From an uncultured Caryophanales bacterium (GTDB lineage Bacteria; Bacillota_I; Bacilli_A; Acholeplasmatales; Anaeroplasmataceae), in contig CAMOUB010000004.1 in the NCBI GenBank assembly GCA_946626345.1, positions 1-38,136 of the forward strand: a DNA stretch of 38,136 bases, given 5' to 3'. The position numbers and the translations under genes are program-made. Below, piece after piece: positions 1-38,136 of the stretch. The notes below the pieces were generated by a model. That model saw only the letters and a list, made by a program, of their open reading frames with translations, was not told the origin of the DNA and made no database searches. The first letter of the stretch is position 1. Each line of letters opens with the position of its first letter.

Positions 1-170
1 ATATATTTATTTATATATCCTTTTCCACTTCTTTTGGCAGCCCATTCTTTAGCTAGTTCTTTATTAGTCGTGCAATAAAACCCTATTCCATAATCATTAT
101 GAATGTTTCCTTTTAAAAATTCAGGTTTCTTTATTATAAATTCACTGCCATGATATAATGTTCTTTCCAT
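1..170 (-). CDS. DUF3990 family protein, N-terminal part (runs off the left edge)
   Basis: The frame begins at an ATG (168-170) and is open to the window edge, giving 56 residues. It carries the family signature: LYHGS near the N-terminus, then NDYGIGFY and a LAKEWA helix. DUF3990 proteins resemble small ADP-ribosyltransferase-like folds and often occur beside a small DUF3791 gene; none is visible upstream here. A TGA lies four codons upstream in frame, so this is the likely start, although the ribosome site is weak. Its role is unknown. The assignment rests on motif recall only. Confidence 0.6.
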   Translation of the reverse strand, partial: MERTLYHGSEFIIKKPEFLKGNIHNDYGIGFYCTTNKELAKEWAAKRSGKGYINKY

Positions 171-304
171 ATAAACTATCAGTGTATATATTTTTTTGAT
201 TTTAGTATATTGTAGTACACTAAAATATCATTTTCATATACACATCCTTTCGGTTTTATTATATCAACAATTATACGATAAAACAAGATAAATTAATAAT
301 TATT

Positions 305-342
305 AAAAAAAATGACCTATGACTTTTAAATCATAGTTCATT
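305..342 (-). terminator. Rho-independent terminator
   Basis: Arms 311-322 and 331-342 pair with one mismatch (AATGA-x-CTATGA with TCATAG-x-TCATT) around an 8-nt loop. On the minus strand the hairpin is followed by a T run (305-310). It probably ends transcription arriving from addBA or the remnant downstream of it. Confidence 0.65.
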
Positions 343-566
343 AACTTGGTTTTAATTATATATAATTACTTATTATACTTATTTTTCAAAAATTTTATAA
401 ATTTCAAGATAAAAATGACTTGTTTCATTATAAAAAATATCACATTAGACGACAGAGATCGTCAGTACATTTCCACATGTATCGTTATTTAATTAAGAAT
501 ATGTAAATTATAATCTTTCTCCTAAAAATTCAGCAATCTAGGAGAATAATTCTTTTTGTTAGGAGA

Positions 567-635
567 TTAATTCTTTCTTAAATAAGCAGTTGATCTACCA
601 GAGCCAACTCTTTCGATTATTCCTTTTTTTATTAA
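567..635 (-). pseudogene. Remnant: C-terminal winged-helix tail of a lost regulator
   Basis: Read on the minus strand, 22 codons encode LIKKGIIERVGSGRSTAY followed by four residues and a TAA. This is the typical end of the winged-helix domain in AlbA_2/AAA_4-type putative DNA-binding proteins. A TGA (642-644) blocks the frame just upstream, while neighbouring frames keep plausible residues (DIIFEK), which suggests a frameshift in the A-rich run. No start codon exists. It is a leftover 3' end. Confidence 0.45.
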
Positions 636-724
636 TTTTTCTCAAAAATGATATCAAAAGAGTCTGACTCGTAAATTAACGAGTGTGCGGCTCTAGTTCA
701 TCAATTAAGATACCTTGCATTTCT

Positions 725-3700
725 TTAACTATACATATCATAAAAGCTATATGATACATCTTCAATTTTAAAGATCTTTTTCATTGCTTCACAATATAAT
801 CTTTGTTGATCTCCATAAGCATCCTCTAGATGCTTTAATAATTTTTCTAATCCCAAATTACCTTCAGGTATTTTATCAGTCTTATAATCAATTATTAATA
901 TTTTATTATCATATACTAAAACTAAATCTGCTTTACCATTTTTCCATTTATTCCCATCTATATATGAAAATTCATATTCAGGTAATGCCACTTTAGCTTC
1001 TTTAATTAAATCAATTATCTTTGATTTTAAGAATCTATCTAATTGATATTTTAAATAATTTTCATACGATTCTCTTTCTTCTTTTAAAATATCAGAAATA
1101 GATTCAAGCATTGCTTGATTAAGGCATAAATCATAATCTAATTCATTATTCTTTATTTTAATAATTACAAGTTCAAACATTCTATGTAATACTGTACCAA
1201 ATACATTACCATCAGGTCTATTTTCATCTAATTTCTTTACCTTAGACCAACCATTAGCATCATAATTATCTAAGCTTGATGGTGTTAATGACTCAAGTTT
1301 AATCTCTTTTTGTTTAGAATCAAGTGATACTTCTACATCATTATTCTTTAAGTCTAATGCTTCATAATCTTTAGCTTCTATTATTGTCTTTTTAACATAA
1401 TTATTATCATATAAATCCTTTATACCTTCATAATTTGTTAAATTCTTAACACCATTATCTAGGCTAAAATTAAATGTATTAAATCTAGATGATGTATTTG
1501 ATAGATTATCTAAAAATATAACACATTCTTCAGCTCTTGTTGCCTCAACATATTCTAATCTAGTCTTTTCTTTTTGTCTATCTATTGCCTGAATAGAATC
1601 TTCTCTATTAATATATGCAGGATAAGCTATTCCTTCGTTTTTCGCTGTAGGATAATAGAAATAACTATTATCCTTTAATTCTCTATAAGAATCAGCAGAA
1701 TCAGCCTTATCTTTAGTTCTTAATGAACAAATAACAATCTTTCCTTGTAATCCTTTAGATTTATGTCTATTCATAATTCTAACAGCGTTATTATCACTAG
1801 ATAATGATAATTCTTTATCTATAGCTGATTGCATTAGCTTATCAAGTTCATTATCATATCCTTCAAATGTTAACTTATCTTGACTTAATAAATATTCTAG
1901 CATTTGTTGTAATCTTGATTCGATATTTTCAACCTCTCCTTTTGGTGTTTCTTTATTCATAAATAAATCTGATCTATGAACTAAATATTCAACCAATTCA
2001 AAAGGCTTTTTATCCATACATATCTTATAGAATTCTTCTAATCTATTATTAGCTAATTCTTTATTAGTAAATAATGCAGATTGCATTAATACTTGTTTAG
2101 CAGCAAATGCTGCCTTTTTATCATTTTTATTAATTAAATAATGATATAAAATCTTAAACTTAACAATTGTTTCATCAACTTTAAAATTTAAGGCACCATT
2201 CATATTAATTGGAATATTATAATATTTTAATTTATCTGATAAAATATTTAAATTCTTTTTACCCTTAGATATAATTAAAAAATCATTATATCTAATATTT
2301 CTTGCCTCATATCCTATTATTTTATTATTTGAATCTTTAATAGCTTCATTTAATTTAAATCCATTATTAGGATCAATTAAATAATTAATTAATTTAGCAA
2401 TAAATACTGATTCAGTTTCTGCGTTTTTATCTTTATTATCATTTTTATTATTTGGCACATTTAATGTATATATACCATTTAATATATAATCATCTATAGG
2501 TCCATTTAATACAGGAATCATTGGCTCATAAGCTTCTATTCCATGTTCTGATGCAAATTCTTTATTTACCCAATCAATTATAGTCTTCTCACTTCTATAA
2601 TTTTGTTGTAATGAATATACAAAACTATTTTTTAAAGTGGGCTTACTAAATGAATCAAATGTACTTTGATATACATTTAAATCAGCACCTCTAAATGCGT
2701 AGATTGCTTGTTTTGCATCCCCACAAAAGAATAATCTACTATCTAAGAAATTACCATTATCATCTTGGCCTAATTTATAGGCAAGACCTCTTTGAATAAA
2801 ATCTGTATCTTGATATTCATCAATATATAGATATTTTATATGGCTTTTAAAGAATTCTCTTGCATCCTTATGATTTGATACTAATTCATAAGCTATATTT
2901 AATAATTGATCATTACTTAATTTATGCTTATTTTCTGGCTTTTCTAAATATTCTTGGAAGTCTTTCTGTAATCTAATAGCAAGATCTGTAACTAAAGCAT
3001 TTTGATATAAAGAAAATTCATTATAATAATTCTTTAATTCTAATAAATCATCAAAATCACTATAATCTAGGTCAGCTTTGACTCTAATTTTAGTTCCATT
3101 AGCAAGCTTTAAGTGACCACCATTTTTTTCTTTTTCATATACCTTTATGTTAGTAGTCTCACCTAATTTAGATGCGTTTTTATAGATATCTTTATATTCT
3201 TTAATAAATAATTTATCTTTTTTATTAATATTTTCCATTAAAGATTTTAACCATGCTACTCTATATAAATCTATTTCTGATTCACTTATAGTTGGTTTAT
3301 GTAATAAAATATAATCATTTGATTTATCAATTAATATATTAGCTTGATGCTTCATCAAATCAATATAATAATTACTATTTTTATTAAGTAGATCTGATCT
3401 ATATTTTATTTTTATTTCTTTAGATAATTCAGCTATTTCAATAAACATATTATATAAAAATGAAACATAATCATCTTCAATAAATTCTTTTTTATATTTA
3501 TCAAATAATTTTTTATTTTCATCACTTATATTTTTAATCCAATTAAAGAAAAATAAATCCTTTCTAGCTTTTGTTTCAATCTCATCAATCATACATACAT
3601 CAAGTGGATAATTAATATCTAACGCTCTTTCTTTAATTAATCTTAAACAAAAGCTATGAATTGTTGATACTTGAATTAATGCTTGATTATCTATTGCTTC

Positions 3701-4003
3701 TTTTAAAATTTCTTTGCATTTTAAATCTGTTTCTTTTTTATATGCACTATCTAATTTTAATGTTAATCTATCTCTTAATTCTCCTGCCGCAGCCTTAGTA
3801 AATGTAATAATTACAAGCTCGCTTGGTTTTATCCAACCATTTTTTAATTGATTGATTACTCTTGAGACAATCATTGTGGTTTTACCAGCACCGGCACCAG
3901 CCATAACTAATACATTTTCTTTATAATTAGACAAAAGCTTTTCTCTTTTAGTCGATTCATCATTATATGGTGCTATCACAATATCATCATCCTTCTTTTC
4001 CAT
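725..4003 (-). CDS. addA: ATP-dependent helicase/nuclease subunit A (AddA)
   Basis: Large subunit of AddAB, which processes double-strand DNA ends for recombination and also degrades unprotected linear DNA. The 1092-residue protein begins with a UvrD/Rep helicase core: Walker A AGAGAGKT at residues 35-42, motif II YIDEYQDTD near 393, motif QQNYRS, motif HKSKGLQGK, and VEATRAEE. It ends with a RecB-type nuclease (KADLVLVYDNKILIIDYKTDK near 1025-1045; the final D-x-K is catalytic). The start ATG lies inside the end of addB (17-nt overlap), which implies translational coupling. The protein is somewhat shorter than B. subtilis AddA (about 1230 residues). The ribosome site is weak, as is common for coupled genes. 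Confidence 0.95.
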   Translation of the reverse strand: MEKKDDDIVIAPYNDESTKREKLLSNYKENVLVMAGAGAGKTTMIVSRVINQLKNGWIKPSELVIITFTKAAAGELRDRLTLKLDSAYKKETDLKCKEILKEAIDNQALIQVSTIHSFCLRLIKERALDINYPLDVCMIDEIETKARKDLFFFNWIKNISDENKKLFDKYKKEFIEDDYVSFLYNMFIEIAELSKEIKIKYRSDLLNKNSNYYIDLMKHQANILIDKSNDYILLHKPTISESEIDLYRVAWLKSLMENINKKDKLFIKEYKDIYKNASKLGETTNIKVYEKEKNGGHLKLANGTKIRVKADLDYSDFDDLLELKNYYNEFSLYQNALVTDLAIRLQKDFQEYLEKPENKHKLSNDQLLNIAYELVSNHKDAREFFKSHIKYLYIDEYQDTDFIQRGLAYKLGQDDNGNFLDSRLFFCGDAKQAIYAFRGADLNVYQSTFDSFSKPTLKNSFVYSLQQNYRSEKTIIDWVNKEFASEHGIEAYEPMIPVLNGPIDDYILNGIYTLNVPNNKNDNKDKNAETESVFIAKLINYLIDPNNGFKLNEAIKDSNNKIIGYEARNIRYNDFLIISKGKKNLNILSDKLKYYNIPINMNGALNFKVDETIVKFKILYHYLINKNDKKAAFAAKQVLMQSALFTNKELANNRLEEFYKICMDKKPFELVEYLVHRSDLFMNKETPKGEVENIESRLQQMLEYLLSQDKLTFEGYDNELDKLMQSAIDKELSLSSDNNAVRIMNRHKSKGLQGKIVICSLRTKDKADSADSYRELKDNSYFYYPTAKNEGIAYPAYINREDSIQAIDRQKEKTRLEYVEATRAEECVIFLDNLSNTSSRFNTFNFSLDNGVKNLTNYEGIKDLYDNNYVKKTIIEAKDYEALDLKNNDVEVSLDSKQKEIKLESLTPSSLDNYDANGWSKVKKLDENRPDGNVFGTVLHRMFELVIIKIKNNELDYDLCLNQAMLESISDILKEERESYENYLKYQLDRFLKSKIIDLIKEAKVALPEYEFSYIDGNKWKNGKADLVLVYDNKILIIDYKTDKIPEGNLGLEKLLKHLEDAYGDQQRLYCEAMKKIFKIEDVSYSFYDMYS

Positions 4004-6818
4004 CTTCTTTAATTAATCCAAGCTTACCTGCACATATATCTTTATAGCTACAATATTTACATGTAAAATTATTATCTTCTTCTGTAAAGCATGCACAAGT
4101 AACATTTCTATTAACAAATAGGTCAACTAAATTATTACCTAATTTTTTTACCATATCTTGATATGATTCTAATGGTTTTTCGATTAAAAATTTTTCATCT
4201 TTTCTTACAAATTCATAAACGAATTTATCTACATTACCTAAATAATATGAATAAATAAGCCACTGTACTTTACTATATAATTTAGATTTATCAAATTTAG
4301 AACCACTCTTATAATCTATTATTCTAATTTGATTAGTATCTAAATTTATATCTATTCTATCAATTCTACTTGTTGGTTTAAAATAAACATTAAGCTTATT
4401 ACATTTCAAATCATTAGGTATCATATTACCTTCTAAATCAAAAGTAATAAATTTATCTAAAATATTTATATCTTTATAATTATCCTTATAGAATTCTTCT
4501 AAACTAACTTCACATCCATATATCATATAATTATTAGTTTTTAAATCTTTATATAATTCTTTTAAATAATTATCTAAATTGATTTTTGCCTCATCAACAA
4601 CTATATCTATTAATTTTTGACTTGGGGATGGATACATTATAATAAATTCATTTACAATTCTATTAAATATATTATTAAATCCTTCTTTATCATAATCTGA
4701 TGGTAAATCACTAGGTTTTACCTTAACTAAATATTTTTTACAGTACTCTTCTAATGTATTATGATATAAATCCCCAAGCTTATTTGCAGGTAACCATTTT
4801 GAATAATCTATTTCTATATCACTATCAAAATATTCTCTGTCATATAAATATTTTAATCTACAACCAGATAGTGATTCTACCTGGGATGGAGTTAATCTAT
4901 ATTCAGGTTTTAAATCATAAACAAAATATTCATCCATTTCATTTACATTTACAAATTCTAATTCTATATCTTTACCTTCTTTTAAAGAACTATAATCTTG
5001 ATTAAATGATTCATTATATTTCATATCATAATTAGATAAATGTAGGTATTTATCTACTGATATTTCTAAATTATTACCTAATAGCTGATTATATATAGGT
5101 GCTTGAGGGGTCATTCTTAAATCTCTTGTATTATAAAATGGTCTTGTAAATGTAATAGATGCATCATAATCTATTGTATCTATTGTATTTAATAATGCAT
5201 TATTTTTGCCTATTGGTTTTTCTGATGCTAGAGGAAGATAATAATTATTATCTAAAAGATAAGTAATTTCATCATCAGCTAAAATTGGTGATTCAACTAC
5301 CTTAGGTACAAAGCTATCAAAAGATAAGCCTATAAAATACACATTTTTTCTTTCAACAATAAATGTATTATTAATCCCTTTAACTAATATTTTATTAAAA
5401 TCTTCATCATCTTTTGTTGTTAAATTTAATAATTTAGCTTCTAATTCTTTTAAGGCAACATTAAAATTTAGTGAATTAGTTCCTAATTTTAATGCTTTAT
5501 TTAATTCTAAAACTGAAGTAATAGAATTATTATCATTTGTTATATTAATTTCATTTAATATTTCAATTAGCTTTTTACCTTTAACATCTATATTTAAAAT
5601 AGAATCTAATATATCTCCTGGCTTTTTAGGCTTATTTTGGAATATATTAACTAATGATTTAATAAAATCTTTATATAAGATTAAATTATTATTAATACTA
5701 TCTTCTATTTCTTTTAAATCTAATTTAGCTAATATTGGGTTTTCATAATCATATATTAATTTTAAATAATTAATCTTATCATTTTCTATTTTATCTATGA
5801 ATAATTTATATCTATCTAATGAATATAATATACCTGCAGACATACCAAGCTTATACGTTGTATCTTTATATATTTTTCCATCTTTTTTAAGTTCAATATA
5901 TGTTTTATTTAAATCAATTAATGGATTATTAATTATTTTAATAAAATCTGTGTATAGATAATTATTAGATGCAAAATGTATTATATCTAATAATAGTAAT
6001 GTTAAATTATCATCCATTATTCCATATGATACATTAATTTTATATGGTAATTTTCTATTTTCTAATGCTGAAGTTAAAGTAGTTATATATTCTTTAGATG
6101 AAACTACTATTAAAATGTCTGCCATATTTAATTTTTTATTTACAATATCATCTAATATATAATCTACTTCATTAAATGCTCCATATGATTTAACAAATGA
6201 TCTATTATTACATTTATTATCTATTTTATAATCAATAATATCTTTAACATTTAATAAATCAATAAATGTTTTTTCATCATATGTTAAATTTGAATTATAA
6301 TATTCTAATATTCCATATCTGTATTTAGTTTTATAATTTGATTCTTTTATTATATTAATTGCATCTTTTATTGTTCTTATTTCATCATAATAATTATTAT
6401 TAATTAAATAATTTTCATAATCTATTATTAATTGGTTAATGCTTTTTATTTTATCATTATAATCTAGCTTCTTTAGTTTTTTACCAGAACGAATTGCATC
6501 TATAATATTAATTATTTCTTTTGTTGTAGTATCACAATAAGAATCAAAATGAATGAATTTATATTCATTTTCATTTAATAAATTACTAACAATTATTTCT
6601 TTTTCAGATGAGTCTATAAATTTTAAATAAGATATTTTATCTTTAGCAAGCTTTGAAATTAATATTTCTTTTGCAGTATCAAAAATGGTTGTAACACTTA
6701 AATTAGAAAAAATAATATCTTTTCTATTATATTTTCTGATTAATGCTTTACCATTTGAGATATTATCACAAATTAAATATTTTCTTTCATGTGAAGTAGA
6801 AAAATCAATTAGATTCAT
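3987..6818 (-). CDS. addB: ATP-dependent nuclease subunit B (AddB-like)
   Basis: Partner of AddA. The 943-residue protein has a C-terminal RecB-type nuclease with IRIIDYKSG as the catalytic D-x-K segment. The four cysteines expected of an AddB iron-sulfur cluster are present: one in LSGCRLKYLYD before the nuclease, and the CKYCSYKDIC group (C-x2-C-x5-C) near the end. The N-terminal helicase-like half is diverged and shows no Walker A, unlike B. subtilis AddB, and the protein is about 200 residues shorter. Start chosen from AGGAGGG at 6823-6829, 4 nt from the ATG, with a good promoter at 6851-6879. First gene of the addBA operon. Confidence 0.92.
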   Translation of the reverse strand: MNLIDFSTSHERKYLICDNISNGKALIRKYNRKDIIFSNLSVTTIFDTAKEILISKLAKDKISYLKFIDSSEKEIIVSNLLNENEYKFIHFDSYCDTTTKEIINIIDAIRSGKKLKKLDYNDKIKSINQLIIDYENYLINNNYYDEIRTIKDAINIIKESNYKTKYRYGILEYYNSNLTYDEKTFIDLLNVKDIIDYKIDNKCNNRSFVKSYGAFNEVDYILDDIVNKKLNMADILIVVSSKEYITTLTSALENRKLPYKINVSYGIMDDNLTLLLLDIIHFASNNYLYTDFIKIINNPLIDLNKTYIELKKDGKIYKDTTYKLGMSAGILYSLDRYKLFIDKIENDKINYLKLIYDYENPILAKLDLKEIEDSINNNLILYKDFIKSLVNIFQNKPKKPGDILDSILNIDVKGKKLIEILNEINITNDNNSITSVLELNKALKLGTNSLNFNVALKELEAKLLNLTTKDDEDFNKILVKGINNTFIVERKNVYFIGLSFDSFVPKVVESPILADDEITYLLDNNYYLPLASEKPIGKNNALLNTIDTIDYDASITFTRPFYNTRDLRMTPQAPIYNQLLGNNLEISVDKYLHLSNYDMKYNESFNQDYSSLKEGKDIELEFVNVNEMDEYFVYDLKPEYRLTPSQVESLSGCRLKYLYDREYFDSDIEIDYSKWLPANKLGDLYHNTLEEYCKKYLVKVKPSDLPSDYDKEGFNNIFNRIVNEFIIMYPSPSQKLIDIVVDEAKINLDNYLKELYKDLKTNNYMIYGCEVSLEEFYKDNYKDINILDKFITFDLEGNMIPNDLKCNKLNVYFKPTSRIDRIDINLDTNQIRIIDYKSGSKFDKSKLYSKVQWLIYSYYLGNVDKFVYEFVRKDEKFLIEKPLESYQDMVKKLGNNLVDLFVNRNVTCACFTEEDNNFTCKYCSYKDICAGKLGLIKEDGKEG

Positions 6819-6850
6819 ATGGCCCTCCTAAATAGAAATATCATAATATA

Positions 6851-6879
6851 ATTATAGTATATTAATACTATAATCGCAA
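6851..6879 (-). promoter_or_regulatory. Promoter of addBA
   Basis: On the minus strand TTGCGA (6874-6879), a 17-nt spacer and TATAAT (6851-6856) match a housekeeping promoter. It lies about 33 nt before the addB start codon. Confidence 0.75.
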
Positions 6880-6901
6880 TTTAATAAAAGGGATAAAAAT
6901 T

Positions 6902-6936
6902 AAAAAAGGTAGAAATGACCAATTCAAATCTACCTT
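6902..6936 (-). terminator. Terminator of the InlB-repeat lipoprotein gene
   Basis: Perfect 8-bp stem AAGGTAGA/TCTACCTT (6906-6913 with 6929-6936), followed on the minus strand by TTTTTT. It sits 29 nt after the lipoprotein stop codon and before the addBA promoter. Confidence 0.85.
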
Positions 6937-6964
6937 ATAATCTTATTCTGTATTAAAACATTAA

Positions 6965-8926
6965 TTATTGGCCTCTAGTATAAACTATAGTTGTTTCATC
7001 ATCTAATTTTTGTAAATTATTCTTATAAATTTTCACTGTGCCAAATGTTTCCATTGTATAGAAACTAATATAAGAACTATTTTCAACAAAGTTTTCTAAT
7101 GTTCCACTTCCTAAGGTAGCAACATTTGTGTATGTAGAATCTGTTGCTACCAATCTCCAACTATTATTTTTTATATCAACGTACATGAAATAATTATATG
7201 TTTCACCATTATTTGTAAGTGTTCCTACAAATCCTGCTTCAGGAGTTGCTGTAGGTAATGTCGCATAACTTTCGTTAGTTTCGATGACAGTCATTGAAGA
7301 AATAGCTTTAATAGCATTAGAAATAGAACATTGTTTTAAAGTTAATCTATTACCAGATAAAACAAATACGCAATCTGAGTTTGCTGAGCTTGTTGTTCTA
7401 AATAGGTATCCATTACCACTATCACTACTAAAATTAAATTTAATCAATAATGAATATAAATATTCAGAACTATTTAAATCTCCAGTATACATACCAGTGT
7501 TCACTGTATTTGATGATGTATCAAATTGTTTAACAATTTTCTTTGAAGTATCAAGCATTAAATATAATGTGTCTGATCCATTTGTTACCGAATACGCCAA
7601 ATCAAAATTGTAATCACTTTCAAACTTAGCATACAATGTAACATTGCTCATATTATCTAAATCAGAATTTAAATCAGTAATGTTTGTAATTTTTTTACCA
7701 CTAAAATTAGAATTTAAATACCAACCAGCAAAAGTTGATTTATACTTCTTTGCATCCTTTAAATCGAATGAAGTTGAACTAATTGTAAATTTAGATGGGT
7801 TTGCACTATCATTTACACCATCACCTAAATTATATGTAATAGTATATTCTTTTTCTGTAAATTCAGCTGTTAATATTAAATCACCTGTTGTTCCTTTATC
7901 AATTTTAGAGATTGATTTACCACTTGCATCCTTCCAAGTTACAAAAGTATAGTGTTTTTTCGTAAGTACTGGTAAATCAAAAGAATCATCAACAGTATAT
8001 GATGTTTTTAAATTTCCACTATAAGTACCATCATTTAGATTATATGTAATAATGTAGTTCTCATTTTGAAAATTTGCATTTAATGTAATATCACCTGTTG
8101 TTCCTTTATCGATTTTTGTAACAGCTTTACCAGTTGAGTCAGTCCAATTAATAAATGTTGCACCTTTTTTAATAGCATCAGTCAAGACAATTTCTGATTC
8201 AATTGTATATTTAGAAGGATTTGAATGTGTTGCACCATCAGCATTATAAGTTATATTGAATTGAGTTGCCTCAAATACTGCTTCAAGTGTAATATCATTA
8301 TTTATTCCTTGAGGTATACTTGTAATAATACTACCATTATACGACCAGCCTTTAAATGAATAGTTTTCTTTTGTAGCTGGATACAATTGAGTAGTTGCAC
8401 TACTCTCAAATTTTGTAGGATTCTTATCATTATTAATTCCATCATTTAAGTTATACGTAATTTTATGAACATCAATTGTATTTACACTTTTTTGATTAAA
8501 ATCCATATATCCATCATGTCCCTTTAAATATAGAGTTGTTGAAATATTATCTTTAACCTCTATTTTGCATTCAGTTTTGAAAGAATTTTCAGGGGCATTT
8601 GTAACTTTAAAAGTATGATTTCCATACTTCAATTCAAATGTATAATCCTTATTTTGACCATGTGGAATTGTTTCTATAAATTCTCCATCCAAATAAAAAT
8701 TCATATCATAAATATCCAAAAATATGTTTGGACTAAAATCAATATGTACTTTTACAAAGTAAATTTCATTTTGTTTATCAGAACTATCATCACTAGTTTT
8801 AGTATCATCAGATATATTAGTTTTAGTATTATCCAACGAGTCTAAAAAAACACATGACGTTAATACTCCAATTGATAAAAATACTGCAGTTATCAAGGCA
8901 AAAGTTATAATTTTTCTTAATTTCAT
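6965..8926 (-). CDS. Surface lipoprotein with InlB B-type repeats
   Basis: Predicted 653-residue cell-surface lipoprotein. A lipoprotein signal peptide ends in LTSC (lipidated Cys25), followed by a Ser/Thr/Asp-rich linker. Next is a PEGA-like beta domain (about 45-125; FYLDGEFIETIPHG), then four Listeria-Bacteroides (Flg_new/InlB B) repeats (about 135-430) marked by ITYNLNDG, GWSYNG, INWTDSTGK and AGWYLN. The last 200 residues are unrecognised. The start is the ATG at 8926, because GGAGGA (8934-8939) lies 7 nt before it; a longer reading from 8941 would swallow the ribosome site. Such proteins are extracellular adhesins or structural proteins; the ligand is unknown. Monocistronic, with its own terminator. 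Confidence 0.85.
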   Translation of the reverse strand: MKLRKIITFALITAVFLSIGVLTSCVFLDSLDNTKTNISDDTKTSDDSSDKQNEIYFVKVHIDFSPNIFLDIYDMNFYLDGEFIETIPHGQNKDYTFELKYGNHTFKVTNAPENSFKTECKIEVKDNISTTLYLKGHDGYMDFNQKSVNTIDVHKITYNLNDGINNDKNPTKFESSATTQLYPATKENYSFKGWSYNGSIITSIPQGINNDITLEAVFEATQFNITYNADGATHSNPSKYTIESEIVLTDAIKKGATFINWTDSTGKAVTKIDKGTTGDITLNANFQNENYIITYNLNDGTYSGNLKTSYTVDDSFDLPVLTKKHYTFVTWKDASGKSISKIDKGTTGDLILTAEFTEKEYTITYNLGDGVNDSANPSKFTISSTSFDLKDAKKYKSTFAGWYLNSNFSGKKITNITDLNSDLDNMSNVTLYAKFESDYNFDLAYSVTNGSDTLYLMLDTSKKIVKQFDTSSNTVNTGMYTGDLNSSEYLYSLLIKFNFSSDSGNGYLFRTTSSANSDCVFVLSGNRLTLKQCSISNAIKAISSMTVIETNESYATLPTATPEAGFVGTLTNNGETYNYFMYVDIKNNSWRLVATDSTYTNVATLGSGTLENFVENSSYISFYTMETFGTVKIYKNNLQKLDDETTIVYTRGQ

Positions 8927-9020
8927 TATTAAATCCTCCAAAATAAATTATTTGATATCAATATAATTAGATTCAACACATATATAAGCCTTTTTCTTTT
9001 TTCAATGAAAAGTATATATT

Positions 9021-9176
9021 TTATAATGTATTATGAATTTTTATTACATAGATAAATAAAGCCTAAGATAAATAATATATTTAACCAGGATAGCAACATC
9101 AATTGTTGATTTACACGAAGTTAAGGTAAATAGTATTAATGCCTCATATTATTACTAATCCCTATATTTTTTCTTG
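9021..9176. repeat. Repeat A, copy 1 (156 bp)
   Basis: Matches 21961-22116 in the same orientation at 154 of 156 positions (differences at 9030 and 9125). It covers the last 15 nt of the TIR coding region and its 3' flank. Inside is a tandem AGATAAATAA motif (from 9050 and 9065) and a short ATCAA/TTGAT inverted repeat. It has no open reading frame of note. Similarity ends sharply on both sides. Confidence 0.95.
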
Positions 9177-10202
9177 TATTTTTAACGTAATAGCTTTAAC
9201 ATGATGAATCTTCAACGTAATCATATCCTTATAATCATTTATATCTTGATTATTAGAATTATCCTTTTCACCATTTAAATAAATAACGTATTTCATATAA
9301 GTAACTATAGAATGAATACTTTCAATTTCAAGATTTAATTCTATTCTTTTAGTATTTTTTAATAACTCACCAAAATTATTTGTGACTAATAAATCTAAAT
9401 TGATACAGTTATATCCCCTACCCAATACATTTTCTGAATAATTACAATCTATTCTATTAATAAATTCGTGGAATATCTCATCACCATCATTATTAATTAG
9501 TTTTATTTCTTTTGCATAAACAAAATTAACTTGATCATTTTTAGATAAAGTTGGAAGTAAAACTAATCTATATAACGTATCACCATTACAATCTGCAAAA
9601 TTCTTTTCTTTTAGAACACTTTTTACTTCATCATTAGGAACTTTGAATAATGTTATTTCTTTTTCAAAGCTAACAAATGAAAAAGATGTTGTAGCTGATG
9701 GTTTTAGTACTACTTTTGTTTCTTTTTCATCTTCTCGAGGTAATATTCCATATTTTGATAATGAATCACAAATAGAATTGATAACATTAGAATTATTAAG
9801 GATATAAATACTTTCATCCGGTAACAAATCATAAAGTTTAGAAGCAACAACAACATCACCTACATTATTTGTAGTTTGTTTTATTTTCCTATACTTTTCA
9901 CCTATAGGCTCATTATCTAAAAGTACTGCAAAATAATGATAGTTATCCCTTGATGATTCTTGCTTTGCTACTTCCATTTCTTCTAAAACTGGTTTAGATA
10001 TAATCGAATTATCAGAGACAAAGACAATAGTACATCTTGTAGATAACACATATTCATATGCTTTTTCTTTCCAATTCTCACCAGCTGAAAACAATTCATC
10101 AATTAATACTGTATAGCCCTTATCTTTAAGCCTATTAACAATGTCTAATACTTGCGTTTCATCTTTATGAGAATATGAAATAAAACAATCTTTAAATTCC
10201 AT
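9162..10202 (-). CDS. TIR-domain protein
   Basis: 346 residues. The N-terminal ~130 residues form a TIR domain: CFISYSHKDE, GYTVLIDELFSAGENW, a CTIVFVSDNSI strand and an EEMEVAKQE helix. Bacterial TIR domains commonly act as NAD+ hydrolases or cyclases in phage defence, or as effectors. The remaining ~215 residues are predominantly beta and not recognised. AGAGGA sits 7 nt upstream of the ATG. The gene has its own promoter in repeat B and no partner in its transcript. The stop codon lies inside repeat A, in a different frame from that used by the gene ending in the other copy. No ThsA-type partner is adjacent, so Thoeris is not supported. Confidence 0.8.
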   Translation of the reverse strand: MEFKDCFISYSHKDETQVLDIVNRLKDKGYTVLIDELFSAGENWKEKAYEYVLSTRCTIVFVSDNSIISKPVLEEMEVAKQESSRDNYHYFAVLLDNEPIGEKYRKIKQTTNNVGDVVVASKLYDLLPDESIYILNNSNVINSICDSLSKYGILPREDEKETKVVLKPSATTSFSFVSFEKEITLFKVPNDEVKSVLKEKNFADCNGDTLYRLVLLPTLSKNDQVNFVYAKEIKLINNDGDEIFHEFINRIDCNYSENVLGRGYNCINLDLLVTNNFGELLKNTKRIELNLEIESIHSIVTYMKYVIYLNGEKDNSNNQDINDYKDMITLKIHHVKAITLKIQEKI

Positions 10203-10299
10203 AAAATAGTCCTCTATTATATAAATGAATGTGATATTAAAATCACCTTTTTGTTAATTTTAAGTATCCTTATTTGATTTATTAATTGTATACTTCATT

Positions 10300-10360
10300 A
10301 AGATTATATCAAAAAATACACATCATATAAAGTTATAAGTGATTTTTTGTTTGGCTAAAA
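10300..10360. repeat. Repeat B, copy 1 (61 bp, carries the TIR promoter)
   Basis: Matches 23063-23123 at 58 of 61 positions in the same orientation. It contains the -10 box and the AACTTT element of the promoter. Together with repeat A it brackets the TIR gene exactly as the other copies bracket the gene at 22095-23030. Confidence 0.92.
10303..10334 (-). promoter_or_regulatory. Promoter of the TIR gene (shared-element type)
   Basis: Minus strand: AACTTT (10329-10334), 20 nt, then TATAAT (10303-10308) with an extended -10 TGA just before it. The -35 at 17-nt spacing would be TTTATA. The predicted leader is about 90 nt. Confidence 0.65.
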
Positions 10361-10393
10361 TAAGAAAGAAAAGACAATCGTTTTGATTGCCTT
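10361..10393 (-). terminator. Terminator of the DUF2075/MazG/HNH operon
   Basis: Nine-base-pair stem (10371-10379 with 10385-10393, one G-U pair) with a 5-nt loop, followed on the minus strand by a T-rich tract (TTCTTTCTTA). It lies 124 nt after the last gene of the operon and directly abuts repeat B. Confidence 0.7.
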
Positions 10394-10451
10394 AATTCTT
10401 ATTACATATTATTGTTATTTTTCTTAATTATTATATTTTTGTTGATTGATT

Positions 10452-10520
10452 TTATTTTAATCTTGCGTATTTATTATCTTTTCCATTACCTTCACGCTTT
10501 ATTTCTCCAAGTTCTATTAA
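10452..10520 (-). pseudogene. Possible winged-helix gene tail after the DUF3883 gene
   Basis: Minus-strand frame reading LIELGEIKREGNGKDNKYAR, two more residues, then TAA (10452-10454), in a different frame from the DUF3883 gene whose stop it overlaps. The pattern resembles the end of a winged-helix DNA-binding domain. It has no start; a TAA precedes it by three codons. It could be a frameshifted extension or the tail of a lost gene. The rest of 10203-10516 holds repeat B, its promoter and the terminator. Confidence 0.35.
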
Positions 10521-12136
10521 TTTTCTTCTTTAATTTCAAGTAAATTAAAAGTATATTTAACTGGATGTTCTTTTCCTAAAATAAGTTTTGCAGGTATCTT
10601 CTTAACTACACTATCGTTATAAACGTTATTAAAATATAAAATATAATAATGATCTTGATTATCCTTCATCTTATTATATTCAATATCACTCATAAAAAAA
10701 TTTGCTTTTTCGACATTATTTGTTTTAGTAGACTTTATTTCAACATACCATGTTTCATTATTATTATCAATGTATTCTATATCGCATCCTGCTAAATCGT
10801 TGGCATCAGGGCCATCACACTTACAATAATACTTTACACTAACAATACCTAATTTGTTTTTATTTGTTTCAAAATAAGCAATAACTCTATCTTCGCCTCT
10901 AGTTCCAGCAAGCTTATTAGATCTTTCTTTATCTGGGTCACTTTTATAAATGGATTTTCTGTTTTTAAAATTTCTTTCTACAAAAAGATCTGAAAGATTA
11001 TTAATTAATTCTACTGTGATAGGCTTATTACTTGAATTAACAAACTCGTCTAATTCTTCATTTCTTAATATACTTCTATATTCATTATCCTTATTATAGA
11101 TGAAATCCATGAATCTCCATGGAGAACAATTATTCAAATCCAATGATTTATAAAAACTGTATAATCTATCTTTCTTACTTTCTATTGATTCATTTTTAAC
11201 TCTATGAGGCATCTCGAAAATGATTAATAACTTTTCAATATCATCATCACTATAAATAGGTAAATAATCATTTCGATTATATAAAAAAGATATCTTATTT
11301 TTAAACATATTAGAAAGTTTAGAACTAGTAATTCTTTCCAAATCATGCTTTGCAGCAGCATCAATCACATCAACAATTAGCTGTTTTATTTCTATAAAAG
11401 CTAAATCCTTGTCATTGACATATTTCGGGGTTTGAATATTATATTCATTTTGTTTTTTACTATAATAGATTCCAAATTTAAAAGCTGTAGCTCCATGAAT
11501 ATCTCCAGCTGATTTCAAATTATTTTCTACCCAATAACAAAAAGAATCCTTACTTTCTTTTCCCTCAACATAATCATCCAATTCCATATTTAAAATTCTT
11601 TCTTTAGTGAATTTTTTTACAAATTTATCAATAAGCTTATTTACATCTTTTTCTCTTTTTTCGATATCAGCTTTATTATCTTTAAGCCATTGTTCATATT
11701 GATAATAAATCTTTTCTTTCATGTTTAAAGAATGTGATTTATCTTCAATAATATCAATTTGTGATGGAATAAGTGTTATAGCACTTTGAAGTCTATTAAT
11801 ATTAATATCTTCTAATGTCACTTTCCCTTTTATTTCTTCTATTAATTCTAATCTTATATATTTAGTATTTTCGGGATCTGTTTTATAACCCGATTCATCT
11901 ATTACATATTTAGAATCATCAATTAAACTATTAGAATCTACATCAATCATAATAACACGGCACTTATGAGTAATTCTTTGAATAGGTAAAGTACAATATA
12001 AATATATAATATCATCAACAGCATAATTATTATGACTTGTCCAATCAATAATCTTCAATTCTTTAAATGCATTAAAAGCATCATAGTATTTTAGATTAAC
12101 AGGCCTTATCCAATATTTCACATGAATCACATCCAA
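10517..12136 (-). CDS. EVE-like plus DUF3883 domain protein
   Basis: 539 residues. The N-terminal ~130 residues resemble an EVE/PUA-type domain (KYWIRPVNLKYYDAF, then DDIIYLYCTLPIQRITHKC). This fold reads modified bases in several modification-dependent restriction proteins. The C-terminal ~130 residues are DUF3883, a restriction-nuclease-like domain (AGTRGEDRVIAYFE, AGCDIEYID, ETWYVEIKSTKT, giving D and E-x-K residues). The combination suggests a modified-DNA-directed nuclease or sensor. Last gene of the operon, 4 nt after the methyltransferase. The start is uncertain: TTG at 12136, or GTG at 12130 or 12124; no clear ribosome site separates them. Confidence 0.75.
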   Translation of the reverse strand: MDVIHVKYWIRPVNLKYYDAFNAFKELKIIDWTSHNNYAVDDIIYLYCTLPIQRITHKCRVIMIDVDSNSLIDDSKYVIDESGYKTDPENTKYIRLELIEEIKGKVTLEDININRLQSAITLIPSQIDIIEDKSHSLNMKEKIYYQYEQWLKDNKADIEKREKDVNKLIDKFVKKFTKERILNMELDDYVEGKESKDSFCYWVENNLKSAGDIHGATAFKFGIYYSKKQNEYNIQTPKYVNDKDLAFIEIKQLIVDVIDAAAKHDLERITSSKLSNMFKNKISFLYNRNDYLPIYSDDDIEKLLIIFEMPHRVKNESIESKKDRLYSFYKSLDLNNCSPWRFMDFIYNKDNEYRSILRNEELDEFVNSSNKPITVELINNLSDLFVERNFKNRKSIYKSDPDKERSNKLAGTRGEDRVIAYFETNKNKLGIVSVKYYCKCDGPDANDLAGCDIEYIDNNNETWYVEIKSTKTNNVEKANFFMSDIEYNKMKDNQDHYYILYFNNVYNDSVVKKIPAKLILGKEHPVKYTFNLLEIKEEN

Positions 12137-12140
12137 TCTT

Positions 12141-12704
12141 TTAATGCTTTTTTAATATAAAAATAATCCATTTATTATCTCTATTCAGCGAATCATCTTT
12201 CAACCAGTTATTAACAATACCTAAATCTGTGTTAGCTAATAATGAATTCATTTTCTCTAATGTCATATCAGTATAATATCTTTCATCTCTTACTCCTTCA
12301 AATTCACTATATTTAAAAGAACAATAAAAAGATGCATTCTCTGTCATTGCTAGTTCTATTTTATTAAATACTTCTACCAATTCGTTTGACTTAACATGTA
12401 ACAATGAAGCGCATGCCCAAATACCATCAAATTCATTATTAAAAGAAATATCCTTAACATTAATATTTATAACATTTAATCCTATTGATTTACCATAATC
12501 ACAAAATTCATTACAAGAATCTATAGATATTACATCATATCCTAATTCTTTAAAGGCTAAAGAATCTCTTCCAGAACCAAATCCTATATCTAGGATTTTT
12601 CCTTTAGATGGCATATATTGAAGAAACTTATTTCTTTCTTCAGATAAATCTGCATCTTTAGTTTTATTAATATATTCTTCTGCATTCTTTTGATAATAAT
12701 CCAT
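12141..12704 (-). CDS. Class I SAM-dependent methyltransferase
   Basis: 187 residues. Motif I is KILDIGFGSGRDSLAF (about 35-50), followed by an acidic end of the second strand (DVISIDS) and the motif IV region FDGIWACASLLHV. The last motif matches small-molecule TehB/UbiE-like methyltransferases rather than DNA methyltransferases (no NPPY or PCQ motif). The target is therefore unknown. It begins 1 nt after the HNH gene stop and is followed after 4 nt by the EVE/DUF3883 gene, so all three are co-translated. A role in base or nucleotide modification is inferred only from context. Confidence 0.8.
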   Translation of the reverse strand: MDYYQKNAEEYINKTKDADLSEERNKFLQYMPSKGKILDIGFGSGRDSLAFKELGYDVISIDSCNEFCDYGKSIGLNVININVKDISFNNEFDGIWACASLLHVKSNELVEVFNKIELAMTENASFYCSFKYSEFEGVRDERYYTDMTLEKMNSLLANTDLGIVNNWLKDDSLNRDNKWIIFILKKH

Positions 12705-12705
12705 A

Positions 12706-13662
12706 TTAAACTCTTTCCCACTTTACAAAGCCATTATAAAGTGCACTATCATATAATTTAATAAGCTTTTTATTATAAGATTCTAAGGATATATTCTTAT
12801 TTCTATTTATTAATTTTGTTAAATAATCATATGATGGAATCTTATTATTTTTAGATTCGTTGCAATGAGCACAGCTAAATACTAAATTCCATTCCTGATC
12901 GTCCTTAACAAAACTCCATGGGATAAAATGGTCCATATGGCATCCTTTTAAAGATACAGGATTTCCACAATAGAAACATTCAAGTCTATCACCCTTATCA
13001 AATAAGCTTTGTTTAAATAACTCAAGAGACTCTCTCTTAGTTGAATCATCAAGTTTAATTGCAAGATTACCTTCTTCTTTATTAGCTATACTTAAATTAT
13101 TTTCCATCCACAATATCCAAGCATAATAATTAAGTTTTTCTAATGCAGATTTATATTTAGTTAAAAAATTATATGATTCTTCATTAAACCATATTTTCTT
13201 TTCCTTTTTACTAAATCCATAAATGTTTGAATTCAAATCAGAATATAAGGCACCAACAACATTAATACCTATTACGTTTTTAGTTTTAGCTAAATAATCA
13301 TTTTGTTCTTTAGAATTTAAAGAATCAAAATCTATTTCATCTAATAAATTGTTATTACTTATAATTTCATAAATAGCTTTTTCTATTAAGCTTACTCTTC
13401 CTCCGTTTTGGTATTGAGGAAGTTTAAATTTAGCTATTAAATTCCAATACATTTTAGAAAATGAATATGATAGATAATTAAAACTCAATTCAAAATTCTC
13501 AGTAACATTGAATAAGTTATCTAATATAGCCTTAAAAAAAGCATATTTATAAGTAGCAGTTTTCTTTGATAAGGAATTTAAAAAATGCATGCAATCAGAC
13601 ATATACATGCTATCATCATTATGAACTTTTAAGATTACACCGCTATTATCATTAAATCCCAT
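12706..13662 (-). CDS. HNH endonuclease
   Basis: 318 residues. The HNH (McrA-type) domain lies at about 232-285: CFYCGNP, then HMDHFIPWSF with the metal-binding His/Asp pair, then NLVFSCAHCNESKNNKIPS. Two CxxC pairs should bind zinc. The N-terminal 220 residues are helical and unrecognised, probably a specificity or recruitment domain. Start set to the ATG at 13662; a TTG two codons upstream is possible, and the AAAGG site lies between usable distances for both. Co-operonic with the methyltransferase and MazG genes, which suggests DNA restriction or quality control. Confidence 0.8.
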   Translation of the reverse strand: MGFNDNSGVILKVHNDDSMYMSDCMHFLNSLSKKTATYKYAFFKAILDNLFNVTENFELSFNYLSYSFSKMYWNLIAKFKLPQYQNGGRVSLIEKAIYEIISNNNLLDEIDFDSLNSKEQNDYLAKTKNVIGINVVGALYSDLNSNIYGFSKKEKKIWFNEESYNFLTKYKSALEKLNYYAWILWMENNLSIANKEEGNLAIKLDDSTKRESLELFKQSLFDKGDRLECFYCGNPVSLKGCHMDHFIPWSFVKDDQEWNLVFSCAHCNESKNNKIPSYDYLTKLINRNKNISLESYNKKLIKLYDSALYNGFVKWERV

Positions 13663-13698
13663 AATCAATTAACCTTTCTATACATTGAACAAACAAAA

Positions 13699-14052
13699 TT
13701 AATTATTTTTATTATTATTATTTTCTCTTTCCTCTACAACTATTTTGGCAATTAGTAATTCAATTTCTTTTTGTCTATCATCAATCACTTCAACCTTTTG
13801 ACATAGGTGTGCTAAAGCATAAATAGGATACATAAAAACCATCAGTACTATCGGGGCTAAAACCATTGATGAAATTATTAAAAATACATTTAAAGCTGAT
13901 ATAACATTATCTTTAAAAATATCTATAAGTAATAAAATCATACAAACATAAAAAAATATTAATAATGTAAAATATACTATTACACAAAAAGATTTTACCG
14001 TATTATGTTTAAATAAATTTTCAGCTATACTTTTCTTTTTTTGATTAATCAT
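13699..14052 (-). CDS. Small two-helix membrane protein
   Basis: 117 residues with two predicted membrane helices (about 20-45 and 52-80) and a charged, Asn-rich C-terminal tail, which may be a short coiled coil. A GAGGGG site lies upstream. No family recognised. Its place between the MazG and HNH genes in a tight operon suggests a membrane-bound component or effector, but that is inference. Confidence 0.65.
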   Translation of the reverse strand: MINQKKKSIAENLFKHNTVKSFCVIVYFTLLIFFYVCMILLLIDIFKDNVISALNVFLIISSMVLAPIVLMVFMYPIYALAHLCQKVEVIDDRQKEIELLIAKIVVEERENNNNKNN

Positions 14053-14079
14053 AAAAGGCCCCTCATTTTTAAAAATTGA

Positions 14080-14580
14080 CTATAACTTATTGTATTTTGT
14101 TGATACTCCCTTAGCTTTATCTATAGGATATTTCTTTTCAGTTTTATCCATTTTCTTATTCATAATGTCTATTGGGTCTAATCCTAATACCATAGACATT
14201 TGTAGGCAATAAATCATTACATCAGCTAATTCTTCTTTTACATCTTCTAAATTAGCATTATCGTTCCATTGATAACATTCTAATAATTCATTAGCTTCAA
14301 TTGATATTGATTTAGCTAAATTAACTGGAGAATGAAATTGATCCCAATCTCTATCTTTATTAAATTTATCTATTCTTTGCATTAATATATCTAATTTAGA
14401 AGTAAATTTATCAGGATTATATATCTCGATGTCTTTATCTATAAAGTCACTAGAATCCAATACTATTTTTTCTTTATTATAATCTTCTTCAACCTTTGAA
14501 ACTGCTTCTGTTTCATTATCAGCTTCTACAGATACAGTTTTTTGAAGATATTCAGTTATTTCAACGTCAAATTTCTTCAT
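14080..14580 (-). CDS. DpnD/PcfM-like domain fused to MazG-type nucleotide pyrophosphohydrolase
   Basis: 166 residues. Residues 1-50 look like the DpnD/PcfM small domain (FDVEITEYLQ, VEADNETEAVSKVEEDY). Residues 65-166 are an all-alpha NTP pyrophosphatase of the MazG/RS21-C6 (dCTPase-like) group: WDQFHSP, the metal-binding EANELLECYQW and EELADVMIY pairs, then KYP and KAKG. Such enzymes hydrolyse (modified) dNTPs to monophosphates. Start is the ATG at 14580 with AGGTGA 4 nt upstream; the longer reading would begin at TTG and include the ribosome site. It follows the DUF2075 helicase gene by 8 nt, a pairing often seen. Confidence 0.82.
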   Translation of the reverse strand: MKKFDVEITEYLQKTVSVEADNETEAVSKVEEDYNKEKIVLDSSDFIDKDIEIYNPDKFTSKLDILMQRIDKFNKDRDWDQFHSPVNLAKSISIEANELLECYQWNDNANLEDVKEELADVMIYCLQMSMVLGLDPIDIMNKKMDKTEKKYPIDKAKGVSTKYNKL

Positions 14581-14588
14581 AATGTCAC

Positions 14589-16475
14589 CTAGCAAATCTT
14601 CAATAAATCTTTTATATGTTTATTTAATGCTTCATCCTCACAATAGATGTAGCAGCCCTTTTGTCCTCTAGTCAACAATGTCTTATATGTATTTTTGATT
14701 AGTTTCGAAGCTAATGCTTCTCCACATGATTTAATACCTGATGACTTATCATCTTTTGATATTTTTGTTTTATCGGTAATAATTGTTTTTGATTCTTCAT
14801 CAAATCTTAAATCCTTACCAATAAACACACCAACATAATCAAATTCTAAACCTTGCGCTGTATGAATGCATCCAACCTCTTCAAATGATGATGGATTAAT
14901 AGCCCAAATCTTATCATTTTCTAGATTCCATTTAGCTTTAAAATCATTCTTTAAATAAATATCATAATCACCACGATGATTCTTTACATCCCAGTCATAA
15001 CAATATCCTGCTACCATTCTTGCTTTATTATTAATTTCATTTTTCTTTCTTAATTCGTCCCTTAATACATTAGGATTATCAAAGACTTGAATATCAAAAT
15101 TCAAGTCATTAATATCTATATCTACATATTCACCAATTTGTAATAAATTATTAATAAACTGAATGTAGCCATCACTACCATTACATCTAAATTGTGATAC
15201 TAATTTTGTTTCTTCAGTCATTATTACTCTTGAACCTAATATATTAGCCCAATATTTTATTTCATCAATAGAACCAATATCTTTTGTTGTTATCTTTTGA
15301 TCTTCATCAATTAAGAATATAGATAAAAGTGATGCATCTATACATTCTTTAACCTGATTTTCACCTTGGAAATCTCCATACATTTGTTTAACCAATCTAT
15401 GTGCCTCATCTATTATCAAACAATCATAGAAATTAGATGGTGATTTACATAATCCAAATGGAGATCTAAATAATTGTTTTATATTAATCTCTTTCTTTAA
15501 ATCTGATTTAGATAATAATTTTAAATACGCTTCTCTTGGAGCACTATTTTTTGTTACATATGAAGCATTTAACCCATTTGAATTATTAAACTTCATTGTA
15601 GTAAATTCTTTTAAAAGATTAACTGCAAGAACTGATTTGCCAGTACCAGGACCACCTTGAATAATGATGGTTCTTTTTTTCATATCTTTTAGACATTGTT
15701 TCATTGTTTTAATACACATATCATAAACAACTGCTTGTTCATCTAATAACATAAATTCTTTGTTACCCTTCATTAAAGAAACTAAGCAATCCTGTAATGC
15801 TTTAGATGGTCTAATTCTTCCATTATCAATCTTATATAATAGTTCCTTATCAGATGATTTTTTACATATATATTTCTTAATGAATTTATTCAATTCAATA
15901 GCTTGTGTCTTAATGAAAAATGGTGCTTCATCATACCATGTTTTAAATATTTCATCATCTAATTGATCTAAATACTTTTCTTCATAATTATGTAGGTATG
16001 CACAAGGTATTATTTTAATATCATCGTCTTGAACACACTCTGAAGAATTTCTAATAAATACAGCATATGAATAAGCTTGATATGAAGGATGAGATACCAT
16101 TCTTACTGCCCCACCTGTATAGGCTTTAACACTATGTAGCATTTCATCCGCAACTTTTTCAACCTTATCCCATTGTTTTAGTTCAACAACAATGACATTA
16201 TCATGGTTATCTTTATCAGCACCACAAATTATAAAATCTACTCTTTTTGAGGTTCTTGGAATTTGATATTCAATAGCTATTTCACAATCATTTGGAATCT
16301 CATTATCATCTAAAATATTTCTCATGAAATTTAAAGAATTTTGCCATGATCTATATTCAGCCTCTTCGCCTGCATGAATATTGGCTTCTTGTAACATTTT
16401 TAATATTTTATCTGATATTAAATTATATTTAACATCATTATTAAATTGTTCTTTAGTAGCATTATATACTATCAT
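14589..16475 (-). CDS. DUF2075 helicase with N-terminal nuclease domain
   Basis: 628 residues. The N-terminus (about 60-165) looks like a PD-(D/E)XK nuclease (RVDFIICG and VIVVELKQWDK give D80 and E98/K100). It is followed by a DUF2075 superfamily 1 ATPase: Walker A GGPGTGKS at 274-281, Walker B LIIDEAHR near 354, SQFRCNGSDGY, HTAQGLEFDYVGV and TLLTRGQKG. It probably unwinds or tracks on nucleic acid and cuts it. First gene of the six-gene operon ending at 10517; the ATG follows AGGTGA and a promoter at 16510-16541. Confidence 0.85.
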   Translation of the reverse strand: MIVYNATKEQFNNDVKYNLISDKILKMLQEANIHAGEEAEYRSWQNSLNFMRNILDDNEIPNDCEIAIEYQIPRTSKRVDFIICGADKDNHDNVIVVELKQWDKVEKVADEMLHSVKAYTGGAVRMVSHPSYQAYSYAVFIRNSSECVQDDDIKIIPCAYLHNYEEKYLDQLDDEIFKTWYDEAPFFIKTQAIELNKFIKKYICKKSSDKELLYKIDNGRIRPSKALQDCLVSLMKGNKEFMLLDEQAVVYDMCIKTMKQCLKDMKKRTIIIQGGPGTGKSVLAVNLLKEFTTMKFNNSNGLNASYVTKNSAPREAYLKLLSKSDLKKEINIKQLFRSPFGLCKSPSNFYDCLIIDEAHRLVKQMYGDFQGENQVKECIDASLLSIFLIDEDQKITTKDIGSIDEIKYWANILGSRVIMTEETKLVSQFRCNGSDGYIQFINNLLQIGEYVDIDINDLNFDIQVFDNPNVLRDELRKKNEINNKARMVAGYCYDWDVKNHRGDYDIYLKNDFKAKWNLENDKIWAINPSSFEEVGCIHTAQGLEFDYVGVFIGKDLRFDEESKTIITDKTKISKDDKSSGIKSCGEALASKLIKNTYKTLLTRGQKGCYIYCEDEALNKHIKDLLKIC

Positions 16476-16509
16476 AACATATTCACCTTCATCGAGCCTA
16501 TTTTATAAA

Positions 16510-16541
16510 ATTATACCAAATATATGAATTTATTAAAAGTT
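16510..16541 (-). promoter_or_regulatory. Promoter of the DUF2075/MazG/HNH operon
   Basis: Minus strand: AACTTT (16536-16541), 20 nt, TATAAT (16510-16515), with an extended -10 TGG. The predicted start lies about 28 nt before the first codon. Same layout as the promoters at 10303, 19660 and 23066. Confidence 0.7.
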
Positions 16542-16554
16542 AAAACCAAAGTTT

Positions 16555-16591
16555 TCTCAAAAAATATAACCTTAAGATTGCTCCTAAGGTT
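16555..16591 (-). terminator. Terminator of the UvrD-like helicase gene
   Basis: Stem AACCTTA/TAAGGTT (16568-16574 with 16585-16591), 10-nt loop, followed on the minus strand by ATATTTTTT. It separates this gene from the operon that starts at 16475. Confidence 0.75.
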
Positions 16592-16604
16592 TAATAACTA
16601 AAAA

Positions 16605-19604
16605 TTAATTTTTAGATTCGTATTTTTCTTTATGCTTACAATATGGATAATTATGACATCCATAAAATGCTCCCCATTGTCCTTTTCTATAAATCATGAA
16701 ATCTCCACAGCTTCTACATTTCATATTTCTATTAACTGCGTTAAAATCATCAATTGTATATTCACAATAAGGATAATTTGAACATCCATAGAAACTGTTA
16801 TTATTTGAACAATTATTTCTTAATACTAATCTTCCTGATTTGCATTTAGGGCACAATAATTCATTTTCTTTACGTGTTGTAGTTGGATTTATGATAAGAC
16901 ATTGTTCTTTTATCTCTTCAACGAAAATAGAAGGACTTTCAGCACTTGCTATTATATATGTATAGCTTCTAGTCCTAGTTAGAGCAACATACCATAATCT
17001 TCTTTCTTCTGCATATTTATAGTTACTCTTAGAACTTAAAACCATATCTAGCAATTCATCATCTTCCATTTTATTTGGGAATCCTAATCTTAAATCATCA
17101 GCATTAAGTATAATAACATAATCTTCTTCTAAGCCTTTTGAACCATGTACAGTACTAAATGAAATATTCATTGATGGGAAATCATTTACTTTTATAATTG
17201 TCTTAGTCTCTTTTTTAGAAACATTGAAATCAATATAAATTCTATTATCCAGTAAAACTGATTCTATATCTTTATTATTTCTTCCTAGTAATAAAATATT
17301 AGCCTTAGCATCCATCTTACAAATCTCTTTTAAAACATCAAGTAAGGCATAGTATTTCTCATCATTATAATACATTATTCTTACAGGAAAATCTAAATGT
17401 TTAGCCGAATTAATGCTCTTATTAAATTGTTCTGGATTAGCTTTTATAAATGGGCCTGCTATATCTTGAAGTTCTTGAGAATTTCTATGTGTTGTTGTAA
17501 TTTTTGTTATTTCAGATGCACCAAAGTAATCCTTAAATTTTAAGAAAATATTTAAATCACATCCTGAGAATCTATAAATAGCTTGCCAGTCATCACCAAC
17601 AGAGAATAATTTAGAATTTCCATGTGATATTAATTTCTTTAAGAATAACATTCTACTTAATGATATATCTTGGAACTCATCAACAATAATATATTTATAT
17701 TTAAAGTTTGATGTATTATCTAATTCAATTGTAGATTGTAAAATCATATCATCAAAGTCAATCTTGCCTTCTTGTTTTAGATAATCCATATAATATAAAT
17801 AAACATCTTTTACAATAGACAAGAATATTTCCGCTCTCGTTTGCTCATACTTGTTATTAAATCTAAAATTCATTAGCTCGTTAAAGCCTGAAGCATCTCT
17901 ATATTTGGCTTTATATAAGCTTAAGAACGTTCTTATTAAATTAATAAATGATTTAAATGACTGACCTTCATAAATTGATTCTAAAGCATTAAATATCTCA
18001 TTATCAGTTAACGGATTAAATTTAACGCCTTTTTCTTTTAACTGCTTTTCTAATTTATTAAAGATATTTCCTTCATCAAACTCATATGAATAAGTTTCTA
18101 AGCATGTAGTTTGATATTGCTGATGAATATTTCTTTTCCATGAAATATTTGCAACATACATTTGAGCTTCAGGTCCTTCATATTGTTCTGCTTTACCTTC
18201 TTTATTAATACCATAATGCTCATGATAAATCTTATAATCAGGAAGATAAAAGTCTGGTATATATTGTCTTTTATCTGCAGTTGAAACGTCTACGGTATAT
18301 GGTGATTCATACACATAGTTTATACCATTAATGAAATACCAGTTTGCAATAGCCATTTCTTCAAAACTTTTTACTCGCTCTTTTTTAATTGTTTCATAAT
18401 TATTTATATCATTTGTTAAATGAATTAATTGTGATCTTAATGTTGAGAAGTCCTGTTTCTTTAAATCCTCAAACTTTTCTCCCTCATTTTTATATTTCTT
18501 ATCGTGCTTGTCAGATGCAATATACAATCCGTAATAAGTCAATATAGTTTGAAGCATATGAGGTCTATTTTTCATTTCTTCTCTAAAGTATTTTTCAATA
18601 ATGGCTTTATATTGGTCTTCAACCATAAATACCTTATTTTGAGTTTCTTTTAAAATATCTAAACCTATTTTATGAAATGTACCAACAGTTAATTGTGAGT
18701 CAATTTTAGATATCTTTTGTTGTAAATCATCAGCTGATTTTTTTGAATAAGATAATAGTAAAATATCATTAGGATTTATATTATTTTCCTTTAAAAGATA
18801 TTCAACCTTACCACAAATGGTTAAAGTCTTTCCACTTCCAGCTCCAGCAACAACAAGTGTAGATAATTCATCAGTCAATACTGACTTTCTTTGTTCAATA
18901 TCTAATGACCTATTATTAACACTATCAAATAAAGGATTATTTAGGTTAGAACTAATCCACTTTTCATTATGTAGTTTAACCATTTCGTCTAATTTATTAT
19001 GTAAATTAAAATCATCATAGAATAAATGCTGATTATCAATTTTATTGATGATTTCAACTATATTATTCATAATAATGATCTTTTGATTAAAATCAATATA
19101 TTTATAAATCTCTAAATCTAGCTTTTTATGATAATCATTTAATAAATCAAATTGATTACATAATTCTTTAAAGTTATTACTAATATATTGTAATTTACTT
19201 AATTCAATGCAAAATGTTGGAAGACCTTTTAGTTTTTTTGAATACTCAATTGCATTAATTAATTCATCAAAGTTTTCTTCTTTTAAAATATAAGGATTTT
19301 GAAGAATTGTTTCATATGTAAAAACACTTTTGTTTTCGTTAATATAAAGCAGCTTATTAATGAATTTATTATGTCTTAAAATATCATCGTTAAGTTCTTC
19401 TAATTTAACCTTTAACTTATTGTATTTCTTTGGTTGTGATTCAATTAAAATAGAAATATTATAATTAACATCTTCAGGAACTTTTGTATCAATTAATAAA
19501 AAAGAAGATAACTCCTTCTTAACAGAATTGAGATAAGGAGTTACTTTCTTTTTAGCCCTATTTGAATTTGTCATAGATAAAATTATCTTCTTAAATAAAT
19601 TCAT
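16605..19604 (-). CDS. UvrD/Rep-family helicase with internal nuclease insert and topoisomerase-type zinc fingers
   Basis: 999 residues. An N-terminal ~230-residue helical region precedes a UvrD core: Walker A AGAGSGKT (253-260), VDEFQDIS in motif II, GDDWQAIYRFSG, TVHGSKGLEEDYVI and VALTRTRS. Between the first helicase motifs sits a PD-(D/E)XK-like insert (about 410-490: SFEEMAIANWYF, NYVYES, YIPDFYLPDYKIYHEHYG), as in helicase IV relatives. The last 86 residues carry two topoisomerase I-type zinc fingers (CPKCKSGRL, YGCSNYPYCEY; CRSCGDFM, YGCHNYPYCKH). It likely unwinds and cleaves DNA. Single-gene unit with AAAGGAT ribosome site and its own promoter and terminator. Confidence 0.88.
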   Translation of the reverse strand: MNLFKKIILSMTNSNRAKKKVTPYLNSVKKELSSFLLIDTKVPEDVNYNISILIESQPKKYNKLKVKLEELNDDILRHNKFINKLLYINENKSVFTYETILQNPYILKEENFDELINAIEYSKKLKGLPTFCIELSKLQYISNNFKELCNQFDLLNDYHKKLDLEIYKYIDFNQKIIIMNNIVEIINKIDNQHLFYDDFNLHNKLDEMVKLHNEKWISSNLNNPLFDSVNNRSLDIEQRKSVLTDELSTLVVAGAGSGKTLTICGKVEYLLKENNINPNDILLLSYSKKSADDLQQKISKIDSQLTVGTFHKIGLDILKETQNKVFMVEDQYKAIIEKYFREEMKNRPHMLQTILTYYGLYIASDKHDKKYKNEGEKFEDLKKQDFSTLRSQLIHLTNDINNYETIKKERVKSFEEMAIANWYFINGINYVYESPYTVDVSTADKRQYIPDFYLPDYKIYHEHYGINKEGKAEQYEGPEAQMYVANISWKRNIHQQYQTTCLETYSYEFDEGNIFNKLEKQLKEKGVKFNPLTDNEIFNALESIYEGQSFKSFINLIRTFLSLYKAKYRDASGFNELMNFRFNNKYEQTRAEIFLSIVKDVYLYYMDYLKQEGKIDFDDMILQSTIELDNTSNFKYKYIIVDEFQDISLSRMLFLKKLISHGNSKLFSVGDDWQAIYRFSGCDLNIFLKFKDYFGASEITKITTTHRNSQELQDIAGPFIKANPEQFNKSINSAKHLDFPVRIMYYNDEKYYALLDVLKEICKMDAKANILLLGRNNKDIESVLLDNRIYIDFNVSKKETKTIIKVNDFPSMNISFSTVHGSKGLEEDYVIILNADDLRLGFPNKMEDDELLDMVLSSKSNYKYAEERRLWYVALTRTRSYTYIIASAESPSIFVEEIKEQCLIINPTTTRKENELLCPKCKSGRLVLRNNCSNNNSFYGCSNYPYCEYTIDDFNAVNRNMKCRSCGDFMIYRKGQWGAFYGCHNYPYCKHKEKYESKN

Positions 19605-19659
19605 TTTAGAATCCTTTCTTATGCTTATTTAAATAAAAATATTAAGTATATTTTGATAG

Positions 19660-19691
19660 AAAATAACAAAAAATAATAATCATTAAAAGTT
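19660..19691 (-). promoter_or_regulatory. Promoter of the UvrD-like helicase gene
   Basis: Minus strand: AACTTT (19686-19691), exactly 20 nt, then TATTTT (19660-19665) with an extended -10 TGT. The -10 is weak alone, but the layout matches three other island promoters. The leader is about 49 nt. Confidence 0.55.
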
Positions 19692-19720
19692 ATAATCAAA
19701 TTTTTCTAAAATAATGACAA

Positions 19721-21802
19721 CTAAAATGGTAATTCAATAGCATTAGGAATTCTTGTATATTCTCTTACTTCGTCTATATCTTTAATACCACATGATTTTA
19801 AATATTCATATGTAGAATCAAAATAATCTGATACAGCATAATTATCTTCATAATCTCCTGCTTTAGGAATATATATTATCATTCCTTTTCTAGCTCTTGT
19901 TAATAATACACGATATGAATTTAATATATGCTTTTTTTGTACTTCTGTACTTTCTTTAAATCTTTTAGGTGTTAGCATCTTTTGTTCATGCCACATACCA
20001 TTATGATAATACATATCCATATCCCAGCCTAATAATGACCAATCTATTTCTAGGCCTTGAATATTAAATTCAGATGCTGCAAATACTAGTGAATTTGATG
20101 AATCTCTTCCACTTTCGTCTAACATCCAATTAGCAAAATGCCAGTTATCAATATTATCAAATGAATGACTATATCTTCCTAATATTTTACTATTACTACT
20201 ACAAAGCTTTCCACATCTTTCTTTTCTTAATGTATTATCTAATAAGAATTGTTCTGCATGCTTTAAGTTTCTTGTAATACAAATAGGATAATCATCAAAT
20301 TTTTCTAATGCTTTTTTAGCATCTTCAGGTCTATTATTTAATAATGCTTCTGAGAATTCTGATAGATTTTTAGCTCTTGGTGTTCTTATACAAGTTTTTA
20401 GATATAGGCCAGGACATTCTTTTACTCTATCGCAATTTTTAATTGAATCAATATAAGCATCTAATTTATCTGCCCTTTGATCAAAGATTTCATTAGATAA
20501 TCTTATATCCCATTCTGTTTTCTTATTGAGTAAAGAATTAAACCAAACACCAAGACCATCTTCTCCAGTATGGATATCTTGTCCTAAACCTACAAGAGCC
20601 ACTATTACTCCCCATTCCTTTTTATCAAATGTACTTAGAAGTAAGTCTGCTTCTGAATTCCCAAAATAAGATTCATCAGCACCTTTCTTCTCTAACCACT
20701 TTTCTAATTGTTCTTCATCCCATACTCTTTGAGCTTCATCAAAGATTAATACATTTTCATCTATTACACGCTTCTTTGATGAAATAATGTCTTGCTTAAA
20801 AGCATGTAGGTCTTGAATGAATGTCTTAACATCATTTACAGCTCTATTCTTATTAGGGAATTTCTCAGGATTAGCTTTCATGGCATCTCTTCCTAATGCC
20901 TCTGTTAAGACATTAATTAATGGTCCATTACCACTAAAGAATACCGCCTCTGGCATATCATCATTATCTTTATTTCTGGTCTTACCAGCAATATCTAATC
21001 CTACTAATGTTTTACCTGCCCCTGGCACACCAGATACAAAGCAGATAATCTTCTTTTTGTTATCTCTTGCTTCTTTAATAATTTCTTCAACTGTTGATTC
21101 AGTTATTTTTAGATTTTCTTCTCCAGCATCAAATTTGAAGAATTCATCTACTTGATTATTCATATATATTGATCTAGCACTTTGAATAATTGTAGGATTT
21201 GGTTTAAATGGAGAATTTACCCATTCTTCAAATTCTTCTTCAGTATAAATTATATCTGAACCATATTTGCTTCTTATTAAATCAATATATTGTTCCAACT
21301 TGTTGGTATTAGCTTTAAATAAAGAGAAAAGTTTATCAATACCTAAATCAGCTCCACTTGAGCATATGCTATCTGGAGCTTTAGTTGCGATTAGAATTGG
21401 AACTACATATTTATTTCTATTTACTTCATAAAAATTCTTTAGTGCGTATCCATAACCATCTGCTTGATTTATATCATCATCATTAAATGTAACTTCATTA
21501 TTTTTGAATTCCAATGAATATACAATATCATCCATTAATAATACAACATCAATTCTCATATTAACTCTAGATAAAACATATTCAAAAATAATATAACCTT
21601 TTTTATCTTGTAAATATTTCTTTAATATTTTTATTTGGTTAGACCATGCGCCTATTTGAAGATGTAATTGATAAGGCTCTGTATATTCATCACTCTCTAC
21701 TAGAAAATCAACAATATCATTTGGATTTTGATTAAAAGCAAAATCTTCTATTGTAGATTCATAATATGTTCTTCCTGGTGTTTTTCTCAATCTTGGTTCC
21801 AT
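19721..21802 (-). CDS. DUF2075 helicase-nuclease, second copy type
   Basis: 693 residues and only distantly similar to the protein at 14589-16475. The N-terminus carries a nuclease-like core (MRIDVVLLMDD, YSLEFKNNEV; D85, E98, K100). The ATPase follows: Walker A GVPGAGKT at 258-265, NVLIFDEAQRVWDEEQ as Walker B, CIRTPRAKNLSEF, EFNIQGLEIDWS and RVLLTRARKGMIIYIP. This is the classic DUF2075 architecture found in defence and mobile regions. GGAGG lies 7 nt before the ATG, and a promoter is at 21864-21892. No clear terminator hairpin follows the stop, so some readthrough into the UvrD gene is possible. Confidence 0.85.
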   Translation of the reverse strand: MEPRLRKTPGRTYYESTIEDFAFNQNPNDIVDFLVESDEYTEPYQLHLQIGAWSNQIKILKKYLQDKKGYIIFEYVLSRVNMRIDVVLLMDDIVYSLEFKNNEVTFNDDDINQADGYGYALKNFYEVNRNKYVVPILIATKAPDSICSSGADLGIDKLFSLFKANTNKLEQYIDLIRSKYGSDIIYTEEEFEEWVNSPFKPNPTIIQSARSIYMNNQVDEFFKFDAGEENLKITESTVEEIIKEARDNKKKIICFVSGVPGAGKTLVGLDIAGKTRNKDNDDMPEAVFFSGNGPLINVLTEALGRDAMKANPEKFPNKNRAVNDVKTFIQDLHAFKQDIISSKKRVIDENVLIFDEAQRVWDEEQLEKWLEKKGADESYFGNSEADLLLSTFDKKEWGVIVALVGLGQDIHTGEDGLGVWFNSLLNKKTEWDIRLSNEIFDQRADKLDAYIDSIKNCDRVKECPGLYLKTCIRTPRAKNLSEFSEALLNNRPEDAKKALEKFDDYPICITRNLKHAEQFLLDNTLRKERCGKLCSSNSKILGRYSHSFDNIDNWHFANWMLDESGRDSSNSLVFAASEFNIQGLEIDWSLLGWDMDMYYHNGMWHEQKMLTPKRFKESTEVQKKHILNSYRVLLTRARKGMIIYIPKAGDYEDNYAVSDYFDSTYEYLKSCGIKDIDEVREYTRIPNAIELPF

Positions 21803-21863
21803 AATATAACCTCCATTTTATAGAAATTACAATTTTATCAAAAATCGTATAATTACATACTTA

Positions 21864-21892
21864 ATTATAGCAGATCCAATACTTTTTGAGAA
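21864..21892 (-). promoter_or_regulatory. Promoter of the second DUF2075 gene
   Basis: Minus strand: TTCTCA (21887-21892), 17-nt spacer, TATAAT (21864-21869) with extended -10 TGC. It lies about 60 nt before the start codon and lacks the AACTTT element seen at other island promoters. Confidence 0.6.
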
Positions 21893-21910
21893 AACATAAA
21901 TAATAAATTA

Positions 21911-21960
21911 AAAATAAAAAACATAATTTGCATCAATTATATCAAATACAAATTATGTTT
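21911..21960 (-). terminator. Terminator downstream of the zinc-ribbon nuclease gene
   Basis: Twelve-base-pair stem AAACATAATTTG/CAAATTATGTTT (21919-21930 with 21949-21960) and 18-nt loop, with TTTTTTATTTTT following on the minus strand. It abuts repeat A copy 2 exactly; repeat A copy 1 has no equivalent hairpin. Confidence 0.8.
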
Positions 21961-22116
21961 TTATAATGTTTTATGAATTTTTATTACATAGATAAATAAA
22001 GCCTAAGATAAATAATATATTTAACCAGGATAGCAACATCAATTGTTGATTTACACGAAGTTAAAGTAAATAGTATTAATGCCTCATATTATTACTAATC
22101 CCTATATTTTTTCTTG
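21961..22116. repeat. Repeat A, copy 2 (156 bp)
   Basis: Direct copy of 9021-9176 with two differences. Here it covers the last codons of the zinc-ribbon nuclease gene, read in another frame than the TIR gene uses in copy 1, and its 3' flank up to the terminator hairpin. Confidence 0.95.
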
Positions 22117-23030
22117 ATTTTAATAATTTCAGAATCTAAGTAATCTTCTAGGTTACCTGTATTCTTATCTCTCACTTCAATTACGTTAAATTTCTTTTTA
22201 TAGTAATAATCTAATTTCTTTTTTTCTGTAGCCATATATTTTTCATCATCTTCTAAACCAAAGAATTCTAAATATACACCAATTTCTTGGTTATTAATAT
22301 TTAATAATAAATAGAAATCAGGATAATATTCTTCATCCTTTTCCTCGTTTATTACTTTCTTTTCATATACGTGAATAATTCTTTTATCAAATAAATAATC
22401 ATCAATCATTTTTTCAGCTTTAGAACGAACATAATGTCCATCCTTACATCTGAAATTCATAGGATATACTCTTCTATAATCTAGGATTTCATCCTTAACA
22501 TTCATTTCTTCTTTAATGATATTTCCATCTTCAGTTTTTACTTCAGGAACCATCTCATCTGATGATTCATCAATTTTCTTTTTACCTGCTAAGAATTCTT
22601 CTTTTTTCTTTAATAATTCAACAGCATCCTTTTTAGCTTTATTTTCATTATCTTTAATATCATATGTATTTTCTAATACACTACCTAATGATATTAATTT
22701 AAGGCAAGCAGTTCTAGCATAATCCATATTCTTAAGCTTATAAATATTGTATTTTAAATTACTATAATAATCTTTAGTTTCTTCTAGTGTATTAGTTGAT
22801 CCTTCTAATTCCTTAAGAATATTTTCTTTCTTTTTATAACAACTATAACATAAATCATATTTAGCATCTGAACCACAAATAATACATTTATGATTATTAT
22901 CAGGTTGTTTTAAAACCCACTTACCTGATTCATCTTTTAGTATTTCACCAGATTCTTTTTTCTTATTGCACTCAAAACAAAGTATATAATTACCTGATGC
23001 CTTTCCACACACTTCGCAGGTCTTTGCCAT
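22095..23030 (-). CDS. Zinc-ribbon and PD-(D/E)XK nuclease-like protein
   Basis: 311 residues. Two N-terminal CxxC-type zinc ribbons (CEVCGKASGN with CFEC; CIICGSDAKYD with CYSC) are followed by a lysine-rich helical, probably coiled-coil segment (about 75-190). A C-terminal nuclease-like domain (about 195-300) has RSKAEKMIDDYL, YYPDFYLLL and VYLEFFGL, giving the acidic residues of the PD-(D/E)XK fold, and NVIEVRD. The domain resembles the insert in the helicase at 16605-19604. It probably binds and cuts nucleic acid. Own promoter in repeat B; AAGGA lies about 10 nt from the ATG. The stop codon lies in repeat A. Confidence 0.78.
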   Translation of the reverse strand: MAKTCEVCGKASGNYILCFECNKKKESGEILKDESGKWVLKQPDNNHKCIICGSDAKYDLCYSCYKKKENILKELEGSTNTLEETKDYYSNLKYNIYKLKNMDYARTACLKLISLGSVLENTYDIKDNENKAKKDAVELLKKKEEFLAGKKKIDESSDEMVPEVKTEDGNIIKEEMNVKDEILDYRRVYPMNFRCKDGHYVRSKAEKMIDDYLFDKRIIHVYEKKVINEEKDEEYYPDFYLLLNINNQEIGVYLEFFGLEDDEKYMATEKKKLDYYYKKKFNVIEVRDKNTGNLEDYLDSEIIKIKKKYRD

Positions 23031-23062
23031 AATATCACGTCCTTTAAACCTATATTAACATC

Positions 23063-23123
23063 AAGATTATATCAAAAAATACATATTATATAAAGTTATA
23101 AGTAATTTTTTGTTTGGCTAAAA
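23063..23123. repeat. Repeat B, copy 2 (61 bp, carries a promoter)
   Basis: Matches 10300-10360 at 58 of 61 positions, same orientation. It lies between the metallophosphoesterase stop and the zinc-ribbon nuclease start. Confidence 0.92.
23066..23097 (-). promoter_or_regulatory. Promoter of the zinc-ribbon nuclease gene
   Basis: Minus strand: AACTTT (23092-23097), 20 nt, TATAAT (23066-23071) with extended -10 TGA. The predicted leader is about 29 nt, shorter than in the TIR copy because the cargo joins repeat B closer to the promoter. Confidence 0.65.
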
Positions 23124-23140
23124 GAAAAAAATCATACATT

Positions 23141-26100
23141 TTATCTCTTGCACTTTGGACAAACATAATGTAATACCCCACGTCCTTTAAAATGATCTGA
23201 CCTCTGTTCCCATGTATGGCCACACAATTTACAATGATATTTAGAATTTAATCTAGATCCATTGTATTCTAACACTTCAATTGTTTGTGTGAATCCGGCG
23301 ATTTTTTCTTTATATTCTTCAAATCTTTTTTGTGCTAATTCTTCATCTGATAATATTGGCTTTTCTATTTTTGGAATTTCTATTTTTTGCTTGTTAGCCT
23401 TTTTTTCTGTTTGGGAAATTAATTTTTGTTCTCTATGAATTATTTTCATTTCTTCTGGATTAATAATTCCACTAACAATCAATCTTCCATTCTCTTCAGA
23501 AGCTTCTCCAACAATCGTATCATTCCACAATCTAACAATATTATATTTTGTTGTAAACTGAAGTCCTTTAAGTATTCTTGATACCTTGTACATTTCAGTA
23601 CTATCAACATAAGTTCTTGATTTTGTGACTGTAAGATTTGTGTTTGCAACAACTAATGCATTATTATTTTTATCACCAAGTAACTTTTTTTCGTAATTAG
23701 CAAAAATTTTTGGACATTCATATTTAAGCAAACTAGGCAGATTTTTATAAACATATTTATCAATCATTGAATATGCAAAATATGGAGTAATTGTTCCATC
23801 AAGTGGATTCAAATATAAATGATTGTAGAAATCAATATCTACTATACTTCCATGAATTCTTCCATCTCCACCAATACTCTTAATTTCTTTTGATACATTC
23901 TTTTGGAATTCATCAAATTGCGATAAAAACATCTTAATAGATTTTGAATATGGAACTAAATTTTCATAGAAATATTCCAATGTATGTCCACCAGCATTCT
24001 TTATAGCTCCACCATTTAATATTTGCATAGTTCCCTTAGGAGAGGTCATTATAAACATATAAGTTCCTTCCCTTTTTAGCATATACAATTCACCAAATTG
24101 TCTATTGAAGGTTAATCCTTCTCCTATTCCTCTATAAAAGTTTTCATAATCATCTTTTGTTATTTCATAAATGCCATCTTTATAATCAGAAAACCAGTCA
24201 TAATCCATACTTACCGACAAGTGCTTCATTTGAATATTTTTGCCCTTATATCCAATCTGGTTATCAGAATAAATTCTCTTTATACCATCATCAAAAAAAT
24301 AATTTCTATGACTATGGCCACTAACATAAACGAATCCTTTTGTATAGTCATTCATTGACCAGTCTTTCATTGGCATATGAGTAAAGATAATTACATTCTT
24401 ATCATATAGATAATTTACAACCTTTAAATATAATGACTCGAATTTTCTACTTTCTTCTATTTCTTGTTCTCTAGTCAGTGTATCCCTATAAATACCAAAA
24501 TTAGCATTAAATTCTTCATTTTTACCAGCAAAGCCTAATCCACCAAAAATAATAAGACTTGCTCCACGCATTTTCTTTCGTAGGTTATCGCCATTAATAT
24601 TTTCTAATTCTTGTGTTGTTATTTCTTTCCATCTATCATCAAAATAGAAAATATTATTATGGACTAAATACATATTATTAGCATTAATAACTTCTTTATA
24701 TTTATCGATTATAGAATTCAAAGAATAGTCTTTGAAAGGCCACAACTCATGATTACCTAAAGTTAAGAAAATTTTTCCTCGAGAATTAGATTGTCTTAAA
24801 TTTCTAATGAATGATTCAAATATTTCAAAATCACTAGCTATATCTCCTCCAATAAGTTTTATTGGTGAGTCATCCTTCCCTATATCTTTAGTGACAATTT
24901 TTGTAACATAATTCAAATCATCAAAGCTCTCGCATTTCCAAGCGGCAAATCTATGAAGCATATGAACATCAGTAACATATGATACTAATCCAGAATAGTC
25001 TTCATCATTACTTCTTTGTGTAATTAATTCATTTGTTGTAGCAAGTTCATATTTTTGAGTTTCTTCGAATTCTACTATTTCAAATCTATTAGATGGAATT
25101 GGTTCAAAGACTAAACCAAGCTTTTTTGCAACATCGCTTCTAACTCTTAATCCTTCCAACTTTAAATTATTAATGCATAATATATTTTCAATTCCATCAC
25201 ACATTATTAAATTTGCATTCGATAGATCATTATTTAAATAATGAGCAAAATCGCAAAATGATTTAAACTCTTTTCCATGTGATAAAACAAGGTTTTCTTC
25301 TTTATCAAACCAATCTTGAACTACATAAAAATTACCATCCCTAAAATGCTTTTTTACCTTATATGAGGAATAGTTATTTGGCTTAGGCATTTTTGTATTT
25401 TCGTTTGTCTTATATTTTAAAATATCATTAATATCAATAGGAGCAGTTTCAAGATCTACATTTGATAAATCTCCATCCAGTTCTTTTGCAAAATCATCAA
25501 AGGATACAAAATATCTTTCAATTCTAAGTGAAGCAAATCTTTCTTCTCCTTCAAAATACAAATAATTTACTTCATATAATTGGTAAGTCTCAGAAAATGA
25601 GCCTCGTTTTTGAACAACAAATATGCCATCTCTAAGAAATTTGATTTTATCTCTAATCTTTTTCTTATGCTTATTTCTAGTACTATCTGTCCAACAACCG
25701 CCATCAAAATCTATTAGCACTTCTTCAGCTGCGTCTACACCATAATAAAATGCAATATCTTCAACATCCACACCTCTGAAAGAATCATTTTTTCTTCTAA
25801 ATTCCACAATATAATCTTTTATCGAATCCCCAAACTTTTGAATGATTAATGAAAAGAATATTCTTCCTGCTCCGAAAGATGTAAACTTAGATTCAAAATA
25901 CTTATATTTTTTTACCAAATTATCATATGAATCAATTCCTTCGATTTTGGATATCCATTTTCTTATTTTAATTCCATTATCAACATTTCCTTGATTGTTT
26001 TCTTTTCTTTTTTTTAAAACGGATTCAAAAGTGTCTTGAGTAATATCATAGCCAATAAAAGAATCAAAATTTAGTCTTTTAACATCGATATTATATTTTT

Positions 26101-26449
26101 TAATTTCATCATCTGTAAATACATATCCAAAATAGCAAGATGAATCATAAATGTTCCCTTTTACATACTCAAAGAAGACTTCAAAATTTTCAAAATCTTT
26201 TCTTTCAATATCATAATATGGAATATCATCTCTATAAACGTACTCAACTACAAAAAAGGATTTTTTTATTATGTCATACCCAACATTCTTGAATATTCTA
26301 ATTTGAATTTCATTATCATGGATGTACTGAATTATTAATCCTTTATCAAAATATTCTAACTCTTCAAAAGATAGTTTTGATTTTAGTTTCCTTTGTATTA
26401 CTTGAGGTAATGTTAAATTAGATAACTCTGCCTTGGTTGTTTTTGCCAT
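23141..26449 (-). CDS. Large metallophosphoesterase with C-terminal zinc finger
   Basis: 1102 residues. A calcineurin-like phosphoesterase domain occupies about 485-760 with all metal-site motifs: TDVHM (~492), GGDIAS (~534), LGNHELW (~565), FTHMPM (~690) and GHSHRN (~711). The 480 residues before it are unrecognised but contain two copies of an F-x2-F-x-DFA-x2-L-x2-DLSN motif. The last 35 residues form a CKLCGHTW...CPKCK zinc finger of a type seen in nucleic-acid-binding proteins. The enzyme may be a nuclease or phosphodiesterase; the substrate is unknown. AGGTGG lies 6 nt upstream of the ATG. Last gene of the seven-gene operon, 10 nt after the small HEPN gene. Confidence 0.82.
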   Translation of the reverse strand: MAKTTKAELSNLTLPQVIQRKLKSKLSFEELEYFDKGLIIQYIHDNEIQIRIFKNVGYDIIKKSFFVVEYVYRDDIPYYDIERKDFENFEVFFEYVKGNIYDSSCYFGYVFTDDEIKKYNIDVKRLNFDSFIGYDITQDTFESVLKKRKENNQGNVDNGIKIRKWISKIEGIDSYDNLVKKYKYFESKFTSFGAGRIFFSLIIQKFGDSIKDYIVEFRRKNDSFRGVDVEDIAFYYGVDAAEEVLIDFDGGCWTDSTRNKHKKKIRDKIKFLRDGIFVVQKRGSFSETYQLYEVNYLYFEGEERFASLRIERYFVSFDDFAKELDGDLSNVDLETAPIDINDILKYKTNENTKMPKPNNYSSYKVKKHFRDGNFYVVQDWFDKEENLVLSHGKEFKSFCDFAHYLNNDLSNANLIMCDGIENILCINNLKLEGLRVRSDVAKKLGLVFEPIPSNRFEIVEFEETQKYELATTNELITQRSNDEDYSGLVSYVTDVHMLHRFAAWKCESFDDLNYVTKIVTKDIGKDDSPIKLIGGDIASDFEIFESFIRNLRQSNSRGKIFLTLGNHELWPFKDYSLNSIIDKYKEVINANNMYLVHNNIFYFDDRWKEITTQELENINGDNLRKKMRGASLIIFGGLGFAGKNEEFNANFGIYRDTLTREQEIEESRKFESLYLKVVNYLYDKNVIIFTHMPMKDWSMNDYTKGFVYVSGHSHRNYFFDDGIKRIYSDNQIGYKGKNIQMKHLSVSMDYDWFSDYKDGIYEITKDDYENFYRGIGEGLTFNRQFGELYMLKREGTYMFIMTSPKGTMQILNGGAIKNAGGHTLEYFYENLVPYSKSIKMFLSQFDEFQKNVSKEIKSIGGDGRIHGSIVDIDFYNHLYLNPLDGTITPYFAYSMIDKYVYKNLPSLLKYECPKIFANYEKKLLGDKNNNALVVANTNLTVTKSRTYVDSTEMYKVSRILKGLQFTTKYNIVRLWNDTIVGEASEENGRLIVSGIINPEEMKIIHREQKLISQTEKKANKQKIEIPKIEKPILSDEELAQKRFEEYKEKIAGFTQTIEVLEYNGSRLNSKYHCKLCGHTWEQRSDHFKGRGVLHYVCPKCKR

Positions 26450-26459
26450 TTAACACCAC

Positions 26460-26879
26460 CTACTTTCTTATACTTTTACAATAATCAATTCTAATCTTCT
26501 CAAGAATATCAGCAGCGGCTTGTACTCTATCGTGGTCTTTTTCCAACTTAGCACATTGCTTTTGGTACTCTCTTGAATTTAAGCAATCATTCTTATAAAT
26601 AAATTCAGTAAACACGCTATGAGCCCAATGATTTCTGTTATCACATATTTGAGCTAAAAAATTATAATCATTTGAACTTATTAATGGCTTATTATCCGAA
26701 TTATCCAACTCTTTAAGTTTTCTAATCATCTGCCCTAGTGTCTTATTTTCTATTTCGTCAAAATGCTTACTAACATCTCCAACTTTCATATAAGCATAGA
26801 TATACTTAATATCATGTTCAATTGCTTGGTAGTTAAGCATTGTTTCTGCATATTTAACTTTAAATGTATCAAAATTCAT
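26460..26879 (-). CDS. Small HEPN-like protein
   Basis: 139 residues, nearly all helical. The segment CDNRNHWAHSVF gives an R-x4-H motif (RNHWAH), the catalytic signature of HEPN ribonucleases. This kind of protein often acts as an RNA-cutting toxin or abortive-infection effector. AGGAGGT sits 5 nt before the ATG. It lies 10 nt after the Nmad3 gene and 10 nt before the metallophosphoesterase gene. No adjacent nucleotidyltransferase (MNT) antitoxin gene is seen. Confidence 0.65.
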   Translation of the reverse strand: MNFDTFKVKYAETMLNYQAIEHDIKYIYAYMKVGDVSKHFDEIENKTLGQMIRKLKELDNSDNKPLISSNDYNFLAQICDNRNHWAHSVFTEFIYKNDCLNSREYQKQCAKLEKDHDRVQAAADILEKIRIDYCKSIRK

Positions 26880-26889
26880 AAACTACCTC

Positions 26890-27702
26890 CTAATGACCAC
26901 TACTAGTTAAAATAATATTTTTTATCCAATCCAAGATATCTTTATCGCATTCAACAACAAATTCTTGACCCCTACTAGCTGCTTTAAAATAACCATCCTT
27001 GTAATTCTTTTCGCTATGATAAGTTATATTTTTGTGTTCTAAACATTTAGGCAAAGTCCAATGAGTTCGACAACTATCACATTTTTTAGTTAGTACTAAA
27101 TCTGGTGTGAATTTTAAAGTACCATAACCTAACTGTTTTGTATCAAGCAAGTAATTAGATGCCACATATATTACATTTTTCTTTTTTTTGGTCAATTCTT
27201 CCCTATATGGTTGAGAATGTGGATGCCATTTTAATTCTTTAATATCATCCCATTTTGTTAATTTCTCACCAACTTGTAAATATCCATAAATCACTTGTAA
27301 ATCTAGTGCTTTGTCAACATATTTCAACTTTCCTTCAGCATCGTATTCAGTTTGCTTAAACCAACCAAAAAAGAGAAAAATATCTCCTTTATCTACAGAC
27401 TGATTTCTTAGATGTGAATATGCAGAATCGCTTTGACCAAATGCAGCCATCCAGTTATTATCTCTTTTGATTATATCTTTTCTTATGTCTGGATCAAGAT
27501 GGCAATTTTTATATTCAATATTTGAAGTCTTTAATTGATTTATAATATCAAGGTAACTTTGCCCGCCATAATATAACTCATCATAACGAACATTATCATT
27601 TAATGGAATTGGTAATGATAATAATGTGCCATCAGGAAGAATAGGGCTAGCTATATCATCAAATGTAGAATCAAATCCTTTTCTACTTAATATTAATTTC
27701 AT
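26890..27702 (-). CDS. Nucleotide modification associated domain 3 (Nmad3) protein
   Basis: 270 residues matching the Nmad3 pattern over its full length: MKLILSRKGFDS at the start, SPILPDGTLLSLPIP, CHLDPDI, AFGQSDSAYSHLRNQSV, KGDIFLFFGWF and HPHSQPY. Nmad families were defined by their genomic link to enzymes making or handling modified DNA bases; the biochemical role is not settled, and nucleotide or base recognition or processing is the usual proposal. Two CxxC-like cysteines (CDSC) may bind metal. The only SD-like AGGGGG is far from the ATG, but the gene begins 15 nt after the preceding gene, so coupling is likely. Confidence 0.8.
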   Translation of the reverse strand: MKLILSRKGFDSTFDDIASPILPDGTLLSLPIPLNDNVRYDELYYGGQSYLDIINQLKTSNIEYKNCHLDPDIRKDIIKRDNNWMAAFGQSDSAYSHLRNQSVDKGDIFLFFGWFKQTEYDAEGKLKYVDKALDLQVIYGYLQVGEKLTKWDDIKELKWHPHSQPYREELTKKKKNVIYVASNYLLDTKQLGYGTLKFTPDLVLTKKCDSCRTHWTLPKCLEHKNITYHSEKNYKDGYFKAASRGQEFVVECDKDILDWIKNIILTSSGH

Positions 27703-27717
27703 TCACTACTCAACCCC

Positions 27718-28319
27718 CTAGTAGCCACTACAAGTGAAAATAATAAAGTCTATTTTCTTGATGTCGCTTATATGTGCATAATCTGGATAATTAGAGTCAA
27801 ACCATTGAATCCAACTTTGCCCTCTAGAACTAGGTAAAAAACTTCTATACCAATCATTCAATCTTTTCCAATTATTTGTAATCTTATCTATCTTAGATAT
27901 CTCTTTTCCATATCTATCTTTCTTAGGAACTTGAATATCCCAAAGATCAACTTGTTCTTCTTTCTTTAGGTACCTAAAAACTTTTGAATCATATATTGGC
28001 GATTGATTATTAACTGTATACAATAGTTTTGTTGCAAAAAAAACTCAAACATATCAACAGCTAATACTTCTTACAAATGATTAACCAAATCAATTAAATC
28101 CATATTAGAATCACAATTAAACATTGTTTCAAAAAATGGGTTTCTATTCTCTGGCAATCTCATTCTTCCTTGAGAACTTAAATAGAAATTAGTGAATACA
28201 TCTCTAAAGTCTTCATCATCTATATGTTGGATAAACTTCTTTTGAATATAATCATACTGAAGCAGCCCCATTTTCATTTCCATTAATTGTCTATCAGATA
28301 TATTTGCTAAATTAATCAT
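27718..28319 (-). pseudogene. Broken gene: ~200-residue protein interrupted by a stop and a frameshift
   Basis: Two open pieces look like one gene. Piece one (28071-28319, 82 residues) starts at a good ATG with GGAG 8 nt upstream and ends at TAA (28071-28073). The same frame continues beyond the stop as EVLAVDMFE into a run of eight T on the minus strand (28036-28043). Adding one T would join it to FFFATKLL and the 101-residue piece at 27718-28023, which otherwise has only a TTG start and no ribosome site. The rebuilt protein carries ATKLLYTV-x7-YDSKVFRYL, faintly like the end of helix-hairpin-helix glycosylases (a guess). Family not recognised. Confidence 0.6.
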
Positions 28320-28321
28320 AA

Positions 28322-28942
28322 TTAGTTCTCCACTTCATAATCTGCATATAACTTTTCCAATAATGATGCCCCAGTATGAAATTCATCATTTTGTGATTTT
28401 AAAAAATTTAAATTCACTTTATATTGTTCCGGAAAATTGTGAAACTCTTTTGCCATTCTATCTACTCCTGCACCACATAAATATGCTGGTGTATTTTTCC
28501 CTTTTGCCCCTAAAGATGGAATTGTTTCATCAAACAATGGTTCAGTAACATCAACATCAAACAACTGCTTCACAACTTTATTTGTAAGTTGTATAAAATA
28601 CGGAATTCTAACAACTTTATATCCTAATTCTTCATAAAACTTTGAAGTTTCATAATCTGTTATTATTTTATCTGGATCTTGATAATGTTGTAATCCATCA
28701 AATTCCACAATCAATTTTAAACTTTTGCTTCTATAATCAGGTCTTCTTCTAGATTTAACTCCATAAGGCAAATCATCGATTGTTTTATCATGAATCCAAT
28801 CATTAGTTTGGGGAAATATGACTTTTAGATATTCATCCAAACCATTTCTATGTAATCCTGTATCAAGGTCAATTCCAGCTTCTATAGCTTTTTCAGTAGT
28901 TTCTCTTAAAAACCCCCATTTATTATCATTCCATTTTGCCAT
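28322..28942 (-). CDS. DUF559/Vsr-like endonuclease
   Basis: 206 residues. The central part has a very-short-patch-repair-like nuclease core: RRRPDYRS, LIVEFDGLQHY and FYEELGYKVVRIPYF, the order seen in DUF559/MTES_1575-type endonucleases, with D and E-x-D metal residues. A family member would cleave DNA near mismatched or modified sites or act in restriction. It starts 2 nt after the XRE regulator stop (GAGG in the regulator's last codons) and its stop is 2 nt before the next gene, so it is tightly co-translated. Confidence 0.8.
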   Translation of the reverse strand: MAKWNDNKWGFLRETTEKAIEAGIDLDTGLHRNGLDEYLKVIFPQTNDWIHDKTIDDLPYGVKSRRRPDYRSKSLKLIVEFDGLQHYQDPDKIITDYETSKFYEELGYKVVRIPYFIQLTNKVVKQLFDVDVTEPLFDETIPSLGAKGKNTPAYLCGAGVDRMAKEFHNFPEQYKVNLNFLKSQNDEFHTGASLLEKLYADYEVEN

Positions 28943-28944
28943 GC

Positions 28945-29142
28945 TTACTCAGCCTCGATTCCATTCTCTTTGCATAGTTCAAAGAGTTTTCTTTTTGCTT
29001 TTATTGTTGGTTCAGTATTACCATTCTCCCAACGATTAATCATAGCAAAAGATACCTCAAGCAATTTAGTTAATTCTTCTTGAGATATTATTAGTTTGTC
29101 TCTTAACTTCTTAACTAATGCTGGATAATCAAAGTTTATCAT
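28945..29142 (-). CDS. XRE-family helix-turn-helix regulator
   Basis: 65 residues, almost entirely a Cro/CI-type domain: LRDKLIISQEELTKLLEVS, INRWENGNTEPT and KRKLFELC. AGGAGA lies 10 nt before the ATG. Small XRE proteins inside defence operons usually repress their own operon; this one probably controls the promoter near 30247 or senses infection, which is inference. Confidence 0.85.
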   Translation of the reverse strand: MINFDYPALVKKLRDKLIISQEELTKLLEVSFAMINRWENGNTEPTIKAKRKLFELCKENGIEAE

Positions 29143-29165
29143 AATTAATCAATCTCCTATGTATT

Positions 29166-30074
29166 TTATTTTGGATTAAAAATCGGTTTAAGAGAAGCAT
29201 CTTCAAAAGGATAATATGTTAAATCATTCAGATACTTTTCTACCTTTTCAGTTGGCAAATAAAGACCATTATAATCACAAGGTGAAATCAAGTTAGATTC
29301 AAACAAAAAGTAATCAAATATCATATCAATAAAATTATAGAATTCACATGTATATTTCCTTATTAGTTGAATATTAATGAACGGAGATGCTTTTGAAAAT
29401 CCAATAGGCTCCAAAATTCCTAGCTCTTCATTGCAACCCAAAGCAACATTTATATCATTATAATGTATTATTTGATCTCTAGGAGAAACACATTCTTTTA
29501 TCCAACTATGGTAATTATCCATTATACATTGAAACACTGAAGAATCTTCATCATTTGCTTTTATTTTTTGATCTACATAAGAAAGGAAACTTGTATATTT
29601 TCCGCTATCTTTGATATGTCCAAATGTGATTGATTTTGAAACACCTTTATAATAATAAGAAAATAGTTGAGCGATTCTATCTAAGCCAGTTTTTATAGAG
29701 ATTAAGCATGTATGAATAGAACAAAAATACTCGACAAATTCAATGTTTGACATTGGACAATGCTCATCTAAAGCATTTAAATAATCAATGTAAGATTGAA
29801 TTAATCTATTAAAACTAAATGCAGGAGATAAAAAAGAAATGATGTTATTTTTTAAATACTTCCAAGATAAAGTAATTAATTGAAATCTTCTATTGTCTTT
29901 ATAAGAACCAGTGGAAACCATCTCTTGATAAATATTTTTACTAAAAGTAATATCTTTTTTCAACCACATTTTATATCTAAAACAATCTATAGATTCTCCG
30001 TATTTATCATTGAAGTGTTTTATATCAAATTTGAGATTATTAACTTTTTCTATTTTCTCTTTTTCTATAATCAT
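29166..30074 (-). CDS. HEPN-like protein (Cthe_2314 type)
   Basis: 302 residues, helical. SPRDQIIHYNDI gives an R-x4-H motif (RDQIIH) at about residue 206, and the segment LISIKTGLDRIAQLFSYYY fits Cthe_2314-like HEPN proteins. A ribonuclease effector or an RNA-binding role is likely. First gene of the seven-gene operon; a weak GGGAAAT precedes the ATG. The gene directly follows a coding remnant (30077-30208) whose end reaches its start codon. Confidence 0.6.
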   Translation of the reverse strand: MIIEKEKIEKVNNLKFDIKHFNDKYGESIDCFRYKMWLKKDITFSKNIYQEMVSTGSYKDNRRFQLITLSWKYLKNNIISFLSPAFSFNRLIQSYIDYLNALDEHCPMSNIEFVEYFCSIHTCLISIKTGLDRIAQLFSYYYKGVSKSITFGHIKDSGKYTSFLSYVDQKIKANDEDSSVFQCIMDNYHSWIKECVSPRDQIIHYNDINVALGCNEELGILEPIGFSKASPFINIQLIRKYTCEFYNFIDMIFDYFLFESNLISPCDYNGLYLPTEKVEKYLNDLTYYPFEDASLKPIFNPK

Positions 30075-30076
30075 AT

Positions 30077-30208
30077 TTATTTCCCAAACTTCTTTCTATG
30101 TACCTCAAAGTATTTAGATGTAGAGGCATTAAAGTATGAACAATTCTTTCCATTTAATTCATTAAACAGTTTGAAATCTCGATTTTGTGCGTGAGGCTCC
30201 CTGGCCGA
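30077..30208 (-). pseudogene. Open 43-codon remnant without a start
   Basis: On the minus strand a frame bounded by two TAA codons reads SAREPHAQNRDFKLFNELNG and ends SKYFEVHRKKFGK just before the HEPN gene. It has no ATG, GTG or TTG near its beginning, but composition and codon use look like real coding DNA. It is probably the 3' end of a deleted gene that was fused to the operon promoter. Family not recognised. Confidence 0.35.
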
Positions 30209-30246
30209 TTAAGAGATGTTTTTACCTGGAGATTTTACCTCCCCTA

Positions 30247-30255
30247 ATTATACCA
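30247..30255 (-). promoter_or_regulatory. Extended -10 promoter of the Nmad3/HEPN operon
   Basis: Minus strand TGGTATAAT (-10 TATAAT at 30247-30252). The same nine bases stand at the 16510 promoter. No good -35 is visible. The leader to the HEPN start codon would be about 165 nt and includes GGGGAGG and the coding remnant. The rest of 30253-30375 shows nothing I can name. Confidence 0.55.
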
Positions 30256-30377
30256 AATTTTTCTCATCAATCCTAGAATGATTCTATCATTTTTGAGAAT
30301 TTCACTAAATCTGAACCAAGTCAATCAAAGAATCTTTTTAAGGAGGATAAAATTCTTAGGTCAAGATGAAATAGGTC

Positions 30378-30423
30378 ATATAAAAATCCCTAAAGTATCA
30401 TTAAGAGATACTCCAGGGATTTT
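30378..30423 (-). terminator. Terminator of the protease/cohesin/peptide operon
   Basis: Long stem: AAAATCCCT (30383-30391) with AGGGATTTT (30415-30423) and an inner AGTATC/GATACT, then TTTTTATAT on the minus strand. It starts 3 nt after the stop of the small peptide gene. Confidence 0.88.
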
Positions 30424-30426
30424 ACT

Positions 30427-30537
30427 TTAATCTTCTTCTAGTTCCCACGGATCTTTTACAGATTCAAGAATAATATCTTCTATTTCTATATTCTCATCTT
30501 TTATTTCTGGCTTATTGTATTCTTTCTTTTCATTCAT
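30427..30537 (-). CDS. 36-residue acidic peptide, third gene of the dockerin/cohesin operon
   Basis: The ATG is at 30537, with GAGG 8 nt upstream, and the gene begins 10 nt after the cohesin-protein stop; the terminator follows at once. The peptide reads MNEKKEYNKPEIKDE, then a run rich in I, E and D (IEIEDIILES), then VKDPWELEED. The KKEYNKPEI start followed by an acidic D-I-I-x2-S stretch resembles short leader-like peptides common in gut Firmicutes, including some RiPP precursors. No maturation enzyme is nearby, so the function is unknown. Confidence 0.6.
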   Translation of the reverse strand: MNEKKEYNKPEIKDENIEIEDIILESVKDPWELEED

Positions 30538-30547
30538 ATACAAAACC

Positions 30548-32971
30548 TCAACTTTCAAAATAACTTGTAGCATTTCTAGTATACTTCAACATAACTCTTA
30601 ATAAATTTTTCAAGTTTTCATCAGATGATTTCTCAAATCTATTTTTACAATAAACTTCAATACCATATTGTAATGTATCACTTATTGCTTCATCGCCAAT
30701 ATAAATTGTAGCTGATACTAGCTTTCCAGTATCACATGCAGCAATAGTTGATAATTTAGTATAGTATCTATTTTTCTCTGAATCATATCCAAATTCATTA
30801 CCGTTAATTTCAACATGAATATTATCTCTAGAAATAGATTCATATTCAAGTACTAGCTTTGAAGTACTAACATCAACTGAACTATCAAATGTCATATAAT
30901 ATTTTAACTCAATTGAGTTACCTAATACAACTGATTTATTGCTAATTGTTGCTTTTGTTTCACCTGATAACGAAATTATATTTTGTTCTTGAGTTAATAC
31001 AACATCTTCTTGAGTTCCTAAAGCTCTTTGTGCTTCTGTTAATTCTGTATTAGCTAATTGAGTAGGATTATAATTAAAGTATTGTTGTGCTGTTGAACTA
31101 TAATTCAATAAATCAACTAATAAAGATTTTAATCTCTCATCAGATGATTTCTCTAATCTGCTATATGCGTATTGCTTTATACTACTTTCATCATTAGAAG
31201 TGTAATATTCTTGACTATCTTTATTTGCATGAAGCGATGCAGTAATCAAATTACCTATTTCAGAAGCTGAAATACTTGTAACTGAGAATCTATAACGGCT
31301 ATAACCTTTAGATGTATCTTCTTTCCAATTTTCTATTCTCTTACTAATTAAATTATAACCAACATTATTTTCATCAGTATATGCATATTCACTAGCAGAT
31401 GAATAATCTCTAATCTTTAGTTCTAACCATACTTCATCATATGTTCCAAATAAAGAACCATTTTCACCTAATGTATAATAGTAGTTATATGCAAAATTCT
31501 CAGTTAAAGTTGCAGAGTGATTAACAACAACATCAGAATCAGGAATTTGAATACCTGTTTTATCAATTACTTCTTCCTCGTAATAATCACAGTCAACACA
31601 TGTTCTACGCTTTAATCCATTTTCTGTACATGTTGCTTCAGTAATTATTACCCAATCATTAAATTCCAAATGAGTATTACAATCAAAATTGCAATCAACA
31701 ATATTTAATGTGATTTGATTTGTTAAAGCATCTGTTATACCAGAACCTGATAAATCTAATAATGCTGTATCTTGGCTATGACAATCATTAATATCAAATA
31801 AAAATGAAATCATATCACATTCATCAACAATATTATTCATTGATATTATCGAAAATTTTAATAATCCACTATCAACATTTTTAACATTAACATTAAAGAA
31901 TGATGGACTAAATAATTTTGTATATGAATTGTATGTTAATTTATCAGTATCCCATTCAACTTTGAAATCTCCTGCACCTAAATTAGAATTCCCATCTAAT
32001 TTAACTGTTACTAGACATTGACTATTATCTTCTGCTACCGTTGAATATAAATACACCTTTGGTGCATCTTCAATATATGATTCATCCACTGAAACATTTA
32101 CATTAATGCTTGTATTAGAACATTTAATACTATTCAATTCCAAATCATATAAATCTGTAACAGTACTTGTTATAACAGATGATTCATTAACATTCTTTTT
32201 TGTTATAAATCTAAGTGAAATAATATCTCTTCCACTCGAATATTCTGTACCTAAAAAAGAAAGATATACAGACCCTGTTAAATTAGTATTAATATCTGTA
32301 ATTTTATTATTTAAAAAACTTCCAAATTCATAATCTTCTAATTCAAATAATTCTGAATCATAAGTAATACTCATAGCACCAGATGCAATTTGACTTATAC
32401 TAAATGTATATCTAATTTCAAAATCTTGTCCGATTTTTGCATTTACAGTATTAACATTCTTAGATATGTAGCAAGTTTTTTCTACCACTTTCTCTAAAAT
32501 GTCTATGTTACATCGTGTACAAGATACATCTAATTCATTTAGTGATGAATCATATGCATCCATAACAATAATATCAAAATATGTATTGCCTATCTTAGCA
32601 TCAGTTTTAACTGTAAAATAAAATCTAAATAAATTTTGTTTAGAATTAGAACCATTACCATCAAAAATATATGAATAATTTACATTATCATCATTTATTG
32701 ATGAATCATACAAGCTTGCGCTTACTATGTTATATGAATTTTTGACTTCTATTACATCAGGATCAAAATATATTGATACATTTATAGAAGCAACGTTTTG
32801 CAGTGAACTTGTCTTCACGTAACAATATGCAGATGAACCTTGTTGCATAGACGAACTAGTTTCACATGTAAGTTGAATTTGTCCATCTGCATATGTTTTA
32901 ACTGTTATAGCAAAAAATGATATAAATACTAAAATGCATGTCAAGAAGCTTACTATTCTCTTTTTCATCAT
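30548..32971 (-). CDS. Secreted protein with three cohesin-like domains
   Basis: 807 residues. A Sec signal peptide ends near TYA-DG (cut after ~28). Three cohesin/CBM-like beta domains follow (about 32-160, 165-295 and 305-430). Domain 1 shows the cohesin pattern YFDPDVIEV, YIFDG, LFRFYFTVKTDAKIG and a late DAYDSS. Next is a HLEFNDW...CTENGLKRRTCVDCDYYEEE ribbon module (about 432-470), then two repeated C-terminal modules, each ending KSSDE-x-LK-x-LL and a Y-x-F end. Cohesins bind dockerins, and the upstream protease carries one, so this is a likely scaffold or anchor. AGGAGG lies 9 nt before the first ATG; 18 nt separate it from the protease gene. Confidence 0.75.
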   Translation of the reverse strand: MMKKRIVSFLTCILVFISFFAITVKTYADGQIQLTCETSSSMQQGSSAYCYVKTSSLQNVASINVSIYFDPDVIEVKNSYNIVSASLYDSSINDDNVNYSYIFDGNGSNSKQNLFRFYFTVKTDAKIGNTYFDIIVMDAYDSSLNELDVSCTRCNIDILEKVVEKTCYISKNVNTVNAKIGQDFEIRYTFSISQIASGAMSITYDSELFELEDYEFGSFLNNKITDINTNLTGSVYLSFLGTEYSSGRDIISLRFITKKNVNESSVITSTVTDLYDLELNSIKCSNTSINVNVSVDESYIEDAPKVYLYSTVAEDNSQCLVTVKLDGNSNLGAGDFKVEWDTDKLTYNSYTKLFSPSFFNVNVKNVDSGLLKFSIISMNNIVDECDMISFLFDINDCHSQDTALLDLSGSGITDALTNQITLNIVDCNFDCNTHLEFNDWVIITEATCTENGLKRRTCVDCDYYEEEVIDKTGIQIPDSDVVVNHSATLTENFAYNYYYTLGENGSLFGTYDEVWLELKIRDYSSASEYAYTDENNVGYNLISKRIENWKEDTSKGYSRYRFSVTSISASEIGNLITASLHANKDSQEYYTSNDESSIKQYAYSRLEKSSDERLKSLLVDLLNYSSTAQQYFNYNPTQLANTELTEAQRALGTQEDVVLTQEQNIISLSGETKATISNKSVVLGNSIELKYYMTFDSSVDVSTSKLVLEYESISRDNIHVEINGNEFGYDSEKNRYYTKLSTIAACDTGKLVSATIYIGDEAISDTLQYGIEVYCKNRFEKSSDENLKNLLRVMLKYTRNATSYFES

Positions 32972-32989
32972 AATAGTATACCTCCTAAA

Positions 32990-35900
32990 TTACATTTCTA
33001 AAGTATTAACATTACCATTAATATATTGTAATATTCTCAATGCTTCAAAACTTGATAATTCATCATCTTTATTTAAATCGGCTCTTATAAACTGATCATC
33101 AGTTAATAATAAATCACCATTAATTGCTTGAATAATCATTAAAGCATCTTTTGTTGTAATAATTCCATCGCCATCTACATCACCATACATAGCTAAAGCA
33201 GATGCATCCTTAATTAATACTCTATATGGTGCTTCTTCACTACCTTTATTGATTGTATTTACACCATCACTGGCGACGATATAATATTCTAAACCATCAA
33301 GTGATAACTCAGAACCAAATATAGTTGCTGAATATCTAGAATTTTGTTTTAACATTGTTAATGTCTTCCAAGTTGTGGTACCAACAGTTCTATAATATAA
33401 TGTAACACTACTTATACCAACATTATCACTTGCTGTACAATAAATAACTAAATTATTATTTAAATATCCTTGATTTACAGGTGTATGATACAAATTAGGT
33501 TTTTCAGTATCTAACATTGTGGCAAATACTTTTCCTGCAGGAGCAGATTCACTAAAGTCAGATAATACTACTGTAAATGTGTACCAATATGATTTACCTG
33601 GTTCAGCATTTTCATCTAAGAATGTATTCTCGTTTTCAGGAATTATAACATTATTCAATTTAATATAATTACCATCTTTAGTTTCACTTCTATAAACATT
33701 ATAACCCATTAATGTATCATAATCGTCTTGTGCCCAAATTAATGTAACGCCATCACTTGATGGATTAGCTTGTAAATTCATAGAATGTGCTTGAGTTAAA
33801 TCAATATCGAATGTGAAATAAGATCCATTATCAACTAATTTTTTAGATGAATTATTTGCAGACGAACCTCCAGAAACACTAAAATGCTGTATTCCTCCTT
33901 CAATATATGCTTTTACTTTTAAAGTTCCTTCCCACATTGTTGATGATATAAATTCGCCTATTATTTTATAATCTGCATACGGATACACTGAACCATAATA
34001 TAATAAAACTTCTTCTTCCATATTCATCGGTGTTATAAATTCAACTTGAACTTTTATTTCCTCTACACCAACAGTTTTAACTTCCTCATCATCAACATTA
34101 AATAACTTAATATTTTTTATAAATGGCCAAATCGTATCACTTGATACTATTGAATTAACATCCATATAATATGTACCATTTGATTTAACATTTTTATCAA
34201 ATAATGTACCTTTATAATCACAATACTCGCTTGAGAAATAATTAGACTCAAGATTTTCCTTTGTTCCCTTACTTTCAATCGTAAAAACACCAATATCTTT
34301 TAACGATGTTAATTTATTGTTTAAAATGAAATAATTATTTGAAAAAATCATATTATCACTATCATTAAGATGGAATGTAGCAGGATATTGGGTAGTTTCA
34401 CGAGTATAAACTAAAAACACGTTATTAGTTATGCTACAGTTTTGATGACGATTTGCAAATGAAACACTACTATATTCATCACCTATAATCACAACAGAAT
34501 CACTCATATTTTCAAATTGAGGGTTAGTACCACCAATACATCTTAAATCAAATTTACAGTTGTTAATACTATAAAAATAAACAGAACCTAACGCATAATT
34601 TATACCAGAATCATAGTATGTGAAATAGCCACTATATCGAGTTTTATTTATACAATAATCACAATTATTGAAAACAGCTTTACTTACACCACTAAATAGT
34701 ACATTTTCTATATCACAATAGTTAAAAGTAATACCTGATTCATTATGATCTTTAAAAATTGTACACTTATTTGCATACGCCTCGCTAATTTTTATTTTTA
34801 TTTTATTATCACTACTTCCATTAAATATCAAAGTTCCATAAACATCAAAGCCGGGTGTAATATATGAACTTGTATTAATATATCCGCTTTGATTATCATA
34901 GAATTGAATTTGACATCCTTCTTCAAAGATAACTGTTACATCTTCTGGAATAACAATTATCTCATCAATAATATACTCTCTTTCATTCGTAAAAAACGTA
35001 TCCTCAGTTATTATTCCTGAAATTTTATAACCTTTAGAAACGACAAAACCTAAAGATATATTCCCAACATACTTAGTATTATCAAATTCATCAAGTCCAT
35101 TATAATACTCAATACTCAAATTAATTACAACATAATAATCATTTGGACAATTATCAGCAATATTTATTTCAAATACGTTTTCCATTCCTATTACTTTGTT
35201 ATCCTCATAAATTTTTCCACCATCACCTATCGAATAAGTACCAATATCACTAAAATCAATTTCATCATTTAATAATTCAACATATGGATTTGGCAAATTC
35301 GGATCATTGTTAGCATAGGTATTTGCCTTAATTCTAATATTACTTGCTTTACCATATCTATTTTGAAGTTCGATGCCTAAGGCAATTGTTTCACCAGAAT
35401 TAGCAACACCATCGTTATTGTTGATTGAAGATAAATTCGTGTCATCAAAAATATAATAATTATGTACAGCGCAAATATTTGGTTTAGGAATTTTAGTTAA
35501 AGCATCATAAGCGTCAACCACACGGTGATAATTATCAGTGCCAAATACTCCTGAAACACCTAAGTTACCAGAATTACAAATTTGAGAATTAATAAATTTA
35601 TTTGAATAAATCTCTCTATCTGTATAATAGCTTCTAACTAAAGCAGCTATACCTGCTACCATAGGAGATGCCATTGATGTTCCTGATAATTTAGCTACTT
35701 TGTTGTTAGGCCAAGTAGAAACAACATATTCACCGCATGCATATACATCGTATGTATAATCAGAATAATGATCATAGTTTGAAAAACTAGAAACATTTGT
35801 TCCATTAGAGTTGCATGACATTACACCAAGAACATATGGAAGACAAGCAGGATAGCTTATTCCGTGATATTTACATTTGTCACAATTAGGCCCATAAAAA

Positions 35901-36907
35901 CTACAATAACTATCATTACCAGCTGCAGCAACTAACACACATTGATTATATGCATCTTCAAGTGCATCTTCAACAGCTATCGAAATTGATGAACCACCAA
36001 ATGACATATTAATTACTGAAGCGCCATTCATATAAGCATATTGAACTGCCTTTGCAATACTAGCATTAGTAAATACGCCACTAGCTTGGCCTGCTTTCAC
36101 ACACATAATCTTACAATTATATGCTACACCAACAGTACCAATACTATTGTTTTCGGCAGCTATAATACCAGCCACATGTGTACCATGACCATTATCATCC
36201 ATAGGATCATTATCGTTGCCGACACAATCCCATCCATAATAGTCATCAATATATCCATTATTATCATCATCAATTCCATTATTTGGAATTTCTGCTGTAT
36301 TCTTCCAAATATTATTTCTTAAATCAATATGATTATAATCAACACCTGTATCTATTACAGCTACTACAACATCTGAACTACCACCAGGAGTTTTTCCATT
36401 TGAATGTTGATATCCCCATCCACTCAAAATACCTTGTGATTCAAGATATGCTGTTTGATTACTACTTTCCGGATTACCTGAAATATCAATTGAATCAATT
36501 TCACCATCACTCTTCATAATATAATCTAAATCAACTGCATCAAATAGATTTGAATCTATTGCTAAATTATATGCCTCTATGGTATTAGTAGATTCTTTTA
36601 ATTTTACTTCATACCATTTAGAACCTTTGTATAATTGATTAATGGATTCATATTCAATTCCATCTATATCAACATTGTTAATTTTTTCAGAACTCTTTAA
36701 CAATAATACCCCTTCATTATATTCCCCATGAATTTCATTATGAGTATTATGATTCAAACCATTATCAATAACATCATCGACGTTGGAATCACCAGTTGTG
36801 CTCTCTTCATTATTTATAGCATTATTAGCTGTGTTATTACTTCCACACGATGCCAAAACAAAAAGTGCCATAAAAAATGGTAAAATAAAGAATAGTTTCT
36901 TTTTCAT
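32990..36907 (-). CDS. Subtilisin-like (S8) lipoprotein protease with FN3 and dockerin
   Basis: 1305 residues. Lipoprotein signal peptide with LASC (Cys21) and an N-terminal propeptide-like region. The S8 catalytic domain occupies about 170-480 with Asp186 (VIDTG), His241 (GHGTHVAG), oxyanion Asn331 (AAAGND) and Ser411 (GTSMASP). A beta-rich middle follows (about 480-1030; the Asn-rich part may be a beta helix). Next come an FN3-like domain (YNVYRSE, YWYTFTVV) and an Ig-like domain. The last 66 residues form a type I dockerin with two calcium loops (DVDGDGIITTKDA; DLNKDDELSSFEA). All catalytic residues are present. Lipid-anchored surface protease; AAGGAG ribosome site; first gene of the operon. 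Confidence 0.92.
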   Translation of the reverse strand: MKKKLFFILPFFMALFVLASCGSNNTANNAINNEESTTGDSNVDDVIDNGLNHNTHNEIHGEYNEGVLLLKSSEKINNVDIDGIEYESINQLYKGSKWYEVKLKESTNTIEAYNLAIDSNLFDAVDLDYIMKSDGEIDSIDISGNPESSNQTAYLESQGILSGWGYQHSNGKTPGGSSDVVVAVIDTGVDYNHIDLRNNIWKNTAEIPNNGIDDDNNGYIDDYYGWDCVGNDNDPMDDNGHGTHVAGIIAAENNSIGTVGVAYNCKIMCVKAGQASGVFTNASIAKAVQYAYMNGASVINMSFGGSSISIAVEDALEDAYNQCVLVAAAGNDSYCSFYGPNCDKCKYHGISYPACLPYVLGVMSCNSNGTNVSSFSNYDHYSDYTYDVYACGEYVVSTWPNNKVAKLSGTSMASPMVAGIAALVRSYYTDREIYSNKFINSQICNSGNLGVSGVFGTDNYHRVVDAYDALTKIPKPNICAVHNYYIFDDTNLSSINNNDGVANSGETIALGIELQNRYGKASNIRIKANTYANNDPNLPNPYVELLNDEIDFSDIGTYSIGDGGKIYEDNKVIGMENVFEINIADNCPNDYYVVINLSIEYYNGLDEFDNTKYVGNISLGFVVSKGYKISGIITEDTFFTNEREYIIDEIIVIPEDVTVIFEEGCQIQFYDNQSGYINTSSYITPGFDVYGTLIFNGSSDNKIKIKISEAYANKCTIFKDHNESGITFNYCDIENVLFSGVSKAVFNNCDYCINKTRYSGYFTYYDSGINYALGSVYFYSINNCKFDLRCIGGTNPQFENMSDSVVIIGDEYSSVSFANRHQNCSITNNVFLVYTRETTQYPATFHLNDSDNMIFSNNYFILNNKLTSLKDIGVFTIESKGTKENLESNYFSSEYCDYKGTLFDKNVKSNGTYYMDVNSIVSSDTIWPFIKNIKLFNVDDEEVKTVGVEEIKVQVEFITPMNMEEEVLLYYGSVYPYADYKIIGEFISSTMWEGTLKVKAYIEGGIQHFSVSGGSSANNSSKKLVDNGSYFTFDIDLTQAHSMNLQANPSSDGVTLIWAQDDYDTLMGYNVYRSETKDGNYIKLNNVIIPENENTFLDENAEPGKSYWYTFTVVLSDFSESAPAGKVFATMLDTEKPNLYHTPVNQGYLNNNLVIYCTASDNVGISSVTLYYRTVGTTTWKTLTMLKQNSRYSATIFGSELSLDGLEYYIVASDGVNTINKGSEEAPYRVLIKDASALAMYGDVDGDGIITTKDALMIIQAINGDLLLTDDQFIRADLNKDDELSSFEALRILQYINGNVNTLEM

Positions 36908-36958
36908 AAATACCAGCTCCTTTTTTATTAATTTTCTTAAATCGATACTTTTTTTTTA

Positions 36959-36987
36959 ATTTTACATTAAAATTATAGTTTTTGCAA
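36959..36987 (-). promoter_or_regulatory. Promoter of the protease/cohesin operon
   Basis: Minus strand: TTGCAA (36982-36987), 17 nt, TAAAAT (36959-36964). The leader to the start codon is about 45 nt. Confidence 0.65.
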
Positions 36988-37017
36988 GTTTTGGTGCTTT
37001 ATTATCGGACACTTAAA

Positions 37018-37053
37018 GCAAAAAAGACAAAGAATTGCACATTCCTTGCCTTT
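37018..37053 (-). terminator. Rho-independent terminator
   Basis: Thirteen-base-pair stem (37023-37035 with 37041-37053, two G-U pairs), 5-nt loop, and a T run on the minus strand. It lies 14 nt after the remnant frame that ends at 37068. Confidence 0.8.
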
Positions 37054-37067
37054 ACTTAATAAGTACC

Positions 37068-37208
37068 TTATTCATTTTCTACTGCTATTCTAATAGGAAT
37101 AGAATTAATTATTCTTTTCTTATTTACACCATATTCATTTTTAACAAATTCATAGAAATCAACAGGCATATCAAATGAACCTATTACTATATAATTAGTT
37201 TTGCTTTT
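37068..37208 (-). pseudogene. 3' remnant of an unrecognised gene
   Basis: Minus-strand frame of 46 codons reading KSKTNYIVIGSFDMPVDFYE and ending RIAVENE-TAA, directly followed by a strong terminator. The same frame before the internal TAA (37209-37211) continues as SIKIFFELI, so a nonsense change or deletion probably removed the rest. The only ATG (37167-37169) would give 33 residues and has no ribosome site. Family not recognised. Confidence 0.4.
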
Positions 37209-37285
37209 TTAGATAAGTTCAAAGAAAATTTTTATGCTTATTCAAAATAAAAAGGTCTACCAGAAGTCATCTGTCTATAACGATA

Positions 37286-37314
37286 TTGTTTTGTGGATAA
37301 ATATATGTCATAAT
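37286..37314 (+). promoter_or_regulatory. Promoter of the antitoxin gene
   Basis: Plus strand: TTGTTT (37286-37291), 17 nt, CATAAT (37309-37314). It lies immediately before the AAGGAGG ribosome site, giving a short leader. Antitoxins of this family usually repress their own promoter. Confidence 0.5.
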
Positions 37315-37337
37315 ATAGCCACAAGGAGGCAATTGGT

Positions 37338-37595
37338 ATGAAAATAGTTCCAATGAGAGATTTAAAAGATACAGTAAAAATTGAAAAAATGTGCAGTGAA
37401 ACTAAAGCACCTGTTTTTGTAACTAAAAATGGTTATGGTAAATTAGTTGTAATGGATATTGAATGCTTCGAAAGATTAATGAATGATGTTTATGAAGCAA
37501 AAGCAATTAATGAAGGATTAAAAGATTTAGAAAATGATAAAACAAAAGATGGTAATTTAGTTTTAAACGAAATGAAGGCTAAATATGGATTCTAA
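37338..37595 (+). CDS. Phd/YefM-family antitoxin
   Basis: 85 residues. The N-terminal half fits the Phd/YefM DNA-binding fold: MKIVPMRDLKDTVKI, then APVFVTKNGYGKLVVMDIECFERL. The C-terminal part would be the toxin-binding tail. AAGGAGG (37322-37328) is followed 9 nt later by the ATG. The gene overlaps the start of a ParE/RelE-like toxin reading (37585), the normal layout, but that toxin is broken. It is the only clear gene on the plus strand. Confidence 0.85.
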   Translation: MKIVPMRDLKDTVKIEKMCSETKAPVFVTKNGYGKLVVMDIECFERLMNDVYEAKAINEGLKDLENDKTKDGNLVLNEMKAKYGF

Positions 37596-37682
37596 ATTTA
37601 AATTTATTGACAAAACCGAAATGATTTAGATGAAATATTAAATTACATTTCTAATAAACATTTAAAACTAACTTCATTATAG
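37585..37682 (+). pseudogene. ParE/RelE-like toxin remnant, frameshifted and truncated
   Basis: The ATG overlaps the last codons of the antitoxin. The reading MDSKFKFIDKTE runs into a TAG after two more codons. If one A is added at the AAA run near 37619-37621, the frame continues NDLDEILNYISNKHLK and ends at TAG (37680-37682), matching the start of ParE/RelE toxins (DL-x-EIL-x-YIS). Even then only about 32 of some 95 residues remain. The toxin is therefore inactive. Confidence 0.65.
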
Positions 37683-37723
37683 TTTAGGTTGATTTTTTAT
37701 TTAAGACATTTTTGTTAATTTAA

Positions 37724-37760
37724 ACGATGTATATTTGAAACATTTACATCGTATTTTTTT
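37724..37760 (+). terminator. Terminator of the antitoxin transcript
   Basis: Stem ACGATGTA/TACATCGT (37724-37731 with 37745-37752), 13-nt loop, then ATTTTTTT on the plus strand. Confidence 0.8.
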
Positions 37761-37865
37761 GCGTTGCATTTTCTATGTGCTATAGTGTCAACATTGCCCT
37801 ATATTTGCCAAATTTTGAAGATAAAATCCTCTAAAATATTAAAAATTATTGTTTTGTAAGAATTA

Positions 37866-37893
37866 AAAAAATGGCTTGGTTAAGCCATTTTTT
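37866..37893. terminator. Bidirectional terminator
   Basis: Perfect 12-bp inverted repeat AAAAAATGGCTT / AAGCCATTTTTT with a GGTT loop. It gives a T run on either strand, so it can end the antitoxin unit from the left and the gene at the right edge. Confidence 0.85.
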
Positions 37894-38029
37894 AGTGAGT
37901 ACATAGTTTCTATACAAGATACTAATTTTTTAAAGTTAATAATGTTATGGATTCACAATGAGTGCAGTTAATATAAGTGCTGATAAAACCATATTTTTAA
38001 GAGTGTGAGACTATTGTAGTGCTGATATT

Positions 38030-38136
38030 TTATTTTAAAACATTATGTAGTTTTAAGAATTTTGAATCATTCATTTGTTCATTAGTGACATATTTACCAT
38101 CTTTAAATAATGCATATGTTGTAATAGGTGTAGGAG
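38030..38136 (-). CDS. C-terminal end of a possible YoaP/GNAT-type protein (runs off the right edge)
   Basis: Minus-strand frame open from the edge to TAA (38030-38032), 34 residues: PTPITTYALFKDGKYVTNEQ, then MNDSKFLKLHNVLK. The pattern (YALFKDGK, then a KFLKL end) resembles the C-terminal thioredoxin-like YoaP domain attached to some GNAT acetyltransferases. It is only a tail, so the call is tentative. Confidence 0.4.
   Translation of the reverse strand, partial: PTPITTYALFKDGKYVTNEQMNDSKFLKLHNVLK

Follow-up and report, generated by a model that had tools for sequence, protein, structure and literature searches.

Gene organization and adjoining genes

The window (the whole 38,136-nt stretch of DNA that was analyzed, from an uncultured Caryophanales bacterium) encodes on its minus strand a large gene (Table 1) whose open reading frame (ORF), followed from ATG to stop and translated, confirms to the nucleotide the coordinates of the 1,102-residue protein proposed in a sequence-only reading. 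Its product is made up of a repeat region, a metallophosphoesterase (MPE) core, a C-terminal domain (CTD), and a zinc finger, in that order. Promoter and terminator scans gave nothing better than shuffles did. The small gene immediately upstream, which is without a Pfam match, shares a tight gene run with genes for an Nmad3 protein and a DUF559 protein, the latter presumably nuclease-like. The next gene downstream likewise has no Pfam match, and its N-terminus is, by eye, rich in cysteines.

TABLE 1 Features of the window gene and of the genes around it
Feature	Position	Strand	Evidence
DUF559 protein, same gene run	28322..28942	(-)	Pfam PF04480, E = 2.1e-5
Nmad3 protein, same tight gene run	26890..27702	(-)	Pfam PF18754, E = 1.7e-60
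Gene 10 nt upstream, 139 aa	26460..26879	(-)	RNHWAH (HEPN-like Rx4H, by eye)
Whole gene: repeat region, MPE core, CTD, zinc finger	23141..26449	(-)	1,102-aa ORF, ATG preceded by SD-like AGGTGG
Repeat 1, degenerate beta-beta-beta-alpha copy, residues 52-130	26060..26296	(-)	hhalign versus repeats 2 and 3, weak; predicted structure
Helical insertion between repeats 1 and 2, residues 141-273	25631..26029	(-)	Predicted structure and alignment
Repeat 2, residues 277-345, motif copy FVSFDDFAKELDGDLSN at 314-330	25415..25621	(-)	Predicted structure, hhalign
Repeat 3, residues 360-445, motif copy FKSFCDFAHYLNNDLSN at 395-411	25115..25372	(-)	Predicted structure, hhalign
MPE core, residues 485-751	24197..24997	(-)	Pfam PF00149; metal-site residues invariant
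CTD, about residues 755-985	23495..24187	(-)	Alignments; no known family or fold in fold searches and PDB profile
CTD core motif GRIHGSIVDIDFYNH, residues 863-877	23819-23863	(-)	
C4 zinc finger, residues 1073-1100	23150..23233	(-)	Cysteine pattern; Pfam match below cutoff
Next gene downstream, 110-nt gap, PDC-S69-like C-terminus	22095..23030	(-)	PADLOC PDC-S69, E = 1.6e-24

(i) The repeat region contains two exact copies of the motif F-x2-F-x-DFA-x2-L-x2-DLSN, starting at residues 314 and 395, as the sequence-only reading had it; not even one copy arose in 20,000 shuffles of residues 1 to 480. Profile comparison supports a common origin of repeats 2 and 3 (94% probability, P = 9e-8) and lends weak support to a third copy within residues ~50 to 135 (30% and 45%; P = 5e-4 and 2e-4), and the predicted structure displays a beta-beta-beta-alpha run three times in this region. 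The degenerate repeat 1 had been overlooked in the earlier reading. The helical insertion, modeled mostly at low confidence, is missing from two homologues (L011 and L012). Scans of Pfam, PHROGs, and NCBIfam placed the N-terminus in no known family, except for a YolD match far below the cutoff (E = 0.3); a housekeeping family, which on the earlier reading would count against a defense role, was not among the matches. The model of the region (pLDDT 76.2, pTM 0.56) returned a best E value of 0.086 in one fold search and Z scores of at most 4.3 in another, and its many weak matches to half-domains of glucokinase, exopolyphosphatase, and NTPDase were too weak to be used as evidence. In the viral contigs, the N-terminal profile matched only a contig already in the family described below.

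(ii) The MPE core matches Pfam Metallophos (PF00149) at residues 492 to 715 (E = 2.1e-6; 28.8 bits against a gathering cutoff of 21.5), which bears out the earlier assignment. The full set of calcineurin-like motifs (DxH, GD, GNH[E/D], H, and GHxH) is present, and the active site is complete, as had been claimed: none of the eight canonical metal-site residues (D494, H496, D536, N566, H567, H691, H712, and H714) varies among the 14 aligned cores, an alignment that leaves out the MPE proteins L014 (split), L054, and L057.

(iii) The zinc finger predicted earlier is present near the C-terminus as a C4 pattern (CKLCGHTW...CPKC), which recurs in 5 of the 17 MPE-bearing family members. Its match to the DUF4379 treble clef (PF14311) lies below the gathering score in the window protein (13.2 bits versus 24.5; E = 0.1) and reaches an E value of 0.015 in the homologue L015.

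The sequence shows that the protein carries an intact binuclear-metal active site that is preceded by repeats and followed by the CTD.

A conserved C-terminal domain marks out a scattered family

The CTD, which the sequence-only reading had passed over, follows the MPE core and carries invariant H, D, and K residues. It found no convincing match in Pfam, PHROGs, NCBIfam, PDB sequences, or fold searches and is seemingly an undescribed domain. Its model (pLDDT 82.9, pTM 0.78) matched nothing better than an E value of 0.92 in the PDB and 0.33 among viral structures; this lack of a fold match does not in itself establish a new fold. The best VIA match, to an SH2 domain (Z = 4.6, over 79 residues), was likewise not used as evidence.

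As a hallmark of the family, this domain serves better than either the N-terminus or the zinc finger. It is the constant part of 20 scattered family members, of which 17 have the order MPE then CTD, two have a PD-(D/E)XK-like domain before the CTD (L009, on a Lactobacillus reuteri plasmid, and the phage contig L056), and one is a CTD-only fragment. The N-termini differ (repeats, DUF4116, cysteine rich, or nearly absent), and the C-terminal parts also vary between relatives. The fusion of the PD-(D/E)XK-like domain and CTD in one protein occurs in two records of L. reuteri plasmids and in L056; the former domain stands alone, without the CTD, in three other plasmid records examined. A GDxD...WDxK...Q...Y pattern is kept in five of five aligned sequences of this domain, and we take the pattern in L009 and L056 to be the PD-(D/E)XK nuclease motif (D...(D/E)xK core with a downstream Q). 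The assignment is motif based: the domain has no Pfam match and no nuclease among its PDB matches, and one member has a weak exonuclease match in PHROGs (E = 0.038). In the CTD tree, both PD-(D/E)XK-bearing proteins form a single clade (100/98), with MPE-bearing members on either side of it when the tree is drawn midpoint rooted.

The family is patchily distributed. True matches to the window protein occur in 2 of 100 relatives (its own genome counted) and in none of 26 other genomes of its genus; the CTD occurs in 4 of 395 genomes of the class and 2 of 324 of the phylum, and a separate search of the phylum found matches in 4 of 392, one being a CTD-only fragment (own genome counted throughout). 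In the class to which the genome of L014 belongs, 5 of 291 genomes carry the CTD (that genome counted). Raw tallies of 3 of 100 relatives and 5 of 395 class genomes for the window protein were lowered to 2 and 4 after false matches were dropped. Rejected candidates are an N-terminal match in G056 (L003; E = 2.3e-4), whose ORF is by eye lipoate-ligase-like and was taken as a chance match, and a match in G231 (L007/L020) to a protein that shares the zinc finger only and is not a family member. In one genome of the same genus (G009), only two flanking genes were matched, one S8-protease-like and one cohesin-like.

The patchiness of the family, with its MPE set amid variable outer parts and its CTD joined elsewhere to a nuclease-like domain, points to a probable anti-virus nuclease. 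We tentatively read the window protein, at a little below an even chance, as a nuclease effector that is encoded by a single gene, spreads horizontally, and most likely acts against phages or other invading elements. Its MPE would cut nucleic acid, as suggested by the proteins in which a nuclease-like domain replaces it ahead of the CTD; the CTD itself would be a shared control or sensing part, and activation would lead to damage to the nucleic acid of the invader or the host. The earlier suggestion of a target-recognition region fused to a nuclease or phosphodiesterase holds insofar as domain shuffling in the family reveals a variable outer region joined to such a catalytic domain; the variable N-terminus, with or without the zinc finger, would help to recognize a target nucleic acid or phage protein. 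A further proposal, which we regard as rather unlikely, is that the CTD represents an undescribed class of conflict protein, either a stand-alone sensing module or a second catalytic one, which would couple a trigger to exchangeable MPE or PD-(D/E)XK cutters while the choice of target would fall to N-terminal repeats, DUF4116, or zinc fingers.

Gene neighborhoods and mobility

By PADLOC and Pfam matches, the island in the window includes TIR, HNH, and NOV_C proteins, two SLFN helicases, a UvrD helicase, PDC-S69, and Nmad3. The homologue L016 has as neighbors an ABC-3C SMEK protein, DUF2326, ThsB-TIR, and AbiH, and an AIPR gene lies ~7 kb from L017. In L025, a probable phage genome, the gene is on the strand opposite to its main phage-like neighbors (named by eye). 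The window protein itself matches none of the families of PADLOC-DB 2.0.0 at E values up to 0.01. For 13 loci out of the 20 in the family, neighbors (ORFs of at least 100 aa, with midpoints within 6 kb of the locus and ORFs containing X dropped) were compared at a threshold of 1e-10 with a single control region taken elsewhere in each of these 13 genomes; of the control regions, one was without ORFs, one was only 5 kb long, and six began 1 kb from the contig start. Counted as families matched and not per protein, 66 families were hit in 109 neighboring ORFs versus 45 in 122 control ORFs, giving no clear enrichment of defense models near the family; among the matches listed (the first 25 families of either set), the former figure is inflated by many overlapping GajB models, and the control regions also match AbiE, SduA, and Vsr models. 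The islands in the window and at L016, together with the probable phage copy, make a defense link plausible, although the neighbor control gave no clear enrichment. Counting against this link, the genes around L013, L018, L019, L032, and L034 look ordinary by eye.

Copies in the viral contigs L025, L054, L056, and L057 and on the L. reuteri plasmids would also suit a gene of mobile elements that attacks competing elements or host defenses (counter-defense) and was left behind in chromosomes, as would a precedent, the mycobacteriophage MPE Gp48, described as disrupting host DNA integrity and silencing antiphage genes (PMC12287305). We consider this quite unlikely: 15 of the 20 family members come from bacterial assemblies (some perhaps within mobile elements), and the copies in the window and at L016 sit amid host defense genes. 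Moreover, among 50,697 phage records the window protein, L035, and L057 had no match and L056 had one, which falls in its N-terminal half and spans 30% of the protein. Searches of the viral contigs with the window protein and with the L. reuteri protein found no relative, and L035 was also without a match in plasmid records.

That the enzyme serves dispensable DNA repair or RNA processing, unrelated to conflict, is very improbable. In its favor, several copies have ordinary-looking neighbors, as noted above, UvrD and NERD genes adjoin L015, and the core has a weak, partial profile match to the nuclease Mre11 (3auz; E = 0.002, 142 positions). Absence from every other sampled genome of the genus is, however, unusual for a repair enzyme, as are variable N-termini and copies in viral contigs and plasmids, and an SMC/Rad50 (Rad50/SbcC) partner is absent among the 10 window neighbors scanned with Pfam, which include the directly flanking genes.

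Candidate substrates and comparison with known MPE proteins

The best solved relative of the MPE core by profile is Lmo2642 (2xmo; E = 2.6e-5, across only 82 profile positions), which we take to be phosphodiesterase-like; because it outscores Mre11, a small-molecule substrate is possible. The weak match to the nuclease Mre11 speaks in turn for the nuclease-effector reading. The same DxH-GD-GNHE-H-GHxH set is found in class III cyclic-nucleotide phosphodiesterases. The window protein could be an immune effector or regulator whose substrate is a nucleotide signal instead of nucleic acid, a role that has been proposed for the DS-8 metallophosphatase, and we judge this unlikely: two other proteins pair the CTD with a PD-(D/E)XK-like domain, which fits nucleic acid better and favors a nuclease role, and nucleotide-cyclase families are absent among the window proteins scanned (PADLOC and Pfam). 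In the account given in PMC13092281, the sole paper located in which metallophosphatases are validated in anti-phage defense, DS-8 and DS-9 are the validated systems, mutation of their predicted catalytic residues abolishes defense, the DS-8 metallophosphatase is a homologue of the cGAMP phosphodiesterase SMPDL3A, and the targets of both are left open.

The architecture of the window protein is not named in the titles and abstract openings of the open-license literature searched. Fold class and metal-binding motifs are shared with Mre11/SbcD-type nucleases; the window MPE, however, has GNHE where the SbcD/Mre11 motif is GNHD, and its CTD is matched by no PDB sequence. Neither do its repeats and CTD have a sequence or fold match in the PDB that would extend the likeness to Lmo2642. 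A Pseudomonas putida MPE endonuclease is reportedly linked to DNA incision; with Gp48, as described, it ties MPE proteins to DNA damage or incision, a likeness to the window protein drawn from description alone. A metallophosphatase domain is likewise common to the window protein and to DS-8 (metallophosphatase-NACHT, a single-protein system from DefensePredictor) and DS-9 (a two-gene system of metallophosphatase and HAD phosphatase), again compared by description only. As they are described, these published MPE defense proteins have partners other than those found here: the window protein combines its MPE with repeats, a CTD of its own, and a zinc finger; Pfam detected neither NACHT nor any other P-loop family in it at E values up to 1, and none of the 10 neighbors scanned matched HAD.

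Evolution has, in effect, set up a comparison within this family, whose constant CTD is paired in some members with an MPE and in others with a PD-(D/E)XK-like domain. Should nucleic acid be the target of both, this would argue that at least some defense MPEs are nucleases, not signal hydrolases, and would name a domain absent from the libraries searched here. An equal logic of exchangeable effectors next to a constant domain is described for TRADD-N proteins, in which REase, HNH, and calcineurin-like phosphoesterase domains alternate (PMC8195603). In the window family no TRADD-N match was seen, and the constant part is instead the CTD, downstream of the effector.

Architecture of the window protein

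The gene that the sequence-only reading proposed as a 1,102-residue metallophosphoesterase (MPE) is real and lies on the minus strand, with an SD-like AGGTGG 5′ of its ATG. A calcineurin-like phosphoesterase (residues 492 to 715, E = 2.1e-6) is the sole above-cutoff Pfam match of the protein. Both flanking features claimed for it were recovered: the N-terminal motif F-x2-F-x-DFA-x2-L-x2-DLSN occurs in two exact copies, starting at residues 314 and 395 (0 of 20,000 shuffles of residues 1 to 480 gave one), and the C-terminal zinc finger is of the C4 type (residues 1073 to 1100).

Two features had been overlooked, a third N-terminal repeat unit and a conserved domain (CTD) immediately C-terminal to the phosphoesterase. 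A structure model of the N-terminus (pLDDT 76, pTM 0.56) predicts three beta-beta-beta-alpha units (at about residues 52 to 95, 277 to 323, and 362 to 404); by profile comparison, copies 2 and 3 are alike (94% probability), and copy 1 shows a weak likeness to them (30 to 45% probability). The CTD spans roughly 230 residues (~755 to 985). All 14 aligned rows share its K, Y, F, and GG, the motif G-x-[IV]-H-G-x-I-[VI]-D-x-[DE], and an H after it; the NPxDG that comes next is conserved in most rows but not in all. No above-cutoff Pfam match covers this region, its profile found nothing convincing among PDB sequences (best E = 0.58), and fold searches with its model (pLDDT 83) gave no convincing match.

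Relatives and exchange of the catalytic partner

Homologs were found in related genomes, in class or phylum genome samples, in five named genome contigs, two Limosilactobacillus reuteri plasmids, and viral contigs; duplicate records were recognized (L053 and L026 are the same contig as L025, and L055 is the same locus as L033). Among the 20 distinct CTD rows, the CTD is preceded by an MPE in 17 (including L014, whose split halves were treated as separate pieces), and by another domain in 2 (L009 and L056); the remaining row (L018) is a CTD-only fragment. All 14 aligned MPE cores keep the eight metal-site residues unchanged, together with a DNQxGY that is specific to the family and an FxxxxxxxNA stretch.

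The N-terminus varies: it is the long repeat type in the window protein, L010, L013, L014, L015, L025, and L032; a shorter version in L011 and L012; DUF4116 plus one repeat-like unit in L033 and L034 (by Pfam) and L054 (by similarity); cysteine-rich in L017 (by eye); and almost absent in L016, L019, and L035, with L057 starting at a contig edge. The zinc finger is present in 5 of the 17 MPE rows, and a protein encoded separately beside L035 matches CapR/DUF4379 zinc fingers.

In the two remaining fusions, a 569-aa L. reuteri plasmid protein and a phage-contig protein (L056), the CTD follows a non-MPE domain of ~255 residues. Its GDxD...WDxK...Q...Y pattern, invariant in 5 of 5 rows, we take to be the core of a PD-(D/E)XK nuclease, and we read the partner accordingly from these motifs; Pfam and PDB searches gave no confirming match for this assignment, and a stand-alone member weakly matched an exonuclease PHROG (E = 0.038). 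Counting both L. reuteri fusions, 29 plasmid records match this domain, which is a stand-alone protein in all three further plasmid records inspected. In the CTD tree (midpoint rooted, for drawing only), the two PD-(D/E)XK-like fusions form one clade (support 100/98), a fully supported branch splits L035, L017, and L057 (all MPE) from the rest, and most deeper forks among the remaining rows lack resolution. Under this rooting, the catalytic partner looks to have been exchanged once. Because the same CTD joins two kinds of putatively phosphodiester-cutting partner, the MPE would act on nucleic acid, and this pairing is the strongest argument for it.

Coordinates of features in the window and in related loci
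Feature	Location	Strand	Remarks
MPE gene	window 23141-26449	minus	1,102 aa; ATG at 26449, stop ends at 23141 (ORF and translation)
139-aa protein	window 26460-26879		HEPN-like Rx4H, RNHWAH (by eye); 10 nt 5′ of MPE gene
HTH-like ORF	window 28945-29142	minus	by eye
Small protein	window 29166-30074		HEPN-like Rx4H, RDQIIH (by eye)
Dense gene cluster	window 9162-30074	minus	candidate defense genes: TIR, NOV_C/PD-T4-1, methyltransferase (by eye), HNH, two SLFN-type helicases, UvrD helicase with zinc ribbons, PDC-S69-like, Nmad3, DUF559
AddB-like protein	window 3987-6818		by eye
Stand-alone plasmid proteins	L036:1303-2061; L037:2085-2861; L038:3989-4756		~255 aa; PD-(D/E)XK-like motifs; no Pfam match
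Stand-alone zinc-finger-like protein	L020:1502-1861 (G231)		119 aa; resembles the C-terminal zinc finger
Split family gene	L014:9878-13050		falls into two ORFs that overlap; either a frameshift or misassembly
DUF4379 protein	L014:4539-6761		740 aa; eight DUF4379 stretches, nuclease-like middle (by eye); 5′ of family gene

Genomic neighborhoods

On the minus strand, the window MPE gene closes a compact run of genes (HTH-like ORF, DUF559 protein, two small ORFs, Nmad3, 139-aa protein, MPE). Of the two SLFN-type helicases in the surrounding cluster, one is a strong PDC-S41 match. A same-genus genome (G009) keeps S8-protease-like and cohesin-like genes (named by eye); no further window ORF matched in the 19.5 kb examined there. 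The AddB-like protein was found in 1 of 27 genus-sample genomes, its own (E up to 1e-20). Possibly the window's contig is an accessory one or was assigned to the wrong bin.

The family is scattered and partly mobile. L016 adjoins an ABC-3C SMEK protein, DUF2326, ThsB-TIR, and AbiH; an AIPR gene lies ~7 kb from L017; and L015 has NERD on one side and UvrD on the other, near a PDC-S31-like gene and an ORF resembling an integrase (by eye). An FRG/PDC-S15-like protein comes next after L011, and a near-copy of it after L012, which also has a serine-recombinase-like gene upstream (by eye). Serine-recombinase-like genes (by eye) flank L033, whose surroundings also match AlbA_2/PDC-S50 and DUF2971/PDC-S31, and L025, from a viral contig, lies opposite in strand to its main neighbors, between endolysin-like and DUF2800/Cas4-like genes (both by eye). 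Five loci (L013, L018, L019, L032, and L034) have ordinary-looking surroundings (by eye), and the L010 contig is too short for such a reading.

The defense-island link raised by the sequence-only reading is plausible for individual loci such as L016 and the window, but PADLOC gave no clear enrichment: 66 families over 109 neighbor ORFs from 13 genomes, versus 45 over 122 ORFs taken elsewhere in those genomes. Overlapping GajB models dominate the neighbor set among the matches listed, and control regions also matched AbiE, SduA, and Vsr models. We therefore base the defense reading on individual cases and mobility, not on statistics.

Proposed working and known systems

The window protein probably works as a single-protein system, in which the CTD would sense or gate, the variable N-terminus and optional zinc finger would help choose the target, and the MPE would cut nucleic acid once triggered. 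The sequences establish the architecture, the active-site residues, the partner exchange, and the scattered, partly mobile distribution; we infer this substrate, the trigger, the direction of attack, and the defense role. Less probably, the gene encodes a counter-defense protein, as is reported for Gp48, a phage MPE that disrupts host DNA, in the available part of its description (PMC12287305).

For a defense role, the nearest comparisons come from the available part of the DefensePredictor study, which validated two metallophosphatase systems whose predicted catalytic residues are required (PMC13092281). DS-8 has a NACHT domain, whereas the window protein has no NACHT match in Pfam; DS-9 has a HAD partner, whereas none of the 10 scanned window neighbors matched HAD. 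The literature searches turned up no account of the window protein's architecture. In the available part of a 2021 eLife survey, the varying effectors of TRADD-N proteins include calcineurin-like phosphoesterases, REase, and HNH (PMC8195603); the MPE-CTD family follows the same logic of varying effectors, with a different constant domain.
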